Source: Betaproteobacteria bacterium GR16-43
Lineage (GTDB): Bacteria; Pseudomonadota; Gammaproteobacteria; Burkholderiales; Usitatibacteraceae
Assembly: GCA_001953215.1 (NCBI GenBank)
Contig: CP019169.1
Location: forward strand, 1,302,001-1,366,000
DNA length: 64,000 bases
Reading direction: 5' to 3'
Position numbers and translations under genes: made by a program. The number at the start of each line of letters is the position of its first letter. The stretch's first letter is position 1. The notes under the pieces are model-generated. The model made no database searches. It was not told the origin of the DNA and saw nothing but the letters and a program-made list of their open reading frames with translations. Below, one piece after another: positions 1 through 64,000 of the stretch.

Positions 1-23
1 GTAAGCCGCAAACCCCCGCCCGG

Positions 24-1469
24 ATGCGCCTTTTTCGCCTCATCCAGATCCTGCTGACGCTCGCCTGGTACCGGTTCAGCCTGTCCCGGCCCCGCGGCGA
101 GCGCCTGCGCCTCGCGTTCCAGGCGCTGGGGCCGATCTTTGTAAAGTTTGGACAGCTGCTCTCGGTGCGCCCGGACCTCATTCCGGAGGACATCGCGCTG
201 GAGCTCTCGAAGCTCCAGGATCGCGTGCCGCCGTTCCCGCCGGCCGAAGTGGAAGCGGCGCTGCGCGAGGCGTTCGAGCGGCCGCACACCGAGGTCTACA
301 AGTCGTTCGACCTCACGCCGGTTGCGAGCGCTTCGGTGGCCCAGGTGCATTTCGCGGTCCTTCCCGATGGACGCGAAGTCGCCGTGAAGGTTCTGCGGCC
401 GGGCATCCGGAAAACCATCGTCAAGGATGTGGCGGTCCTTTACGTCATGGCTGCGTTGGTTGAACGTTACACCCGCGACGGCAAGCGCCTGCGCCCGACG
501 GAAGTGGTGCACGAGTTCGAGAAGACGATCCACGACGAGCTGGACCTCCTGCGCGAAGCCGCCAACGCGAGCCAGCTGCGCCGCAACTTCGCCGACGGGC
601 GCCTGCTCATCGTGCCGGAGGTGTACTGGGATTGGTGCCACCAGTCCGTGATGACGATGGCGCGCATCGACGGCATCCCGGTGAACGACCTCGCCACGCT
701 GAACAAGCTCGGCATCGACATCCCGCGCCTGGCGCGCGACGGCGTGGAGATCTTCTTCACGCAGGTCTTCCGCGACGGCTTCTTCCACGCCGACATGCAC
801 CCCGGCAACATCTTCGTCTCGCGGGACGGGCGCTATTGCGGCGTGGACTTCGGGATCATGGGAACGCTCTCCGACGAGGACAAGAACTACCTCGCCACCA
901 ACTTCCGCGCGTTCTTCCATCGCGATTACCACAAGGTGGCCGTGGCGCACGTCGATGCCGGCTGGGTGCCGCGCGACACGCGCGTGGACGAATTCGAGGC
1001 CGCCATCCGGTCGGTGTGCGAGCCGATCTTCGACCGGCCGCTGAAGGAGATCTACTTCGGCAAGCTGCTGCTGCGCCTCTTCGAGGTCTCGCGCCGCTTC
1101 AGGATGGAGATCCAGCCGCAACTGGTCCTCCTGCAGAAGACGCTTCTTCAAGTGGAAGGCCTCGGCCGCCAGCTCGATCCCGACCTCGACCTGCGCCGCA
1201 CCGCGCAGCCCATCCTCGAGCGCTACATCGCCGAGCAGTCGGGGCCGCGCGCGCTCCTCGCGCAACTGAAGGAAGAGGCTCCGCTGTGGGCCAAGGCGCT
1301 GCCGCAGCTCCCGCGGCTCGTGCATCGCTTGCTCAACGAGGACGCCCCGCGCCGCCTCGAGCAGGCCATCCTCCAGATCGAAGCCGCCCAGCGCCGCCAG
1401 AACCGCACCATGATCGCCATCGTCGTGTTGCTGGCGATCATGGCCGCCGCCTACATCCTGCGAATCTAG
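24..1469 (+). CDS. ubiB: UbiB/ABC1-family atypical kinase for ubiquinone biosynthesis
   Basis: Member of the ABC1/ADCK/UbiB atypical kinase-like family, which supports ubiquinone biosynthesis at the inner membrane. Visible family marks are the KxGQ motif (KFGQ, residues 41-44), the Ala-rich nucleotide loop SASVAQVH (about 102-109) with the following VAVKVLRPG lysine, the catalytic-loop-like HADMHPGN (about 255) and the metal-binding DFG (about 275). The C-terminus ends in one hydrophobic helix (about 461-480). Family proteins often have two such helices and about 540 residues, so this 481-residue protein is short. ATG at 24 is the first start in the window. A longer form starting upstream of the window cannot be excluded. 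Confidence 0.9.
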
Positions 1470-1471
1470 TC

Positions 1472-1542
1472 AAAATCGGGGTCAGGGTAGAAATAAATGC
1501 CGCGCGTTGCGCAGCACTTATTTCTACCCTGACCCCGATTTT
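1472..1542. repeat. Family A long hairpin element, copy 1
   Basis: A 71-base inverted repeat with perfect 25-base arms at 1472-1496 and 1518-1542. The outer core is AATCGGGGTCAGGGTAG and the 21-base loop is GC-rich. It fills the whole gap between the convergent ubiB and SDR genes, lying 2 bases from each stop codon. Related copies lie at 14779-14854 and 34051-34121. It could be a REP/MITE-like repeat and could also end transcription from both sides. No T-run follows the stem. Confidence 0.9.
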
Positions 1543-1544
1543 CG

Positions 1545-2336
1545 TCAGAACGCGCTCTTCGTTGTGCCGCCGTCCACGCGCAGCGCGGCGCCTGTGGTGG
1601 ACGAAGCGAGCGGGCTCGCCACGTAGGCCACGAGCGAAGCCACTTCCTCCGGCGTCGAGAAGCGCTTGATGAGCGAGGTGGGTCGCACGCTCTTGAAGAA
1701 TTCCTTCTCGAACTGCTCGAAGGTGACGCCCTTCTCCTTCGCCAGCGCGTCCACGAAATCGCCGACGCCCCGGGAGTTGGTGGGGCCCGGCAGGACCGCG
1801 TTCACGGTGATGCCCGTTCCCGCGACGCTCTCGGCCAGCCCGCGCGAGATGGCGAGCTGCGCGGTCTTCGTCATGCCGTAGTGGATCATCTCCGCGGGGA
1901 TCTGCACCGCGCTCTCGCTCGAGATGAACACGATGCGGCCCCAGTCGGCCTTCTTCATCGCCGGCAGCACGAGCCGCGAAAGCCGCGCCCCCGATAGCAC
2001 GTTCACCTCGAAGAAGCGCCGCCAGTCCTCGTCGGGAATGTCCTCGAAGGCCTTCGGCTCGAAGATGCCGAGGTTGTTCACGAGGATCTGGATGCCGGGA
2101 TTCTCGCGCACCACGCGCTCGGCTTCGGCCGCGAGCGAGAGGTCGCCGGCGAACCCGGTCACCTTCCCGCCCGTTTCCTTCGAGAGTTTCGCGACGGCCG
2201 CGGCGACCGCGTCGGCCTTGCGCCCGTTCACGATCACGCGCGCGCCTTCCTTCGCGAGGGCCGAAGCGATCGCGTAGCCGATGCCGGCTGTGCTGCCCGT
2301 GACGAGGGCGAGCTTGTCCTTCAGTTGCAGGTCCAT
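1545..2336 (-). CDS. SDR-family NAD(P)-dependent oxidoreductase
   Basis: Classical short-chain dehydrogenase/reductase of 263 residues, the usual size. The Rossmann motif TGSTAGIG lies at residues 13-20, an NNLG variant of the NNAG motif near 88, and a catalytic SSES...YGMTK Ser/Tyr/Lys set in the middle. The C-terminal VDGGTTKSAF resembles 3-oxoacyl-ACP reductase-like SDRs. Substrate cannot be told. The start at 2336 is supported by GGGAGG about 7 bases upstream on the minus strand. It faces ubiB across a hairpin element and lies downstream of a metallo-hydrolase gene on the same strand. Confidence 0.9.
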   Translation of the reverse strand: MDLQLKDKLALVTGSTAGIGYAIASALAKEGARVIVNGRKADAVAAAVAKLSKETGGKVTGFAGDLSLAAEAERVVRENPGIQILVNNLGIFEPKAFEDIPDEDWRRFFEVNVLSGARLSRLVLPAMKKADWGRIVFISSESAVQIPAEMIHYGMTKTAQLAISRGLAESVAGTGITVNAVLPGPTNSRGVGDFVDALAKEKGVTFEQFEKEFFKSVRPTSLIKRFSTPEEVASLVAYVASPLASSTTGAALRVDGGTTKSAF

Positions 2337-2373
2337 CGAGGTGCCTCCCGTAAGACGTCAGTCCATGAAATAG

Positions 2374-2386
2374 GGGGTCAGACCCC
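2374..2386. repeat. Minimal GGGGTC-A-GACCCC palindrome
   Basis: Thirteen-base perfect dyad in the gap between the SDR start (2336) and the end of the metallo-hydrolase gene (2409). Its GGGGTCAG core is shared with the long hairpin elements elsewhere in the window, so it may be a degenerate or minimal copy. Function unknown. Confidence 0.6.
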
Positions 2387-2408
2387 ATTATTCAACGGGA
2401 GCGGGTCG

Positions 2409-3503
2409 TCAGCGCACCTGCTGCGTAAACGCAGCCTCTTCCTTGCGAGCCTGGCGGATGGCGCGCGGCACCGCGGCCTGGGCCACGAAGGCATCGAACT
2501 CGCGTTGCCGCATCACGTTCTCGCCCGCGAAACGCGACTGCCAATCCTTGAGGTCGACCTGCTTCGCGGCCTCTTCGACGGAGAGCGACGTCGCGGCGGC
2601 CACCTTCGAACGCGCGGCGATGTCGCGCAGCAGCGCCTGCACTTTCTCGAGGTACGCGCGGTCCTTCTGCGGCGCGCCGTGCATCAGGAAGAGCGTATCG
2701 GCCGGGAGCGTGGACAGCTTGCCCAGCGTCTCGGGCCACGTGTCGTAGTACGAGCCGAACATGAACGGGATCGGATAGACCAGCAGGTCGCCCGTCGCGA
2801 CGATGCGTTCCTTCGGCAGGAACACGACGAGATCGCCGCGCGTGTTGCCCAGCCCGAGGTGGAGGATCTCGATGGTTCGCGCCCCGCGCTCGAGCACCAG
2901 CCGTGAATCGATCGTGACGTCGGCCGGAGAATCCTTCACCGAACGCAGCGCGGGAATATCGGCACGCGCGCTGGCGAGAAAGTCCACGATGCGCTTCCGG
3001 CGCGCTTCGTCGATGGGCTTGCCGGAGTCGTCGGTCCCGCGGGCGAGCCACTCGTCGTACTTCGCCAGGCCCGCCTCGTTCTTGTCGAGGTTCGCCTGCC
3101 GCGGCCCGATGGTCTGCTCGATGTGGTCGGTGCGCGTGTTGGAATGCGCGACGATCGCGACACCCGGATACGCGTCGCGATAGATTCCGTTGCCGTTCAC
3201 ATGGTCGTCATGCCAATGCGTGTTGACGACGAAGGAGACCGGCTTGTCCGTGATGCGCCGCAGCTCCTCGATCATCCGGCGCGTGGAAGCGGGCATGAGT
3301 CCGGTATCGACGACGACCACGTCGCGCTCGTTCACGATGAAGAGCGCATTGCCCTCGATCACCTGCGCCGAAGGGTCGCGCCACACGAACCCGTGCACGC
3401 CTTCGGCCAGCGTGACGATGTCGTAGTCCTTGTTGGAGACGCGTCCGGCCGAGGCGGCGAGCGGCACGAGCAACGCGGCGATGAGGAGAGCGGCGGTTTT
3501 CAT
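2409..3503 (-). CDS. Secreted MBL-fold metallo-hydrolase
   Basis: Metallo-beta-lactamase-fold hydrolase, probably periplasmic. Starting at ATG 3503, the 364-residue product has a signal peptide (MKTAALLIAALLVPLAASA) and the zinc motif HWHDDH at residues 96-101, followed by AHSNTRT, GDLLVYP and a late LFLMHGAP histidine. AAGGCGG precedes this start, and the longer in-frame ATG at 3542 would bury the signal peptide, so 3503 is preferred. The fold also serves in quorum-quenching lactonases, thiol hydrolases and class B beta-lactamases. The substrate cannot be assigned. Confidence 0.85.
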   Translation of the reverse strand: MKTAALLIAALLVPLAASAGRVSNKDYDIVTLAEGVHGFVWRDPSAQVIEGNALFIVNERDVVVVDTGLMPASTRRMIEELRRITDKPVSFVVNTHWHDDHVNGNGIYRDAYPGVAIVAHSNTRTDHIEQTIGPRQANLDKNEAGLAKYDEWLARGTDDSGKPIDEARRKRIVDFLASARADIPALRSVKDSPADVTIDSRLVLERGARTIEILHLGLGNTRGDLVVFLPKERIVATGDLLVYPIPFMFGSYYDTWPETLGKLSTLPADTLFLMHGAPQKDRAYLEKVQALLRDIAARSKVAAATSLSVEEAAKQVDLKDWQSRFAGENVMRQREFDAFVAQAAVPRAIRQARKEEAAFTQQVR

Positions 3504-3551
3504 GCCGCCTTGATAGCACGGGGCCCGATGGCACCGTGTCACCGCGTGTCG

Positions 3552-4211
3552 CTATCTCTTGCGAAGGAGCGTCACCCCGTCGCCCACGGCCAGCATGGAG
3601 ATACCTACGCGGGAATCGTTGAAGACGAAGTCGTTGAACTGCCGCAGCGCCACCGTGTCCTTCTCGTTCTCGGAGGGGTCGGCGACCTTCCCGGACCAGA
3701 GCGTGTTGTCGACCATGATGAGACCGTTCGGGCGCATCAGCTTCAGCAGCCGCTCGTAGTAGCCGAGGTACGCCGGCTTGTCGGCGTCGATGAACGCGAA
3801 GTCGTACTGGTTCGCGCCGCCCTCGGCCAGCAGCTTGTCGAGCGTTTCATTCGCGGGGGCGATGCGCAGGTCGATCTTGTTCGCCACGCCGGCCTTCGCC
3901 CAGTAGCGCCGCGCGATGGTGGTCCATTCTTCGCTGATGTCGCACGCGATGATCCTGCCGTCGTCGGGCAGTGCGAGGGCCACGGAGAGCGAGCTGTAAC
4001 CGGTGAACACGCCCACTTCGATGCAGCGCTTCGCCCCGATCAGGCGCACCAGCATCTTCATGAATTGCCCCTGGTCGGCCGAGATCTGCATGCCGGCGTA
4101 TTTCATCGGCGCGGTCTCGGCCCGCAGCGCGGCTTGTGCGGGGTGCTCGCGCGCGGAATGGTCGATGATGTATTGCTGCAGCGCGGGCGTGACGTTGAGC
4201 AGGCGGGACAT
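3552..4211 (-). CDS. Class I SAM-dependent O-methyltransferase
   Basis: 219-residue methyltransferase of the caffeoyl-CoA/catechol O-methyltransferase family (PF01596 type). The SAM site is RCIEVGVFTGYSS, followed by ACDIS (acidic loop) and the metal/catalytic FIDADKPAYLGYY and MVDNTLWSGKV segments typical of divalent-metal-dependent O-methyltransferases. ATG 4211 is chosen because AGGAA precedes it and it leaves 7 bases after the upstream stop. The in-frame ATG at 4235 would overlap that gene. Probably co-transcribed with the EEP gene. The methyl acceptor is unknown. Confidence 0.85.
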   Translation of the reverse strand: MSRLLNVTPALQQYIIDHSAREHPAQAALRAETAPMKYAGMQISADQGQFMKMLVRLIGAKRCIEVGVFTGYSSLSVALALPDDGRIIACDISEEWTTIARRYWAKAGVANKIDLRIAPANETLDKLLAEGGANQYDFAFIDADKPAYLGYYERLLKLMRPNGLIMVDNTLWSGKVADPSENEKDTVALRQFNDFVFNDSRVGISMLAVGDGVTLLRKR

Positions 4212-4218
4212 GGGATTC

Positions 4219-5061
4219 CTAGAGTTCGAGGACAACGGGCTGGTGGTCGGATTCCTGCGCGCTCCCGTCGACGGCGATCGAGCGCACCGGCAGGCCTTCG
4301 CTCGCGAAGATGAAATCGCAGCATAGCGGCACGGGCTTCCAGCTGTGGTCGTGCACGCAGAAGGTCGGATCGTGCGGCTTCATGCCGTGCACGGTCGACC
4401 ACGCGTCGACGTACCGCGGGCGGCCGGGTGCCAGCGGCGCCTGGATTTCGGAATACTCGGGCGCTTCGGGCGGGAAATTGAAGTCGCCGGTCAGCACGGC
4501 CGCCGTGGGCTGCGGCGTCACGTCGAAGGTCACGTTGGATTCGCGTGGGCCGGGATTCGGCGCGGCCAGTGCGCGCGCGCAGCCTTCGTCGTGCAGCTCG
4601 CGCAGGCGCCGTGCCTGCGCCATGCGCTGGACCCCGGCGTAGTACTCGAGGTGCGTCGTAGTCACCCGCAGCGGGCCGAACGGCGCCTGCACGACGACCT
4701 CGATCGCCATGCGCGGCATCGAGTCGCGCTCCGGTTCGGCGGGCCAGGGCAGCGCGTGGCGCCGCGCGGAATGCACCGGCAGCCGCGAAAGGATGAGATT
4801 ACCGAAGCGCTTGCGTCGTGAAGGCCCGGCGACGTCCACCGAGATGCCCTCGATCGCCGTGGTGCCGGGAAAGAGCCGCGCCAGTGCCGCGAACTGGTCC
4901 GCATCGTCGTTGCCGGCCAGGTCGGGATAGTTATCCGCGACTTCCTGGAAGCACATCACGTCGAAGCGGCCCAGCGCATTCACGCGCGCGGCGAGGCGCT
5001 TCAGGTCCACGCGCCCATCGACGCCGCGGCCCCATTGAATGTTCCAGGTGATGATCAACAT
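4219..5061 (-). CDS. Endonuclease/exonuclease/phosphatase (EEP) family protein
   Basis: EEP-fold metal-dependent phosphoesterase of 280 residues. In order: ITWNIQWGRG at the N-terminus, CFQEVADNY (metal-binding Glu), GNLILSRLP, TTTHLEYYAG (His), TGDFNFPPEAPE (Asp/Asn), CCDFIFA and the C-terminal SDHQPVVLEL (Asp-His pair). These are the complete catalytic elements of this fold. No signal peptide, so cytoplasmic. The family covers DNA repair nucleases, sphingomyelinases and inositol phosphatases, and the substrate is not evident. It is first in a minus-strand run divergent from the sulfatase. Confidence 0.88.
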   Translation of the reverse strand: MLIITWNIQWGRGVDGRVDLKRLAARVNALGRFDVMCFQEVADNYPDLAGNDDADQFAALARLFPGTTAIEGISVDVAGPSRRKRFGNLILSRLPVHSARRHALPWPAEPERDSMPRMAIEVVVQAPFGPLRVTTTHLEYYAGVQRMAQARRLRELHDEGCARALAAPNPGPRESNVTFDVTPQPTAAVLTGDFNFPPEAPEYSEIQAPLAPGRPRYVDAWSTVHGMKPHDPTFCVHDHSWKPVPLCCDFIFASEGLPVRSIAVDGSAQESDHQPVVLEL

Positions 5062-5168
5062 AGGTTAATCCTACCTTGTAAAGAATACCTGCCCCAAGGG
5101 CCAGTATCCGTCGCCGCAGTCTTGGCGTAGAAATTCCGATTCAGCCTTGACTGGAGGTGGGAATTTTC

Positions 5169-6755
<1,587 letters not shown>

Positions 6756-6756
6756 G

Positions 6757-7731
6757 GTGTCAGTCTTGAAGCACTTCGCGATCGCGGCGGCCGTCTTTCT
6801 TTCGGCCTCCGCCCTTGCCGCCGACCCGCTGCCCTCGTGGAACGACACCGCGTCGAAGAAGGCCATCGTCGTGTTCGTCGAGAATGTCACGAAGGAAGGC
6901 TCGCCCGATTTCGTTCCCGTGCCCGAGCGCATCGCCACCTTCGACAACGACGGCACGCTTTGGTCCGAGCAGCCCGCGTACTTCCAGTTGTTCTTCACCA
7001 TCGACCAGGTGAAGTCGCTGGCCCCGAAGCACTCCGAGTGGAAGCAACAGGAGCCGTTCGCCTCGATCCTCAAGGGCGACATGAAGGGCGTGGCGGCCTC
7101 GGGCGAGAAGGGTCTCATGGCGCTCCTTGCCGCGACGCACGCGGGATTGACCACCGAGGAATTCGAGAAGGCGGTCACGCAATGGATGGCCACCGCGAAG
7201 CATCCGAAGACCGGAAAGCCCTTCACCGCGATGATCTACCAGCCCATGCTGGAGCTGCTGGCCTACTTGCGCGCCAACGGTTTCAAGACGTACATCGTCT
7301 CGGGCGGGGGCATCGAATTCATGCGGCCGTGGACCGAGAAGACCTACGGCATTCCGCCCGAGCAGGTGATCGGTTCGAGCGGCGGCCTCAAGTACGAGGT
7401 TCGCGACGGCAAGCCCGTGCTCATCAAGCTGCCCAAGCTCGTGCTGAACGACGACAAGGAAGGCAAGCCCGTCGGCATCCAGCGCCACATCGGCCGCCGT
7501 CCGATCGCCGCGTTCGGCAACTCCGACGGCGATCTCCAGATGCTGCAATGGACCTGCTCCGGCAGCGGCGCGCGCTTCTGCCTCTTCGTGCACCACACCG
7601 ATGCCGAGCGCGAGTACGCCTACGACCGGAAGTCGCACATCGGCAAGCTCGACAAGGGTCTCGATGAAGCGAAGGCCAGGGGCTGGACGGTCGTGGACAT
7701 GAAGGGCGACTGGAACAAGATTTATCCGTAG
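6757..7731 (+). CDS. Secreted HAD-superfamily phosphatase
   Basis: Haloacid-dehalogenase-fold phosphohydrolase of 324 residues with a signal peptide (ends about residue 21, ALAAD). The nucleophile motif is D63-N-D65-G-T. Motif II is IVSGGGIEFM, and the motif III/IV region is GNSDGDLQML, as in phosphoserine-phosphatase-like enzymes. The GTG start is 1 base past the sulfatase stop, indicating an operon. An in-frame TTG at 6766 is an alternative. Together the pair suggests periplasmic scavenging of sulfate and phosphate esters (inference). Phosphatase specificity is not known. Confidence 0.85.
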   Translation: MSVLKHFAIAAAVFLSASALAADPLPSWNDTASKKAIVVFVENVTKEGSPDFVPVPERIATFDNDGTLWSEQPAYFQLFFTIDQVKSLAPKHSEWKQQEPFASILKGDMKGVAASGEKGLMALLAATHAGLTTEEFEKAVTQWMATAKHPKTGKPFTAMIYQPMLELLAYLRANGFKTYIVSGGGIEFMRPWTEKTYGIPPEQVIGSSGGLKYEVRDGKPVLIKLPKLVLNDDKEGKPVGIQRHIGRRPIAAFGNSDGDLQMLQWTCSGSGARFCLFVHHTDAEREYAYDRKSHIGKLDKGLDEAKARGWTVVDMKGDWNKIYP

Positions 7732-7798
7732 GCCGCCATAAGTTCGCCAGAATTGCCTCGCACGATGGCTTCCATCCTTCCGGATGGGAGTCTCGTGC

Positions 7799-8587
7799 AT
7801 GAAACGCCTCGCACCCTCGCTGCTCCTGCTGCTGGCCGGTTTCAACGCCGGCGCGCAGGAAACCATCGAACGCCAGGAGTGGCAACGCCACTTCGACGCC
7901 TACGGCGTGAAAGGCACCTTCGTCCTCTACGAGCCCGCGAAGAACCGCTACTCGGTCCATGACATCGCGCGCGCACGGCACCCGTATCTCCCCGCCTCTA
8001 CGTTCAAGATTCCCAATGCGCTGATCGGCCTCGAAGTGGGTTCGATCCGCGACGAGAAGGAAGTCTTCAAATGGGACGGGCAGCCCAAGCCGCGCAAGGC
8101 GTGGGAGCGCGACCACATGCTGGACTCCGGCATGCAGGAGAGCGTGGTCTGGATGTTCCAGGAGATCGCGCGGCGCACCGGCAAGGCGCGCATGAAGGAA
8201 TGGCTCGACCGCTTCGGCTACGGCAACAAGGACATCGGCGGCGGCATCGAGCACTTCTGGCTGCAGGGCTCGATGCGCATCAGCGCGATGGAACAGGTGG
8301 AGTTCCTGCGCAAGCTCGAGGAAGGCCGGCTCCCGGTGAGTGCACGATCACGCCGCCTCGTGCGCAATGCGCTGCGCGTCGAGGAGGGCCGCGGATACAC
8401 GATGTACGCGAAGACGGGCACGACCGGCGCCGTGCGCGAGCCCGTCGTCTGGTGGGTGGGTTGGATCGAGAAGGAAGGTGTTCCCACGGCTTACTTCGCG
8501 ATGAACGCCACGCCCACGAAGCAGACGCAGTTCGCGCAGCGATTCGCCATCACGCGGGCGATTCTCAAGGAGGCAAGGGTGTACTGA
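7799..8587 (+). CDS. Class D (OXA-type) serine beta-lactamase
   Basis: Periplasmic penicillin-recognising hydrolase of the OXA family, 262 residues. Signal peptide (about 1-19), then the active-site S67-T-F-K70 within PASTFKIPNALIGLE, S115-V-V117, Y141-G-N143 (YGNKDIGG), FWLQGSMRISAMEQVEFL and K205-T-G207. All class D motifs are intact. The residue after SVV is Trp where Pro is common. The GGGAG at 7786-7790 is 8 bases before ATG 7799, which favours this start over ATG 7784. It ends against a hairpin element. Chromosomal OXA genes are common in environmental Gram-negatives; the resistance phenotype is not predictable. Confidence 0.93.
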   Translation: MKRLAPSLLLLLAGFNAGAQETIERQEWQRHFDAYGVKGTFVLYEPAKNRYSVHDIARARHPYLPASTFKIPNALIGLEVGSIRDEKEVFKWDGQPKPRKAWERDHMLDSGMQESVVWMFQEIARRTGKARMKEWLDRFGYGNKDIGGGIEHFWLQGSMRISAMEQVEFLRKLEEGRLPVSARSRRLVRNALRVEEGRGYTMYAKTGTTGAVREPVVWWVGWIEKEGVPTAYFAMNATPTKQTQFAQRFAITRAILKEARVY

Positions 8588-8588
8588 A

Positions 8589-8675
8589 ATAATTGGGGTC
8601 AGACTCCCATTAAGTTAATTCCTGATGTGGTGTGCCGCATCCGAATTAACTTAATGGGAGTCTGACCCCAATTAT
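8589..8675. repeat. Family B long hairpin element, copy 1
   Basis: 87-base inverted repeat with perfect 32-base arms (8589-8620 and 8644-8675). The arm begins ATAATTGGGGTCAGACTCCC and ends in TTAAGTTAATT. The loop holds a further GATGTGG/CCGCATC stem with one wobble. It fills the gap between the convergent beta-lactamase and permease genes, and its right edge supplies the TAA stop of the permease (8672-8674). A second copy is at 40754-40846. Confidence 0.92.
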
Positions 8676-9499
8676 CTGATTCCGGCCCTCATGAACGACT
8701 GCACGAACTGCCGCTGGAACAGGAGGAACGCAATCAACAGCGGCGCCGACGTCATCAACGTCGCCGCCGTGATGATCGACCAGTCGATGCCCTGATCCCC
8801 GGAAGAGAACACTTGCAATCCTACGGTCACGGGGCGTGACGTCACGGAATTCGTCACGATCAAGGGCCACAGGAAGTTGTTCCAGTGATAGCTCACAGAC
8901 ACCAGCCCGTAAGCGAGGTACACGGGCTTCGCGAGCGGCACGTACACGCGCCACAGCACCGTGAGCGGCCCGGCGCCTTCCACACGCGCCGCCTCATCCA
9001 ATTCACGCGGCACGGACTTGAACGTCTGGCGCAGCAGGAAGATGCCGAAGGCCGAAGCCGCATACGGAAGCCCGATCGCGGGGATCGAATCGAGGATCCC
9101 CAGCCGAGACATCGTCCGGTAGTTCTCCACGATCAACACGTCCGGCATGATCATCAACTGGACCAGCACGAGCAGGAACACGAAGTTCTTGCCGCGGAAT
9201 TCGTAGCGTGCGAACGCATACGCCGCGAGCGTGCAGAGCACGAGCTGCAGCGCGAGCACCATCGTCACCAGCATGAAGCTGTTGGCGAAGTAGCGCGCGA
9301 ACGGCGCGGCGTCCCACGCGCGGCGGAAGTTGTCGAGCGTGAGCGGCGCCAGCAACGAGAACTTCGCCGAATACTCCGAAGGATGGAATGCCGTCCACAC
9401 CGCGTACACGAGCGGCAGGATCCACAGCGCGCCGAGCGCCCACGCCGCGATCGTCTCCAACGCGAGACCCGCCCCACGCGGCTCGTAATGGCGGCTCAT
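8672..9499 (-). CDS. ABC transporter permease, UgpE/MalG type
   Basis: Inner-membrane permease of the carbohydrate-uptake CUT1 family, 275 residues with about six membrane segments. The cytoplasmic EAA loop reads ELDEAARVEGAGPLTVLWRV and is where the ATPase docks. It is last in the operon, 16 bases after the UgpA-like permease gene. The stop codon TAA lies inside the right arm of hairpin element B1, so the final codons abut the repeat. Likely substrate is glycerol-3-phosphate or a sugar, by analogy with UgpE. The sequence does not settle which. Confidence 0.88.
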   Translation of the reverse strand: MSRHYEPRGAGLALETIAAWALGALWILPLVYAVWTAFHPSEYSAKFSLLAPLTLDNFRRAWDAAPFARYFANSFMLVTMVLALQLVLCTLAAYAFARYEFRGKNFVFLLVLVQLMIMPDVLIVENYRTMSRLGILDSIPAIGLPYAASAFGIFLLRQTFKSVPRELDEAARVEGAGPLTVLWRVYVPLAKPVYLAYGLVSVSYHWNNFLWPLIVTNSVTSRPVTVGLQVFSSGDQGIDWSIITAATLMTSAPLLIAFLLFQRQFVQSFMRAGIR

Positions 9500-9515
9500 C
9501 GCGAGGCTCGCGCGT

Positions 9516-10385
9516 TCATTGATAGTGCACCTTGCGATCCAGGAACACGAACTGCCCGATCGCCACGGCGGCCAGGATCACCAGCAGCACAACGGTGAGC
9601 GCCGCCGCGTAGCCCGTATCCCAGAAGCTGAATCCCACCTGGTAGATGTGGAAGAGCAGCAGCGAGGTCGCGTTGTTCGGTCCGCCACGCGTCATCACCA
9701 CGATGTGGTCGACCATGCGGAACGCGTTGATGACCGCGTTCACCATCACGAAGAGCGTGGTCGGCATCAGCAGCGGCAGCACGATTCGCCGCAGGTACCA
9801 GCCGCGTGGCGCGCCCTCCACCGCGGCGGCCTCGGCGAGCGAAGGCGGAATCGACTGCAGCGCCGCGAGGTAGAAGATCATGAAGAAGCCGGCTTCCTTC
9901 CACACGGCCACGACCATCATGCAGCCCAGCGCGGTGGATTCGCTCCCCAGCCAGTTGCGGCCCGCCACGCCGAAGAGCGACGTGAACTGCTCCAGCAGCC
10001 CGTACTGCGGCGTGAAGAAGAAGAGCCAGATGTTGGCCACCGCGATCATCGGCAGCACGGTGGGCGTGAAGAACGCCATCCGCAGCCACGTGCGCCCGCG
10101 CATCGCGCTGTTCACCCACAACGCCATCACGAGCGCGAGCACGATCGAGGCGGGAATGGTGCCGAGCGCGAACCAGAGGTTGTTCCAGAGCGATTTCCAG
10201 AACACCTCGTCGGCCAGCATCACCTGGTAGTTCTCGAGGCCCACGAAGGGCGCCGGCTTCCCACGTTTCGCAGTCCCGTGGAAGCTGTCCCAGATCGTTC
10301 CGAAGATCGGCCAGTGCGTGAAGAGCGCGAGCAGCGCCAGCGCCGGCAGCAGGAGCAACCAGCCGTGGATCGCGTTGCGGCTCAC
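9516..10385 (-). CDS. ABC transporter permease, UgpA/MalF type
   Basis: Second CUT1 permease, 289 residues, six predicted membrane segments, with EAA loop LAEAAAVEGAPRGWYLRRIV. The start is GTG at 10385, giving a GTGA overlap with the stop of the HAD phosphatase gene. The open frame continues upstream but that part is antisense-like, not permease sequence. It would pair with the UgpE-like protein as the membrane channel. Confidence 0.87.
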   Translation of the reverse strand: MSRNAIHGWLLLLPALALLALFTHWPIFGTIWDSFHGTAKRGKPAPFVGLENYQVMLADEVFWKSLWNNLWFALGTIPASIVLALVMALWVNSAMRGRTWLRMAFFTPTVLPMIAVANIWLFFFTPQYGLLEQFTSLFGVAGRNWLGSESTALGCMMVVAVWKEAGFFMIFYLAALQSIPPSLAEAAAVEGAPRGWYLRRIVLPLLMPTTLFVMVNAVINAFRMVDHIVVMTRGGPNNATSLLLFHIYQVGFSFWDTGYAAALTVVLLVILAAVAIGQFVFLDRKVHYQ

Positions 10386-11026
10386 GCGCGCTCCAGCAAC
10401 GCGGGCAGCTCGCGCATCGACGAGAACGTCACCGCGCCCAGCGATCGCATCGCGGCCGCATCCGCGTGCGGTGCTCCGACATAACCGAACACCGCCATGC
10501 CCGCGGCTACCGCGGCCTTCACGCCGGTCGGCGTGTCCTCGATCACGGCACAGTCGCGCGGCTCGGCGCCCATCCGCTTGGCCGCGTGCAGGAAGAGATC
10601 GGGCGCGGGCTTGGGACGCGCAACATCGGCCGCGGTGAACATGCGCCCCTCGAACCGCGGCCACAGTCCGGCGGCCTCGAGCGCCAGCTGGATGCGATCC
10701 GGGTTGCCGTTCGAGGCGACGCAGTACGGCACCGTCATCGAGGCGAGGACCTGCGGAATGCCCTCGACCGGCTTCACTTCGGTGCGCAACGCCGCGAACA
10801 GCACGCGATCCCACTCATCGCCGAAGGTAGCCGGCAGCGGATGGCCGAGCATCTGCCCGGCCCGCTCGATGCAACCGGCCTTCGTGCTGCCCACGAACGT
10901 GCCCATGACCTCCTGCAAGGTCATCTTCAACCCCGCCGACTCGAGCAGGTCGCGGAAGACACGATTCGCGATCGGCTCGGAGTCGATGAGGACGCCATCG
11001 CAGTCGAAGATGACCAGCTTTCGCAC
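10382..11026 (-). CDS. HAD-IA phosphatase (beta-phosphoglucomutase/sugar-phosphatase-like)
   Basis: Cytoplasmic HAD hydrolase of 214 residues. Motif I is D8-C-D10-G (FDCDGVLIDSE), motif II VASNGNP, motif III Lys in ARPKPAPDLF, and motif IV VIEDTPTGVKAA, with the helical cap between I and II. This is the subfamily of sugar-phosphate and glycerol-phosphate phosphatases. GTG start directly abuts the binding-protein stop, and its own stop overlaps the next permease start. Placement inside the importer operon suggests it dephosphorylates the imported substrate or a product (inference). Confidence 0.85.
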   Translation of the reverse strand: MRKLVIFDCDGVLIDSEPIANRVFRDLLESAGLKMTLQEVMGTFVGSTKAGCIERAGQMLGHPLPATFGDEWDRVLFAALRTEVKPVEGIPQVLASMTVPYCVASNGNPDRIQLALEAAGLWPRFEGRMFTAADVARPKPAPDLFLHAAKRMGAEPRDCAVIEDTPTGVKAAVAAGMAVFGYVGAPHADAAAMRSLGAVTFSSMRELPALLERA

Positions 11027-12310
11027 CTACTTGTAGCTTCTCAGGATGCGCGTGGCTTCGGCCTGGGCATCCTTCATCGCCGCCGCCGGTTCCTTCGCAC
11101 CCGTGAGGGCTGCCTGGATCCCGTCGTTCAGCGCCTTCGTCACGCGCTGGTTGTCATGCGTCGAGAGCTCGGCCACGGAGTACTGCAACTGGTCTCGCGC
11201 AACGGAGGCCACCGGGAAGCCCTTCACGTACTCGGTCATCTTCGGTGTGGCCCACGCGTCCGGCCGCACGGCGACGTAGCCCGTATCCATACCCCACTGT
11301 GCGGCGCGTTCCGGCGTCGTCATGAACTTCGCGAACTTGGCCGCGGCGACCTGCTGCTCCTTCGTCGCCTTCTTGAACACGTAGAAGTTGCCGCCACCCG
11401 TGGGCGAGCCACGCTTCTTCGAGGCCGGCAGCATGGCCACGCCGAAGTCGAACTTCGCGTTTGTCTTCACGTTGGTGAGGTTGCCCGTGGTGGTCCACAT
11501 CATCGCGATCTTCTTCTCGAAGAAGTCCTTCGGCGTCGTGCCCCACTCGACCACGCCGGGCGACATCACCTTGTGCTTGCGGCCGAGGTCCACCCAATAC
11601 TGCAGCGCCTCGATCACTTCCGGCTTGTCGAAGTAGGTCTCGGTGCCCGCGGCGTTCATCAGCTCCACGCCGTTGGGGGTCGTGAGCCCCTGGAACAACC
11701 AGTACGGGAAGCCCGACGAGGGAATCTGCACGCCGTACTGCGTCACGTTGCCCGAGGCGTCCTTCTTCGTGAGCTTCTGCGCGTACTCGAGCATCTCCTT
11801 CCAGTTGGCGGGCGCCTTGTTCGGATCGAGGCCGGCTTCCTTGAAGAGCTCCTTGTTCCAATAGAGGACGATCGTCGAGCGCTGGAAGGGGATGCCCCAG
11901 GTCTTGCCGCCGGTCTGGCTGTTGGCCATGAACGCGGGATAGAACGATTTCCTCCAGGCGGCATCGTCGGCGCCCGCGTTGATTTCCTCGAAGGGGACGA
12001 TCGCGTCCTCGTCGATCAGCGTGTACATGTCGGTGGAGAGCAGGATCGCCGTCGTGGGCGGCGTGCCGGCCTTCTGCGCCGTGATCGCCTTCACGAGCGT
12101 CTCCTGGTACGTGCCCGCGTACACGGGCTTCACCTTGACGCCGGGGTTCTCCTTCTCGAAGTCCGCCGACATCTGGTCGATGGTCTTCGTGATCGGGCCG
12201 CCGACGGCGACCGGATAGTAGAACGTGATCTCGGTCTGCGCCGCGGCGGTGAACGCCGTGGCCGCGAGGCCGGTGGCGAGCGCGCGCCAAACGTGTTTGA
12301 AGTTCTTCAT
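11027..12310 (-). CDS. ABC transporter extracellular solute-binding protein, UgpB-like
   Basis: Periplasmic binding protein of the CUT1 type, 427 residues with an N-terminal signal peptide ending near TAAAQ. The mature part starts with TEITFYYPVAVGGPITKTID, reminiscent of UgpB (TEIQFWH...). ATG 12310 is preceded by AGGAGG with 8-base spacing and overlaps the ATPase stop (ATGA). It determines substrate specificity. Glycerol-3-phosphate or glycerophosphodiesters are the best guess from resemblance, but sugars are possible. Confidence 0.88.
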   Translation of the reverse strand: MKNFKHVWRALATGLAATAFTAAAQTEITFYYPVAVGGPITKTIDQMSADFEKENPGVKVKPVYAGTYQETLVKAITAQKAGTPPTTAILLSTDMYTLIDEDAIVPFEEINAGADDAAWRKSFYPAFMANSQTGGKTWGIPFQRSTIVLYWNKELFKEAGLDPNKAPANWKEMLEYAQKLTKKDASGNVTQYGVQIPSSGFPYWLFQGLTTPNGVELMNAAGTETYFDKPEVIEALQYWVDLGRKHKVMSPGVVEWGTTPKDFFEKKIAMMWTTTGNLTNVKTNAKFDFGVAMLPASKKRGSPTGGGNFYVFKKATKEQQVAAAKFAKFMTTPERAAQWGMDTGYVAVRPDAWATPKMTEYVKGFPVASVARDQLQYSVAELSTHDNQRVTKALNDGIQAALTGAKEPAAAMKDAQAEATRILRSYK

Positions 12311-13287
12311 TGTTGTCTTCCTCCTAGGTTGTCGAAGCGGTGCTCGTGATGCGTTTCCCAGGCGACGCGCACGGCATCGCCCGCCTTCACGGTGGCGTGC
12401 CCGGGCACGCGCACGAGGATCTCCTGGGGGCCGGCCTTCGCGGCCACGAGCGAGTCGGCGCCGAGGTACTCGACCGATTCGACCACGGCCGCGAGTCCGT
12501 CCGATGAAAGCCGCAGGTCCTCCGGGCGGATGCCCACCTGCCCGTCGCGGCCGGGAAGGTGCAGCAGGTTCATGGGCGGTGCCCCGATGAAGGACGCGGC
12601 GAAAGCGGTGGCGGGGCGCTCGTAGAGCTCTTCGGGCGTGCCGTTCTGCTCGATCTTCCCGCCGCGCATGAGGACGATGCGATCGGCCATCGTCATGGCC
12701 TCGGTCTGGTCGTGCGTCACGTAGACCATCGTCATGCCGAGCCTGCGCTGGAGCGTGCGGATCTCCCGGCGCATCTCGCCGCGCAACTGCGCATCGAGGT
12801 TCGAGAGCGGTTCGTCCATGAGGCACACGGAGGCCTCGGCGATGATCGCGCGGCCGAGGGCCACGCGCTGCTGCTGGCCCCCGGAGAGCTGCGAGGGCTT
12901 GCGGCCGAGCAAGGCGCCCAGGCCCAGCAGTTCGGCCACGCGCTTCAGGCGCGCTTCGCGGTCTGCCGGGGTGACCTTGCGTACCTCGAGCCCGAAGACG
13001 ATGTTCTGCGCGACCGTGAGGTGCGGGAAGAGGGCGTAGGACTGGAAGACCATCGAGATGCCGCGCCGGGCCGGGGCCTCGTGCGTGACGTCCCGCCCGC
13101 CGATCGAGATGGTGCCTGTCGTGGGGGTGTCGAGGCCCGCGATGAGCCGCAGCGTGGTCGACTTGCCGCAGCCGGACGGGCCCAGCAGCGCGACGAAAGC
13201 GCCCGGCTCCACGGCGAAGGAGATGGAATCGACGGCCCGCGTCTCCCCCCAGTGCTTGGCGACGCCATCGAGGCTGATTGCTGACAC
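12307..13287 (-). CDS. ABC transporter ATP-binding protein, UgpC/MsmX type
   Basis: ATPase subunit of 326 residues. Walker A GPSGCGKST (residues 36-44), Q-loop MVFQSYALFPH, signature LSGGQQQRVALGR, Walker B CLMDEPLSNLD, H-loop VYVTHDQTEA, and a C-terminal OB-type regulatory region (GIRPEDLRL...). The start is taken as GTG 13287, where homology begins, with AGGAG 11 bases upstream. It is the first gene of the operon, an unusual order since UgpC-type ATPases are often last. Its start codon lies inside the likely promoter of the divergent symporter gene. Confidence 0.88.
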   Translation of the reverse strand: MSAISLDGVAKHWGETRAVDSISFAVEPGAFVALLGPSGCGKSTTLRLIAGLDTPTTGTISIGGRDVTHEAPARRGISMVFQSYALFPHLTVAQNIVFGLEVRKVTPADREARLKRVAELLGLGALLGRKPSQLSGGQQQRVALGRAIIAEASVCLMDEPLSNLDAQLRGEMRREIRTLQRRLGMTMVYVTHDQTEAMTMADRIVLMRGGKIEQNGTPEELYERPATAFAASFIGAPPMNLLHLPGRDGQVGIRPEDLRLSSDGLAAVVESVEYLGADSLVAAKAGPQEILVRVPGHATVKAGDAVRVAWETHHEHRFDNLGGRQQ

Positions 13288-13308
13288 GCGGGCATTTTCT
13301 CCTAAAAT
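13281..13308 (+). promoter_or_regulatory. Sigma-70-type promoter for the first symporter gene
   Basis: CTGACA (13281-13286), 16-base spacer, TAAAAT (13303-13308). Both hexamers match the consensus at five of six positions. Initiation would fall near 13315, about 30 bases before the symporter ATG. It overlaps the divergent ABC ATPase start codon, so the two units may influence each other. Confidence 0.5.
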
Positions 13309-13345
13309 AGCGCCCAGCCCCATAGCCCTTGCGCGAAAGACCCCC

Positions 13346-14776
13346 ATGCTCCTCTCGTTCGTGATCATCTACTGGATCATTTCGGTCGGCATCGGCATCT
13401 ACGCGGCCAAGTGGGTGCACAACTCGAAGGACTTCGCGGTGGCGGGCCGGCGCATGCCGATGTACATCGTCACCGCCACGGTCTTCGCGACCTGGTTCGG
13501 CTCCGAAACGGTGCTGGGCATCCCGGCCACCTTCATGAAGGAAGGCTTCTCGGGGATCATCGCCGACCCGTTCGGCTCGTCCCTCTGCCTGATCCTCGTG
13601 GGCCTGTTCTTCGCGCGGCCGCTCTACCGCATGAACCTGCTCACCATCGGCGACTACTACCGCAAGCGCTACAGCCGCCCGGTGGAGATGCTGACCACGC
13701 TGTGCATCGTGGTTTCCTACCTCGGCTGGGTGGGCGCGCAGATCAAGGCGCTGGGCCTCGTGTTCTTCGTGGTTTCCGCCGGCTCGGTCACGCAGGAGTG
13801 GGGCATGATCATCGGCGCTTCCACGGTCCTCGTGTACACGGTCCTGGGGGGCATGTTCTCGGTGGCGATCACCGACTTCATCCAGATGATCATCATCGTG
13901 CTGGGGATGCTCTACATCGCCTTCGCGGTGAGCGGCATCGTCCCGGGCGGCGCCGAGGCGGTGATCTCGCACGCGGCCTCGAACGACAAGTTCCAGATCC
14001 TGCCGAAGCCCGAGCTGAAGGAGGTGCTCTGGTTCCTCGCGGCGTGGATGACGATGATGCTGGGGTCCATTCCACAGCAGGACGTCTTCCAGCGCGTGCA
14101 GTCGGCAAAGGACGAGAACACCGCGGCGCGCTCGTCGATCCTGGGCGGATGCATGTACTTCCTCTTCGCGTTCATCCCGATGTACCTCGCCTACTCCGCG
14201 AGCCTGATCGACCCGGCGATGGTCTCGGGCGCGTTGAAGGAAGGCGGCGACACGCAGTTGATCCTGCCCAACCTCATCCTCTCGCCGATCGTGCCGATCT
14301 TCGCGCAGATCATGTTCTTCGGCGCCCTGCTCTCGGCCATCAAGAGCTGCGCCTCGGCCACGCTGCTGGCGCCGTCGGTCTCCTTCAGCGAGAACATCCT
14401 GCGGCCGTTCTTCCCGAACATCCCCGACCACAAGTTCCTGCAGTTGATGCGGGTCGTGCTGGTGGGCTTCACGATCCTCGTCACCACGTTCGCGATGAGC
14501 ACCGACGCCTCCATCTACAAGATGGTGGAGAACGCGTACAAGGTGACGCTCGTCGGCGCCTTCGTGCCGCTGGTTTGCGGCCTCTACTGGAAGCGCGCGA
14601 CCAACCTGGGCGGCATGCTCGCGGTTCTCTTCGGGCTCATCATCTGGATCGGCTGCGAGTACTACTACAAGGAAGCCACCGTGCCGCCGCAGTTGGCCGG
14701 CCTGATGGCCAGCTTCTTCGGCATGCTCGTCGGCTCGCTCGCCTTCCGTTCCCTGCAACGCGAAGCCACCGCCTAG
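13346..14776 (+). CDS. Sodium:solute symporter (SSS family), copy 1
   Basis: 476-residue inner-membrane Na+-coupled transporter with about 13 membrane segments. Marks include KDFAVAGRR, ATVFATWFGSETVLGIPATF, the loop GSIPQQDVFQRVQSAKDE and SENILRPFF. ATG 13346 begins directly with the first membrane helix. It lacks a strong Shine-Dalgarno. A paralogue follows downstream, separated only by a hairpin element. The substrate is unknown; related SSS members carry proline, pantothenate, choline or organic acids. Confidence 0.88.
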   Translation: MLLSFVIIYWIISVGIGIYAAKWVHNSKDFAVAGRRMPMYIVTATVFATWFGSETVLGIPATFMKEGFSGIIADPFGSSLCLILVGLFFARPLYRMNLLTIGDYYRKRYSRPVEMLTTLCIVVSYLGWVGAQIKALGLVFFVVSAGSVTQEWGMIIGASTVLVYTVLGGMFSVAITDFIQMIIIVLGMLYIAFAVSGIVPGGAEAVISHAASNDKFQILPKPELKEVLWFLAAWMTMMLGSIPQQDVFQRVQSAKDENTAARSSILGGCMYFLFAFIPMYLAYSASLIDPAMVSGALKEGGDTQLILPNLILSPIVPIFAQIMFFGALLSAIKSCASATLLAPSVSFSENILRPFFPNIPDHKFLQLMRVVLVGFTILVTTFAMSTDASIYKMVENAYKVTLVGAFVPLVCGLYWKRATNLGGMLAVLFGLIIWIGCEYYYKEATVPPQLAGLMASFFGMLVGSLAFRSLQREATA

Positions 14777-14778
14777 GA

Positions 14779-14854
14779 AAAATCGGGGTCAGGGTAGAAA
14801 TAAATGACTGGCTGAGTCGCGCCAGTCATTTATTTCTACCCTGACCCCGATTTT
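14779..14854. repeat. Family A long hairpin element, copy 2
   Basis: 76-base inverted repeat with perfect 34-base arms (14779-14812, 14821-14854) and an 8-base loop. The outer AATCGGGGTCAGGGTAG core matches copies 1 and 3, while the inner ATGACTGGC/GCCAGTCAT is unique to this copy. It starts 2 bases after the first symporter stop and ends 6 bases before the second symporter ATG. Confidence 0.93.
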
Positions 14855-14860
14855 CGATCC

Positions 14861-16321
14861 ATGCTGATCACCTGCATCCTCCTCTACCTCGCGGTGTCGA
14901 TCGCGATCGGCCTCTACGCGGCCACGCGCGTGAAGGGCGCGGCGGATTTCGCGGTGGCCGGGCGAAGGTTCGGCACGCCCGTGGTGATGGCCACGGTGTT
15001 CGCCACGTGGTTCGGCGCGGAGACCGTGCTGGGGATTCCCGCCACGTTCTGGAAGGACGGGCTGCGGGGCCTCGTCGCCGATCCGTTCGCGGCGGTGGGC
15101 TGCCTCGTGCTGGTGGGCGTGCTCTTCGCGCGGCCCTTCCACCGGATGAACCTGATCACGCTGGGCGACTATTTCCGCGGCCGGTTCGGCAGGCCCACGG
15201 AAGTGGTGCTCTCGTTGTGCATCGCGTTCTCGTACCTGGGCTGGATCGCCGCGCAGTTCGTGGCGCTCGGCCTCGCGTTCAACGTGCTGTCCGGCGGCGC
15301 GATCGATACGCGCACGGGCATCGTCATCGGCGCGGCGGCCGTGCTCGTGTACACGATGGCCGGCGGCATGTGGTCGGTGGCGCTCACGGATTTCTTCCAG
15401 GCCGTGGTGATCGTGCTGGGGATGCTCTACGTCGCGTGGATGGTGTCGGACCACGCCGGGGGCGCGGGCCGCGTGTTCGATGCGCTCGCCGCATCCGAGC
15501 GCATGCGCGTACTGCCCGACCCGGATGCGAAGTCGATCCTCGCGTGGATTTCGGCGGCGCTCATCGTGCTCTTCGGTTCGATCCCGCAGCAGGACGTCCT
15601 CCAGCGCGTGATGAGCGCGAAGGACGAAGGCGTGGCCGTGCGCGGCTCGATCCTGGGCGGGCTCCTCTATTTCGCCATCGCGTCGGTGCCCATCTTCCTC
15701 ATCGGGGCCGCGGCACTCATCGATCCCGCGCTGGTCGAGCGCCTCGTGAAGGACGATCCGCAATTGATCCTTCCCACGCTGATCCTGGAGCGCACGCCGA
15801 TCGCCGTGCAGGTCCTGTTCTTCGGCGCGCTCCTCTCGGCCATCCTGTCGACCGCGGGTGGGGCGCTCCTCGCGCCGGCCGTGGTGATCGCCGAGAACCT
15901 GGTCCGGCCGTGGATGCAGCGCCGCGCCGGTGCCATCGACCCCTGGACCGAGGCGCTAGGGGACGCCCGGCAACTGCGGGTCATGCGAGGCACCGTGTTC
16001 GTCCTCGGCCTGGCCGTACTCGCCATGGCCCTCACCTCGAAGCTCTCCATTTACCAATTGGTGAACGAGTCCGGGAAGGTGGTCCTGGTCTCGGCGTTCG
16101 TCCCGCTGGCCGCCGGGATCTTCTGGCGCCGGGCCACGCGGCAAGGGGCCCATGCGTCGATCGGGGCCGGGCTGGCGGCCTGGATCGCCCTCGAGGCCCT
16201 GGCGCCCGACGCCGTGGTGCCGCCGGTGCTCTGCGGCCTGGCTGCCAGCACCCTGGGAATGGTCCTCGGATCGGTCTTGCCGCAGGTTGGCCCCCCGCCA
16301 AAGCCTGTCATCCCCGTTTAG
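14861..16321 (+). CDS. Sodium:solute symporter (SSS family), copy 2
   Basis: 486-residue paralogue of the preceding symporter, sharing DFAVAGRR, ATVFATWFGAETVLGIPATF, GSIPQQDVLQRVMSAKDE and the same length and helix layout, so a tandem duplication is likely. No Shine-Dalgarno is visible: the 6 bases before the ATG follow directly on the hairpin arm. Translation may depend on coupling to copy 1 or on leader structure. The C-terminus carries an extra Pro-rich tail (VGPPPKPVIPV). Substrate unknown. Confidence 0.87.
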   Translation: MLITCILLYLAVSIAIGLYAATRVKGAADFAVAGRRFGTPVVMATVFATWFGAETVLGIPATFWKDGLRGLVADPFAAVGCLVLVGVLFARPFHRMNLITLGDYFRGRFGRPTEVVLSLCIAFSYLGWIAAQFVALGLAFNVLSGGAIDTRTGIVIGAAAVLVYTMAGGMWSVALTDFFQAVVIVLGMLYVAWMVSDHAGGAGRVFDALAASERMRVLPDPDAKSILAWISAALIVLFGSIPQQDVLQRVMSAKDEGVAVRGSILGGLLYFAIASVPIFLIGAAALIDPALVERLVKDDPQLILPTLILERTPIAVQVLFFGALLSAILSTAGGALLAPAVVIAENLVRPWMQRRAGAIDPWTEALGDARQLRVMRGTVFVLGLAVLAMALTSKLSIYQLVNESGKVVLVSAFVPLAAGIFWRRATRQGAHASIGAGLAAWIALEALAPDAVVPPVLCGLAASTLGMVLGSVLPQVGPPPKPVIPV

Positions 16322-16335
16322 ACGGGCATCCATGG

Positions 16336-16355
16336 ATTCCCGCGTTCGCGGGAAT
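16336..16355. repeat. Short REP-like hairpin
   Basis: Perfect 9-base stem ATTCCCGCG/CGCGGGAAT with a 2-base loop, just past the second symporter gene, followed by ATGACGG. This sequence type is a dispersed palindromic repeat common in proteobacterial intergenic DNA. A related hairpin is at 25475-25496. Confidence 0.7.
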
Positions 16356-16491
16356 GACGGTGATTCCCGCACTTCGGTCCGCCGTTTCCGCATTTCGTCG
16401 CTTTCTCCTTTTGCCGGGGCGTGCGCCTCGGCAAAGTGCACCCATACCGCGACGCCAACGGGCCGAGCGGCGAGAAAAAGGAGAAGCAGAC

Positions 16492-16752
16492 ATGACGAAC
16501 ATCACCAAATTCAGCGAACTGAACCTCGACTCCGCGTTTGCCGCCGCCGTGATCGCCACCGGCCTCGCATTCGCCTGGTTCGGCAGCGACTCCAGCCTCC
16601 AGCAGGCCGAGCGCATCGCCGCCGAGGACCGCGTCACGATCTCGCAGGACGACGCCCGCTTCCACGTGACGGTCACCGCCCAGCGCCCGCGCGATTTCGT
16701 CCCCGCCGCCCACCAGGCCGCCGCCGCGCGCCCGGACGCGACCCGGACGTAA
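16492..16752 (+). CDS. Small hypothetical membrane-anchored protein
   Basis: 86-residue product with a hydrophobic stretch at about residues 15-31 (AAAVIATGLAFAWFG) and a polar Ala/Arg-rich tail (TVTAQRPRDF...). No family recognised. Support for a real gene: AAGGAG with an ideal 8-base spacing to ATG 16492, and a strong factor-independent terminator 45 bases after the stop. It may be a monocistronic small membrane protein. Without a conserved relative, confidence is moderate. Confidence 0.6.
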   Translation: MTNITKFSELNLDSAFAAAVIATGLAFAWFGSDSSLQQAERIAAEDRVTISQDDARFHVTVTAQRPRDFVPAAHQAAAARPDATRT

Positions 16753-16795
16753 CCTCCCCCTGGCAACTCCTCCCCCAAAACGGAGTTGCTCTCCC

Positions 16796-16828
16796 AAGCC
16801 CGGCCATCGCGGCCGGGCTTTTTTTTTT
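16796..16828 (+). terminator. Rho-independent terminator
   Basis: Perfect 10-base stem AAGCCCGGCC/GGCCGGGCTT with a 5-base loop, running into ten T residues. A second hairpin, GCAACTCC/GGAGTTGC, lies just upstream at 16763-16789. Together they end the small membrane protein transcript. Confidence 0.9.
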
Positions 16829-17066
16829 CACCGCCGTTTCCGCATCCATGACCATTTATGCGCGTTTCATCGCAATTTCTTTGCCGGCCCCGGCCCCTGG
16901 ACGGTAGCCTTTCCGTCATGGATACCCGTACCTCGTCCCCGCGCCTCGGCGAACCCGCCCCGGCCCGGGCGCCCACCCCCGGCCCGCTCTGGAGAGCGCG
17001 CCCCGCCCCCGGCTTGTCCGGACGGTGGAAGGGGGCCCATCGCGTGCCCGTCCCCGCCGCCTGACG
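16829..17066. other. Gap upstream of the first LytS-type kinase gene
   Basis: Together with the terminator region this is a stretch of about 310 bases without a supported gene. It is GC- and C-rich with no clear -35/-10 pair. The kinase frame stays open back to a GTG at 17025, but that extension is not kinase-like. Presumably it carries the kinase promoter. I see nothing else specific. Confidence 0.4.
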
Positions 17067-18107
17067 ATGAAGCGCTACGCCCACCTGTTCGAAGGCCTCA
17101 CGGTCCGGCGCGTAGCCTGGGTCACCGCAATGTCCGTGTTCGCCACGGCCTGCGTGGTGTGGTTCTTCCTCAACACCTACCTCGACCTGCTGGTGACCGC
17201 GCTGTGCGTGGGCTACACGAGCATGGTGCTGTTCACCATCGCGGGAAACCTGCGCCAGACGCGCGTGCCGCGCGAAGTGATGCAGGTGCTCGCCATCGTG
17301 GCCGGCTCCTTCATCGGCACGGTGCTCACCGGCTTCGTGAAGGGCCGCGACTTGACGCAGATGTTCACCGAGCGCCTCGCGGGCGTGACGATCAGCATGA
17401 GCCTGGGCATCGGCTTTGGCTGCGTGGTGGTGGCGTGGTTCATCCTGCGCGAGAAGCACGCGCGCGACCAGGCGCGCATCCACGAAGCCGACTCCGAGCG
17501 CCACCAGTTCGAGAAGAACATGCTGCAGGCGCGCCTCCAGCTGATGCAAGCTCAAGTGGAACCGCACTTCCTCTTCAACACGCTCGCCAACGTGCAGCAC
17601 CTGGTGGAGACCGATCCGGCATCGGCTTCTCGCATGCTCGACAGTCTCATCCGCTACTTGCGCGCCGCCATGCCGCAGATGCGCGAATCGGCCACCGACC
17701 TCGGCCGCGAAGTGGACATGTCGCGCGCCTTCCTCGAGATCACGCGCGTTCGCATGGGCTCGCGCCTCACGTTCGACCTCGACGTGCCCGAGAGCCTACG
17801 CCAGAAACCCTTCCCGCCGATGATGCTGATCTCGCTGGTCGAGAACGCGGTGAAGCACGGCATCGATCCCTGTTGCGACGCGGGCTCCATCTCGATCCGC
17901 GCGCGCGAAGAGGACGGCAAGCTCACCGTGGCCGTCGCCGACACGGGCGAGGGCATCCTCCCCAAGAAGGGCACGGGCGTGGGCCTCTCGAACATCCGCG
18001 AACGCCTGAAGACGCTGTACGGAAACACCGCTCGCCTCGTGCTGCAGGAGAACCACCCGCACGGCGTGGTCGCCGCGATCGAGATCGAAGATAATCCTGC
18101 AGTGTGA
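17067..18107 (+). CDS. LytS-type sensor histidine kinase 1
   Basis: 346-residue membrane sensor kinase of the LytS/YehU (HisKA-7TM-like, PF06580) group. About four N-terminal membrane segments (residues 10-130), a short coiled segment, the phospho-acceptor histidine in QVEPHFLFNTLANVQ, then the ATPase domain with SLVENAVKHGI (N-box) and DTGEGI...GVGLSNIRERL (G-boxes). ATG 17067 starts just before the first helix. No strong Shine-Dalgarno. Its stop overlaps the regulator start by GTGA, so the pair is co-translated. The signal sensed is unknown. Confidence 0.88.
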   Translation: MKRYAHLFEGLTVRRVAWVTAMSVFATACVVWFFLNTYLDLLVTALCVGYTSMVLFTIAGNLRQTRVPREVMQVLAIVAGSFIGTVLTGFVKGRDLTQMFTERLAGVTISMSLGIGFGCVVVAWFILREKHARDQARIHEADSERHQFEKNMLQARLQLMQAQVEPHFLFNTLANVQHLVETDPASASRMLDSLIRYLRAAMPQMRESATDLGREVDMSRAFLEITRVRMGSRLTFDLDVPESLRQKPFPPMMLISLVENAVKHGIDPCCDAGSISIRAREEDGKLTVAVADTGEGILPKKGTGVGLSNIRERLKTLYGNTARLVLQENHPHGVVAAIEIEDNPAV

Positions 18108-18868
18108 AGACCGTGAAGACCCCCACCGCCGTCATCGCCGACGATGAGCCGCTCCTGCGCGCGCAACTGAAGTCGCGCCTCGAGAAGCTCTGGCCCGAGC
18201 TGGCCATCGTCCATGAAATGGAGAACGGCCGCGGCATCGCCGCGGTGGTCGAGGAGTTCGCGCCCGCGTTCTTCTTCCTGGATATCCACATGCCCGGCGT
18301 GAACGGCCTCGAAGCGGCCCGCGCCATCGGCAAGGGCGCGCACATCGTCTTCGTGACGGCGTTCGACCAGTACGCGGTCGAGGCTTTCGAGCAGGGCGCC
18401 ATCGACTACGTGCTGAAGCCCTTCAACGAGGAACGCCTGCGCGTCACCATCGAGCGCCTGAAGGAACGCCTCGGGGGCGAGCCGCCGGTGCTGGAGCAGC
18501 TGATCTCCGACCTCACCTCGCGCCTGAGCCCGCGTACTTCCGACCACCTCCGCTGGATCAAGGCCTCGGTGGGCCAGAACGTCCGGCTGATCCCGGTGGA
18601 GGAGGTGCTCTTCTTCCAATCCGACGAGAAGTACACGCGGGTGGTGACGCTCGATTCGGAGACGCTGATTCGCAAGCCCATCAAGGAGCTGCTGGACGAG
18701 CTCGATCCGGGCAAGTTCTGGCAGATCCATCGCGCCACGATCGTGAACGTGGACCACATCGCCTCGGTGAAGCGCGGCTTGAAGGACCAGGCGGAGCTCG
18801 CGTTGCGGGAGCATCGCGAGGTGCTGACCGTCTCGCGGGCCTTCACGCACCTCTTCAAGCAAATGTAG
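18104..18868 (+). CDS. LytTR-family response regulator 1
   Basis: 254-residue regulator. Receiver domain: acidic pair in VIADDEP, phospho-Asp in FFLDIHMPG, Thr in FVTAFDQ, Lys in DYVLKPF. Linker, then a LytTR DNA-binding domain from about residue 150 (WIKASVGQNVRLIPVEEVLFF ... FWQIHRATIVN). GTG start overlaps the kinase stop. LytTR regulators bind paired direct repeats; the target is unknown, but the adjacent export operon is a candidate. Clearly paralogous to the regulators at 24730 and 26915. Confidence 0.9.
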   Translation: MKTVKTPTAVIADDEPLLRAQLKSRLEKLWPELAIVHEMENGRGIAAVVEEFAPAFFFLDIHMPGVNGLEAARAIGKGAHIVFVTAFDQYAVEAFEQGAIDYVLKPFNEERLRVTIERLKERLGGEPPVLEQLISDLTSRLSPRTSDHLRWIKASVGQNVRLIPVEEVLFFQSDEKYTRVVTLDSETLIRKPIKELLDELDPGKFWQIHRATIVNVDHIASVKRGLKDQAELALREHREVLTVSRAFTHLFKQM

Positions 18869-18899
18869 TCGCCTTCGGCGAGCTACGGCGAAAGGCGCT

Positions 18900-19027
18900 C
18901 TCCGCAGATAAACGCGGATAAACGCCGATGACCCCCTCAAGCAAACAGAAAGAGCTTTAGGGTTTAACCCAGATCTTTGTCTCTGCTGGAGGAGTTCATC
19001 GGCGTTTATCCGCGTTTATCTGCGGAG
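18900..19027. repeat. Long inverted repeat, CGCAGATAAACGCGGATAAACGC type
   Basis: Perfect 32-base arms at 18900-18931 and 18996-19027 around a 64-base centre. Pairing continues outward with two mismatches to about 18891 and 19036. The arm holds two near-direct GATAAACGC units. It occupies the convergent gap between the LytTR regulator and the NodT gene. Similar GATAAACGC-rich dispersed repeats occur in many bacteria. Confidence 0.88.
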
Positions 19028-19040
19028 GACGCCTTTTGCC

Positions 19041-20441
19041 TTAGTTTTTCGAAGCGGCGACGACAGGAGCCCCGAACCCGCCCCCAAGGGCCAGGTGCAG
19101 GTTCACGCGCTGCACCAGCCGTTCGCTGCGAGCGCGCGTGAGCGCCGAGCGCGCGGCGGAGGCGGCGATCACCTGCTGCTGCACCGCACGCAGGTCCGCC
19201 GAGCCGACGCGATAGCGCACCTGGGCCAGCTCGAGCGCGCGATCGCTTTCGACCGACTGCGCCTCGAGCACCTTCACGCGCTCGGCGAGGTTGAATCCCG
19301 CGGAGAGCGCGCCTTCGACTTCCGAGAACGCCTGCGCGCCAATGCGGCCGTATTCCGCGACGGCGGCCTTCTGTTCCGCGGTCCGGATTTCCACCTGGGC
19401 CTTGAGCGCGCCGCCCACGAAGAGCGGGGCCACGATGCCGGCGCCCGCGCTCCACACCGGATTGCTGCGATCCTGCAGCACGAAGAGCTCGCTCGAAATG
19501 CTGCTGCCGCTCGCGGTGAGCGAGACGCGCGGCAGGCGGGCGGCTTCGGCTTCGCCCGTCATGTAGAACGCGGAGGCCACGCGACGTTCGGCTGCGGAGA
19601 CGTCGAGGCGGCGCTCGAGCAGCTCCGAGGGCAGGCCCGCCGGCACGGGCCCCGGGAACGCGGGGAATTCGGCGGGAGAATCGAAGGCCGCGGCCGGGTA
19701 GCGCCCCAGCAGCGTTTCGAGCGCGCGCTTCGCCTGCTGCTCCGAGAGGTCAAGCTGCAGGACCATGTCGCGATAGCCCTGGGTCGCCGCATCGGCGACG
19801 CGCATGTCGTACTCGTCGCCGCGACCGACGCGGGCGCGGTCCGCGGCGAGCGACGAGAGTTTCATCGACGCATCCACCATGTCCTGCGCGATCGCGCGCT
19901 GCCGGCGCGCTTCGGTCGCGAGGAACCAGCTCTTGGCCACCAACGCCGCGATCGACTGGCGCGCGAACTCGGCGTCGCGCTGCACCGATTCGTATTGCGC
20001 GGACCCGGCCGCGGCCTGGTTGCGCACGCGGCCCCAGAGGTCCAACTCCCAGTTGGCGTAGAGCCCGCCGCCCGAAAGCCCGCTCGAATCGCCGGAGAGC
20101 TTGCCGCCGCCCTTCGCGATGGCCGTCACTTGCGGGTAGAGGGTCGATCCCGCCTGCGTCGCGTAGGCCGCGGCGCGCTCGACGCGAGTGGCGGCCACGC
20201 GCAGGTCGAAGTTGTTGGCGAGCGCTTCGGAAACGAGTGCGTCGAGCCTCGGATCCGCGAGGGTCGCGAGCCAGCCCGGGGACACCGCGCCCGGCACGGA
20301 ACCCGGTGCGGCCCAGGCCGGAGGCACCGCGATCGCGGGCATCGCATCGGCCGCGAGCGCCTTCGCGTCGGGGGTTTGCTTGATCGCGCAGCCCGGCACC
20401 AGCAGGGCGAGTACCAGCGGCGCGAAGCGAAGGGCGCGCAT
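19041..20441 (-). CDS. NodT-family outer-membrane efflux lipoprotein
   Basis: 466-residue TolC-like outer-membrane factor of the NodT/OprM group. The lipoprotein signal ends in LLVPGC, with Cys at about residue 18. Two OEP-type repeats are visible, with ANNFDLRVAATRVERA in the first half and the matching ALELAQVRYRVGSADLRAVQQ in the second, plus YANWELDLWGRVRN. ATG 20441 overlaps the upstream stop (TGATG). With the membrane-fusion and DUF3302 proteins encoded just before it, it would form a trans-envelope exporter. The inner-membrane pump is not in the window. Confidence 0.88.
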   Translation of the reverse strand: MRALRFAPLVLALLVPGCAIKQTPDAKALAADAMPAIAVPPAWAAPGSVPGAVSPGWLATLADPRLDALVSEALANNFDLRVAATRVERAAAYATQAGSTLYPQVTAIAKGGGKLSGDSSGLSGGGLYANWELDLWGRVRNQAAAGSAQYESVQRDAEFARQSIAALVAKSWFLATEARRQRAIAQDMVDASMKLSSLAADRARVGRGDEYDMRVADAATQGYRDMVLQLDLSEQQAKRALETLLGRYPAAAFDSPAEFPAFPGPVPAGLPSELLERRLDVSAAERRVASAFYMTGEAEAARLPRVSLTASGSSISSELFVLQDRSNPVWSAGAGIVAPLFVGGALKAQVEIRTAEQKAAVAEYGRIGAQAFSEVEGALSAGFNLAERVKVLEAQSVESDRALELAQVRYRVGSADLRAVQQQVIAASAARSALTRARSERLVQRVNLHLALGGGFGAPVVAASKN

Positions 20442-21661
20442 CAGTGCAGCTTCAGGACGAGGTAGTTGGTCTTCGCCGTGATCCGGATGAGCACCATGCG
20501 CAGGATGTGGATCGCGTGCATGTGGTCGGTGTAGATGGCGACGTCGCCACGCGCCCCGGCCGCGAGGAAGAGGTCCTTGTGCTTCGGGTCGATGATGAGT
20601 TTCACCGGGAATTTGTTGGGCGGCGGCGCCTGCGCGCCGGTGGTCGGCAGCGCGGTCGACATCTGGCTCTGCCCCTGGCCCTGCGCCCAGATGATCGAAT
20701 CCACCTTGGCCTTGATCACGTCGCCGGGATTCGTGATCAGCGAAATCTCCGCGTCGTTGCCCGGTGCCACCTGGTGCAGCTCGTTCTGGCTGTAGAGCGC
20801 GACGACCTGGAATTCCTCCTCGACGAATGTGAGCGCGGGCGTGATCGGGAATGCCGCGGTCATCGTGCCGGGGCGAAGCTGGACGTTGATCGCGTATCCA
20901 TCCGCAGGGGCGAGCACCGTGGTCTGCTCCAGCTCCCACCGCGCGTTCTCGAGTTGCGCGCGAACCTGTGCCACCTGCGCGTATTCGCCGCCGGAGACGG
21001 CGCCGATGCGCTGGCGGATCTGCCGCTCGCCCGCCCGCGCCTGGACCTCGGCGGCGCGTGCCTGCGTTTCGACCGCGCGTGCATTGGCCAGCGTCCCCTC
21101 CAGTTCCTTGAGGTTGGCCTCGGCCTGCTCGAGGTCGAACTTGCTGCCGGCGCCGGTGGCGACCAGCTCGCGGTTCTGACCCACGCGCATGCGCGCGAGC
21201 TCGGTCTTGGCGCTCACTTCGGTCGTGCGCGCGGCGGCCTGCACGACCGCGCCCTGCGCTTCGTTCACCTTGCCCGTGGCCCCGACGAGCTGCTCGTCCA
21301 GCTCGCGCGACGTACCCTGCGCGCTCGCGAGCTGCGCCTCGAGGGACTTCACCGCGAGCTGGTAGGGCGTCGGGTCGATCTTGAAGAGCACCTGCCCTTT
21401 CTTCACCAGCCGGTTGGGCTCCACCGGCACCTCGATCACCTTGCCCTTCACCTGCGGGACGATGTTCACGACGTACTTCAGGACCCGCACGTCGCTGCTC
21501 GAGGGCGCGAAGACGTTCAGCAGCAGGATGAGGATGGTGAGCGCGACGACCGGGATGATGACCACGATCACCTGCGACGTCGTGTTCCAGGGCAGCCACT
21601 TCTTCTTGATGAAGATGAACCAGACGAAGAAGGCGTAGATCGCAAGGAGCAAGGCATCCAT
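20441..21661 (-). CDS. HlyD-family membrane fusion protein, YiaV-like
   Basis: 406-residue periplasmic adaptor. Two N-terminal hydrophobic segments (about 1-18 and 29-50), then a barrel-sandwich half NIVPQVKGKVIEVPVEPN, a long alpha-hairpin (about 100-220, rich in Ala/Glu/Gln), the second lipoyl half TVLAPADGYAINVQLRPG and a beta-barrel. Two N-terminal helices and partnership with a DUF3302 protein match YiaV. Its start abuts the DUF3302 stop with no gap. Exports an unknown substrate together with the NodT protein. Confidence 0.87.
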   Translation of the reverse strand: MDALLLAIYAFFVWFIFIKKKWLPWNTTSQVIVVIIPVVALTILILLLNVFAPSSSDVRVLKYVVNIVPQVKGKVIEVPVEPNRLVKKGQVLFKIDPTPYQLAVKSLEAQLASAQGTSRELDEQLVGATGKVNEAQGAVVQAAARTTEVSAKTELARMRVGQNRELVATGAGSKFDLEQAEANLKELEGTLANARAVETQARAAEVQARAGERQIRQRIGAVSGGEYAQVAQVRAQLENARWELEQTTVLAPADGYAINVQLRPGTMTAAFPITPALTFVEEEFQVVALYSQNELHQVAPGNDAEISLITNPGDVIKAKVDSIIWAQGQGQSQMSTALPTTGAQAPPPNKFPVKLIIDPKHKDLFLAAGARGDVAIYTDHMHAIHILRMVLIRITAKTNYLVLKLH

Positions 21662-22216
21662 TTATGCGTGCCCCCCGGTCGTGGACGTCGAGGCGGCCGG
21701 GCCAGGGGCGGCACGCCCCGCGACGCTCTTCGAGGTCCGGTCGCGTGCGGCCTTGAGCACATCCGACAGCGCACCCCGTTCGGCCATCGAGAAGAACTCG
21801 GCGCGCAGGTGGTCGAGCTGCTCCTCGTCCAGCTCGCCCCGCTCGGCACGCTCGGCCATGTGGACGTAGTAGTGCTCGTGCTTGTCCGTGCCGTAAGCCA
21901 TGCGATAGGCGACCGGCTTCGTGTACGCCCAAAGCCAGGCGATGGGCCAGAGCAGTCCCCCGAAGAACAGGGACAGCAGGCAGAGGGTCTTGATCGCGGC
22001 CGATTGGGGGTGGTGGTTCTTTTCGGCGATCTTTTCCGGCATGACGTGCACCAGCCAGAAGAGCACGATGGCGCCGATCGGGACGAAGATGAGCACGATC
22101 CACGAGATCACGTTCGCCATCGTGTCGAGGGCCTCCCCGGAAAGGAACGAGGCGCTGGCGGGCATGGGCACCGCGAGCAGGAGGAGGGCGAGTCGTGCCA
22201 GGTGGGCAGGTTTCAT
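21662..22216 (-). CDS. DUF3302 (YiaW-like) inner membrane protein
   Basis: 184-residue membrane protein. N-terminal signal-like helix, a second membrane helix (ISWIVLIFVPIGAIVLFWLV), then the DUF3302 signature EKIAEKNHHPQSAAI and a third helix LSLFFGGLLWPIAWLWAYTKP. The C-terminal tail is charged and then Ala/Ser/Thr-rich. E. coli YiaW is encoded beside the HlyD-like YiaV, and the same pairing is seen here. Probably a small accessory subunit of the exporter; molecular role unknown. Confidence 0.83.
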   Translation of the reverse strand: MKPAHLARLALLLLAVPMPASASFLSGEALDTMANVISWIVLIFVPIGAIVLFWLVHVMPEKIAEKNHHPQSAAIKTLCLLSLFFGGLLWPIAWLWAYTKPVAYRMAYGTDKHEHYYVHMAERAERGELDEEQLDHLRAEFFSMAERGALSDVLKAARDRTSKSVAGRAAPGPAASTSTTGGHA

Positions 22217-22427
22217 CCGGCTAGTGTAGGACTGGCTTTGGGAAATGACACTTGCACCTTGGGCCCATGCCCATGCCCTGGCCGGAGGCCCCGTTCGTCC
22301 GCCCAGCCTTCATTTCACCCCCCGGTTTCTGCAGTTCGCCGTTTGTGGCTGGAACCCCCCCCTCCACCCCCCTAGATTGACCCCCGTGAGGCCGAAATCC
22401 GGCCTTTCCAGACCAGGGAGCGGGGAC

Positions 22428-22538
22428 ATGACATTGATCCAGGCATTGGGGCCCAACGTAGCGACCGTCGCGGTTTTCTTCGGGGTGCTGGCCGTCTCGC
22501 TGGCCGCCGTGGTGATCGCCCTGCTCTCGGACTACTGA
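22428..22538 (+). CDS. Small single-helix membrane protein (36 residues)
   Basis: A 36-residue frame, MTLIQALGPNVATVAVFF at its start followed by a long hydrophobic helix and ending LLSDY. It is preceded by GGGAGCGGGG with suitable spacing to ATG 22428. It lies 36 bases ahead of the second LytS-type kinase gene, on the same strand. A small hairpin AGGCCG/CGGCCT (22389-22405) with three Ts lies upstream. No family recognised; may be a small regulatory membrane peptide. Only size, hydrophobicity and RBS support it. Confidence 0.45.
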   Translation: MTLIQALGPNVATVAVFFGVLAVSLAAVVIALLSDY

Positions 22539-22574
22539 AATAATCGGGCTTCGGCCCGGGAAACTCGAAACTCG

Positions 22575-24719
22575 ATGAAGTCGCTCTCCGACATCCTGAA
22601 CAAGACCCCGTGGTGGGCGCTGCTCGTCACGGGCTTCGCCTGCCTGGTGGCGCTCGCGGCGTTCATCACGCCGTACCACATCATCGATTACCGCAACGAC
22701 GGGACGACGCCGGCGGAACGCAACGCCATCAAGCGCGAGATCGACAACGCGTTCGGGGAGAAGGCGATCGACGTGGCCCGGGGCGTGATCCTCGGCATGC
22801 GCCGCAACACGCACGACGAAGCGCGCCGCGCGGAGCTGGACGAAGCCCTGCGCGGCCTCGACGAAGCGCGCCAGGAACTGCGCGACGTCGGCGCCGAGGC
22901 CCAGCGCGCGAAGCGCGAAGCCCTGCAGCATTCGCGCGAAGCCGTGGCCGCCGCCAAGGCGGAGATCGAGTCGGCGCTGCACCAGGGCAACGCCAATCCC
23001 GAGACGCGCAAGGCGCTCGAGGATGCGCTGAAGAATGCAAAGGAAGCCGAGGCGCAGTTCCAGCGCGAGTTCAACGAGACGCGTTCGCGCAAGAAGCGCC
23101 TGCGCATCGGGATGAACGACGAGCGCGACAAGCCGTTCATCGACATCGACGTCGGCGACGCGGACCCGAACGAGAAGCCCGGCATCAGCGTCGAGACCAC
23201 GCCCACCCCGGACGCGCCGAAGGCCCCGCCCGCCGCGAAGGGTGCGCCGAAGCCCCCGATGCCCGCGGGCCCGAAGTCGCCGACGGCCATTCCGCCCGTC
23301 CCGCCCGTGGCGATGAACAGCCTCGCCCCGCCGCCCGCCCCGCCCGCGGTCGATCCGCTGCCGCGCGAGCGCCGCGACCAGATCCGCCAGAACGTCACCG
23401 GCGACATGTACCGCATCGGCATCGGCGCCGCGCTGGCCCTGATCCTCCTGCCGATGTTCGTGCTCGCGGTGATCGCGAAATTCTTCATCGACCGTTCGCG
23501 GGCCGCCACGCGCATGGCGGACCTGAAGCGCAAGGAAGCCGAGCACCACCGCATGTCGCAGCAGCTCACGGAGGCGAAGCTGCAGGCGCTCCAGGCCCAG
23601 GTCGAGCCGCACTTCCTCTACAACACGCTGGCGAGCGTGCAGGCGCTGACGGAGGTCGATCCGGTGCAGGCCCACGCCATGACGGGCCACTTGATCCAGT
23701 ACCTGCGCAACGCGCTCCCGAAGATGCGCGAGGGCGTCTCCACGGTCGGGCAGGAGATCGAGCTGGTGCGCGCGTACCTCTCGATCCTGCAGATGCGCAT
23801 GGGCAAGCGGCTTTCGTTCGAGATCGACGTGCCGCCGGAGTTGAACGGCATTGCGTTCCCGCCGTTGATGCTGCCTTCGCTCGTCGAGAACGCGATCAAG
23901 CACGGCCTGGAGCCGCAGCGCGAAGGCGGCATGGTGCGCATCACCGCGCAACAGGCCGACGGGCGCCTCAGCCTCGTGGTGGCCGATACCGGGCGTGGCT
24001 TCGCCGAGACCATCGGCGCGGGCGTGGGACTCGCCAACATCCGCGAGCGGCTCGCCGCGCTCTACGGGGATGCCGCGAAACTCACGCTGGTCGAGAACAC
24101 GCCGCGGGGCGTGGTGGCCACGATCGAAGTCCCCACGGGCGGCGCCCGCGCCGAGGCGCAGGCGAAGGCCGCGGCGGCGAGCTCGTCGTCGACGATGCCG
24201 CCTCCGGAGTCGTCTGCGGTGCCGCCTCCGATCCCGCCCTCCACGTCGGCATCCGAGGCGCCTGCCGTACCCGCGGCTCCGCCCACGCGCACCCGGCGCA
24301 TCCTCTCGGCCCTCGCGGCCATCGAGCGTGGCTGGCGGCGGACGCTGATCTACGTGTTCTACGCACTGGTGATCGTCGCGGCGGTGGTTTGTCTCGGGGG
24401 CATCGTCGGCGTGGTGACGCACCTGCTGCCGGTCGAGTGGGGCAACGAGATCCTCGTCGGGCCCGGGGGGGCGCTGCTCGGCACGGCGATCATGCTGCTC
24501 GCCTTCGCGATCCTCGTGATCGCCGCGGCGATCGTCGTCACCGTGATCTACGGCCTGGGGTTCCTGTTCGTGGGCCTGGCGGTCTTCATCCCGATGGTGC
24601 TCCTCGTGGGCCTGTCGCCGATCCTCGCGCCGCTGGTGCTGGTGGGCCTCCTCATCTGGTGGCTCGCGCGCAAGAAGGACAAGCCGTTGCCGCAACCCGC
24701 GCGCGTCGAGCCCACGTAA
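22575..24719 (+). CDS. LytS-type histidine kinase 2 with extra C-terminal membrane domain
   Basis: 714-residue kinase, about twice the length of its paralogues. Order: membrane helix (15-32), Glu/Ala/Arg-rich coiled coil (about 65-175), Pro-rich periplasmic stretch (205-265), membrane helix (about 287-308), phospho-His in QVEPHFLYNTLASVQ, ATPase with SLVENAIKHGLEP and DTGRGF...GVGLANIRERL. After this come an Ala/Ser/Pro linker (about 535-580) and three or four further membrane helices ending LIWWLARKKDK. A membrane domain after the ATPase is unusual. It is followed by its LytTR regulator 10 bases on. Confidence 0.87.
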   Translation: MKSLSDILNKTPWWALLVTGFACLVALAAFITPYHIIDYRNDGTTPAERNAIKREIDNAFGEKAIDVARGVILGMRRNTHDEARRAELDEALRGLDEARQELRDVGAEAQRAKREALQHSREAVAAAKAEIESALHQGNANPETRKALEDALKNAKEAEAQFQREFNETRSRKKRLRIGMNDERDKPFIDIDVGDADPNEKPGISVETTPTPDAPKAPPAAKGAPKPPMPAGPKSPTAIPPVPPVAMNSLAPPPAPPAVDPLPRERRDQIRQNVTGDMYRIGIGAALALILLPMFVLAVIAKFFIDRSRAATRMADLKRKEAEHHRMSQQLTEAKLQALQAQVEPHFLYNTLASVQALTEVDPVQAHAMTGHLIQYLRNALPKMREGVSTVGQEIELVRAYLSILQMRMGKRLSFEIDVPPELNGIAFPPLMLPSLVENAIKHGLEPQREGGMVRITAQQADGRLSLVVADTGRGFAETIGAGVGLANIRERLAALYGDAAKLTLVENTPRGVVATIEVPTGGARAEAQAKAAAASSSSTMPPPESSAVPPPIPPSTSASEAPAVPAAPPTRTRRILSALAAIERGWRRTLIYVFYALVIVAAVVCLGGIVGVVTHLLPVEWGNEILVGPGGALLGTAIMLLAFAILVIAAAIVVTVIYGLGFLFVGLAVFIPMVLLVGLSPILAPLVLVGLLIWWLARKKDKPLPQPARVEPT

Positions 24720-24729
24720 ACTTCCACCC

Positions 24730-25476
24730 ATGCCCACCGCCATCCTCGCCGAAGACGAGCCGATCCTCCGCGCGCAGCTCGAGAACAAGCTGAAGAAGCT
24801 CTGGCCGGAGCTCGAGGTCATCGCCTCGGTCGAAGACGGCGCCGCGGCCCTCGAGGCGCTCGAGGACCGGGCTCCCGACTTCATGTTCCTCGACATCCAG
24901 ATGCCCGAGATGACGGGCGTGGAAGTCGCGCGTCACGTCGCGGGCCGTGCGCACGTGGTGTTCGTCACTGCGTACGACGAATACGCGGTGCAGGCGTTCG
25001 AGACCGGCGCGGTGGACTACATCCTCAAGCCCGCGACCGACGACCGGCTCGCGGTCACGATCGAGCGGCTGAAGGCGAAGCTCGCCACGCCGCCCACGGA
25101 CCTGAAGGCCATCCTCGCGCAGATCGGCGGCCAGATCGGCGCGAAGAAGGAACGCCTGCAGTGGATCAAGGCCACGATCGGGCAGAACCTGCGCCTGATC
25201 CCCGTGGCCGAGGTGCTCTTCTTCCAGTCCGACGAGAAGTACACCCGCGTGGTTACCGCCGACGCCGAGGCACTCATCAAGACCTCGATCCGCGAGCTGA
25301 TCGACGGCCTCGATCCCGATGCCTTCTGGCAGATCCACCGTTCCACGCTCGTGAACGCGACCGCCATCGCCGCCGTCACCCGGGACTTCCGGGGCCAGGC
25401 CCACGTGAAGATCAAGGGCAAGGACGATTCCCTCGTCGTCTCGCGCATCTACTCCCATCTGTTCAAGCAGATGTGA
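24730..25476 (+). CDS. LytTR-family response regulator 2
   Basis: 248-residue regulator paralogous to the other two. Receiver residues: AEDEP acidic pair, MFLDIQMPE phospho-Asp, FVTAYDEY Thr, DYILKPA Lys (here followed by Ala, not Phe). LytTR domain from about residue 140: WIKATIGQNLRLIPVAEVLFF ... FWQIHRSTLVN. Start ATG 24730 lies 10 bases after the kinase gene, so co-transcribed. The C-terminal FKQM is shared with regulator 1. Confidence 0.9.
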   Translation: MPTAILAEDEPILRAQLENKLKKLWPELEVIASVEDGAAALEALEDRAPDFMFLDIQMPEMTGVEVARHVAGRAHVVFVTAYDEYAVQAFETGAVDYILKPATDDRLAVTIERLKAKLATPPTDLKAILAQIGGQIGAKKERLQWIKATIGQNLRLIPVAEVLFFQSDEKYTRVVTADAEALIKTSIRELIDGLDPDAFWQIHRSTLVNATAIAAVTRDFRGQAHVKIKGKDDSLVVSRIYSHLFKQM

Positions 25477-25496
25477 TTCCCGCCTCTGCGGGAATC
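25475..25496. repeat. REP-like hairpin overlapping a stop codon
   Basis: GATTCCCGC/GCGGGAATC stem (9 bases) with a CTCT loop. The first bases include the end of the regulator stop codon TGA. Same core (TTCCCGC/GCGGGAA) as 16336-16355. Confidence 0.65.
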
Positions 25497-25508
25497 CAGG
25501 GTCAAAGG

Positions 25509-25678
25509 CGATTGAACCGCAGAGGCCCCGGAGGCCCCGGAGGAAAGCCAGGACGGGGATCGGAATAGTTGGAGTCAGACTCCAATTCTTCCTGTGGACC
25601 GATTCTCGGCGAGTCGAGACCGGCTCTTGTCCACTCCGCTTTTCCTCCGGGGTCTCAGGGGCCTCTGCGGTTCAATCG
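25509..25678. repeat. Large imperfect inverted repeat in the gap before LytS kinase 3
   Basis: Outer arms 25509-25546 and 25641-25678 pair over 21 perfect bases (CGATTGAACCGCAGAGGCCC and one more), then about 12 of the next 17. The arm contains CCGCAGAGGCCCC, another type of dispersed intergenic repeat. It encloses a small palindrome at 25569-25585 carrying the GGAGTCAGACTCC motif. No gene is supported in this 290-base gap. Confidence 0.8.
25569..25585. repeat. Minimal TTGGAGTC-A-GACTCCAA palindrome
   Basis: Seventeen-base perfect dyad whose GAGTCAGACTCC core resembles the arm of family B elements. Lies in the loop of the larger inverted repeat. Confidence 0.6.
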
Positions 25679-25766
25679 TTTTTGACTTTCCGACGCCTCA
25701 CCCGCGATTTCCGCCGCTTCGTCGCCACGCCCCGCCCGCGGCCCCCGATCCGGTAGGCTTTCCCCC

Positions 25767-26918
25767 ATGGCGACGAACCCCTGGGTGGCTTTCAAGGCCG
25801 CCGCGAAGCGGCTGGAGACGCGCGGCGACACTTTCGCGCGCAAGTGCCTCTCGGCCGACGAGTACGAGGAGGCCGTCGCCCTCGACCTGGTGATCAAGCG
25901 CGACTTCTGGAAGTGGCTCGCCTACTACGTGCTGGCCTCGGCGTTCGGCGCCCTGATCGTGATCGGATTGCGCCCGGAGCTCAACGCGGCCAAGGCGCTC
26001 TTCGCCTCGGCGATGGTGCTGCTCTACGGGCTCGTCGCCGTGGCTTCGGCCTGGTACGGCTATCGCAAGTGGGCCAACCGGCCGGCGTGGAAGGTGGTGG
26101 CGATCTTCATCGGCCTCATGGTCGGGGGCTTCGCCGTCGGGCTCATCGTTTCGACGTTCGCCACCGGCAAGCCGCTCGCGGACATGAACTGGGAGAAGTT
26201 CGCCAAGGGCCTGTCGGTCGCGCTGCTGATGGGCATCGGCCTCGCGATCGTGCTGGTCACCATCGCGCACCTGCGCCAGCGCGAGGCGGCGCAGAAAGCG
26301 GCTCGGCTCCAGGCCGAAGCCGAGCGCGAGAAATTCGCGCGGCATTCCGTGCAGGCGGAATTGAAGCTGCTGCAGGCGCAGGTCGAGCCGCACTTCCTCT
26401 TCAACACGCTCGCCAACATCCGCCACCTGGTGCACACCGGCTCGCCGGACGCGCTGGCGATGATGGATCACCTCATCCAGTACCTGCGCACGGCGCTGCC
26501 CGAGATCCGCGCCGAGGGCTCCACGCTCGGACGCGAGGCCGAGCTCGTGCGCGCCTACCTCGAGATCCTGCGCATCCGCATGGGCGGCGCGCTCTCGTTC
26601 ACCATCGACATTCCCGCGGAGCTCGCACGCCAGCCCTTCCCGCCGATGATGCTGATCACGCTGGTGGAAAACGCGGTCAAGCATGGCGTGGCGCCGCTGG
26701 GCCGCGGGCACGTGGAGGTGCGCGCGATGCAGGAGGGCAGCCGCATCCGGGTCGCGGTCGAAGACGACGGGCAGGGCTTGCAGGAGCCCATCGGCCAGGG
26801 CATCGGGCTCACCAACATCCGGGACCGCCTGCGTGTCCTGTTCGGCGAGGCCGCGCGCCTCGAACTGGGCGGCCGCGACGGCGCGGGAACGCGCGCGATG
26901 ATCGAGGTGCCGACGTGA
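25767..26918 (+). CDS. LytS-type sensor histidine kinase 3
   Basis: 383-residue sensor kinase. A cytoplasmic N-terminus of about 48 residues precedes four membrane segments (about 50-170), then a Glu/Ala/Arg-rich helix, phospho-His in QVEPHFLFNTLANIRH, N-box TLVENAVKHGVAP and GQGIGLTNIRDRLRVLF. Compared with kinases 1 and 2 the N-terminal cytoplasmic segment is extra. Stop overlaps the regulator start by GTGA. Signal unknown. Confidence 0.88.
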   Translation: MATNPWVAFKAAAKRLETRGDTFARKCLSADEYEEAVALDLVIKRDFWKWLAYYVLASAFGALIVIGLRPELNAAKALFASAMVLLYGLVAVASAWYGYRKWANRPAWKVVAIFIGLMVGGFAVGLIVSTFATGKPLADMNWEKFAKGLSVALLMGIGLAIVLVTIAHLRQREAAQKAARLQAEAEREKFARHSVQAELKLLQAQVEPHFLFNTLANIRHLVHTGSPDALAMMDHLIQYLRTALPEIRAEGSTLGREAELVRAYLEILRIRMGGALSFTIDIPAELARQPFPPMMLITLVENAVKHGVAPLGRGHVEVRAMQEGSRIRVAVEDDGQGLQEPIGQGIGLTNIRDRLRVLFGEAARLELGGRDGAGTRAMIEVPT

Positions 26919-27664
26919 CCCGCCCGACCGCGATCATCGCCGACGACGAGCCGCTGCTGCGCGACAGCCTCCGCGGGTCGCTCGCCGCGGCGTGGCCCGA
27001 GCTGGAGATCGTGGCCGAAGCCGCCAACGGCGCCGAAGCCGTGCACGCGGTGCGCGAGCTCCAACCCGACTTCGCCTTCCTCGACATCGAGATGCCGCGC
27101 ATGAACGGCCTCGAGGCGGCGCGCGAGATCCGCGACCTCGCGCACGTCGTTTTCGTCACGGCCTACGATCGCTATGCGGTCGAAGCCTTCGACCGGGGTG
27201 CGGTGGACTACGTCGTGAAGCCGGCGGGCGCGGATCGCCTCGCCGACACCGTGAAGCGCCTGCAGGCGCGCCTCGGCGCTCCGGCCACGCCGATGGACGC
27301 GCTCGTGAACGAACTCGCCAAGCGCATGGCGCCCGCCGAACGCCTCCAGTGGCTGCAGGCCTCGCTCGGCAGCACGATCAAGCTCGTGAACGTGGACGAC
27401 GTCCTCTACTTCCAGTCGGACACCAAGTACACGCGCGTGGTCACGCCCGAGGGCGAGGCGCTGGTGAAGAAGACGCTGAAAGAACTCTCCTGCGAACTCG
27501 ACGCGAGCCGCTTCTGGCAGGTGCATCGCGGCACGATCGTGAACATCTCCGCCATCGCGTCGGTGACCATCGACGAGCTCGGCAAGCGCGAGATCGCGTT
27601 GAAGGGCCGCGACGAGAAGCTCGAGGTGAGCCGCACCTTCAGCCACCTCTTCAAGGCCTGCTAG
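26915..27664 (+). CDS. LytTR-family response regulator 3
   Basis: 249-residue regulator. Receiver: IIADDEP, FLDIEMPR, FVTAYDRY, DYVVKPA. LytTR domain: WLQASLGSTIKLVNVDDVLYF ... FWQVHRGTIVN. GTG 26915 is chosen because it overlaps the kinase stop and matches the start of regulator 1. Its stop TAG shares the CTAG tetranucleotide with the stop of the convergent membrane protein gene. Confidence 0.9.
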   Translation: MTRPTAIIADDEPLLRDSLRGSLAAAWPELEIVAEAANGAEAVHAVRELQPDFAFLDIEMPRMNGLEAAREIRDLAHVVFVTAYDRYAVEAFDRGAVDYVVKPAGADRLADTVKRLQARLGAPATPMDALVNELAKRMAPAERLQWLQASLGSTIKLVNVDDVLYFQSDTKYTRVVTPEGEALVKKTLKELSCELDASRFWQVHRGTIVNISAIASVTIDELGKREIALKGRDEKLEVSRTFSHLFKAC

Positions 27665-28137
27665 CCGTTCGCCGGCCGGGCCTGGAGCCGCCGCTGCAGC
27701 GCCGCGAACGAGGCACCCAGGATCGCTCCGCCCGGCACCGTGATCCAGCCCATGAGGAACAGGCTGAACGCGGTGAACATCGCCGCGCCCCAAAGCGCGT
27801 TCAGGGGATCGCCGACGCTGGTCGTCGAATAGAGGCCGAGCTTCCATGCCGTCCACGTGCCCCACAGGAGCAGCAACCAGCAGATGTATTGGCCGCCGAT
27901 GCCGGCGAGCGCGCCCGCGAGAATGCCCCGGCCCACGGAAAGCTTCGACTTCCGGGCGATGAACAGCCACCAGTTGAACGCGCCGGTGAGGAATGCCCCG
28001 ACTCCGGCGGGCACGAAGAAGTAGCGGTAGTCCGTGTTGGGCAACGCCACGATCGCGACGACGATCCCGCACGCGATGCCGAACACGCCGCACACCGCGC
28101 CGAAGCCGAGGACGTACTTGCGGTCTTCGCGCGTCAC
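27661..28137 (-). CDS. Hypothetical four-helix membrane protein
   Basis: 158-residue protein with about four membrane segments (LGFGAVCGVFGIACGIVVAIVA at the start, FVPAGVGAFLTGAFNWWLF, ILAGALAGIGGQYICWLLLLW, AMFTAFSLFLMGWITVPGGA) and a basic C-terminus. No family recognised. GTG 28137 gives a GTGA overlap with the upstream secreted protein gene, so they form a two-gene operon. The stop overlaps that of LytTR regulator 3. Confidence 0.7.
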   Translation of the reverse strand: MTREDRKYVLGFGAVCGVFGIACGIVVAIVALPNTDYRYFFVPAGVGAFLTGAFNWWLFIARKSKLSVGRGILAGALAGIGGQYICWLLLLWGTWTAWKLGLYSTTSVGDPLNALWGAAMFTAFSLFLMGWITVPGGAILGASFAALQRRLQARPANG

Positions 28138-28610
28138 GACGCCGCTCCCAGCTCTCCCTTCAGCCGCTCCATGCGCACCGACACGAGCTGGCCGTTCTGC
28201 ACCGCGTAGAAGCGGCGCGTGTCGAACTTCACGCCGTTGGCCGTGTCCTCGCACTCGTACGCGACGATGAGGCGGCTATCGAGGCGATAGTCGAGCCAGT
28301 CGGGGTACTTCGCGTCTTCGGACTCGGCGGCCGTGCACGCACTCAGTACGCGCGGCGACAGGATCACGCGGCCGGTCTTCTGGTCGATCACGGCCCACTG
28401 GATGCACGAAGCGCCGCAGCCCCAGCGCGCGACGCGGTAGTGGCCGTTGAAATCCGCGGGTTTGACGGCGGCCTCGCGGATGCGCGTCGCATGCTTGGCG
28501 GCGGGACCGGTCAGCAGCGGCTTCGCGGGCGGCGCGGAGATCGGCGCATCGCCGGGGTACGCAGTGAAGTCGACGGCGGCGAACGTGAGGGCGATGGCGA
28601 GCAGGATCAT
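28134..28610 (-). CDS. Hypothetical secreted protein with GHYR-WGCG motif
   Basis: 158-residue protein with a short signal peptide (about 1-12, LLAIALTFAAV). The central NGHYRVARWGCGASCIQWAVID is a pattern I associate with a widespread uncharacterised periplasmic family, usually reading (F/N)xGHYR...WGCG..C. Several cysteines (WGCGASC, SAC, YEC) suggest disulfides in the periplasm. Function unknown. Overlaps the following membrane protein gene by 4 bases. Confidence 0.7.
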   Translation of the reverse strand: MILLAIALTFAAVDFTAYPGDAPISAPPAKPLLTGPAAKHATRIREAAVKPADFNGHYRVARWGCGASCIQWAVIDQKTGRVILSPRVLSACTAAESEDAKYPDWLDYRLDSRLIVAYECEDTANGVKFDTRRFYAVQNGQLVSVRMERLKGELGAAS

Positions 28611-28651
28611 TGTGAGATGATGGCCAAAACAATACGGCCACGGCGCTATTT

Positions 28652-29173
28652 ATGATCTATGAGCTTCCCGGGCGCAAGCCCGTCCTGAAGGGGGAGTACT
28701 TCGTCGCCCCCAACGCGGCCGTGATCGGCACGGTCGTGCTGGAGAACAACGCGAGCGTGTGGTGGAACGTCACCATCCGCGGCGACAGCGACGTGATCAC
28801 CCTCGGCGAAAACGTGAACGTGCAGGACGGCAGCGTGCTCCACGCCGACGAGGGCACGCCGCTCACGCTCCACCGCAACGTGAGCATCGGCCACATGGTG
28901 ATGCTGCACGGCTGCACCGTGCACGAGAATTCCCTGATCGGCATCGGCGCGATCATCCTCAACCGCGCCGTCATCGGGAAGAACTGCCTCATCGGCGCGG
29001 GCGCCCTCGTTCCCGAAGGCAAGGTGATCCCCGACGGCTCGCTCGTGCTGGGCGTGCCCGGCAAGGTCGTGCGTGCGATGACGCCCGAGGACATCGCGTT
29101 GAACACGTGGATCGCGAAGCACTATGTCGAGCGCTCCGGGCAATACCGCTCCGGCCTCAAGCCCGTCGCCTGA
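28652..29173 (+). CDS. Gamma-carbonic-anhydrase-family protein (YrdA/PaaY-like)
   Basis: 173-residue left-handed beta-helix protein built of hexapeptide repeats (for example VIGTVVLENNASVWWNVTIRGD, NVSIGHMVMLHGC, AVIGKNCLIGAG). Candidate metal histidines lie in VLHADEG, SIGHMV and MLHGC, matching the three-His site of gamma-class carbonic anhydrases. C-terminal helix SGQYRSGLKPVA. Whether it hydrates CO2 or acts as a thioesterase-like PaaY is undecided. Its 3' end overlaps the VanZ-family gene by 50 bases. Confidence 0.87.
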   Translation: MIYELPGRKPVLKGEYFVAPNAAVIGTVVLENNASVWWNVTIRGDSDVITLGENVNVQDGSVLHADEGTPLTLHRNVSIGHMVMLHGCTVHENSLIGIGAIILNRAVIGKNCLIGAGALVPEGKVIPDGSLVLGVPGKVVRAMTPEDIALNTWIAKHYVERSGQYRSGLKPVA

Positions 29174-30230
29174 CGCGGCCGAACCCGGGCGCCACCGGGT
29201 CTCGCTCGCCATCTGCGTGCTGGTGCTCGCGTACGCGAGCCTGTACCCCTTCCAGCCGCTGCGCCTGGCCAGCCCCGAAGCCATCGCGCTCTACCTGCGC
29301 CCGAAAGGCATCACGGGCTTCGACGTTGCGCTGAACTTCGTCGCGTACATCCCCCTGGGCGCGCTCCTGGTCCTCGTGCTGCGCGCCGCGGGACGCGATC
29401 GTCCGATCTCGCGCGCCGCCAGCGTCGCCTTCGGCTTCAGCTTCGTGATGGAAACGGCGCAGCTCTTCATCCCGTTTCGCGTGGCGTCGATGGCCGACGT
29501 GGCCGCCAACAGCGCCGGCGCGCTGGCGGGAGCGTTGCTCTTCCTGCCTTCGGTCTACAGGAGCCTGACCGGTCCGCTCGCCGTGCTTCGGGAACGCATC
29601 GTCGTGCCCGGCCCGTGGGGCGACGCGGGCCTCGCGTTGCTGGCCCTCTGGATCATCGCGCAGCTGAACCCGGCCTTGCCTTTCTTCGAGACCGGCAACA
29701 TCGGCTCCCCGGGCGACACGAATCCTTACCGCGTCGAGTGGTCGCTGCTGATGCTGCAGGTCATCGCGGTGGCCTTGAGCGCGTGCGGCTTCGGGCTCTT
29801 CGTCTCGGCACTGCTGAACGGCCCCGGCGGGGCGCTGCGCTTCACGGCCGGCCTGCTCACCGCGGCACTCTGGTTCAAGTTCATCACCGCCGCGGTGATG
29901 CTGAAGGCGCCCCTTTCGGCCGACTGGGTGAACGAGGCGCGCGTGATCGGCCTGGCCGCCGGGATGCTGCTCTTCATCCCGTTGCGCGCACTGGGCCGCC
30001 CCGCGCGAACCTACCTCGCGATCGTCTTCGTGCTCGCGGGGGCGCTCTTCGCCAAGGTGGTCGGGGACTACAGCCCGCTCGACGACCTGCTCCGGGTCTT
30101 CAACTGGCCCCATGGCCAGCTCACCACGTTCGCCACGCTCACGCGCTACCTGCACGAGATCTGGCCGCTGCTGGCGCTCGCGTTCCTGATCGCGAGCTTC
30201 GTCTCGAGGCAGCGTTCCGCCGTGAGATAA
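29124..30230 (+). CDS. VanZ-family membrane protein
   Basis: 368-residue protein. A VanZ-like domain in the first half: LYPFQPL, LNFVAYIPLGALL, METAQLFIPFR and the typical ASMADVAANSAGALAGALL. The second half has about six more membrane segments. VanZ relatives are membrane proteins of uncertain biochemical role, one of which raises teicoplanin resistance. ATG 29124 lies inside the carbonic-anhydrase-like gene and gives a polar Ser/Pro-rich leader. A start nearer residue 23 is possible. Confidence 0.8.
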   Translation: MSSAPGNTAPASSPSPDAAEPGRHRVSLAICVLVLAYASLYPFQPLRLASPEAIALYLRPKGITGFDVALNFVAYIPLGALLVLVLRAAGRDRPISRAASVAFGFSFVMETAQLFIPFRVASMADVAANSAGALAGALLFLPSVYRSLTGPLAVLRERIVVPGPWGDAGLALLALWIIAQLNPALPFFETGNIGSPGDTNPYRVEWSLLMLQVIAVALSACGFGLFVSALLNGPGGALRFTAGLLTAALWFKFITAAVMLKAPLSADWVNEARVIGLAAGMLLFIPLRALGRPARTYLAIVFVLAGALFAKVVGDYSPLDDLLRVFNWPHGQLTTFATLTRYLHEIWPLLALAFLIASFVSRQRSAVR

Positions 30231-30236
30231 TTCGGC

Positions 30237-30551
30237 ATGGCCGAATCCTTCTACAAGCACCACGTCTTCTTTTGCCTCAACCGCCGCGACGCACCCGAGG
30301 CCTGCTGTGCCTGCCACGGAGCCGAGACGATGCGAGCCTACGCCAAGGACCGCATCAAGGCCCTGGGCCTGAGCGGGCAGGGCAAGATCCGCGTGAACCA
30401 GTCGGGCTGCCTCGACCGCTGCGAGGAAGGGCCGTGCATGGTCGTGTATCCGGACAACGTCTGGTACACCTACGTCGACAAGAACGACATCGACGAGATC
30501 ATCGACGAGCACCTCGTGGGCGGCAAGGTCGTCGAGCGCCTGAAGATCTGA
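30237..30551 (+). CDS. (2Fe-2S) ferredoxin-domain protein
   Basis: 104-residue thioredoxin-like [2Fe-2S] protein. Candidate cluster cysteines: FFCLNRR (Cys14), CCACHG (23-26), SGCLDRC (58-62) and GPCMVVYPDNVWY. The GCLDRCxxGPCxVVYP signature is typical of the group related to NuoE/HydB-type ferredoxins. ATG 30237 starts 6 bases after the VanZ-family gene. A small soluble electron carrier; partner unknown. Confidence 0.87.
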   Translation: MAESFYKHHVFFCLNRRDAPEACCACHGAETMRAYAKDRIKALGLSGQGKIRVNQSGCLDRCEEGPCMVVYPDNVWYTYVDKNDIDEIIDEHLVGGKVVERLKI

Positions 30552-30558
30552 GGCGGCC

Positions 30559-31212
30559 GTGACCGAGCGCACGCTGATCCGCGGCGCCGCCGGTGCGATC
30601 GAAGTCGCGGCGGATCTTCCCGGGGCGACGCCCATCGCGGTCGCCGTCATCGCGCATCCGCACCCGCTCTTCGGCGGCACCATGGACAACAAGGTGGTGA
30701 CCACGCTCGAGCGCGGCCTGCGCGAACCGGGCGCGGCCACGTACCGCTTCAACTTCCGCGGCGTGGGCGGCACCGAGGGTGCGCACGACGAGGGCGCGGG
30801 CGAAACCGACGACATGCTCCTCGTGATCGAACATGCCCGCGCGCGCCATCCGGGCTTGCCGCTCTGGATCGCGGGATTCTCCTTCGGTGGAGCCATCGCC
30901 GTCCGCGCGAGCAACGCCGCGGAATTCGAGCGCCTCGTGCTCGTCGCCCCCGGCTTCCGGCGCATCTCCGAACACGGCATGGGCAGCCCCATCGAGCAGA
31001 CCGATCCCACGTTCGGTCCGCTGGGCCGGCACACGTTCGCGAACACGCTCGTGCTGCACGGCGACCTGGACGAGACCGTGCCGCTTTCCGATTCCATCGC
31101 GTGGGCGACGGCGCGCGACGTGAACGTGCTGGTCGTCGCCGGCGCGGAGCACTTCTTCCATCGCCGGCTGCATCCGCTGCGCGACGCCGTCTCGCGCTGG
31201 GTACGCCCGTAG
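30559..31212 (+). CDS. Alpha/beta hydrolase
   Basis: 217-residue hydrolase of the dienelactone-hydrolase-like/YbgI-neighbour alpha/beta type seen in many proteobacteria. N-terminal AVIAHPHPLFGGTMDNKVV (oxyanion side), FNFRGVGGTEG, nucleophile elbow GFSFGG, acid in HGDLDETVP and His in AEHFFHRR. GTG start 7 bases after the ferredoxin stop. Substrate unknown. Confidence 0.87.
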   Translation: MTERTLIRGAAGAIEVAADLPGATPIAVAVIAHPHPLFGGTMDNKVVTTLERGLREPGAATYRFNFRGVGGTEGAHDEGAGETDDMLLVIEHARARHPGLPLWIAGFSFGGAIAVRASNAAEFERLVLVAPGFRRISEHGMGSPIEQTDPTFGPLGRHTFANTLVLHGDLDETVPLSDSIAWATARDVNVLVVAGAEHFFHRRLHPLRDAVSRWVRP

Positions 31213-31221
31213 CGGCGGCGG

Positions 31222-31270
31222 TTGACAAGTAACCGGATCGTTACCTATCATCGGTAACAGGATGGTTACC
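31222..31270 (+). promoter_or_regulatory. arsR-type promoter with two operator palindromes
   Basis: TTGACA (31222-31227), 18 bases, TATCAT (31246-31251). Two copies of GTAAC-N6-GTTAC overlap it: 31229-31233/31240-31244 inside the spacer and 31253-31258/31265-31270 (GGTAAC/GTTACC) over the start region, 25 bases apart. This is the arrangement expected for autorepression by the ArsR-family protein encoded at 31276. Confidence 0.8.
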
Positions 31271-31275
31271 GATCG

Positions 31276-31599
31276 ATGACGCCCCGGGAAAATCCAGCAG
31301 CCGACGCCTTCCGCGCGATGGGCGACCCCACGCGGCGAGGCATCCTGCTCGCCCTGCTGGAGGACGGCCCGTCGCCGGTCCACGCGATCGCCGTGCGCTT
31401 CGACTGCACGCGCCCCGCGATCTCCAAGCACCTGAGGATCCTGCTCGACGCGAACCTCGTGCGCCTCGAGAAATCGGGCCGCGAGACGCTGTACGAACTC
31501 GACCCGAAAGCCCTCACCGAATTGCGCGCCTACCTGGACCAGTTCTGGACCCGCGGGCTCGCCCGCCTGAAGAAGACCGCCGAAGGGAAGAAACGATGA
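31276..31599 (+). CDS. ArsR-family transcriptional regulator
   Basis: 107-residue winged-helix repressor: AFRAMGDPTRRGILLALLEDGP, recognition helix CTRPAISKHLRILLDANLVRLEKSGRETLYEL. No metal-binding CxC in the recognition helix, so it is the non-metal type that accompanies SRPBCC proteins. The ATG lies only about 18 bases past the predicted transcription start and has no Shine-Dalgarno. Its 3' end overlaps the SRPBCC gene (ATGA). Two palindromic operators lie on its promoter. Confidence 0.92.
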   Translation: MTPRENPAADAFRAMGDPTRRGILLALLEDGPSPVHAIAVRFDCTRPAISKHLRILLDANLVRLEKSGRETLYELDPKALTELRAYLDQFWTRGLARLKKTAEGKKR

Positions 31600-32048
31600 G
31601 CGCCAAGCTGACCGACATCACCCATGGCGTCGAGATCGATGCGCCGCCCGCCGTCGTGTGGACCGTGCTCACCGATGCGGCGAGCGTCCCGCAGTGGCTG
31701 GGCTGCATGCAGTACACCGGGATCCCCGGGTCCACGTTCTACATGCAGCAGGATCGCGCGAAGCACGCAGCGGGCGACATCTCCGGCGCCACGCATTGCG
31801 ACATCGAGGAGATCCGCTCGCCGGAGCTCTTCCGCTTCAGCTGGTACATGCCGGGAACGCCGAAGACGATGGTGACCATCGTCCTGAAGGCCCTCGGTGC
31901 GAACCGGACGCGCGCCACGCTCACGCATGCGGGCTGGGACCAGTTCCCCGCCGAGATGGTGAAAGGCATTCGCGACATGCTGGACGGCGGCTGGAGCTCC
32001 TACGTGCTGCCGAACCTCAAGCTCGCCGCCGAGACGGCCGCGAAGTAG
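31596..32048 (+). CDS. SRPBCC (AHSA1-like) domain protein
   Basis: 150-residue START-like hydrophobic-cavity protein: ITHGVEIDAPPAVVWTVLTDAASVPQWLG at the N-terminus, FRFSWYMPGTPKTMVTIVLK in the middle, HAGWDQFPAEMVKG...DMLDGGWSSYVLPNLK at the end. The ArsR-SRPBCC pair is a very common two-gene unit. The ligand is unknown. Translationally coupled to the regulator. Confidence 0.9.
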   Translation: MSAKLTDITHGVEIDAPPAVVWTVLTDAASVPQWLGCMQYTGIPGSTFYMQQDRAKHAAGDISGATHCDIEEIRSPELFRFSWYMPGTPKTMVTIVLKALGANRTRATLTHAGWDQFPAEMVKGIRDMLDGGWSSYVLPNLKLAAETAAK

Positions 32049-32063
32049 GGCCGTGGAAAGGAA

Positions 32064-32084
32064 AGGCCCGCGCGAAGCGGGCCT
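32064..32084 (+). terminator. GC-rich hairpin after the ArsR-SRPBCC unit
   Basis: AGGCCCGC/GCGGGCCT stem of 8 bases with a GCGAA loop, 16 bases after the stop. No T-run, so a weak or Rho-assisted terminator at best. The rest of the gap up to 32303 shows no gene. Confidence 0.45.
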
Positions 32085-32303
32085 GGGTGTGAGACGGATG
32101 GGCCGGCGCCGGTATCTCCAGCGTCCCTCCCCTCCCTGCCCGGTTAGCGGCCGGCCAGACTCAGGTGCCACTGTATCCCGGGCGCCCCGGGGTCGATCCC
32201 CGGAATTGCGGGGGGAAACCGGGGCATTTCCCCTTCCGGGAAGGCGTCAACCGGCCGACGGGGCGCGGCGTTGGGCAGGTATCCACCCGGAGAGAGTCCA
32301 GCC

Positions 32304-32819
32304 ATGGTCCGATCCCTCGTCGTGTCCCTCACGCTCCTCGCCGTACCGGCCGCCTTCGCCGCTCCGGCCGCAGGCCTCGACAACCCGCAGATCGACTACG
32401 TCGGCTACTCGCGCGCCGTGCTCGAGGTCGGTGGGTTGCGGGACGCGCGCCGCGTCACGGAGCAGGAGTTCCTGCGCATGGCGGCCGAGCCGGGCACGGT
32501 GGTGCTCGATGCGCGCAGCGAACGCCTCTACAAGCTGCGGCACATCAAGGGCGCGGTGAACCTGAGCTTCCCGGATTTCACGGCGACAACGCTGGCGGAC
32601 ATCATCCCCACGAAGGACACGCGGGTGCTGATCTACTGCAACAACAATTTCACCGACGCGCCGACCTCCATGCCGGTGAAGGCCGTCGCGTCGTCGCTGA
32701 ACGTATCGACGTTCGTCTCGCTGCATACCTACGGTTACCGCAACGTGTACGAACTCGGGCCGGCGGTGGAAGTGGCCACGTCGAAGCTCGCCTTCGCCGG
32801 GACCGAGACGCGCCGCTAG
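32304..32819 (+). CDS. Secreted rhodanese-like domain protein
   Basis: 171-residue protein with signal peptide (ending AFAAPA). The rhodanese fold is shown by VLDARSERLYKLRHIKGAVNLSF and the active loop IYCNNNFTDAP, whose cysteine would carry persulfide sulfur. The loop is longer than in thiosulfate sulfurtransferases. ATG 32304 is preceded by GGAGAG. Its stop shares CTAG with the convergent gene. Probably periplasmic sulfur transfer or phosphatase-like role; not resolved. Confidence 0.82.
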   Translation: MVRSLVVSLTLLAVPAAFAAPAAGLDNPQIDYVGYSRAVLEVGGLRDARRVTEQEFLRMAAEPGTVVLDARSERLYKLRHIKGAVNLSFPDFTATTLADIIPTKDTRVLIYCNNNFTDAPTSMPVKAVASSLNVSTFVSLHTYGYRNVYELGPAVEVATSKLAFAGTETRR

Positions 32820-33280
32820 GCTTTTTTGCAGCCGAAGCGCTGCACGCGCAGCGCGCCCATCACCGCCACGCCCTTCCCGGTATCGTCGGCCGCGGCGATG
32901 CTCGTGCCGTCATCCTTGGTGTGGGCCAGGTGCGCGTTGCAGTGCGCGACGATGGCGATCTTGCCCGCCACCGTCGTCTGGTTGCGCAGGCAATACCAGC
33001 CGTTCGGATTGGCGAGGCGGATCGTCGTCTTGCCCGCCACGTTCACGGCCGGGTGCACGACGACCAGGCTGGGATGGTTGGTGACTTCCTCGTTGGCTTG
33101 CCCCTTGCCGAGTCCGAAGACCTTCACGCCGGTCGCGATGATCCGGTCGGGCTTCGTGCCGACCTTGAAGGGGGACTTCGCACCCCAGGCCGCGATGCAT
33201 TCGTTCACCGCTTGCTGGTCGTCGGCGTACGCGGGCGCCGCGAACGCGACGAGGAGGAGGGTGGAGGCGATCGTTTTCAT
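32816..33280 (-). CDS. Hypothetical secreted protein
   Basis: 154-residue protein with a clear signal peptide (MKTIASTLLLVAFAAPAYA). Mature part has cysteines in VNECIAAWG, NGWYCLRNQ, AHCNAHLA and a C-terminal RFGCKKA, probably disulfide-bonded, and a Gly/Asn/Thr-rich beta-like body. No family recognised. Divergent from the TPR protein gene, with only 23 bases between the starts, and convergent with the rhodanese gene through overlapping CTAG stops. Confidence 0.68.
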   Translation of the reverse strand: MKTIASTLLLVAFAAPAYADDQQAVNECIAAWGAKSPFKVGTKPDRIIATGVKVFGLGKGQANEEVTNHPSLVVVHPAVNVAGKTTIRLANPNGWYCLRNQTTVAGKIAIVAHCNAHLAHTKDDGTSIAAADDTGKGVAVMGALRVQRFGCKKA

Positions 33281-33303
33281 CCGGTCATTGTAGACTGCAG
33301 CGC

Positions 33304-34026
33304 ATGAAAACCTTCCTCTTCTCGCTCGCCCTCGCCGCCGCCCCTTCGGCCCTCGCGCAAAGCGCCGAGTGGCAGAAAGCCACCGACGAGGCCATTGCAC
33401 TGCATCGCGCCGGCCAATCCGAAAAGGCCGTCGAGCCGGCGAAGAAAGCCCTCGACCTCGCCATCCAGGAGCGCGGGCCGGAGCACCCGCTGGTGGCGAT
33501 GAGCCTCAACAATCTTGCGGTGCAGTACCGCTCGATGGGCAAGTACGCCGAGGCCGAGCCGCTCTACGTGCGTGCGCTCGCCATTCGCGAGAAGGTGCCT
33601 GGGCCGAAGCAGGCGGATCTCGCCGCCTCGCTCGACAACCTCGCGATGCTCCACGATGCGCAATCGCAATTCGAGAAGGCCGAGCCCCTGTATCGCCGTG
33701 CGCTCGAAGTGCGCGAGAAGGCGAGCGGGCCCGAATCGCTGGACGCCGCGCGCAGCTTGAACAACCTGGGTGAAATGCTCTCGGCCAGGCGCCAGTACGA
33801 CAAGGCCGAGCCGCTGCTGAAGCACGCCTATGCCATCCGCAGCACGCAGCTCCCGAAGGAACATCCGCAGGTGTTGCGCACGATGCGAAACCTCGCCATC
33901 ACCTACGCCGCGCTGGGGCAGGTCTCGCTCGCCGAGCAGTACGCGATGGGCCAGGAGATCGAAGGCTTGAACCTCAAGCTACTCGCGCCGCCGCCCTCGC
34001 CAGGCCGCACCGGGGACCGGAAATGA
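33304..34026 (+). CDS. Secreted tetratricopeptide repeat protein
   Basis: 240-residue protein with a signal peptide (ending SALAQ) and about four kinesin-light-chain-type TPR units of 42 residues. Examples are MSLNNLAVQYRSMGKYAEAE, LDNLAMLHDAQSQFEKAEPL and LNNLGEMLSARRQYDKAEPL. Probably a periplasmic scaffold for protein interactions. No enzymatic domain. Its stop lies about 24 bases before hairpin element A3, next to a decayed partial copy of the same element (34026-34046). Confidence 0.83.
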   Translation: MKTFLFSLALAAAPSALAQSAEWQKATDEAIALHRAGQSEKAVEPAKKALDLAIQERGPEHPLVAMSLNNLAVQYRSMGKYAEAEPLYVRALAIREKVPGPKQADLAASLDNLAMLHDAQSQFEKAEPLYRRALEVREKASGPESLDAARSLNNLGEMLSARRQYDKAEPLLKHAYAIRSTQLPKEHPQVLRTMRNLAITYAALGQVSLAEQYAMGQEIEGLNLKLLAPPPSPGRTGDRK

Positions 34027-34050
34027 AATCGGGGTCGGGGTATGAAGTAA

Positions 34051-34121
34051 AAATCGGGGTCAGGGTAGAAATATCGTCCCGGGCTCCTGCCCGAAAGATA
34101 TTTCTACCCTGACCCCGATTT
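34051..34121. repeat. Family A long hairpin element, copy 3
   Basis: Arms of 25 bases (34051-34075 and 34097-34121) sharing the AATCGGGGTCAGGGTAG core. The inner part forms its own CGGGC/GCCCG stem. A truncated, mutated partial arm (AATCGGGGTCGGGGTATGAA) lies just upstream at 34027-34046. The element fills the convergent gap between the TPR gene and the redoxin gene, 3 bases from the latter's stop. Confidence 0.9.
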
Positions 34122-34124
34122 CGT

Positions 34125-34721
34125 TTATTTGTACTTGATCGTGCAGCCGTAAGGCGTGGTGCTCGCCGTGGAGACGGGCTTGCCGGCCTTCAGTTCGTCC
34201 AGCGCGGCGACCACGTAGTTCTTCGCGGTCTTCACGTCGGCCAGGTCGGTGGAGCGCTTGTCGTCGATGGCGCCGTTGTAGACCACCTTGCCGGACGGAT
34301 CGATGATGTACATGTGCGGCGTCGTCTTCGCGCCATACGCGCGGCCGACGGTGCCCGGCTCGTCCACGAGGTAGTTCGCGGGGGCGGCGCCGAAATCCTT
34401 CAGCTCCTTGGTGAGCTTCGGCGCGTCGGTCCAGTCGGACGAACCCTTGTTCGTGGAATTCACCGCGAGCCACACCACGTCGTTGCCGTACTTCTTCTGC
34501 AGCGACTGCATGTTGCCGCTCTTGTAGTGCTTCTGCACGAACGGACAGCCGAAGTTGATCCACTCGAGCACGACCGTCTTGCCCTTGTAGTCGGCGAGGT
34601 TCACCGACTTGCCGGAGAGGTCCGTGACGGTGAAGGCGGGCGCGGGAGAGCCCGCGGGAGCATTGGCGAGCGCGGCGGCGGAAAAGACGGAAGCGACGGC
34701 GAGCATCAGGACCTTCTTCAT
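34125..34721 (-). CDS. Periplasmic redoxin/thioredoxin-like protein
   Basis: 198-residue thioredoxin-fold protein with a signal peptide (ending AALANA). Peroxiredoxin-like start SPAPAFTVTDLSGKSVNLADYKGKTVVLEW, then the single active-site cysteine in NFGCPFVQKHY, and TPHMYIIDPSGKVVYNGAID. A second cysteine near the end (TPYGCTIKYK) could be resolving. It lies 16 bases downstream of dsbD, which could supply its electrons. Known relatives are annotated as thioredoxin-family or redoxin proteins; substrate unknown. Confidence 0.85.
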   Translation of the reverse strand: MKKVLMLAVASVFSAAALANAPAGSPAPAFTVTDLSGKSVNLADYKGKTVVLEWINFGCPFVQKHYKSGNMQSLQKKYGNDVVWLAVNSTNKGSSDWTDAPKLTKELKDFGAAPANYLVDEPGTVGRAYGAKTTPHMYIIDPSGKVVYNGAIDDKRSTDLADVKTAKNYVVAALDELKAGKPVSTASTTPYGCTIKYK

Positions 34722-34737
34722 CGAGAACTCCTTTCGT

Positions 34738-36915
34738 TCAACGTTGCGTGACGGCGGTCTTGGAAGCAGCGCTCGCGGGCAGTTGTTCGACCTGCGCGAG
34801 CACCAGTGAGGAAGTGAGGACTTCCGGCAGCAGGCGCGGCTGCGCCTCGCCCGGAAGATAGAGCGCGTAGACCGGAATGGCGTTGCGGCCGAGCGCCTTC
34901 AGCGATTCGGTGATGCGCGGGTCGTTGTTGGTCCAGTCCGCTTTCAGGGGCACGATGCCGCGCAGCGCGAACGCCTCGACGATGGCACTGCTGTTCAGTA
35001 CCACGCGCTTGTTCACCTGGCACGTGACGCACCAGGCCGCGGTGTAGTCGACGAACACGGGCTTGCCCGCCGCGGTGAGCTCGGCCACCTTCTCGGGCGA
35101 CCAGGCCTGCCACGGCAGCTCGCCGGCTTTCGTGACGAGCGCGCCGGGCGTGGCGCGCGCGGAAGCATCCGGCCACGCGACGTACAAACCCAGAACGGCG
35201 AAGAGCACGACGATCACGGGGCGCATCACGCTCTCGGAGTGCGCCCACCGTCCGTAGGTCCAGGCGGCGACCGCGAACACGACCAGCCCGAGCAGCAAGC
35301 CGAGGATGGCATCGTTGCCCGATTGCGCGCCGAGCACCCACGCGAGCCACGCGACGGTCGCGAAGAGCGGGAAGGCCATCACTTGCTTGAACGTTTCCAT
35401 CCAGGCGCCCGGTTTCGGAAGCTTCCGCAGCAGCGCGGGAAAGAACGAGAGCAGCAACACCGGCAGCGCCATGCCCACGCCAAGCGCCGCGAAGACCGCG
35501 AGCGAAACCGCCGCGGGTTGCGCCAGCGTGAAGCCGACGGCGGCACCCATGAACGGTGCCGTGCACGGCGTGGCAACGACGGTGGCGAGCACGCCGGCGA
35601 GGAACGCATCGGCATTGCGGCCTTTCGCCGACACGTCCGAGGTCATCGACTGGGCGAAGAGCCCCCACTCGAAGACGCCGACCAGGTTCAGCGCCAGCAC
35701 GAAGAACAGCACGGCGAGGATCGTGACGAAGGCCGGCGACTGGAGCTGGAAGCCCCACCCGAGCTGCGTGCCGCCCGCGCGCAGCGCGAGCATGAGTCCC
35801 GCCAGCACGAGGAACGACACCAGCACGCCCACCGAGAACACGAGGCCTTGCGTGCGCAGCGCGCCCGGCTCGCCATGTGCGTGCTCGACGAAGCCCATCA
35901 CCTTGATGCCTAGCACCGGGAATACGCACGGCATGAGGTTCAGCAACAGCCCGCCGAGGAACGCGAAGAGCAGCGCGGCACCGAGGCTGCCATCGACTTC
36001 GGCACTCGAACCCGGCCTCCCCGATGCAGCACCGCCGGAAGACCCGCCCGCGCTGCCCGCCGCGGCCATGGCAATCGGAGAACCCACCTTGGCCGACAGT
36101 TCGACGGCGCGGCGATCGCCCGCTCCGGGCCACGCACCCTTCGCAACCAGCACGCCATCGAGCGTGGCGAGATCCTTCGGCGCGGAGTCCTGCAGCTTCA
36201 TTTCGACCAGCAGCGTGTCGCCCACCCGCACCGCGCGTTGGGGCGCCGCATGCTCGACCACGTTGTCGCGATCGGGGAAGAACGTCGCACTCGCCGGCAA
36301 TCCCGCGCCCGCGGGTGCGGCGACGCGCAGCACGATGTTGCGCCCGGTGATGCCCGCGTCCGACTTGAGCGACGCATCCTTCACCGGCAGCATGATCCGG
36401 GCGCGCTCGAACGAGGGCTTCCAGCGTTCGTTGGGTCCCGCATCGCCGGCGGCGACCTTCAGCGTGAGGTCGAGCACGCCCTCCTCGGGAATGCAGACCT
36501 CCTTGCAGACGAGCCAATTCGCGGCGGCCTGGACCGGCACGGTGCCGGGCTTCGCATCCGCGGGCGGCGTGAGCTCGGTGAGGAGCACCACTTCGTCCTC
36601 GTAGCCGAAGTTGTTCAGGGGGCCGATCGGGAGGTTCTGCGGGTGGGGCCACTGGATGGCCCCGGCGGTCCAGCCCGCGGGAAGCGTCCATTTGATGCGC
36701 GTCGGCAGGCCCGAATCCCCCGGATTGCGCCAATACGTGTGCCAATGGGGGATCATCTGCAGCCGCAGCCCCACCGTGACCGGCTTGCCGGGCTGGGCAT
36801 GGGTGCGCTCGCCCAGCAATTGGGCCTCGACGTGCTCGGTTTTCACCACCGGAGCGGCGAAAGCGGGCAGGGCCAGGGCGAAAGCCAGGGCGAGGAGGAC
36901 GCGGGGGGGCTTCAT
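34738..36915 (-). CDS. DsbD/ScsB-like thiol:disulfide interchange protein
   Basis: 725-residue protein carrying electrons from cytoplasmic thioredoxin across the inner membrane. Signal peptide, then an alpha-type periplasmic domain with NWLVCKEVCIPEEG. A central eight-helix module follows, with paired cysteines NLMPCVFPVLGIK and VATPCTAPFMGAA. A C-terminal thioredoxin domain has W-C-V-T-C (AAWCVTCQVNKR). All expected cysteines are present. The large N-terminal domain resembles ScsB more than classic DsbD. Downstream redoxin is the likely client. Start ATG 36915 defines the signal peptide; 76 bases separate it from divergent hemJ. Confidence 0.88.
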   Translation of the reverse strand: MKPPRVLLALAFALALPAFAAPVVKTEHVEAQLLGERTHAQPGKPVTVGLRLQMIPHWHTYWRNPGDSGLPTRIKWTLPAGWTAGAIQWPHPQNLPIGPLNNFGYEDEVVLLTELTPPADAKPGTVPVQAAANWLVCKEVCIPEEGVLDLTLKVAAGDAGPNERWKPSFERARIMLPVKDASLKSDAGITGRNIVLRVAAPAGAGLPASATFFPDRDNVVEHAAPQRAVRVGDTLLVEMKLQDSAPKDLATLDGVLVAKGAWPGAGDRRAVELSAKVGSPIAMAAAGSAGGSSGGAASGRPGSSAEVDGSLGAALLFAFLGGLLLNLMPCVFPVLGIKVMGFVEHAHGEPGALRTQGLVFSVGVLVSFLVLAGLMLALRAGGTQLGWGFQLQSPAFVTILAVLFFVLALNLVGVFEWGLFAQSMTSDVSAKGRNADAFLAGVLATVVATPCTAPFMGAAVGFTLAQPAAVSLAVFAALGVGMALPVLLLSFFPALLRKLPKPGAWMETFKQVMAFPLFATVAWLAWVLGAQSGNDAILGLLLGLVVFAVAAWTYGRWAHSESVMRPVIVVLFAVLGLYVAWPDASARATPGALVTKAGELPWQAWSPEKVAELTAAGKPVFVDYTAAWCVTCQVNKRVVLNSSAIVEAFALRGIVPLKADWTNNDPRITESLKALGRNAIPVYALYLPGEAQPRLLPEVLTSSLVLAQVEQLPASAASKTAVTQR

Positions 36916-36991
36916 TTCGTTAGAATTGGGCACACAAATACCTGGGATTAGGGTCGCTTTCGGGATCGAAAGTTCCGGCCCTGCGAGAACA

Positions 36992-37405
36992 ATGCTCTGG
37001 GTGAAAGCCTTCCACGTCGTCTTCATGGTTGCCTGGTTCGCGGGGCTATTTTATCTCCCGCGGCTCTTCGTCTATCACGCCCAGGCGACGGATGCCCTAT
37101 CCCACGAACGCTTCAAGGTCATGGAGCGCAAGCTCTACCGGGGCATCATGACGCCCAGCATGGTCCTTACGCTCGGCTTCGGCCTCTGGTTGTGGCTGGG
37201 TTTCGGCATCACCGGGACGTGGTTGCACGCCAAGGTCGCGGTGGTCGTGCTGCTGGTTGCGCACCATTTCTGGCTGGGTCATCTGGTGAAAGTCTTCGCG
37301 CGCGACTCGAACGAGCGCTCCCACGTCTTCTACCGCTGGATCAACGAAATTCCGCTGCTCTACTTGGTCGCCATCGTCGTGCTCGTCGTCGTCAAACCCT
37401 TCTGA
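36992..37405 (+). CDS. hemJ: HemJ-type protoporphyrinogen IX oxidase
   Basis: 137-residue integral membrane protein of the HemJ (UPF0093) family that oxidises protoporphyrinogen IX in heme synthesis. N-terminal MLWVKAFHVVFMVAWFAGLF with the conserved heme-ligand histidine at residue 8, YLPRLFVYHA, and later KVAVVVLLVAHHFWLGHL. Typical length. ATG 36992 has no strong Shine-Dalgarno. The next gene begins 11 bases after its stop. Confidence 0.92.
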   Translation: MLWVKAFHVVFMVAWFAGLFYLPRLFVYHAQATDALSHERFKVMERKLYRGIMTPSMVLTLGFGLWLWLGFGITGTWLHAKVAVVVLLVAHHFWLGHLVKVFARDSNERSHVFYRWINEIPLLYLVAIVVLVVVKPF

Positions 37406-37416
37406 AGCAGGAAACC

Positions 37417-39585
37417 ATGAATCCGAAGATCCTCCTTGCCGCGCTCGTCGCCGCGGCGGCTACCGCCGTCGCCCAGGACAAGCCGGCCCCCGCGCCCATC
37501 CGGCCGGTGACCGACACCTATCACGGCGAGAGCATCGCCGATCCCTATCGCTGGCTCGAGGACTACCAGGCGCCGGAAGCGAAAGCGTGGGTCGCCGCGC
37601 AGGACGCGTGGACGCGGAAGGAACTGGCCGCGCTGCCCGCGCGTGCGCACTATGTGAAGCGCCTCGCCGAACTCGAGGCGCTGCCGTCGGATTCCGTCGC
37701 CGCCCGCGGCCCCGTCGCGCCGATGCTGATGCGCAATGGCAATCTCTTCTACACGAAGCGCAAGGCCGGCGAGTCGCAGCCGAAGCTCTATGTGCGCGCG
37801 AAAGTGAACGCGCCCGAACGCTTGCTGCTCGATCCCGCCGCGGGCCGCGAGGCCGGGGCGCCGCCGAGGGCGATCGCGTGGTTCACGCCGTCTCCCGATG
37901 GCAAGCACGTGGCGCTCGGCATCGCCGAGGGCGGTTCGGAGCGCGCGGAGCTCTGGGTGCTCGAGACCGCGACGTCCCGGTTCATCGATGGCCCGATCAC
38001 GCGCGCGGATGTGGCCGCGCCTTCGTGGATGCCCGACGGCAAGGGCTTCTTCTACAACCGCTTCGCCGCCGGCAAGAGCGAGGCCGACCGCTACTCGGAC
38101 TCGCAGGCGCGCTTCCACGCGCTCGGCGCCCCGGGCGAGGATCCGATCGTCTTCGGCAACGCGCATCCCGCGACGAAGGACATCGACAAGCTGCACTTCC
38201 CCAATGTCTTCGTCGATCCTTCGGGCGAGCTGCTCTACGGTTTCGTGACGCGCGGCACCGAGCGGCCGTACGCGCTCTACGTGGCGACCGTGAAGGAATT
38301 CCGCGCGGGCAAGATCCAGTGGAAACCGGTCTTCGGTTTCGACGCGGGCTACGAAGTGCCGCAACCCGACGAGTTTCCGCCGCTGGCCCTGCGCGACGGC
38401 CGCCTGGCGCTCTTCTCGCGCAAGGCCGGCCCGGACGGGCAGGTCGTGCTGCTCGACCCACGCAAGCCCGCGGAAGCGCCGAAGACGCTCTACGCCGCGA
38501 AGGACCGGCCGATCACGTACTACACGCTCACGCGCGAAGCGTTCTTCGTGCGCGAGCAGGATGGACCCGTGGGCCGCGTCCAGCGCATCGATACGCGCAC
38601 CGGCGCCGTGAAGCCCGTGGCGATGCCGGTCGAAGGCTCGGCCACGTTCTCGCAACCCAACCCCGAGGCCGATGGCCTCGTGCTGGTGGGCGGCTCCTGG
38701 ACCCAAGCGCCGGAATGGCTCTACGTCGCGAAGGGTTCGACGAAGGCCGTCGTGCTGCCGCTCATCGACACGGCGGCCCTTCGTGCCATCGCGATCCTCG
38801 ATGCGGAAGTCGTGCAGGTGACCGGCCACGACGGCGTCCAGGTGCCGATGTCGATCATCCACGCCAAGGGCTTCAAGAAGGACGGGACCGCACGCGCCCT
38901 CGTCTCGGGCTACGCCGGATATGGACTCGTCGACGAGCCGGTCTTCTCGCGCAACTTCGTGGCGCTGGTCGAGCGCGGCTTCGTGATCGCGGTCTGCCAC
39001 GCGCGCGGCAGCGGCGCCTATGGCGAGCGCTGGCACAAGGCGGGATTCAAGGCGACCAAGCCCAACAGCTGGAAGGACATGGTGAGTTGCGCCGAATACC
39101 TCGGCGCGAACGGATACGCGTCGCCCAAGAGGATCGCGGGAACGGGCGGCAGCGCGGGCGGCATCACGATCGGCCGGGCCGTGACGGAGCGCCCCGACGT
39201 GTTCGCCGCGGCGGTGATCCGCGTCGGTTCGCTCGACCTGCTGCGCTCCGAGCAGACCGCGAACGGCAAGGCCAACATCCAGGAGTTCGGCACGATCGCG
39301 CTTCCGGACGAGTACCGCGCCCTGAAGGCGATGAGCACGTACCACGCGATCGCCGACGGCGCGAAGTATCCGGCACTGCTCCTCACGCACGGCTTCAACG
39401 ATCCGCGCGTGCCGGTGTGGATGACCACGAAGAGCACGGCGCGCTTCCAGGCGGCGACCGCATCGGGCAAGCCGGTGCTGATGCGCGTGGACATGGACGC
39501 GGGCCACGGCGTGGGTTCTTCCGCGCGCCAGCGGCAGGTCGAGGCCGCGGACGTCTACGCGTTCCTCGAGGAGTTCCTGCCATAG
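37417..39585 (+). CDS. Secreted prolyl oligopeptidase (S9A)
   Basis: 722-residue serine peptidase cleaving after proline in short peptides. Signal peptide (ending AVAQ), family start DPYRWLEDYQAPEAKAWV, beta-propeller (about 80-420), then the alpha/beta catalytic domain. Nucleophile in GTGGSAGGITIGRA, Asp in HGFNDPRVPVWM, His in DAGHGVGSS. Length and domain order are normal. It probably acts in the periplasm. Its TAG stop overlaps the apparent AUA start of the RNA methyltransferase gene. Confidence 0.92.
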   Translation: MNPKILLAALVAAAATAVAQDKPAPAPIRPVTDTYHGESIADPYRWLEDYQAPEAKAWVAAQDAWTRKELAALPARAHYVKRLAELEALPSDSVAARGPVAPMLMRNGNLFYTKRKAGESQPKLYVRAKVNAPERLLLDPAAGREAGAPPRAIAWFTPSPDGKHVALGIAEGGSERAELWVLETATSRFIDGPITRADVAAPSWMPDGKGFFYNRFAAGKSEADRYSDSQARFHALGAPGEDPIVFGNAHPATKDIDKLHFPNVFVDPSGELLYGFVTRGTERPYALYVATVKEFRAGKIQWKPVFGFDAGYEVPQPDEFPPLALRDGRLALFSRKAGPDGQVVLLDPRKPAEAPKTLYAAKDRPITYYTLTREAFFVREQDGPVGRVQRIDTRTGAVKPVAMPVEGSATFSQPNPEADGLVLVGGSWTQAPEWLYVAKGSTKAVVLPLIDTAALRAIAILDAEVVQVTGHDGVQVPMSIIHAKGFKKDGTARALVSGYAGYGLVDEPVFSRNFVALVERGFVIAVCHARGSGAYGERWHKAGFKATKPNSWKDMVSCAEYLGANGYASPKRIAGTGGSAGGITIGRAVTERPDVFAAAVIRVGSLDLLRSEQTANGKANIQEFGTIALPDEYRALKAMSTYHAIADGAKYPALLLTHGFNDPRVPVWMTTKSTARFQAATASGKPVLMRVDMDAGHGVGSSARQRQVEAADVYAFLEEFLP

Positions 39586-40760
39586 CGACGATCATCCGCA
39601 AGCCGCCCTCGGTCCCCGCGAGCACGACGTACTACGCGACGACGCCGCGCGGGCTCGCGGAACCGCTGGCCGAGGAGCTGAAGTCCTTCGGGGCCACGAA
39701 CGTGCGCGCGGATCCGGCGGGTGTCGAGTTCGAGGGATCGCTGGAGACGGTGTACAACGCGAACCTGCGCTCGCGCCTGGCCACGCGCATCCTCTGGCGC
39801 CTCGCGAAGTTCGACTACCGCAACGAGCAGGACATCTACGACGGCGCGCGGCGCGTCCCCTGGCACTCGCACTTCGGCCTGCAACACTCGTTCAAGATCG
39901 AGACCTCGGCCGTGAAGAGCCCGGTGCGCAGCCTCGACTTCATCACGCTCAAGGTGAAGGACGCGATCGCCGATGCGTTCCGCGAAACATTCGACAAGCG
40001 TCCCGACGTGGAGTCGCGCGAGCCCGACGTGCGCGTCCACGTGTTCCTCGACGCGAAGTGGGCGACGCTCTACCTCGACACGAGCGGCGAGCCTCTGTTC
40101 AAGCGCGGGCGGCGCGCGGCGATCGGCGAGGCGTCGGTGAAGAAGAACCTCGCCGCGGGCATCCTTCGCCTCGCGGGCTGGGAGCCCGGCATCCCGCTCC
40201 TCGATCCCATGTGCGGCGCGGGCACGTTCCTCGTCGAGGCCGGCGAGATGTCGTTCGGCTGGGCGGCGGGGCGCGGGCGCAGCTTCGGCTTCGAGAAGCT
40301 CAACAACTTCGACGCGGTGCTGTGGGAGAGACTGAAGGCGCAGGCGGCTTCCGAAGAGAAGCCCGTGGTGCCTGTCGAGATCTACGGCTCCGACCTCTAC
40401 GGCCGGACGCTCGACAACACGCGCAAGAACATCGAATCCGCGGGCCTCGAGGGTGCCGTGCATTTGAAGCAGGCGAACCTCCTCGAGGTCTCCGCGCCGC
40501 AGCCCACCGGCAAGCTCATCACCAATCCGCCCTACGGCGTGCGCATCGGCGACAAGGACGAACTCGCGAAGTTCTATCCCGAGCTGGGCCACCTCCTCAA
40601 GCAGAAGTTCTCCGGCTGGACCGCGTACATCTTCTCCGGCGATCCCGAGCTCGCGAAACTGATCCGCCTGAAGCCGAAGCGCAAGACCGTCCTCTACAAC
40701 GGGCCGCTCGAGTGCCGACTCTACGAGTACCCGATGGTCGAGGGCGGGAATAGAAAATAA
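39582..40760 (+). CDS. THUMP-domain class I SAM-dependent RNA methyltransferase (RlmL N-domain-like)
   Basis: About 392 residues. THUMP-type N-terminus from TTYYATTPRGLAEPLAEELK, then a Rossmann methyltransferase: LDPMCGAGTFLVEAG (SAM), GSDLYGRTLDN, and the N6/N2-guanine-type catalytic TNPPYGVR. This matches the rRNA guanine-N2 methyltransferase half of RlmL. No ATG, GTG or TTG lies in frame before the conserved N-terminus. GAGGAG at 39568-39573 sits 8 bases before ATA 39582, which overlaps the previous stop (ATAG), so AUA is the best start. The TAA stop lies within hairpin element B2. Confidence 0.85.
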   Translation: MATIIRKPPSVPASTTYYATTPRGLAEPLAEELKSFGATNVRADPAGVEFEGSLETVYNANLRSRLATRILWRLAKFDYRNEQDIYDGARRVPWHSHFGLQHSFKIETSAVKSPVRSLDFITLKVKDAIADAFRETFDKRPDVESREPDVRVHVFLDAKWATLYLDTSGEPLFKRGRRAAIGEASVKKNLAAGILRLAGWEPGIPLLDPMCGAGTFLVEAGEMSFGWAAGRGRSFGFEKLNNFDAVLWERLKAQAASEEKPVVPVEIYGSDLYGRTLDNTRKNIESAGLEGAVHLKQANLLEVSAPQPTGKLITNPPYGVRIGDKDELAKFYPELGHLLKQKFSGWTAYIFSGDPELAKLIRLKPKRKTVLYNGPLECRLYEYPMVEGGNRK

Positions 40761-40846
40761 TTGGGGTCAGACTCCCATTAAGTTAATTCTGATGCGGCAT
40801 CCCGCATCGAAAATTAACTTAATGGGAGTCTGACCCCAATTATTTT
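40754..40846. repeat. Family B long hairpin element, copy 2
   Basis: 93-base inverted repeat with perfect 35-base arms (40754-40788, 40812-40846), beginning AAAATAATTGGGGTCAGACT. The inner GATGCGG/CCGCATC stem (40791-40797, 40802-40808) is also present in copy 1. It supplies the TAA stop of the methyltransferase gene and ends 10 bases before the ATG of the next gene. Confidence 0.93.
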
Positions 40847-40856
40847 CGCGACGACC

Positions 40857-41636
40857 ATGGACCCCATCACCCTCCTCAAGCTCGCACTCGTTCCGCTGGC
40901 CGTCGGGCTGGCGAGCCTCGCCGCGCGCAAGTGGGGCCACACGGTTTCGGGATACCTGGGCGGGATGCCCATGGTGGGCGGGCCGATCATCCTCTATCTC
41001 GCGCTGGACCACGGCGTCGCGTTCGCGGCGAAGGTCGCCCTGGTGACGCTGGCCGGGTTGCTCGCCCAGGCGGCGCACCAGGTCGCGATGGCGTACGTCG
41101 GACGGCGCCTCGGCTGGATCGCGGGCTTGCTCGCCGGATGGGGCGCATTCGCGATCGTCGGCACCGGGCTCGCCCATCTCGAGTTTCCGTGGTGGGTCGC
41201 CGCGAGCTACGGCGTGGCCGCGCTGCTCATCATGTGGCGCCTGCTTCCGCGCGCGAAGAAGGACGGTGCGCTGCCGTCGGTGCCCCGCATCGAACTGGCG
41301 CTGCGCATGCTGGCCGCGTTCGCGCTGGCCGCGTTCATCCTGTGGGGTTCCGTGCGTTTCGGCCCCGTCGTGAGCGGCGTTCTGCTTTCGGTGCCCGTGA
41401 CGGGCTCGGTCATTCCGCCGTTCACCCTGAAGCTCTATGGACCGGAAGCGCTGGCGCGCGTGCAACGCGGCTTCCTGACGGGCCTCACGGGGTTCGGTTC
41501 TTTCTTCTTCGTGGTTGGCGTGGCGTTGCAACCGCTCGGAATCGCCTTCGCATTCACGCTCGCGCTGGTGGCGGCACTCGCGGCGGTCGGGATCTTTTCG
41601 CGCTTCGGAAAGCGCGACGTCGTCGGAGACGACTGA
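40857..41636 (+). CDS. Hypothetical membrane protein with internal duplication
   Basis: 259-residue protein with about eight membrane helices. The two halves look related: KWGHTVSGYLGGMPMVGGPI in the first and RFGPVVSGVLLSVPVTGSVI in the second, both followed by a charged helix start (LYLALDHG / TLKLYGPE). This suggests a pseudo-symmetric transporter-like fold. No family name recognised. The leader between the hairpin element and ATG 40857 is only 10 bases with no Shine-Dalgarno. Confidence 0.75.
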   Translation: MDPITLLKLALVPLAVGLASLAARKWGHTVSGYLGGMPMVGGPIILYLALDHGVAFAAKVALVTLAGLLAQAAHQVAMAYVGRRLGWIAGLLAGWGAFAIVGTGLAHLEFPWWVAASYGVAALLIMWRLLPRAKKDGALPSVPRIELALRMLAAFALAAFILWGSVRFGPVVSGVLLSVPVTGSVIPPFTLKLYGPEALARVQRGFLTGLTGFGSFFFVVGVALQPLGIAFAFTLALVAALAAVGIFSRFGKRDVVGDD

Positions 41637-41716
41637 CAACCTCACCCGCCACGCGCCGATGCGCCGAGGCCCCGCCGCCCTATAACGTAAAACTTGCCGT
41701 CACCGGAGAATGCGTG

Positions 41717-42214
41717 ATGGTCAGCGATACCTCACCGAACCTCTTTCTCGTCCGCCCCGGCTTCGGGCGCCTCGCTCTCTGGTTGGCGCTGTGCCTGGGC
41801 GGCGGTATTGCCATCGGATTGTTCTTCCCGCCCGATGCGTGGTTCCGCGCGCTCGAGCATCCCCCATTCGCGCCGCCCGATTGGGTGTTCGCGCCCGTGT
41901 GGTCGGCCCTTTACGGGATGATGGCGATCGCGATGTGGCGCGTCGAGCGCAGCCGCGATCCGGACGGCGTGCGTGCCGCCCGCAACTCGTTCCTCGGGCA
42001 GCTCGGCGTCAACTTCCTGTGGACGCCGGTCTTCTTCGGCATGCACGCGATTCCCGTGGCGCTCGGGGTCATCGTCGCGTTGTGGTTCGGCATCGGGATC
42101 ACGGTCGTGCTGTTCCATCGGCAGGACCGCTTCGCGGCGTACCTGCTGCTTCCCTACTGGGCGTGGGTGAGCTTCGCGACCGCGTTGAACGCGGTGTACT
42201 TCTACCTCAACTGA
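41717..42214 (+). CDS. tspO: TspO/MBR-family tryptophan-rich sensory protein
   Basis: 165-residue five-helix membrane protein that binds porphyrins and related ligands. Signatures: HPPFAPPDWVFAPVWSALYGMMAIA, GQLGVNFLWTPVFFG, YLLLPYWAWVSFATALNAVY. ATG 41717 is preceded by GGAGAA; an in-frame GTG sits directly before it. Its stop TGA abuts the stop of convergent aidB as TGATCA. Confidence 0.92.
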   Translation: MVSDTSPNLFLVRPGFGRLALWLALCLGGGIAIGLFFPPDAWFRALEHPPFAPPDWVFAPVWSALYGMMAIAMWRVERSRDPDGVRAARNSFLGQLGVNFLWTPVFFGMHAIPVALGVIVALWFGIGITVVLFHRQDRFAAYLLLPYWAWVSFATALNAVYFYLN

Positions 42215-43825
42215 TCACGCGACCGCGGCGTCGACGATCGCGGCCGTGTTCGTCGCGGCGGGAAGCGTTCCCAGTTGCCGGCCCCCCTCGCCCGCGATGC
42301 GCGAGGCGAGGAACGCTTCGGCCGCCGCGGGCACGGCGTTGCGAACCATCTCGACGGCCTGCGCCCCGAGCGCGACTTGCTCCACGAGGCGGCGAGCGCT
42401 CCGCTCGGCTTCTTCCGCGCGACCCACCGCGGCGCGAATCGATTGCGCATGCCGTGCGAGGCGATCGTCGCCCGCGCCGTCCATGTCCTGCAGCAGCGCA
42501 TCGAGGCCCTCGCGCGACTTCGCCATCGAGCGCAGGACATCCAGGCAGATCACGTTGCCGCTGCCTTCCCAGATGCCGTTCAGCGGCGCTTCGCGGTACA
42601 GGCGCGCGAGCGGCGCTTCCTCGACATAGCCATTGCCGCCCAGCACTTCCATCGCCTCGACGCTCACCACGGGCAGGCGCTTGCAATGCCAATACTTGGC
42701 CACGGGCGTGAGCGTGCGCTGCACGGCGCGCTCGCGGGCATCCGAGGCGCTCGCATCGAAAGCGCGCGCAAGGCGAAACGCGAGCAGCGCCGCCGCCTGC
42801 GATTCGAGCGTGAGATCGGCCAGCACATTGCCCATCAACGCATGCTCCACCAGCTTCTTGCCGAACGCTTCGCGGTGGCGCGCGTGATGGATCGCCTCGG
42901 TGAGCGCGGCCCGCATCATGCCCGCGGTACCCACGACGATGTCGAATCGGGTGAGGTGCGCCATCTCGATCAGCGTCGCGATGCCGCGCCCCGGCTCGCC
43001 CACGATCCACGCGTGCGTGTCGCGGTACTCGATCTCGGAAGACGCATTCGAGCGGTTGCCGCACTTGTCTTTCAGGCGCTGGATCTGGAAGGCATTGCGC
43101 GCGCCGTCCGGCAGCGAACGCGGCACGAAGAAGCAGGTCACGCCCTCGGGCAGGCGGGCCAGCGTGAAGAACGCATCGCTCATCGGTGCCGAGCAGAACC
43201 ACTTGTGGCCGGTGAGGCGGTAGCCTCCACCTGCGGCCGCGACGGCTTGCGTTTGCACGGCACGCAGGTCCGAGCCACCCTGCTTCTCGGTCATCGCCAT
43301 GCCCAGCGTGGCCCCGTGTTTCTCGGAGACCGGCAGCGGCCTCGGGTCATACGCGTTCGCGAGCACCTTGGGTTCCCAGAGCCGCGCGATCTCCGGCGCC
43401 AGGCGCAGCACCTGCACGCCGGCGAAGGTCATCGTCACGGGGCAGGCCGTGCCCTGCTCCACGTTGTTCCAGAGGTAGAAGAGGACGGCGTGCGCGGTGA
43501 AGCCGCCGCTGGATCGCGTCCACGCCGCGGAATGCACGCCCGCGCCGTACGCCCGCGCCATGAGCTCGTGATAGGCCGGGTGGTACTCGACCGTGTCCAC
43601 GCGATGCCCGTGGCGATCGTGCGTGCGCAGCTCCGGCTCGTTGCGGTTCGCGTCGATCGCGAGTTGCTGCGCCTGCGCGCTGCCCGCGTATTTGCCGAGC
43701 GCCTTGGCCTCGGCCTCGAGTCCCGATCCGCGCGCGGCGGCCACCAGCCACGGGTTGGTCGTGAACGCGTCGAACCCGCTGTGCGGCGGCGGCTGGTTCG
43801 TGACTTCGTGCGTGGCGTCGATCAT
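42215..43825 (-). CDS. aidB: AidB-like acyl-CoA dehydrogenase
   Basis: 536-residue flavoprotein of the AidB branch of acyl-CoA dehydrogenases, linked in E. coli to the adaptive response to alkylation. Diagnostic segments: MAMTEKQGGSDLRAVQTQA, HKWFCSAPMSDAFFTLA, KDKCGNRSNASSEIEY, EVLGGNGYVEEAPLARLYRE and NGIWEGSGNVICLDVLR, in AidB order with the long C-terminal helical region. No signal peptide. ATG 43825 overlaps the SCO stop (ATGA), an unexpected operon partner. Confidence 0.88.
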   Translation of the reverse strand: MIDATHEVTNQPPPHSGFDAFTTNPWLVAAARGSGLEAEAKALGKYAGSAQAQQLAIDANRNEPELRTHDRHGHRVDTVEYHPAYHELMARAYGAGVHSAAWTRSSGGFTAHAVLFYLWNNVEQGTACPVTMTFAGVQVLRLAPEIARLWEPKVLANAYDPRPLPVSEKHGATLGMAMTEKQGGSDLRAVQTQAVAAAGGGYRLTGHKWFCSAPMSDAFFTLARLPEGVTCFFVPRSLPDGARNAFQIQRLKDKCGNRSNASSEIEYRDTHAWIVGEPGRGIATLIEMAHLTRFDIVVGTAGMMRAALTEAIHHARHREAFGKKLVEHALMGNVLADLTLESQAAALLAFRLARAFDASASDARERAVQRTLTPVAKYWHCKRLPVVSVEAMEVLGGNGYVEEAPLARLYREAPLNGIWEGSGNVICLDVLRSMAKSREGLDALLQDMDGAGDDRLARHAQSIRAAVGRAEEAERSARRLVEQVALGAQAVEMVRNAVPAAAEAFLASRIAGEGGRQLGTLPAATNTAAIVDAAVA

Positions 43826-44484
43826 CGGGCCTCGGCGGCGAGGGTGAGGATGTCGTTCACGATGACCTCCGGCATGAGATAGGCGGCCGAGTAGATCTCG
43901 CGCACCCGGCCCCGGCTGTCGATGAGGAAGACGCGCAGCGTGTGGTCGAGGCGCCGCGCGCCGCTGGCTTCAGTGACGGCCGCATCCTGGCCGAAGCCCT
44001 CCAGCAAGGGCGCCAGCTGCGACTGCGATGCGGTCGTGAGGAAATGCCACGGCGGCTTGCGCGCGGCGCCCTCGAACGTCTTCGAGAAGAGGCGCATCAC
44101 GTCGGGCGTGTCGTACTCGGGATCGAACGAAAGGCTGACCAGCCGCGCACCGCCCGCGGCCACGGGGTTCGCCGAGAGGCGTTCCCGCACCTGGGCGAGC
44201 GTGGCGATGGCGAGCGGGCAGCCCGCGGCATCGGTGCAGTGCGTATAGATGAACGAGAGCAGGGTGACGCGCCCCGTGACGAACTCCGCGAGCGGGCGGG
44301 AGCGGCCCGCTTCGTCGACCACGCGCCCGCGCGGGGCCGACTGGATCGGCGGCAGCGTGTACGAACCGGCCGGCGGCGGCGTGAAGAGCTGCAGCGGCGC
44401 GGCGACCCGTTCGTCGCCTTGGGCCGCGTGCAGGGCCGGTGCGATGAGGCAGGCGGTCGCCGCGAGCAACAACCGTCCCCTCAA
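43822..44484 (-). CDS. SCO1/SenC-family copper chaperone with CX5C site
   Basis: 220-residue thioredoxin-fold protein with a signal peptide (LLLAATACLIAPALHA). The copper site region reads FIYTHCTDAAGCPLA (Cys83, Cys89) with a downstream His in RRLDHTLRVFLID. Classic SCO proteins have CxxxC; here five residues separate the cysteines. The start is taken as TTG 44484, whose TTGA overlaps the stop of the methanethiol oxidase gene. A second in-frame TTG follows at residue 5. Likely delivers copper to the upstream-encoded oxidase. Confidence 0.82.
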   Translation of the reverse strand: MRGRLLLAATACLIAPALHAAQGDERVAAPLQLFTPPPAGSYTLPPIQSAPRGRVVDEAGRSRPLAEFVTGRVTLLSFIYTHCTDAAGCPLAIATLAQVRERLSANPVAAGGARLVSLSFDPEYDTPDVMRLFSKTFEGAARKPPWHFLTTASQSQLAPLLEGFGQDAAVTEASGARRLDHTLRVFLIDSRGRVREIYSAAYLMPEVIVNDILTLAAEAR

Positions 44485-45737
44485 AGCGGCTTCGCCGAGA
44501 ACTTCATGTGGTGCGCGCGGCCGAGCTTCTCCTTCGCGAAGTCGACTTCGAACGCCGGAGTGAGCTCCTTGCCATTCCAGTTGAACGCGCGCACGAACTG
44601 CTCGTTGTCGGCGCCGCCCTTGTCCCAGTTCTCGAGCAGCGACGACGAGACGTAGACGCGCTTGCCGTCCCAGCTCTGCGAGATCATGTTCACCTGCTTG
44701 CCGGTGACCTTCTCGTAGGTCTGCTTCGGCGCCTCGGGATTGGTGAGGTCGAAGTAGCGCGTCTTGCCGTCCATGAACGTGTTGACCCACAGGCCCTTGC
44801 CGTCGGCCGTGATGCTGATGTCGACGGGCAACGGGATCTTCGCCGGGTCGCCGATCGTGCCGACTTCCTTCGCGACCCACTCCTTGCCTTCCTGCTTCAC
44901 GAGCCAGAGCTTGGAGGTGAGTGCCGCGGCCGTGATGGCCCAGTTGTCGCCGGGCTTGAGGGACCAGCGGATCTCGAGCGGGCCACCGGGGACGGAGAGC
45001 ACCTTGGTGGGCTTCATCGCCTTGTGGTCCCACACGACCATGGTGTTGCCGAACTTCTTCATCGCCTCGCCGTCCTTGATCAGCTCTCCGAGCGGGCGCA
45101 TGTAGTTGTTGAAGCCGGTGAAGCTCGAGGTGAGCATCGCGTTCTTCGACGGGTTGATCGCCACGTCGTAGCCGTAGCCATCGCCGCCGCTGCCGGTGGG
45201 CACGTCGTACTTCGCGACGAACTCGCCCTTGTTGTTGTAGACCGCGATGCCGGTGACGCCGCCCTTGTCCTTCGTGTTCGAGAGCGTGCCGATCAGCATC
45301 CGGCCCGGCACGGCGTAGAACGTGTGCGGGCCAAGGTAGCCGCTCTTCTCGCCCAGGTCGGTGATCGTGCGCGTGAGCACGGGCTTCGCGGGATTCTTGC
45401 CGACATCGAATACGTAGATGCGATTGTCGGACAGGCCGCCGGCCCAGAGATAGCGCCGGTCGTCGGTGAAGCCCATGTGGTGCGCTTCGCCGCGCGAGCC
45501 CACGGAGACGCTGCTCACGACCTTGCCGTAGTCCTTGGCCTTCGGGTTCGCGGAGATGGTGACCAGCTTGTCCTGGCCGTCGCCCCAGTCCTTCACGCCG
45601 AGCGTCCAGACGTGGACGTAGTCCTCCTGGCCCTTGATCAGCGCGGTGGTGTACGGGGAGTTGCAGGTCTCGTCGGCGGCGGCCGGCAAGGTGAAGGCGG
45701 CGAGAAGCAACGCGATCACGGCGATGGGTTCCTTCAT
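44481..45737 (-). CDS. mtoX: Periplasmic SBP56-family protein, probable methanethiol oxidase
   Basis: 418-residue selenium-binding-protein-56 homologue with a signal peptide (ending PAAAD). Beta-propeller body with SRGEAHHMGFTDDRRYLWAGG, PHTFYAVPGRMLIG, GGPLEIRWSLKPGDNWA and C-terminal GRAHHMKFSA. The conserved HH pairs are candidate copper ligands. Bacterial SBP56 was shown to be a copper-dependent methanethiol oxidase, typically encoded with a SCO1/SenC gene, as here. No selenocysteine is involved. It would oxidise methanethiol to formaldehyde, sulfide and peroxide. Function inferred from family and context. Confidence 0.85.
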   Translation of the reverse strand: MKEPIAVIALLLAAFTLPAAADETCNSPYTTALIKGQEDYVHVWTLGVKDWGDGQDKLVTISANPKAKDYGKVVSSVSVGSRGEAHHMGFTDDRRYLWAGGLSDNRIYVFDVGKNPAKPVLTRTITDLGEKSGYLGPHTFYAVPGRMLIGTLSNTKDKGGVTGIAVYNNKGEFVAKYDVPTGSGGDGYGYDVAINPSKNAMLTSSFTGFNNYMRPLGELIKDGEAMKKFGNTMVVWDHKAMKPTKVLSVPGGPLEIRWSLKPGDNWAITAAALTSKLWLVKQEGKEWVAKEVGTIGDPAKIPLPVDISITADGKGLWVNTFMDGKTRYFDLTNPEAPKQTYEKVTGKQVNMISQSWDGKRVYVSSSLLENWDKGGADNEQFVRAFNWNGKELTPAFEVDFAKEKLGRAHHMKFSAKPL

Positions 45738-45799
45738 GGCGCTCTCCGCAAGTTCGGGAAAACGAGTCTACTCCCGCGCCGCGGCTTGATCAGGGCCCC

Positions 45800-47197
45800 C
45801 TAGCGTCCCCCGCGCTGCACCCACTCCACGAGGGCATCCATGGCCGGCTGCGCGCGATTCGCGTTCTCGTGGTTGGCCATCATCACGACCGCGTAGCGCC
45901 GGCCCTTCACGTCGCGCACGTAGCCCGCGATGGCCTGCACGCCCGTGAGGGTGCCGCCCTTGAGGTGTGCCTGGCCGGCCGCGCCGCCGCGCGAGTTGCG
46001 GAACGTGCCGTCCACGGCGAAGACCGGCAGCGACGCGACGAACTCCGGCATGACGGGGCTCCCCCACGCGCTCTTCAGCAGCGCGGCGAGGGTTGCGGCG
46101 CTCGCGCGATCGGTGCGCGAGAGCCCGGAGCCGTTCTCGATCGAGAGTTCGCGCGCGCGGATGTCCTTCTGCCGGAGCCATTCGGAGATGAGCAGCGCGC
46201 TCGCGCTCGCCTCGCCGGGCACGCCCAGTTTCTCCGCCGGGAGCGTGAGGAAGAGCTGCCGGGCCATCACGTTGTTGGAGAACTTGTTGATGCCGCGCAC
46301 CACTTGGGCGAGCGGTTCGGATTCGTTCACGTAGTAGAGCTTGCCTTCCGCGGGCGCGCGGCCCGCGCGCACCTTGCCCAGCAGCTTCCCGCCCGCTTCG
46401 CTCCACACCCAGCGGAAGGCGCTTTCGAAGTAGCGATCGCCGTCGAGGACCGACAACGCCCACGTCTTCTCGCCGCACGCGGCCGGGTACGTGCCGGAGA
46501 AGATGACGGTTGCGAGCAGGCCCGTCTCCTCGAACTCGTGCTTCAGGTTCCGGCGAAAGGACGTGCACGGCTCCTTCGTCGACTGCAGGCGGCTCGCGAT
46601 GGTGACGTTCGGCAGGTCCGGCTCCCCCACCACGCGCACGCCGTCCTCCGTGGGGATGAACGTGAATTCGATCACGCGGAAATTGGCGAGCAGCGCATCG
46701 GGCCCGACGTTGTAGGCGCGGCGCGTGTCGCCGTCGAACTTGGCCGGGTCGTGCGCGACGGGCGCGAAGTAGCTGCGATCGAGGATGACGTCGCCCTTGA
46801 TCTCGCGCAGGCCGCGCGCGCGCAACTGGTGCGCGACCTTCCACAGGCGCTCGTAGGTGAGGCTGGGATCGCCGCCGCCGCGGATCACGAGGTCGCCCGC
46901 GAGCTCGCCATTGCGCACTTCGGACGTGGTGATGAACTGCGTCTTGAACGTGAACGCGGGCCCGAGGAGATCCAGCCCCGCGAACGTGGTGAAGAGCTTC
47001 ATCACCGAAGCCGGGTTCATCGGCTTGTCGGCGTTGAACGCGAGGAGCGCATTGCCACCCTCGACCGGCTCCACCACGATGGCCACCGCTTCGGGCGGCA
47101 CGCCGGCGCGCGAGAGTTCGACCCGCACCGGTTCGGGCAGCGCGGCGCCGACCGGAAGTGCGAGCGAAAGCAGCACGGGGAGCAGGGCGGCGATCAC
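45800..47197 (-). CDS. dacB: D-alanyl-D-alanine carboxypeptidase/endopeptidase (PBP4, S13)
   Basis: 465-residue periplasmic peptidoglycan hydrolase of the DacB/PBP4 family. Signal peptide, nucleophile motif SVMK in NPASVMKLFTT, SNN in INKFSNNVMARQLF, and KGGTLTG as the third motif (KTG variant), with the characteristic large insert between SxxK and SxN. GTG 47197 overlaps the bioA stop (GTGA). Trims D-Ala and cleaves cross-links during wall remodelling. Confidence 0.9.
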   Translation of the reverse strand: MIAALLPVLLSLALPVGAALPEPVRVELSRAGVPPEAVAIVVEPVEGGNALLAFNADKPMNPASVMKLFTTFAGLDLLGPAFTFKTQFITTSEVRNGELAGDLVIRGGGDPSLTYERLWKVAHQLRARGLREIKGDVILDRSYFAPVAHDPAKFDGDTRRAYNVGPDALLANFRVIEFTFIPTEDGVRVVGEPDLPNVTIASRLQSTKEPCTSFRRNLKHEFEETGLLATVIFSGTYPAACGEKTWALSVLDGDRYFESAFRWVWSEAGGKLLGKVRAGRAPAEGKLYYVNESEPLAQVVRGINKFSNNVMARQLFLTLPAEKLGVPGEASASALLISEWLRQKDIRARELSIENGSGLSRTDRASAATLAALLKSAWGSPVMPEFVASLPVFAVDGTFRNSRGGAAGQAHLKGGTLTGVQAIAGYVRDVKGRRYAVVMMANHENANRAQPAMDALVEWVQRGGR

Positions 47198-48483
47198 GGG
47201 ACTTCCCCGAGTTCCGTCGCGATGGCGAGGCCCGCATCGACCAGGAGGTTGAACTGCGCGCCGTCCACGCAGTACGGCGGCATGAAGTAGACCGTGTTGC
47301 CGATGGGCCGCAGCAACACGCCCAGGGCCAGCGCGCGCTCGAAGGCGCGGCGTGCGAAGTCGGGGGCCTTCGTGTGCACTTCGAAGGCCCAGATCATCCC
47401 GAGGTGGCGGAAGTCGTGCACCGAGCGTTGCGTGGCGAGCACCGCCGCGGCCTTCGAGAAGAGTGCTGCCTTCTCGCGATTGGCGGCGATCACGGAATCG
47501 CGCTCCAGCACCTGCAGCACCGCGCACGCGGCCCGGCAGGCGAGGGCGTTGCCGGTATACGAATGGGAATGGAGGAAGCCGCGCGACACGTCGTCATCGT
47601 AGAACGCGGCGTAGACCTCGTCGGTGCACAGCACGCAGGAAAGCGGGAGGAAGCCGCCGGTGATGCCCTTCGAGAGGCACATCAAGTCGGGCGCGACGCC
47701 GGGGCCGGCCTGTTCGAACGCGAACAGCGTCCCCGTGCGGCCGAAGCCCGCCATGATCTCGTCCGCGATCAGCAGCACGTGGTACTTCGTGCAGAGCTCC
47801 CGCGCGCGCGCCAGGTACTCCGGCGGGTACATCCGCATCCCGCTCGCACCTTGCACCAGCGGCTCGACGATCAGCGCGGCGATCTCGGCGTGGCGACTCG
47901 ACAGCAACGCTTCCAGCGCGTCGATCGCGCCGGGCGCCGTGGGAAACGGCACCTGCAGGTTCTCGCGCAGCAGCGGCGCGTACGCATCGCGGAAGATCGC
48001 GACGTCGGTCACCGCGAGCGCCCCCACGGTTTCGCCGTGATAGCCGCCTTCGAGGGCCACGAAGCGGTTCTTGCCGCGCAGCCCCCGGTTGGCCCAGTAG
48101 TGGAACGCCATCTTGAGCGCGATCTCGGTGGCGCTCGCGCCATCCGAGGCGAAGAAGGCATGGCCGAGCTTCCCGGGTGCCAGCCGTGCGAGGCGCTCCG
48201 AGAGTTCGATCACCGGCTCGTGCGTGAAACCCGCGAGCATCACGTGCGAGAGCCGGCCCAACTGGTCCTGGATCGCGGCCGCCACCTCGGGGTGCCCGTG
48301 CCCCAGCAGGTTCACCCACCAGGAACTCACCCCGTCGAGGTAGCGCCGGCCTTCGAAATCGTGGAGCCAGGCGCCTTCGGCGCTCCGGATCGGCACGAGC
48401 GGGAACCGCTCGTGGGCCTTCATCTGCGTGCAGGGATGCCAGACGGCGGCGAGGCTGCGGGCGACGGCTTCGGCGTTGGTCAC
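47194..48483 (-). CDS. bioA: Adenosylmethionine-8-amino-7-oxononanoate aminotransferase
   Basis: 429-residue PLP aminotransferase of biotin synthesis, converting KAPA to DAPA with SAM as amino donor. Marks: WHPCTQMKAHE, DGVSSWWVNLLGHGHP, ASDGASATEIALKM, GGYHGETVGAL, IADEIMAGFGRTGT, PLP-lysine in LCLSKGITGG, HSHSYTGNALAC. GTG start overlaps the preceding small gene by GTGA. No other bio genes are in the window. Confidence 0.94.
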   Translation of the reverse strand: MTNAEAVARSLAAVWHPCTQMKAHERFPLVPIRSAEGAWLHDFEGRRYLDGVSSWWVNLLGHGHPEVAAAIQDQLGRLSHVMLAGFTHEPVIELSERLARLAPGKLGHAFFASDGASATEIALKMAFHYWANRGLRGKNRFVALEGGYHGETVGALAVTDVAIFRDAYAPLLRENLQVPFPTAPGAIDALEALLSSRHAEIAALIVEPLVQGASGMRMYPPEYLARARELCTKYHVLLIADEIMAGFGRTGTLFAFEQAGPGVAPDLMCLSKGITGGFLPLSCVLCTDEVYAAFYDDDVSRGFLHSHSYTGNALACRAACAVLQVLERDSVIAANREKAALFSKAAAVLATQRSVHDFRHLGMIWAFEVHTKAPDFARRAFERALALGVLLRPIGNTVYFMPPYCVDGAQFNLLVDAGLAIATELGEVP

Positions 48484-48806
48484 GCGCTGCGCCCGGCGCC
48501 GATGCGGTTGATCTGCGCGGCGGCGGCGGTGGTGGCCTCGTTGGCGAGCGGCTCCAGCCCTTCGGGCGGCAAGCCGCCATCGTCGGTGATGTAGCAGAGC
48601 GCGGTGAAGAGCGTGCGCACTTCCACGCAGGCGAGGTTGCGCGGATCGATCGCGCCGGTGGTGACCTCGACGCCCCGGGAGGAAACCACGACGAACACGC
48701 CCGGTTGCAGGAGCGCCGCGGGGCCATGCTCCGTGAAATGGGCGTCGAGCCGCGCGAGGATCATCTCGCCCAGCTCGGCCTTTTCCTGGGGTCCGAGGAG
48801 TGCCAT
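48480..48806 (-). CDS. Hypothetical small protein upstream of bioA
   Basis: 108-residue soluble protein (LGPQEKAELGEMILARLDAH at the start; ATTAAAAQINRIGAG near the end). Alternating beta-like VFVVVSSRGVEVTTG and CVEVRTLFTALCYI. No signal peptide, no family recognised. First gene of the small gene-bioA-dacB operon, with a 4-base overlap with bioA, which argues that it is real. Confidence 0.65.
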   Translation of the reverse strand: MALLGPQEKAELGEMILARLDAHFTEHGPAALLQPGVFVVVSSRGVEVTTGAIDPRNLACVEVRTLFTALCYITDDGGLPPEGLEPLANEATTAAAAQINRIGAGRSA

Positions 48807-48969
48807 GGCCTCATTTTATCGCGACCGTGTCCGTTAACCCCTACAAGCGCACGCGGCGCCCGCTGGCAACCAACCCGGGCGAGTGCTAGCAACATTCGTC
48901 CTACGTTCGCGTCGAGAATCTGTGCACGCCGCTTGCTTGTGAAGGTCACGTCACCGAAAGGAGATGGCC

Positions 48970-49608
48970 ATGCACTTGCTGGATTGCATCGAGACGCAAC
49001 TGGTCTGCAACCGCCTGCCGCTGGTGGGCATCACGGTCGCAGCCGTTCCGTACGCGAATACGCCGTTCGTACTGACGCTGCATTGGCACGGCTTCGTCGA
49101 AACGAGGCTCGCCGACGTGACGGACGCGAACGTCGTGGCGTACCAACCGGTGCCCAGCAGCGCATTGCAGTTGAACGAGCGCTGGGATCGTTTCGAGGAG
49201 CTGGAAAATGCGGTGCTCGATGTCGCATGGGAACTCGGGGCGTGGAGGCTCGAGCGCACGGACGCGCTGCCTTTCATCCGCCCGGGCGCGTCCCAGCAGG
49301 AATCAGCGCGCTGCCTTGGTGCATTCGGCAACGCCCCGGTGCTCATCGACGGGGTGCCGCCCGTTGTCGCGGAGTGCCCCGATTCGGAAGGCCTCGTCGA
49401 GGCCGCCTCGCGTTCCGGCTACCACGAATGGATCTTCCATCCGGTTCGCGGCGGGCTTTGGGGCGAACAGTGCGAAGACAGCACGCTGCAGGAAGGCGGC
49501 TATCGGAATCCCCCATGTCCCTACCTGAGCGCACCGGCTCCCACGCGCCGCGGGCAACGGCGCCGCACCGTCTTCCAGCTCGGGAAAAGCGACCGGCTGG
49601 TGCGATAG
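48970..49608 (+). CDS. Hypothetical protein
   Basis: 212-residue protein without signal peptide or membrane helix. An acidic, aromatic body contains TLHWHGFVETRLADVTDANVV and the C-terminal part becomes Pro/Arg-rich. No family recognised. The start is placed at ATG 48970: AAGGAG ends 6 bases before it, whereas the in-frame ATG at 48964 directly abuts that SD. The last 94 bases overlap the phospholipase-D-like gene in another frame, so its true C-terminus or the next start may differ. Confidence 0.6.
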   Translation: MHLLDCIETQLVCNRLPLVGITVAAVPYANTPFVLTLHWHGFVETRLADVTDANVVAYQPVPSSALQLNERWDRFEELENAVLDVAWELGAWRLERTDALPFIRPGASQQESARCLGAFGNAPVLIDGVPPVVAECPDSEGLVEAASRSGYHEWIFHPVRGGLWGEQCEDSTLQEGGYRNPPCPYLSAPAPTRRGQRRRTVFQLGKSDRLVR

Positions 49609-50996
49609 CCACCGGGTTCGCGGCGCTTGCCCTCCTTTGCGCGGCGGTAGGCTGCGCCACCACGCCGACCACCGGCGCGGTCTTCTCGGCCGCCAACGCC
49701 TCCGAACCGGTCCAGATCCAGAACTCGCGCGGCACGACGCTCTCGACGGCGCAGAGCAAGCGCATCCTCGATGACCTGACCGCGCGCTCGCCCAACGCGG
49801 ACCTCCTCGAGCGCCACCTCGCCATCGAGGAAGCGGTCAACGCGAAGCCGCTCACCTCCGGCAACAAGGCGGTGCTCCTGCAGGATGGCCCCGCGACGTA
49901 TGCCGCGATGTTCCGCGAGATGGAGGCGGCGCGCGAACACATCTACGTCGAGATGTACATCGTCGAGGACGACGAGACCGGCCGCCAGTTCGCCGACCTC
50001 TGGCTGCGCAAGCAGAAGCAGGGTGTTCCGGTGAGCCTGCTCTACGACGCCGTGGGCTGCATCGACACGCCGAAGGAATTCTTCCAGCGCCTGAGGGACG
50101 GCGGCATCACCGTGGCGCAGTTCAACCCGGTGAATCCGCTCGAGGCGAAGAAGGGCTGGGACCTGAACCAGCGCGACCACCGGAAGCTCCTGATCGTGGA
50201 CGGGCGCGTGGCCTTCGTGGGCGGCATCAACATCTCGGGCGTGTACTCCGGCGGCTCTTCCACGCTGCGCAAGAAGTCGGACGACACGGGAAAGACGCAA
50301 CGCCCGTGGCGCGATACCCAGGTGCAGGTCGAAGGTCCGGTCGTCGCCCAGCTCCAGCAGTCCTATCTCGAGTCCTGGTCGAAGGCGGAGAAGAACATCC
50401 CGCCCACCAAGCAGAAGCAGCTCACGCCGAAGAGCGCCGGCAAGGAACTGGTGCGCCCCATCGAAGGCTGGGCGGACCGGACCGAGAAGTTGAACCCGAT
50501 CTACGCCACGTTCCTCTCGGCCATCACGAATTCCGAGAAGAGCGTGCACATCGCAATGGCGTACTTCGTCCCGGACCCGCAGATGATGGGGGCGCTGGAA
50601 GCGGCCGCGAAGCGAGGGGTGGACGTGCAGCTGATCCTGCCCAGCTTCACCGACTCCTGGGTCGTGTTCCATGCGGCGCGCTCGAAGTACGCGGACCTGC
50701 TCGAGGCCGGCGTGAAGATCCACGAGCGGAAGGACCGGCTGCTGCACGCGAAGACGGCGGTGGTCGATGGCGTCTGGTCGACGGTCGGCTCGGCGAACCT
50801 CGACTGGAGGAGCTTCCTCCACAACAACGAGTTGAACGTGGTGGTGCTGGGGCCGGAGTTCGCGGACCAGATGGAAGCCGCGTTCAAGCGCGACATCGCG
50901 AATTCGAACGAGATCACGCGCGAGGCGTGGAGCCGGCGCGGCGTGAAGGATCGCGCGCTGGAGGCTTCGGCGCTCGTCGTGCAGTACTGGCTCTAG
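49515..50996 (+). CDS. Phospholipase D/cardiolipin-synthase-like lipoprotein
   Basis: 493-residue PLD-superfamily protein with two HKD motifs: HRKLLIVDGRVAFVGGIN and HAKTAVVDGVWSTVGSAN, as in ClsB-type cardiolipin synthases. N-terminal lipoprotein-like signal ATGFAALALLCAAVGC puts the lipidated Cys at residue 47, behind an unusually long 28-residue basic leader, so the true start may be later. Probably membrane-anchored phosphatidyl transfer or hydrolysis. Starts inside the preceding gene. Confidence 0.85.
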   Translation: MSLPERTGSHAPRATAPHRLPAREKRPAGAIATGFAALALLCAAVGCATTPTTGAVFSAANASEPVQIQNSRGTTLSTAQSKRILDDLTARSPNADLLERHLAIEEAVNAKPLTSGNKAVLLQDGPATYAAMFREMEAAREHIYVEMYIVEDDETGRQFADLWLRKQKQGVPVSLLYDAVGCIDTPKEFFQRLRDGGITVAQFNPVNPLEAKKGWDLNQRDHRKLLIVDGRVAFVGGINISGVYSGGSSTLRKKSDDTGKTQRPWRDTQVQVEGPVVAQLQQSYLESWSKAEKNIPPTKQKQLTPKSAGKELVRPIEGWADRTEKLNPIYATFLSAITNSEKSVHIAMAYFVPDPQMMGALEAAAKRGVDVQLILPSFTDSWVVFHAARSKYADLLEAGVKIHERKDRLLHAKTAVVDGVWSTVGSANLDWRSFLHNNELNVVVLGPEFADQMEAAFKRDIANSNEITREAWSRRGVKDRALEASALVVQYWL

Positions 50997-51020
50997 GCGT
51001 TTCCCCGCCCTGGAGTGTGC

Positions 51021-51044
51021 TATAACACCATCCATATGGATGGT
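51021..51044 (+). promoter_or_regulatory. Promoter -10 with perfect 18-base operator palindrome
   Basis: TATAAC (51021-51026) directly followed by the perfect palindrome ACCATCCAT/ATGGATGGT (51027-51044), which would cover the transcription start. No good -35 hexamer is visible. It sits just before a ribbon-helix-helix-like gene, the expected position for autorepression. Confidence 0.65.
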
Positions 51045-51057
51045 AATGGGATGGCAC

Positions 51058-51495
51058 ATGGCTGGTGCTAGGCGCACGAAGGCCGCGGTCGTCGAGCCCC
51101 GGCTGCGCGCCGGCGAGACCGAGAAGCTCACGCTGAACCTGGGCGTGGTGGATCTCGGCCAGATCGACCTGCTCGTGCAGGAGGGCTTCTATTCCAACCG
51201 CACGGACATGATCCGCACCGCCATCCGCAACCAGTTGGCCGTGCATTCGGAGCAGGTCCAGACCACGGTCGCGCGGCGCACCCTCGTGCTCGGCTTGCAG
51301 CAGTTCTCTCGCGCCGACCTCGAAGCGGCGAAAGCCGCGCGCCAGATGCTGCAGATCCAGGTCGTGGGCCTGGCCCGCATCTCGGAGGACGTCTCTGCGG
51401 AGCTGGCCCGCGCCACCATCCAGTCCGTCGTCGTACTCGGCGTCTTCCACGCGAGCGCAGCCGTGCGCCGCGCGCTGGCCGACCGCATCCGCTAG
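51058..51495 (+). CDS. CopG/ribbon-helix-helix-like transcriptional regulator
   Basis: 145-residue protein. A segment TEKLTLNLGVVDLGQIDLLVQEGFYSNRTDMIRTAIRNQL reads as a ribbon-helix-helix fold: beta strand with alternating residues, then two helices with the SNRTDMIRTAIR pattern. The C-terminal half is helical, hydrophobic and ligand- or oligomer-domain-like. Starts at 51040, 51046 or 51058 are possible; the first two lie in the operator palindrome, so 51058 is preferred. The next gene begins 8 bases later, so they form an operon. Confidence 0.75.
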   Translation: MAGARRTKAAVVEPRLRAGETEKLTLNLGVVDLGQIDLLVQEGFYSNRTDMIRTAIRNQLAVHSEQVQTTVARRTLVLGLQQFSRADLEAAKAARQMLQIQVVGLARISEDVSAELARATIQSVVVLGVFHASAAVRRALADRIR

Positions 51496-51503
51496 GGAAA
51501 CCC

Positions 51504-52559
51504 ATGCCCTTCGACTACCGTTCCATCACCGACACCATCGAGCGCTCCCTGGCTTCCGCGGGTCTCGCGCGCGAGGCCGGGATGATGAAGGGCATCACCG
51601 ACACGATCCACCAATCGTTGTCCAACGCCGGCCTGTATCCGCACGAGCCTCAGGCGCGAGGGCCGCAAACGCGCGAGGCGCCAACAGGCCCCGGCCTGCC
51701 GGGCGAACTCCTCGAGCGCTCGTTTTCCAATGCGGCCGGCACGCGGGCCTACGAACTCTACGTCCCGTCGAGCTATCCCCTCGGCAGCGAACCCGTGCCG
51801 CTGGTCGTGATGCTCCACGGGTGCAAGCAATCGCCGGGCGACTTCTCGGTCGGCACGCGCATGAACGAGCTCGCCGAGCGGCACGGCTTCCTCGTCGCCT
51901 ATCCCGCGCAGCCCACCGCGGCGAACGGCTCGAGCTGCTGGAACTGGTTCCGGGCCACGGACCAGGCTCGCGACCAGGGCGAGCCCTCGATCCTCGCGGG
52001 CATCGCGCGCGAGATCGCTTCGCATCATCGCGTCGACAATCGCCGCATCTTCGTCGCCGGAATGTCCGCCGGCGCGGCGATGGCCGTCATCCTCGGCGCG
52101 ACCTATCCCGAGCTCTTCGCGGCCGTTGGCGCGCATTCCGGACTGCCGCATGGGGCCGCGCACGACGTGCCTTCCGCCTTCAAGGCGATGAAAGGCGGTA
52201 GCGCACGGCAAAGGCGTTCTTCGCTCGCGGTGCCGACGATCGTCTTCCACGGTGCACAGGACCCGACGGTCAACGCCTGCAACGGCGCCGCGATCGTGGA
52301 GCAGGCCACGTTCGCCCGCGAGCACGCGTTGCACCTGGAGGTGACCTCGGGTTCGTCGGCGGGCGGCTGCAGCTATCGCCGCAGCGTGTACCGCGACGCG
52401 TCGGGCCGTGCCGCCGCGGAGCATTGGGTGGTGGCGGGCATGGGGCACGCGTGGTCGGGCGGAGACGCGCGCGGATCGTTCACCGACGCGAGGGGACCCG
52501 ATGCGTCGGCCGAGATGATCCGCTTCTTCGTGGCGTCGCAAGGCACCGGCACGGCATGA
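51504..52559 (+). CDS. PHB-depolymerase-family esterase
   Basis: 351-residue alpha/beta hydrolase of the esterase-PHB (LpqC) family. Oxyanion loop VVMLHGCKQSPGDF, nucleophile in VAGMSAGAAMA, acid in FHGAQDPTVN, His in GMGHAWSGGD. No signal peptide, so intracellular or secreted by another route. The N-terminus holds an imperfect tandem repeat, ITDTIERSLASAGL (8-21) and ITDTIHQSLSNAGL (31-44), which could be an amphipathic granule-binding region. Encoded directly after the RHH-like regulator. Confidence 0.85.
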   Translation: MPFDYRSITDTIERSLASAGLAREAGMMKGITDTIHQSLSNAGLYPHEPQARGPQTREAPTGPGLPGELLERSFSNAAGTRAYELYVPSSYPLGSEPVPLVVMLHGCKQSPGDFSVGTRMNELAERHGFLVAYPAQPTAANGSSCWNWFRATDQARDQGEPSILAGIAREIASHHRVDNRRIFVAGMSAGAAMAVILGATYPELFAAVGAHSGLPHGAAHDVPSAFKAMKGGSARQRRSSLAVPTIVFHGAQDPTVNACNGAAIVEQATFAREHALHLEVTSGSSAGGCSYRRSVYRDASGRAAAEHWVVAGMGHAWSGGDARGSFTDARGPDASAEMIRFFVASQGTGTA

Positions 52560-52613
52560 CGCGATAGCGGGCGATGATCGCCGCGACTGTTGTTCGCGCG
52601 CCGGGGCGTGTTT

Positions 52614-53528
52614 ATGATGTCCCGCATGACGATCCTGGGCAGCGACGTTCGCGAAGGCCTCGATGCCAGCATCGAGGCGAATCCCGCCGGATTCGACGGC
52701 ATCGAGTTCATCGAGTACTCGACCCCGCAGCCGCAGGCGCTGGGCCAGGTGCTCGAGCTGCTCGGGTTCCGCCCCATCGCGCGCCACCGTTCGCGCGAAG
52801 TGCTGCTCTACCGCCAGGGCGGCATGAACATCGTGGTCAACGGCCACCGCTACGCGAGACCGATCGACGAGCCGCTCGAAACGCCACAAATCGCGGCCGT
52901 TGCGTTTCGCGTGAAGGATGCCGCCGTCGCCTACCATCGCGCCATCGACCTGGGCGCGTGGCCGGTGGCCAGCCACGTCGAGCTGATGGAGCTGAAGATC
53001 CCCGCCATCCACGGCGTGGGCACGACCCGCATCTACCTCGTCGATCGCTATAAAGAGTTCTCGATCTACAGCGTCGACTTCGTTCCGATCCCCGGGGCCG
53101 ATCCCGCTCCTCCGGCGATCGCCGGCCTGCACTGGTTCGGGCTCGTGCAGTACGTGGCCCAGGGCCGGCTGGACGATTGGACCGTCTTCTATCGCGAGCT
53201 CTTCGGGTTCACCGCGCTGCCCGACGATGAACGCTTCGGGATCCTCCCGAAGGGCCGCATCCTGAGAAGCCCCTGCGCGAACGTCCACCTCCAGCTCGTG
53301 GGTCCCGAACCCGGCGGCGCCGAGCTCTACGGCGCCGAAAGGCTGCAGCGCATCGGCCTGGGCACGCCCGACGTGCTCGCGGCGGTGAAGACGCTGCAGG
53401 CCCGGGGCGTCGAGTTCCATGTTTCCGAGACCCTGCACATCGAAGAGAAGGGCGCCCTCACGCGTCCCTGGTTGGGCGGCGTGATGTTCGAACTCGTGCG
53501 CGATCCCGGCGCACGGGAGAAGAAGTGA
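52614..53528 (+). CDS. HPPD-like VOC-family protein
   Basis: 304-residue protein with two vicinal-oxygen-chelate modules, related to 4-hydroxyphenylpyruvate dioxygenase and to the HPPD-like half of QuiC-type dehydroshikimate dehydratases. N-terminal module: DGIEFIEYSTPQPQALGQVLELLGF. C-terminal module: GLHWFGLVQYV (His173), FELVRDP (Glu293). The position of the second metal His reads LQRIGLGTPD (Arg246), so the facial triad seems broken. ATG 52614 is chosen, with 52617 also possible. Its stop overlaps the next gene by GTGA. Confidence 0.78.
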   Translation: MMSRMTILGSDVREGLDASIEANPAGFDGIEFIEYSTPQPQALGQVLELLGFRPIARHRSREVLLYRQGGMNIVVNGHRYARPIDEPLETPQIAAVAFRVKDAAVAYHRAIDLGAWPVASHVELMELKIPAIHGVGTTRIYLVDRYKEFSIYSVDFVPIPGADPAPPAIAGLHWFGLVQYVAQGRLDDWTVFYRELFGFTALPDDERFGILPKGRILRSPCANVHLQLVGPEPGGAELYGAERLQRIGLGTPDVLAAVKTLQARGVEFHVSETLHIEEKGALTRPWLGGVMFELVRDPGAREKK

Positions 53529-54418
53529 GGTCTGCCACCGAGCATTGGAGCGATTTCGGGATGGACACGATCTCGCTCGCCGGCCCGCTCGACTCGAAGC
53601 TGCGCGTGATCCGCGATGCCGGCTTCACGCAGGTCATGCTCTCCGCGCAGGACCTGGCCGGCCACCCCGACGGCATGGAAGCGGCGATGCGTTCGCTCAA
53701 GGCGAGCGGGCTTCGCGTCACGGGGCTCCAGGCGTTGCGCGACTTCGAGGGCCTGGAAGGCGCGTTGCACGCGTACAAGGTGGACGTCGCCAAGTCCCTG
53801 CTCGACATGTGCCGCGCGATCGGTTCTCCCGTGCTGGTGGTCAACTCTTCCGCGCATGCGCAGGCCTCGACGGACCGGGACGTGATCGGGCGCGACCTGC
53901 GGAAGCTCGCGATGCTCGCGCTGCCGTTCGGCATCAAGATCGCGTACGTGGCGCTCTCCTGGGGACGGGCGATTCGCGACTTCGAAGCCGCGCTCGACGT
54001 GGTGGGCCGCGCCGAGATGCCCAACCTCGGCATCGGCGTCGATTCCTTCCATTCGTTCGCCACGAAGTCGGCGCTCGACGATCTCGACCTCGCCTTCGGC
54101 GAATCCATCCTGCTGGTGCAGCTCTCGGACTTCATGGTGGCCGAGCTGCCGTCGCTCAAGGATCGCATCGCGACCGCCAACCACCTGCGCGTGTTTCCCG
54201 GAGAGGGATTGCACAGCGAGCTGGTGGCCGAACTGGTCCAGCGCGTCACGTCGATGGGCTACCGCGGCGACTACAGCTTCCAGGTCTTCAACGACGACTA
54301 CCACCAGATCGATCCCGCCACCGTGGCGGCCCGCGCGCGCCGCTCCGCCGTCTGGCTGGGCGAGGAAGTCCTGTTGCGAACGGTTCCGCTGCGGCTCGGC
54401 CGGCCGTTGCGCGCCTAG
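53525..54418 (+). CDS. TIM-barrel protein related to 3-dehydroshikimate dehydratase (QuiC/AsbF-like)
   Basis: 297-residue sugar-phosphate isomerase/epimerase-type TIM barrel. Segments IAYVALSWGRAIRDFEAA, GVDSFHSFAT, LLVQLSDFMV, LRVFPGEG and GYRGDYSFQVFNDDY align with QuiC-type dehydroshikimate dehydratases as I recall them. In those, metal ligands are Glu, Asp, Gln, Glu. Here the positions read Val142, Asp173, Gln199, Gln253, so two acidic ligands are missing. Could be inactive, regulatory or of new specificity. Cotranslated with the HPPD-like protein; in QuiC the two halves are fused in the opposite order. Confidence 0.75.
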   Translation: MRSATEHWSDFGMDTISLAGPLDSKLRVIRDAGFTQVMLSAQDLAGHPDGMEAAMRSLKASGLRVTGLQALRDFEGLEGALHAYKVDVAKSLLDMCRAIGSPVLVVNSSAHAQASTDRDVIGRDLRKLAMLALPFGIKIAYVALSWGRAIRDFEAALDVVGRAEMPNLGIGVDSFHSFATKSALDDLDLAFGESILLVQLSDFMVAELPSLKDRIATANHLRVFPGEGLHSELVAELVQRVTSMGYRGDYSFQVFNDDYHQIDPATVAARARRSAVWLGEEVLLRTVPLRLGRPLRA

Positions 54419-54433
54419 CGAGCCCTTCGCGCC

Positions 54434-55306
54434 CTAGGGCAGCGCGGCACCGAGCTGCTGCGCGGTCTTCATCAACGGTTCGAGGTACCGCGCGGCCAGC
54501 TTGCTCCGGGATGTTCGCGCTACCAACACGATGACGTTGATGCCGGCCACGATCTGGCCCGCACGGTTTCGAACCGGCACCGCGATGGTGCGGAAGCCCG
54601 CTTCCATTTGCTGGTCGGCGATCGCGAATCCTTCCTCGCGCACGCGCGCCAGGTACTCGCGCAGGCCTTCGGGCGAGGCGATCGTGTGCTGCGTGTACGG
54701 CACGAACCGCACCTGGCCCAGCGTCTCCTCGAGCGCCGCGGGCGCGAGCTGCGCGAGCAGCACCTGGCCGATCGACGTGCAATAGGCCGGCAGCCGCTCT
54801 CCCACGTTGAAGCGCGGCGACATCACCGACGAGGAATTCGCGCGCGCGAGGTACACGATGTCCACGCCGTCGAGGACGCCGAGCGAACACGACTCGCCGA
54901 TCTCCTCGGCCAGCACGTCGAGGTGCTGCTGCGCCACGGTGGGCAAGGGCGTGGCCGAGAGGTAGGCGTGCCCGAGCGTCACGACCTTGGGCAGCAGCGA
55001 GAAGCGGCAGTCGTCGTGGCTCACCACGTAGCCCAGGCTCGCCAGCGTGTGGAGGTAGCGGCGCACCGCGGCGCGGGCGATGCCGGTCTTCTGGCTGATC
55101 TTCGCGATCGACATCGTGCGCTGCTGGTTGGTGAAGGCCTGGATCACGGCCAGGCCGCGCGCGAGCGACGCGACGAAATCGCGTTCCGTGCAACGCCCGG
55201 CTTCGCCCGGAACCGGCGGGTCTTCCGCCCTCGTCGCGAGGTCGGAACGCACCGCACGTCCGCGGCGAATCACAAGCGCGTCTTGCGAGACGCTGTCATG
55301 GGGCAT
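54434..55306 (-). CDS. IclR-family transcriptional regulator (PcaR/PobR-like)
   Basis: 290-residue regulator with an N-terminal winged helix (MSIAKISQKTGIARAAVRRYLHTLASLGYVV) and a C-terminal effector domain (YCTSIGQVLLAQL, FAIADQQMEAGFRTIAVPV). The YLHTLxxLGYV and ECx/CSLGVLDG pattern fits the branch that controls protocatechuate and 4-hydroxybenzoate genes. GGAGGAG sits 6 bases before ATG 55306. About 36 residues precede the HTH. Divergent from the AroE-like gene, its probable target. Confidence 0.9.
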   Translation of the reverse strand: MPHDSVSQDALVIRRGRAVRSDLATRAEDPPVPGEAGRCTERDFVASLARGLAVIQAFTNQQRTMSIAKISQKTGIARAAVRRYLHTLASLGYVVSHDDCRFSLLPKVVTLGHAYLSATPLPTVAQQHLDVLAEEIGESCSLGVLDGVDIVYLARANSSSVMSPRFNVGERLPAYCTSIGQVLLAQLAPAALEETLGQVRFVPYTQHTIASPEGLREYLARVREEGFAIADQQMEAGFRTIAVPVRNRAGQIVAGINVIVLVARTSRSKLAARYLEPLMKTAQQLGAALP

Positions 55307-55376
55307 CGAGGACTCCTCCGAGCCTTCACATCATTTCTTGTTTTTCTTCTCGCGGGAAACTTGTTTTTCTCGTTGC

Positions 55377-55392
55377 GCGAAAAATCGTTCGC
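55377..55392. promoter_or_regulatory. Possible IclR-type operator
   Basis: Inverted repeat GCGAA (55377-55381) - 6 bases - TTCGC (55388-55392) in the 194-base divergent gap between the IclR gene and the AroE-like gene. Size fits IclR-family sites, but the match is short. T-rich tracts (55341-55370) surround it. Confidence 0.35.
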
Positions 55393-55500
55393 ACAGCGCC
55401 CAACTTACTGCACGGTGTCTTGCTTGGCAATGCGCCTCGCACTAAAAGTTCTCATCTCGGAGGAATCCCGCGCCACAGCGGGAAGGGGAACGACAAGAAC

Positions 55501-56331
55501 ATGATCCGCGGCACCACGCGGCTGATCGCGCACCTGGGTTACCCGATCGATCCGGTGAAGGCGCCGATGATCTACAACCCCTACTTCGAACACCATCGCA
55601 TCGACGCGGCCGTCGTTCCGATGGGCGTCGAAGCGCGCGACTTCGCGGCCGTCCTCGGGGCGGTCTTCCGGCTCACGAACATCGTGGGTGCCCTCGTCAC
55701 GATGCCGCACAAGGTCACCACGGCTTCGCTGCTGGACGTTTGCAGCGACGAGGTGCGCACTGCGGGGTCGTGCAACGCCGTGCGCCGGCGCGAGGACGGG
55801 TCGCTGGTCGGCGACATGTTCGACGGCGCGGGCTTCGTGCTCGGGCTGCGGCGCAAGGGGTTCGTGTGCGAGGGCGCGCGGTGCCTCGTGGTCGGCGCCG
55901 GGGGCGTGGGCTCCGCGATCGCGGCCGCGCTGGCCGGCGCGGGCGTGAAGTCGATCGCCCTGTTCGACCTGGACGAGGCGGCCTCGAAAGGCTTGCGGCG
56001 AAGGCTGGCCGACCGGTACCCCGGCCTCGAAGTCACGTTCACCGAACCGGACCCCGCAGGTCACGACCTCGTCGTGAACGCCACGCCCCTGGGCATGCAC
56101 GCCGAGGACGCGTTGCCGCTCGACGCCTCGAAGCTCGCGCCCTCGACCTTCGTGGGCGAGGTCGTGATGAAACAGGAAATCACCCCGCTGCTGCGCGCGG
56201 CCCGCGGGATCGGCTGCCGCACGCAGGTGGGCACGGACATGCTCTTCGAACAGATACCCCTGTACCTGAAATTCTTCGGCCTCCGCGATGCGGGGCCGGA
56301 AGAGTTGAGGGCGCTTGCGCGCCTCGCATAG
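55501..56331 (+). CDS. Shikimate-dehydrogenase-family (AroE-like) oxidoreductase
   Basis: 276-residue NAD(P)-dependent dehydrogenase. Substrate domain with VTMPHKVT (catalytic Lys) and GDMFDGAGFVLGL (Asp), SCNAVRR, and a Rossmann domain CLVVGAGGVGSAIAAAL. Biosynthetic AroE has a Ser-x-Ser pair near the N-terminus that binds shikimate carboxylate. Here the place reads DPVKAPMIYNPYF, without those serines, as in catabolic or uncharacterised AroE-like subfamilies. ATG 55501 is preceded by AAGGGGA. The frame is open back to 55420. Likely quinate/shikimate-like substrate, unproven. Confidence 0.85.
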   Translation: MIRGTTRLIAHLGYPIDPVKAPMIYNPYFEHHRIDAAVVPMGVEARDFAAVLGAVFRLTNIVGALVTMPHKVTTASLLDVCSDEVRTAGSCNAVRRREDGSLVGDMFDGAGFVLGLRRKGFVCEGARCLVVGAGGVGSAIAAALAGAGVKSIALFDLDEAASKGLRRRLADRYPGLEVTFTEPDPAGHDLVVNATPLGMHAEDALPLDASKLAPSTFVGEVVMKQEITPLLRAARGIGCRTQVGTDMLFEQIPLYLKFFGLRDAGPEELRALARLA

Positions 56332-56444
56332 GCACAACCCGTGCGAAGGGAGCGCATTGGTACAAGCCGCGCCGCGGTCGGGCGTGGGCAACTGGCAGCA
56401 GGCCTTGCAACACGGACACCTAACTACTCAAAGGGAGATCGAAA

Positions 56445-57614
56445 ATGAACAGAACCAATGCACGGAACGCCAAGACACTCCGCCGCGCCCCGCTGGTCGT
56501 GGGCATCCTGGCGGCGCTCGCCGCCGCCGACTGCGCGGCACAGCACATTCCGCTGACGCTCTACGGACGCGTGCACGTTTCGGTGGAAAGCCTCCAGGCC
56601 GGCGGTCCCACGGCGGTGAAGCGCACGGAGTTCAAGAACAACACCTCGCGCATCGGCATTCGCGGCAGCTACGACGTCGGCAACGACTTCTACGCGTTCT
56701 ACCAGATCGAGTCCGGCGCGGCGGCCGACGGTGACGGCCTGGGCACCGGTTCCAACACGAACGGCGGTCGCGAGACCTTCGCGGGCTTCGGCAACACGAA
56801 CGCGGGATCGATCAAGGTCGGCAACTTCTATCACCCGTACGACGACCTGCACTACGTGTCGGGCAACTACTGGCAGCTCTTCACGGGCACGTCCAACGAC
56901 GCCACCCTGTGGGCCAACGGTTCCAGCGCGGCGACCGGCGGCTTCGACCAGCGCCTCGCCAACGGCGCCTCGTACTACACGCCGAACTGGAACGGCTTCC
57001 AGGGCAAGCTCTGGTACTCGCTCACGCAAGGCACCGGCGGCGAGGAGGCCCTCGGCTCGCAAGGCTCGAAGGTCGTCTCGACGAGCCTCGCCTACGACAA
57101 GAACGGCATCCGCCTCGCGTGGGCCTACTACGGCATCACCGACGCGAAGGCGCTCTCGAACAACTTCTACGAGAAGGGCTCTTCCAACTTCATCACCGGC
57201 GGCTATACCTTCGGCGGGTTCTATGTCGCCGCGCTGATCGAGAAGGACAAGCTCGAGAACATCAACGGGACCAGCAACGATCGCGACCGGAGCTACTGGC
57301 ACATCCTCGGCAAGTACACGACCGGCAAGCACACGGTCGGCGGATGGTACGGCAAGGCCGACGCCTGGAAGGGTTCGGCGGGCATCTCCAGCAGCGGCGC
57401 GAAGATGTGGACGCTGGGCTACAGCTACGCGGTGTCGCCGATGTCCGGTGTCTACGCGCTGTACACGAAGCTCGAGAACGAGTCCGCCGGCGCCTACATC
57501 CTCGGCGGCAGCCCGGCGCGCGGCAGCACGGCCACTTCCGACTGGCTGCCGGCACGCGCCGACCAGCCTGCGTTCGTGCTCGGCGGATTCGTGAACTTCC
57601 AATGGCCCAATTGA
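56445..57614 (+). CDS. Gram-negative porin
   Basis: 389-residue trimeric outer-membrane porin of the betaproteobacterial type. Signal peptide (about 1-32), then LTLYGRVHVSVESL, NNTSRIGIRGSYDVGNDF, FAGFGNTNAGSIKVGNFYHP and regular aromatic beta-strands to the C-terminal aromatic/Asn end VNFQWPN. The final residue is Asn, not the usual Phe. AAAGGGAG precedes ATG 56445. A terminator follows the gene. Its place in the catabolic island suggests uptake of the island substrate. Confidence 0.9.
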   Translation: MNRTNARNAKTLRRAPLVVGILAALAAADCAAQHIPLTLYGRVHVSVESLQAGGPTAVKRTEFKNNTSRIGIRGSYDVGNDFYAFYQIESGAAADGDGLGTGSNTNGGRETFAGFGNTNAGSIKVGNFYHPYDDLHYVSGNYWQLFTGTSNDATLWANGSSAATGGFDQRLANGASYYTPNWNGFQGKLWYSLTQGTGGEEALGSQGSKVVSTSLAYDKNGIRLAWAYYGITDAKALSNNFYEKGSSNFITGGYTFGGFYVAALIEKDKLENINGTSNDRDRSYWHILGKYTTGKHTVGGWYGKADAWKGSAGISSSGAKMWTLGYSYAVSPMSGVYALYTKLENESAGAYILGGSPARGSTATSDWLPARADQPAFVLGGFVNFQWPN

Positions 57615-57646
57615 TTCGTGGGTAGTCCCAGGAGCAGCAAGGCCTT

Positions 57647-57679
57647 GGAGCCGCGGCATCTCCTCCGCGGCTCCTTTTT
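57647..57679 (+). terminator. Rho-independent terminator after the porin gene
   Basis: Perfect 10-base stem GGAGCCGCGG/CCGCGGCTCC with an 8-base loop and five Ts. It ends porin transcription ahead of the small ACT-like gene. Confidence 0.88.
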
Positions 57680-57686
57680 CCCTTGC

Positions 57687-57947
57687 GTGACGTACACGAT
57701 CCACCTGCGCGTCCATACCGACCTGCTCGCGGTCGCGCGCGTCATCCGCCTCCTGAAGCGCCACGCGGTCACGGCGGCGGAAGTCGCGATCGAGCGCTTC
57801 TCGGGCCGCGAGGTCGCGAGCGTGCGGGGCCGGTTGCCACTCGGGCATCGCGCCGACGGCCTCGCCGCCGCGTTGCTGCGGGCGCCCGACGTACAGCACG
57901 CGATCATCCTCAGCGACTCGGACGTGATCGTGGAGTTTTCGCGCTGA
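57687..57947 (+). CDS. Small ACT-domain-like protein
   Basis: 86-residue protein, TYTIHLRVHTDLLAVARVIR at the start and APDVQHAIILSDSDVIVEF at the end: a beta-alpha-beta-beta-alpha-beta pattern like the ACT domain of IlvM-type acetolactate synthase small subunits. GTG 57687 is the first start after the terminator. The frame opens earlier (57618), but that would encode through the hairpin. No Shine-Dalgarno. It could be a regulatory subunit for the ThDP enzyme encoded at 59512 (inference). Confidence 0.6.
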   Translation: MTYTIHLRVHTDLLAVARVIRLLKRHAVTAAEVAIERFSGREVASVRGRLPLGHRADGLAAALLRAPDVQHAIILSDSDVIVEFSR

Positions 57948-58061
57948 CCGGAAAGTGGGCGGCTGGCGCACAACATGTGCGCGCTCGCCTTGACGCTGCG
58001 GGGGGCCGATTCTTATCGTCGGAATGAGAGCCACACGGTTCGCGGCGAAGGGTATTGCACG

Positions 58062-59501
58062 ATGGAAACGGCGAAGAAGGGCATCGACGAAGAGCAGCGC
58101 CACGAGCTGGACGCTGCGTTCGACCGCGCGCGCAAGGCGCTCGCGATCATCGAGACGTACGACCAGGCGCGCGTGGACCGCCTCTGCCAGGCCGTGGCCT
58201 GGGCCGTGGCCAACAAGCGCGCGTTCACGCGCCTCGTGGACATGGGCATCCAGGAAAGCGGGCTCGGCGACGCCGAGAGCCGCATGGGCAAGCGCATGAA
58301 GATCCGCGGGGTGTTGCGCGATGCGCTGCGCCAGAAGAGCGTGGGCGTGATCGAGGAGCTTCCGGAGAAGGGGATCGTGAAGTACGGCAAGCCCGCGGGG
58401 ATCATCGCGTGCATCGTGCCCACGACCAATCCCGACCTCACGCCGGCCGGCAACGCCATCTACGCCATCAAGGCGCGCGACGTCGTGATCTTCTCGCCGC
58501 ATCCGCGCTCGAAGAAGACGTCCTTCGAGACCGTGCGCCTCATGCGCGAGGCCCTCGAGCGCGAAGGCGCGCCGCCCGACATCCTCCAGTGCCTCGTGAA
58601 GGTGAACATCCCGATGTCGCAGGCGCTGATGGCGCGCGCGGACCTCATCATCGCCACCGGCGGCCAGCCGATGGTGCGCGCCGCGTACAGCTCCGGCACG
58701 CCCGCCTACGGCGTGGGCGCCGGCAACTCGACCATGGTGATCGACGAGACGGCCGACATCGCGGAGGCCGCGCGCAACACGCGCCTGTCGAAGACCTCGG
58801 ACTTCGGCTCGGGCTGCTCCGCGGACGGCAACCTCCTCATCGAGTCCTCCGTCTACGAAGCGATGGTGAAGCAACTGCAGGCCGAGGGCGCGCACCTGGC
58901 GAGCGACGCGGAGAAGGAACAACTGCGCCGCGCGATGTGGGACGACGAAGGGCACCGCCGCCCGGAGACCGTCGCCATCGCGCCGCAACAGCTTGCGATC
59001 GCCGCCGGTTTCACCATCGCCGCCGACCGGAAGTTCATCGCGGTGCGCGGCGACGGCATCGGCAAGGCGCACCCGTTCTCGGGCGAGAAGCTCACCACCC
59101 TCCTGGCGCTCTACAAGTACGAGGGCTTCGACCAGGCCCTGTCCATGATGCGGGCCATCTACGAAGTCGGAGGCAAGGGCCATTCGTGCGGCATCTACTC
59201 CTTCGACCAGGACCACATCCACCGGCTGGCGATGGCCGCGCCCGTGTCGCGCATCATGGTTCGCCAGCCGCAGTCGAAGGCCAACGCGGGTGCGTTCAAC
59301 AACGGCATGCCGATGACCTCCAGCCTGGGCTGCGGCACCTGGGGCGGCAACGTCGTCTCGGAGAACGTCCACCTGAAGCACTACATGAATACGACGTGGG
59401 TCTCCGTGCCCATCGCCGAGGACAAGCCGTCGGACGAGGAGCTCTTCGGGCCCTTCTACGACGCCGAGCTCGAGTCCGATCGCGCCGCCCAGGCGGCCTA
59501 G
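58062..59501 (+). CDS. CoA-acylating aldehyde dehydrogenase (SauS/AdhE-N-like)
   Basis: 479-residue aldehyde dehydrogenase of the acylating group, which oxidises an aldehyde to acyl-CoA with NAD(P)+. Seen: PAGIIACIVPTTNP, FSPHPRSKKTSFET, catalytic Cys in DFGSGCSADGN (about residue 252), GGKGHSCGIYSF and C-terminal CGTWGGNVVSENV. Resembles AdhE/EutE and sulfoacetaldehyde dehydrogenase SauS. The aldehyde is unknown. ATG 58062 is preceded by AAGGG; an earlier in-frame ATG (57975) adds a non-conserved leader. First of a tight four-gene run. Confidence 0.85.
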   Translation: METAKKGIDEEQRHELDAAFDRARKALAIIETYDQARVDRLCQAVAWAVANKRAFTRLVDMGIQESGLGDAESRMGKRMKIRGVLRDALRQKSVGVIEELPEKGIVKYGKPAGIIACIVPTTNPDLTPAGNAIYAIKARDVVIFSPHPRSKKTSFETVRLMREALEREGAPPDILQCLVKVNIPMSQALMARADLIIATGGQPMVRAAYSSGTPAYGVGAGNSTMVIDETADIAEAARNTRLSKTSDFGSGCSADGNLLIESSVYEAMVKQLQAEGAHLASDAEKEQLRRAMWDDEGHRRPETVAIAPQQLAIAAGFTIAADRKFIAVRGDGIGKAHPFSGEKLTTLLALYKYEGFDQALSMMRAIYEVGGKGHSCGIYSFDQDHIHRLAMAAPVSRIMVRQPQSKANAGAFNNGMPMTSSLGCGTWGGNVVSENVHLKHYMNTTWVSVPIAEDKPSDEELFGPFYDAELESDRAAQAA

Positions 59502-59511
59502 GAACCCGATC

Positions 59512-61290
59512 ATGAGAAAGCTGATTTCGCACCAGCTGGTGAAGTACCTCGAAGCTCGCGGCGTCGAGCACGTGTTCGGCCTCTGTGGGCACACCAACAT
59601 CGCGGTGCTGGCCGAGCTGGAGAAGAGCCCGATCGAATTCATCAACGTGCGCCACGAGCAGATCGCCGCGCACATGGCCGACGGCTATGCGCGCGTGAAG
59701 CGCAAGGCCTCGGTGCTGCTCTCGCACCTGGGCCCGGGCCTCACCAACGCGTGCACGGGCGTGGCCAACGCGGCGCTCGACTCGATCCCGATGGTGGTGA
59801 TCGCCGGCGACGTGCCCACGCACTATCACGGCAAGCATCCGCACCAGGAGGTGAACCTGCACGCGGATGCCTCGCAGCACGAGATCTACCGCCCGTTCGC
59901 GAAGCGCACGTGGCGCGTGGACCAGCCCGACCTCTTTCCCGAGATCCTCGAGAAGGCCTTCACGCTCGCCGAGAGCGGCCGCCCCGGCATCGTGCTGATC
60001 GACGTGCCGATGGACATCTTCTCGAGGGAGGTCGACGTCGAGCTCTTCGACCGCTTGCGCGCGAACACGAAGGCGCTTCGCAAGCCCTCGATCGACGAGG
60101 GTACCGCGGTGGAGATCGTGAAGCGCCTGGCCGGTGCCAAGCGCCCGGTGATCTACGCCGGCGGCGGCATCAACATCGCGGGTGCCGCGCCCGAGCTGCG
60201 CGAGCTGGTGGACTACCTGCAGATTCCCGTCGCGCACTCGCTCATGGGCAAGGGCGCGCTGCCCGACGACCACCCGTTCATCCTCGGCATGACGGGCTTC
60301 TGGGGCACGCGCTTCATCAACGAGCAATGCCGCGCGGCGGACGTCGTCCTCGGCGTGGGCACGCGCTTCTCGGAGGCGGACTGCAGCTCGTGGGAGAGCG
60401 AATACACGTTCAACTTCCCGCCGACGCGGCTGATCCACATCGACATCGACCCCGCGGAGATCGGCCGCAACTATCCGGCGGAAATCGGCGCGGTCTCGGA
60501 CCTGAAGCAGGCGCTCGCCGCCCTCGTGCGCGCCGCGCGCGTGCACGTTCCCGGCGGCATCAAGAGGCCCGAGGTCGCGGCGGAACTGGCCGCGGCCCGC
60601 GCGAGCTTCATCGAGGGCAACCGAAAGCACGCGACGAGCGACGTCTTCCCGATGCGCCCCGAGCGCATCCTGGCCGACGTGCGCGCGGCCCTGCCGCGCG
60701 ACGCGCTCATCACGACCGACGTGGGCTGGAACAAGAACGGCGTCGGCCAGCAATTTCCGATCCTCCAGCCCGGCACGATCTTCACGCCCGGGGGCCTCGC
60801 GACGATGGGCTTCGGCGCCCCCGCCGCGCTGGGGGCCAAGCTCGCGGCGCCGGAGCGCGTCGTGGTGGCCCTCGTGGGCGACGGCGGCTTCGGCCAGAAC
60901 CCCGCGATGCTCGCCACCGCCTTCGAGCGCGACATCGGCGTCGTGTGGGTCATCATGAACAACTTCGCCTACGGCACGATCGCGGGCCTCGAGAAGGCGC
61001 ACTACGGAACGACGTACGGCACCGTGTTCGAGAAGGACGGCAAGCCCTACTCGCCCGACTACGCCGCGATCGCGAAGGCCTACGGCATCGACGGCCTCAA
61101 GGTCGCGAGCGCCGCGGAGTTCAAGCCCGCGCTGGAGCGCGCCATCAAGGCGGGCAAGCCCTTCGTGCTCGACGTCGCGATGCTGAACGAGCCGGTGCCC
61201 ACCGCGGGGCACTGGAACATCATGGACATCTACTCGCCGGGCAAGAAGGTGCACCACGCGAGCACGGCCGGGGCCGCGTTGGGCGACTAG
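59512..61290 (+). CDS. ThDP-dependent enzyme of the acetolactate synthase-like family
   Basis: 592-residue thiamine diphosphate enzyme with PYR, central and PP domains. Activating Glu49 in NVRHEQIAAHMADGYAR, central domain with GMTGFWGTRF, ThDP/Mg motif GDGGFGQNPAMLATAFERDI ending in IMNN (about 459-488). It has Glu49, so it is not a glyoxylate carboligase, where Val replaces it. A decarboxylase or carboligase acting on a 2-oxoacid is likely, its aldehyde product passing to the aldehyde dehydrogenase encoded 10 bases upstream. Substrate unknown. Confidence 0.85.
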   Translation: MRKLISHQLVKYLEARGVEHVFGLCGHTNIAVLAELEKSPIEFINVRHEQIAAHMADGYARVKRKASVLLSHLGPGLTNACTGVANAALDSIPMVVIAGDVPTHYHGKHPHQEVNLHADASQHEIYRPFAKRTWRVDQPDLFPEILEKAFTLAESGRPGIVLIDVPMDIFSREVDVELFDRLRANTKALRKPSIDEGTAVEIVKRLAGAKRPVIYAGGGINIAGAAPELRELVDYLQIPVAHSLMGKGALPDDHPFILGMTGFWGTRFINEQCRAADVVLGVGTRFSEADCSSWESEYTFNFPPTRLIHIDIDPAEIGRNYPAEIGAVSDLKQALAALVRAARVHVPGGIKRPEVAAELAAARASFIEGNRKHATSDVFPMRPERILADVRAALPRDALITTDVGWNKNGVGQQFPILQPGTIFTPGGLATMGFGAPAALGAKLAAPERVVVALVGDGGFGQNPAMLATAFERDIGVVWVIMNNFAYGTIAGLEKAHYGTTYGTVFEKDGKPYSPDYAAIAKAYGIDGLKVASAAEFKPALERAIKAGKPFVLDVAMLNEPVPTAGHWNIMDIYSPGKKVHHASTAGAALGD

Positions 61291-61293
61291 GCC

Positions 61294-62148
61294 GTGAAGC
61301 ACGACTACTCCCTCGCGCACCTCACCGTGCTGTCGGTCCCGCCGCCGGAGCTGGTGGAGATCGCCGCGCGCACGGGCTACGAGTACGCGAGCATCCGCGT
61401 GACGCGAGTGACGGCCGCCGAGCCGCTCTACGACCTCGCGCGCGACCCGGTGCTCATGCGCGAGACGCGCTCGCGCCTGGATGCGACCGGCATCAAGGTG
61501 CACGACATCGAGCTCTTCCGGATGGACCCGGCCATCGAACCCGAGTCCTTCGCGCCCGAACTGGAAGCGGCGGCCAAGCTGGGGGCCAAGCGGATCATCG
61601 CGCAGTTGCCCGACCCGGACCGCGCCCGCGCGATCGATCGATTCGGCCGGCTCTGCGACATGGCGAAGCCCTACGGGATCTTCGTCGGGCTCGAGTTCCC
61701 GCATTGGACCGAGACCGGCACGTTGTCCGAAGCGGTGCGCGTGCTGCGCGCCGCGAAGCGCTCGAACGCCGGCATCCTGATCGACATGCTCCACATGGGC
61801 CGCTCGGGCTCCAGCACGGACGAGCTGCGCGGCCTTCCGCGCGAGTGGTTCCAGTTCGCGCACGTGTGCGACGCGGAGCGCGAAGTCCCGCCCACCCTCG
61901 AGCGCTGCCTGCGCACCGCGCGCGACGAGCGGCTCTTTCCCGGCGAGGGATCGATCGACGTGCGCGGGATCCTGTCCTGCCTCCCGCAGGACATTCCCTA
62001 CGCCCTCGAGATCCCGCGCTCCGCGCTCACGAAGGCGGTCGGGCCCGAGGAAGTGGCGCGCCTGGCGCTGCGCGTGGCGCGCAGCCACCTCGACGGCGCC
62101 GAAGGCGAGTCGGTCCCCCAACGCCGTTCCGGCACCTCGGCGCGCTGA
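61294..62148 (+). CDS. Sugar-phosphate isomerase/epimerase-type TIM-barrel protein
   Basis: 284-residue TIM barrel of the xylose-isomerase-like (AP endonuclease 2) group. Likely metal ligands are all present: Glu in VGLEFPHW, Asp in LIDMLHMG, His in FAHVCDAE, Glu in YALEIPRS. Compare the degenerate homologue at 53525. GTG start 3 bases after the ThDP-enzyme stop, so same operon. Could isomerise a hydroxy-oxo acid such as hydroxypyruvate (inference only). Confidence 0.83.
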   Translation: MKHDYSLAHLTVLSVPPPELVEIAARTGYEYASIRVTRVTAAEPLYDLARDPVLMRETRSRLDATGIKVHDIELFRMDPAIEPESFAPELEAAAKLGAKRIIAQLPDPDRARAIDRFGRLCDMAKPYGIFVGLEFPHWTETGTLSEAVRVLRAAKRSNAGILIDMLHMGRSGSSTDELRGLPREWFQFAHVCDAEREVPPTLERCLRTARDERLFPGEGSIDVRGILSCLPQDIPYALEIPRSALTKAVGPEEVARLALRVARSHLDGAEGESVPQRRSGTSAR

Positions 62149-62185
62149 GACGATGCATTCCCTTGCTGCGGCGCACCACGCCGGT

Positions 62186-62229
62186 GAATTAACGAGACCG
62201 CCAAGTTATACTGGCGACCATGTTAATTC
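62186..62229. promoter_or_regulatory. Nested-dyad operator over the tetR promoter
   Basis: Two inverted repeats share one centre (62207.5): outer GAATTAAC (62186-62193)/GTTAATTC (62222-62229) and inner CGCCA (62199-62203)/TGGCG (62212-62216). A TATACT -10-like hexamer (62207-62212) lies at the centre. This is a likely site for the TetR-family protein encoded at 62243. Confidence 0.65.
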
Positions 62230-62242
62230 CGTTCCTTTCGCG

Positions 62243-62923
62243 ATGCTGAACGCCCGGACCGGCACCCGCACGGCCGCCATGCGCAAGCCCAAGGCGCCCG
62301 AGGCCAACCGGGCGCGCATCCTCGGCGCGGCCACGGAGGAGTTCGCTTCCCGCGGCTTCAAGGGTGCCAGCATGGACGCCATCGCGGCGCGCACCCGCAC
62401 CACGCGCGCGATGATCAACTACTACTTCGGCACCAAGGAGAAGCTCTACCTGGCGGTGCTCGAAAGCGTGTATTCGGAAATCCGGCAGGCCGAGGCGAAG
62501 CTCGACCTCGACCACCTGCCGCCGGTGGACGCGATGCGGCGCATCGTCGAGTTCACGTTCGGCTACTACATCGAGCACGAGGCCTTCGTGCGCCTCGTGA
62601 TCGCCGAGAACCAGGCCAAGGGGCGCCACCTCAAGAAGTCGGCGGCGATGCGCACGCTCAACCGGCCGATCGTGGCGCTGCTGAGCGGCGTCATGGCGCG
62701 CGGCCAGGCCGAGGGAAGCTTCCGCGCCGGGCCCGACCCGATCGACGTCCACATGGCGATCGCCGCGCTCGGCAACTTCAACGTGAGCCACCAGCACACC
62801 TTCGGAGCGATCTTCCAGCGCGACATGGGTGCGAAGGGCGACGTGGATGCGCGCTGTGCCGTAGTGACCGAGCTTGTTCTGAGGTACCTGATGAATCCCA
62901 TAACTTCACAGGAGGAGAAATAA
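62243..62923 (+). CDS. TetR-family transcriptional regulator
   Basis: 226-residue repressor. HTH: RARILGAATEEFASRGFKGASMDAIAARTRTTRAMINYYFGTKEKLYLAVLE. The ligand domain follows, ending LVLRYLMNPI. Several starts are possible (62219, 62243, 62279). 62243 leaves a 12-residue basic leader before the conserved part, with none having a good Shine-Dalgarno. It sits between the enzyme genes and the TRAP genes on the same strand. The nested dyad upstream suggests autoregulation. Confidence 0.87.
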   Translation: MLNARTGTRTAAMRKPKAPEANRARILGAATEEFASRGFKGASMDAIAARTRTTRAMINYYFGTKEKLYLAVLESVYSEIRQAEAKLDLDHLPPVDAMRRIVEFTFGYYIEHEAFVRLVIAENQAKGRHLKKSAAMRTLNRPIVALLSGVMARGQAEGSFRAGPDPIDVHMAIAALGNFNVSHQHTFGAIFQRDMGAKGDVDARCAVVTELVLRYLMNPITSQEEK

Positions 62924-62924
62924 G

Positions 62925-63914
62925 ATGGACTTCAAACCGAACCGCCGCACCGCGCTCCAGGCGGGCGCCGCGCTCGCCGCCACGTCCCTGCTGCCCGCCT
63001 GGGCGCAGGCCAAGCCGACGCTGCGCTTTGCCGCCGTGTTTTCCGACAAGGACATTCGCGCGGACATGATGCGCATGCTGGCCAAGGACATCGAGGGTGA
63101 CTTCACCGTCGAGACCTTCTTCAATGCGTCGCTCTTCAAGCAGGGCACGGAGCTGGTCGCCCTGCAGCGCGACAACCTCGAACTGGGCAACATCGCGCCG
63201 CAGGACTATTCCAAGCAGATCCCGGCCTGGTCGATCCTCACCTCGGCGTATCTCTTCCGCGACGCCAACCACCTGGGCACCTTCTGGTCGAGCGACCTGG
63301 GCGCGCAGTACAAGAAGCAGGCCGAGGACCAGATGAAGGTGAAGATCCTCGGGCCGACCTTCTTCGGCACGCGGCAGGTGGGCCTGAAGGCGAAGAAGAA
63401 GATCAACACGCCCGCCGACCTCGCCGGCGTGAAGCTGAGGATGCCCCCGGGTGACGCGTGGCAGCTCCTCGGCCGCTCGCTGGGTGCCAATCCCACGCCC
63501 ATGGCCTATGCCGAGACCTACACGGGCCTGCAGACGGGCGCGATCGACGGCCAGGACAACCCGCTGCCCAACGTGCAGAACATGAAGTTCTACGAGGTGA
63601 TGTCGCAGATCGTGCTGACCTCGCACCTGGTCGGCTACGACCTGCTCACGATGAACCTCAAGGCGTGGAACGCGATGTCGCCGGCGAAGCAGAAGTCCTT
63701 CCAGGCCGCGGCCGACAAGGCGATCGCGTGGAGTGCCGCCGAGCACCTCAAGCGCGAGGCCGACCTCGCGGACAGCTTCCGGAAGATGGGCCTCGAGATC
63801 TACGCGCCCGACGTGAAGGCGTTCCGCGAAAACGCCCAGAAGGTCTACCTCGCTTCCGACGACGCCAAGGAGTGGCCGAAGGGGATGCTCGAGAAGATCG
63901 GCGCGCTCAAGTAA
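62925..63914 (+). CDS. dctP: TRAP transporter substrate-binding protein, DctP family
   Basis: 329-residue periplasmic binding protein. N-terminus NRRTALQAGAALAATSLLPAWAQA is a twin-arginine-like or Sec signal. Conserved TRAP features: TRQVGLKAKKKINTPADLAGVKLRMPPGDAW (Arg that binds the carboxylate), AYAETYTGLQTGAIDGQDNPLP. AGGAGGAG precedes ATG 62925, 1 base past the tetR stop. Binds an organic acid or sulfonate for uptake, probably the island substrate. Confidence 0.92.
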   Translation: MDFKPNRRTALQAGAALAATSLLPAWAQAKPTLRFAAVFSDKDIRADMMRMLAKDIEGDFTVETFFNASLFKQGTELVALQRDNLELGNIAPQDYSKQIPAWSILTSAYLFRDANHLGTFWSSDLGAQYKKQAEDQMKVKILGPTFFGTRQVGLKAKKKINTPADLAGVKLRMPPGDAWQLLGRSLGANPTPMAYAETYTGLQTGAIDGQDNPLPNVQNMKFYEVMSQIVLTSHLVGYDLLTMNLKAWNAMSPAKQKSFQAAADKAIAWSAAEHLKREADLADSFRKMGLEIYAPDVKAFRENAQKVYLASDDAKEWPKGMLEKIGALK

Positions 63915-64000
63915 TGAATCCGACCCTGGCGAAGGCCGGCGCGTGGCTGCGCCGGCGCGCCGAGGATGTCGCCGTGCTGATGCTCGGCGTCATGTTCGTC
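63914..64000 (+). CDS. TRAP transporter small permease (DctQ-type), 5' fragment
   Basis: Twenty-nine codons before the window ends: a basic leader (WLRRRAEDVAV) and the beginning of a hydrophobic helix (LMLGVMFV), typical of the small four-helix TRAP subunit. Its ATG overlaps the dctP stop (TAATG). The large permease is expected next, outside the window. Confidence 0.7.
   Translation, partial: MNPTLAKAGAWLRRRAEDVAVLMLGVMFV

Follow-up and report, generated by a model that had tools for sequence, protein, structure and literature searches.

At the end of the stretch of 64,000 nucleotides analysed here (the window), from Betaproteobacteria bacterium GR16-43, genes for a CoA-acylating aldehyde dehydrogenase (ALDH), a ThDP enzyme, an isomerase-like TIM-barrel protein, a TetR-family regulator and a TRAP transporter lie side by side, which raises the question of which compound they act on and by which chemistry. 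That these genes, as listed in an initial annotation of the DNA, are real is confirmed by their family matches and, for the ALDH, ThDP, TIM-barrel, TetR and DctP genes, by a codon-position G+C bias typical of coding DNA.

Gene content of the cluster and its flanks

The genes in and just past the window are the following:

52590..53528, + strand: QuiC C-terminal-half-like, HPPD-like protein (NF042435 positions 292-499 of 635, 89.7 bits, below the whole-length cut-off)
53525..54418, + strand: QuiC N-terminal-half-like TIM barrel, 3-dehydroshikimate dehydratase-like (NF042435 positions 5-268, 133.8 bits, below the whole-length cut-off)
54434..55306, - strand: IclR-family regulator of the PcaR/PcaU/PobR subfamily (TIGR02431, 294.2 bits, cut-off 284.75)
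55495..56331, + strand: shikimate/quinate dehydrogenase-like protein (PF08501 above its cut-off; shikimate dehydrogenase models match below theirs)
56445..57614, + strand: porin (PF13609)
57687..57947, + strand: small open reading frame (ORF) without a family match
58062..59501, + strand: CoA-acylating ALDH (best PDB-sequence matches are acylating ALDHs)
59512..61290, + strand: ThDP enzyme (PF02775, PF02776, PF00205)
61294..62148, + strand: xylose-isomerase-like TIM barrel, IolI/IolE/dehydroshikimate-dehydratase-like (PF01261)
62153..62923, + strand: TetR-family regulator (PF00440 and PF17938; alternative start at 62279 possible)
62925..63914, + strand: TRAP solute-binding protein DctP (PF03480 and NF037995 above cut-off)
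63914..64000, + strand: start of DctQ (PF04290), which continues as L003:6315-6830
L003:6830-8119, outside the window: DctM (PF06808)
L003:8119-8979, outside the window: second shikimate dehydrogenase
L003:9035-9484, outside the window: type II 3-dehydroquinate dehydratase (TIGR01088, 180.9 bits, above the cut-off of 169.85)

Quinate/shikimate genes flank the core on both sides, with a split quiC, a PcaR-like IclR regulator and a shikimate dehydrogenase upstream, and the second shikimate dehydrogenase and the dehydroquinase downstream, beyond the window end. The HPPD-like QuiC half could be a partner in the pathway or belong to an aerobic protocatechuate branch, and the porin is possibly the route of substrate entry. 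The closest solved relative of DctP by sequence comparison is 4pf6. Consensus matching placed a terminator-like site followed by T's (57647-57674) between the porin gene and the small ORF, and a promoter-like site (57990-58019) ahead of the ALDH gene, one match each compared to 0.2 and 0.1, respectively, in shuffles.

The small ORF had been taken for an ACT-like part of the pathway. Neither Pfam and NCBIfam nor the PDB sequences gave a match to it, and a homologue was not found in any of the other 83 loci of the ThDP family (best E 0.26), so that it is not a conserved part of the cluster. An acetolactate synthase with a linked ACT subunit was rejected as identity of the ThDP enzyme, this ORF being the sole ACT-like candidate.

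The TIM-barrel protein yielded a structure model with a pLDDT of 93.2, the nearest folds being IolI, Lmo2234 and the QuiC-type 5hmq; the 50 best fold matches also include IolE and AsbF. Its residues E134, D164 and E239 are invariant in 44/44 sequences. On the QuiC model NF042435, which describes a two-domain protein of 635 positions, it reaches 26.2 bits, below the cut-off of 1200. We predict that it acts on dehydroquinate, as a dehydratase or a ketol isomerase.

The ThDP family and its genomic neighbours

The ThDP enzyme belongs to a tight family, with 70-82% identity across the best 80 genome loci. Its residue H27 aligns with H28 of cyclohexane-1,2-dione hydrolase (CDH) and with the histidine of the FGHGN pocket segment in the two IolD proteins aligned; it is invariant in all 84 family members and missing from all four paralogues in the window's genome. 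Reading this histidine as an IolD-defining trait is our own interpretation, under which the family would qualify. A loop insertion is also common to the ThDP enzyme and IolD in the alignment. CDH residue H28 is conserved in this way, while H31 and H76, which we take to be active-site residues, and N484 are not. Passages of PMC8541089 and PMC12247030 name H28 and N484 in the CDH active site and use a CDH-H28A/N484A variant for C-C ligation. Overall identity of the ThDP enzyme is 31.8% to two paralogues of its own genome, 28.0% to CDH and 24.0-24.9% to IolD. In 7/7 genomes other than the window's, the IolD profile (TIGR04377) ranked the family right after IolD or, if the genome had no IolD above the cut-off, at the top; the family members there scored 249.8-285.9 bits on it, below its cut-off of 715. 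Acetolactate synthase models rank first for the ThDP enzyme itself, TIGR00118 giving 414.3 bits, below the cut-off of 538.35, and a tree did not settle the relation of the family to IolD and CDH. We regard the enzyme as a candidate member of a new ring hydrolase family, predicted to hydrolyse cyclic 1,2-diones, and hydrolytic ring cleavage as a better guess than decarboxylation.

A gene-neighbourhood survey, as the initial annotation had advised, covered 84 ThDP loci, of which 56 are flanked by 8 kb or more on each side (counts for these full-flank loci in second place). It did reveal a recurring pathway context, but one of the quinate/shikimate type instead of a sulfonate one. A shikimate dehydrogenase (SDH) or zinc dehydrogenase (ZnADH) was found in 64/84 (46/56) loci, a dehydroquinase in 42/84 (31/56), a TIM-barrel or dehydroshikimate dehydratase (DSD) homologue in 68/84 (46/56), any ALDH in 69/84 (51/56) and a citryl-CoA lyase (CCL) or HMG-CoA lyase (HMGL) in 58/84 (41/56); a dehydroquinase was absent from 42 loci and a lyase from 26 (25 and 15 of the full-flank loci). 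Homologues of DSD, HPPD and TetR occur in 20, 19 and 9 of the 84 loci, respectively. Alternative partners hardly mix: acylating ALDH only in 46 loci, plain ALDH only in 23 and both in none; CCL in 32, HMGL in 25 and both in one; dehydroquinase type I in 26, type II in 15 and both in one; SDH in 39, ZnADH in 25 and both in none. A CoA-transferase accompanies the plain ALDH in 17 loci and the acylating ALDH in none. CCL lies within 300 bp of the ThDP gene in 23/33 cases, and the one CCL scanned, of L052, scores 421.8 bits on NF004864, above the cut-off of 261. Supported branches of the ThDP tree imply at least 6, 5, 6 and 3 switches for the ALDH, lyase, dehydroquinase and SDH/ZnADH labels, respectively, and because partners were swapped repeatedly, they behave as functional equivalents. 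Gene content, the tightly conserved ThDP family and these swaps are what is observed, at the level of sequence.

C252 of the ALDH aligns with the cysteine of acylating ALDHs. The resemblance to sulfoacetaldehyde dehydrogenase noted earlier stands insofar as SauS (NF047625) is the closest curated model, but its score of 473.3 bits stays below the cut-off of 600. Catabolism of a sulfonate or a hydroxypyruvate-like acid, the substrates originally put forward, is therefore very improbable: next to SauS, the cut-offs of Xsc (NF005713, 297.6 versus 620 bits) and Gcl (NF008431, 305.3 versus 791 bits) are missed by the ThDP enzyme, and the recurrent neighbour groups identified include dehydroquinase, shikimate dehydrogenase and the citryl-CoA and HMG-CoA lyases, none among those identified being sulfonate-specific. 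Both sulfoacetaldehyde acetyltransferase (Xsc) and glyoxylate carboligase of a gcl-hyi pathway were thus rejected as identities of the ThDP enzyme; Gcl lacks a glutamate equivalent to E49, a general ThDP site that is present in 84/84 family members. TauE/SafE-type genes (PF01925), which are sometimes tied to sulfonates and would favour such a substrate, occur in 4/84 loci; in Azoarcus a nearby gene is annotated as putative sulfate exporter.

A proposed ring-opening route and its alternatives

We estimate at roughly 55% the probability that the cluster serves the catabolism of hydroaromatic acids (quinate/shikimate) and that a ThDP enzyme opens their ring without prior aromatisation, all enzymatic steps being predicted from sequence. 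The TRAP transporter would take up the substrate, which shikimate/quinate dehydrogenase and dehydroquinase would convert to 3-dehydroquinate with retention of the C1 hydroxyl. The TIM-barrel protein would strip the C5 hydroxyl to give 1-hydroxy-3,4-dioxocyclohexane-1-carboxylate, and the ThDP enzyme would, like IolD and CDH, hydrolytically open this 1,2-dione between C3 and C4 to homocitrate semialdehyde. The acylating ALDH is predicted to turn the latter into homocitryl-CoA, a step that a plain ALDH and a CaiB-type CoA-transferase would perform in other genomes, and a citryl-CoA lyase or HMG-CoA-lyase homologue would finally split homocitryl-CoA into acetyl-CoA and 2-oxoglutarate. The tertiary alcohol of dehydroquinate fits this scheme because both lyase types cleave 3-hydroxy-3-substituted acyl-CoAs. 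In Pelosinus, the only one of 84 loci with such a neighbour, an NADP-isocitrate dehydrogenase gene adjoins the set, a possible 2-oxoglutarate outlet; aconitase-family and CitE-like genes there score below cut-offs. The earlier outline thus keeps its TRAP uptake, a TIM-barrel step, ThDP-dependent C-C cleavage and conversion of an aldehyde to acyl-CoA as likely elements, with decarboxylation giving way to hydrolysis.

Quinate/shikimate catabolism could also proceed by different chemistry, the TIM barrel being an IolI-like isomerase, the ThDP enzyme cleaving an alpha-hydroxyketone or another dione and the acyl-CoA not being homocitryl-CoA. The closest fold (IolI, an isomerase), the greater overall similarity to acetolactate-synthase-type enzymes and the unsettled tree all favour this, but both alternative lyases are of a type that needs a 3-hydroxy-3-substituted acyl-CoA and the H27 position is common to ring hydrolases and not to the four paralogues, so that we consider it rather unlikely.

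The window's own genome bears on a further alternative, in which quinate and shikimate are converted to protocatechuate and the TRAP/TIM/ThDP/ALDH module in the middle is unrelated and handles a different acid. Two adjacent PF00775 dioxygenase genes lie at 2.97 Mb, unlinked to the cluster; since PcaR-like regulator and quiC halves are present as well, a protocatechuate route probably coexists. Moreover, no dehydroquinase other than the one near the cluster was found in this genome, so that this enzyme may be biosynthetic there. Two merely adjacent pathways are nevertheless improbable, as the tie of the ThDP family to dehydroquinase and shikimate dehydrogenase recurs across phyla, fermenters included, and also holds among the 18 of 20 tested family-bearing genomes in which no PF00775 intradiol dioxygenase match was found.

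The lyase for the last step is absent from the cluster in the window's genome. No CCL-like gene was found in that genome (best matches only 28.7 and 23.9 bits) and its HMGL-family genes are unlinked to the cluster; one of them, L097, shares 58-60% identity with four of ten HMGLs taken from clusters and 37-43% with the remaining six, and may serve another pathway.

In its complete form we advance the ring-opening route only tentatively: a widespread but patchy, oxygen-independent quinate/shikimate route from dehydroquinate via hydroxy-dioxocyclohexane-carboxylate, homocitrate semialdehyde and homocitryl-CoA to acetyl-CoA and 2-oxoglutarate. It would involve a new family of ThDP ring hydrolases and, at four steps, enzymes that non-homologous ones can replace, and it would serve bacteria specialised in fermenting hydroaromatic compounds, among them Propionivibrio limicola. 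The latter species carries the ThDP family (L058) and, like Ilyobacter insuetus, is reportedly a fermenter specialised on hydroaromatic compounds, going by titles from 2002; we know of no gene set assigned to the pathway of these specialists.

Comparison with known systems

Plants contain quinate and shikimate in abundance, and the textbook bacterial route for these acids leads to protocatechuate and requires oxygen for ring cleavage. If our reading is true, it could explain how some bacteria live on these acids without oxygen, the ring not first being made aromatic, and would give a role to genes whose present annotation is generic or taken from a distant relative; 'thiamine pyrophosphate-binding protein' and 'citryl-CoA lyase' of Azoarcus are examples. 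The cluster, which as initially remarked matches no fully recognised pathway, appears to represent one variant of a bacterial quinate/shikimate ring-opening pathway that is so far undescribed, and supplies named enzymes, intermediates and genomes together with a candidate new ThDP ring hydrolase for testing.

With the classical Qui and pca route it shares shikimate/quinate dehydrogenase, dehydroquinase and quiC-like genes, but the ThDP enzyme, the acylating ALDH (elsewhere an ALDH with a CoA-transferase) and the acyl-CoA lyase of relatives come on top, none of which the aromatic route needs, and the family occurs in genomes without an intradiol dioxygenase match. CDH of strain 22Lin belongs to the same superfamily and shares the aligned histidine, yet is only 28% identical and differs at the three other positions; Aromatoleum diolicum 22Lin, presumably the same strain as the CDH source, has the ThDP family in a gene set of its own (L063). 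In myo-inositol catabolism a cyclitol ketone is dehydrated to a cyclic 1,2-dione, the ring is opened hydrolytically by a ThDP enzyme and the CoA-acylating IolA acts later. The proposed logic is the same as that of IolE/IolI and IolD, along with the TIM-barrel fold, the pocket histidine and the loop insertion, whereas the ThDP family is only 24-25% identical to IolD and scores far below the IolD cut-off, and quinate/shikimate genes and citryl-CoA or HMG-CoA lyases replace the iol kinase and aldolase.

Gene cluster in and beyond the window

The cluster at the end of the window is most likely an undescribed pathway for the non-aromatic ring opening of quinate and shikimate via dehydroquinate, each enzymatic step of which is predicted here from gene content and from partner swaps observed across related loci. 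The genes named in the initial annotation do exist, and the window's end falls inside the cluster; the genome is complete (4.8 Mb, with the window at 1302001-1366000), and the features listed below include the DNA that continues past the window's end (L003).

52590-54418, upstream of the core: HPPD-like protein and TIM-barrel protein, matching the two halves of QuiC
Upstream of the core: IclR regulator of the PcaR/PcaU/PobR subfamily (model over cut-off)
Upstream of the core: protein like shikimate dehydrogenase (SDH), then a porin
58062-59501, +: acylating-type aldehyde dehydrogenase (ALDH)
59512-61290, +: ThDP enzyme
61294-62148, +: TIM barrel
62153-62923, +: TetR regulator
62925-63914, +: DctP
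L003, past the window's end: DctQ and DctM (PF04290, PF06808)
L003, past the window's end: second SDH (PRK12549, 403.3 bits, cut-off 235)
L003, past the window's end: type II dehydroquinase (TIGR01088, 180.9 bits, cut-off 169.85)
L003, 9504-10220: protein without Pfam match, about 230-333 aa among its occurrences; recurs close to the cluster in L012, L013 and L033 as well (4 of 84 loci in all)

An 'ACT-like' regulatory subunit had also been proposed, which we do not retain: neither Pfam, NCBIfam and PDB sequences nor the other ThDP loci gave a match to the 86-residue ORF. A terminator-like site lies 5' of this ORF and a promoter-like site just 5' of the ALDH gene. The domains of QuiC are present at the upstream site as separate overlapping genes, HPPD-like first and TIM barrel second, while the fused protein has the opposite order. 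The nearest solved relative of DctP by sequence is 4pf6, a structure reportedly solved with KDO bound.

The initial annotation was right in regarding the cluster as real and coherent and wrong in its guess at the substrate. Readings based on a sulfonate or on a glyoxylate- or hydroxypyruvate-like acid were rejected, given the curated cut-offs and the neighbourhoods of the ThDP loci.

Neighbourhoods of the ThDP family and exchange of partners

Across the genomes of 84,980 species, 462 stretches encode relatives of the ThDP enzyme at E<=1e-3, the best 80 of which (70-82% identity) belong, judging by their record titles, to Beta-, Alpha- and Gammaproteobacteria, Bacilli, Negativicutes, Clostridiales, Desulfobulbaceae, Geobacteraceae and a few MAGs labelled Gemmatimonadetes. 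These 80, three plasmid-collection records (Azoarcus, 72%; two actinomycetes, 53%) and the window constitute the 84 loci, in which homologues of the neighbouring genes were scored by tblastn. Among 369 sampled genomes of the class only the window's own carries the family at E<=1e-120, so its distribution is patchy. Additional copies were seen in Noviherbaspirillum denitrificans (a second protein, ~52% identical, on the opposite strand, L028 15963-17813), Priestia abyssalis (two loci, L021 and L023) and Bacillus taeanensis (two almost identical copies separated by 19 kb, L113 and L117).

Near the ThDP gene, an ALDH is found in 69 of the 84 loci, a TIM barrel or dehydroshikimate dehydratase in 68, an SDH or Zn-dehydrogenase (ZnADH) in 64, a lyase in 58 and a dehydroquinase in 42. 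For type II dehydroquinase, 10 copies occur in 8 whole genomes (~42 Mb, several chosen because a cluster copy was already known), 5 of them inside ThDP loci by coordinates; the remaining copies correspond to an expectation of ~0.002 per 20 kb, while the gene was observed in 16 of the 84 loci.

Partner genes in the 84 ThDP loci
Acylating ALDH, 46; plain ALDH, 23; both, 0
CoA-transferase with plain ALDH, 17; with acylating ALDH, 0
Citryl-CoA lyase, 32; HMG-CoA lyase (HMGL), 25; both, 1
Dehydroquinase I, 26; dehydroquinase II, 15; both, 1
SDH, 39; ZnADH, 25; both, 0

These counts leave out CoA-transferase matches below 50% identity (the match in L047 and an additional copy in each of L083, L088 and L091), HMGL matches below 39% (L057) and ZnADH matches below 45% (L069 and a second copy in L073), limits that were chosen after the first neighbourhood results were known. 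The ALDH limits removed no acylating ALDH, and the plain ALDHs of L036, L042, L063, L065, L071 and L089 have just 31-35% identity to the query. The Fisher tests ignore descent; when placed on a tree built from all 84 ThDP proteins, the labels of the four partner pairs change 9, 6, 8 and 5 times, with 6, 5, 6 and 3 changes forced by supported branches (quick method). Such mutual exclusion with repeated switching is the pattern given by functional equivalents within one pathway, in which an aldehyde would be converted to an acyl-CoA in one or two steps and a lyase would then act on a 3-hydroxy-3-substituted acyl-CoA.

Homologues of shikimate kinase (PF01202) lie near 14 of the 84 loci. PQQ dehydrogenase genes were noted near the ThDP set in L064, L071 and L078; the enzyme of L064 is of the glucose/quinate/shikimate type (468.8 bits, below the cut-off of 832.65), and homologues with at least 26% identity occur in 7 of 84 loci. 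Carboxylesterase genes are present in L078 (PF00135), with homologues in L065 and L071, and our guess is that they might cleave quinate esters such as chlorogenate. In a Geobacteraceae locus (L069, 11986-13317) a gene like cis-3-hydroxy-L-proline dehydratase adjoins the ThDP gene (237.6 bits, cut-off 700).

Proposed chemistry and its carriers

Citryl-CoA lyase and HMGL both cleave CoA-S-CO-CH2-C(OH)(R)-R', and dehydroquinate possesses a tertiary alcohol, C1(OH)(COOH), flanked by two CH2 groups. Loss of its C5 hydroxyl, by an elimination as performed by dehydroshikimate dehydratase, would give a 3,4-dione that would be non-aromatic because C1 is blocked. Hydrolytic cleavage between C3 and C4 with the aldehyde at C3 would yield homocitrate semialdehyde, which would be oxidised with CoA to homocitryl-CoA and cleaved by the lyase to acetyl-CoA and 2-oxoglutarate, so that quinate (C7H12O6) would become C2 + C5 with two hydride transfers. 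If cleavage had the reverse regiochemistry, the hydroxyl would end up gamma to the thioester, and there would be nothing for the lyases to act on.

No citryl-CoA lyase gene was found in the window's genome, its four HMGL-family genes all lie away from the cluster, and L012 and L013, nearest to the window by ThDP tree path, have no linked lyase either. Two of these HMGLs are no more than candidates for the missing lyase. That of L097 has genes for a family III CoA-transferase and an IclR protein beside it; its identity is 58-60% to four cluster HMGLs (L031, L033, L037, L072) and 37-43% to another six. That of L096 has 39-47% identity to all ten. The dehydroquinase may be shared with biosynthesis, since it is the sole one found in this genome, from which type I is absent. 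As it also has PF00775 genes, at 2.97 Mb, a protocatechuate route probably exists there too.

PF00775 intradiol dioxygenase gave no match in 18 of 20 tested carrier genomes (genome completeness not given). The LigB family (PF02900), tried as a marker of protocatechuate 4,5-cleavage, matches in 16 of 20 carriers but is not diagnostic, because it also matched in 4 of 14 controls, E. coli among them. In Propionivibrio limicola (L058) the ALDH, ThDP and TIM genes stand at a contig end. In Pelosinus fermentans the ThDP set has beside it, at L081 29-3788 and 20315-21196, genes for NADP-isocitrate dehydrogenase (670.8 bits, cut-off 335), an aconitase-family protein (hydratase model 558.1 of 641; PF00330 over cut-off), a malic-enzyme-like protein and a CitE-like protein (377.7 of 443.4 bits). 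These could form a reductive outlet disposing of 2-oxoglutarate; the isocitrate dehydrogenase and the aconitase-family gene have homologues at 1 of 84 loci.

Searches of an open-access library listed no description of such a ring-opening pathway, and at that scope novelty is not proven. Fermenting isolates reportedly broke down both quinate and shikimate with no aromatic intermediate (Brune and Schink 1992).

Comparison with IolD, CDH and related folds

The modelled TIM barrel (pLDDT 93.2) is nearest to the folds of IolI, Lmo2234 and the QuiC-type 5hmq, and IolE (3cny) and AsbF (3dx5) are among its 50 best matches. E134, D164 and E239 are invariant (44/44), and position 190 carries H in 38 of these sequences and Q in the other 6.

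The best PDB matches of the ThDP enzyme (model pLDDT 77.5, moderate confidence) are acetolactate-synthase-like enzymes and glyoxylate carboligase, and it reached the cut-off of none of the 25 listed of 54 matching NCBIfam models. With the IolD profile, in all 7 genomes ranked, the family (places confirmed) came next after IolD, or first if no IolD was over the cut-off, at 249.8-285.9 bits (cut-off 715); one genome has a second copy, 99.8% identical. A sister relation to IolD or cyclohexane-1,2-dione hydrolase (CDH) is unsupported, as the tree has long branches and does not resolve it. Aromatoleum diolicum 22Lin (L063), presumably the source strain of CDH, carries a separate ThDP-family set with CoA-transferase, citryl-CoA lyase, SDH and type I dehydroquinase.

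The ThDP enzyme was aligned with CDH (2pgn), two IolD proteins from genomes that carry the family as well, and four ThDP paralogues from the window's own genome. H27, invariant in the family (84/84) and replaced by G, E, E and I in the four paralogues, shares its alignment column with the IolD His and H28 of CDH. Two papers (PMC8541089, PMC12247030) present the CDH-H28A/N484A variant as serving for C-C ligation. What speaks against this likeness is that CDH residues H31, H76 and N484 are not kept in the ThDP family.
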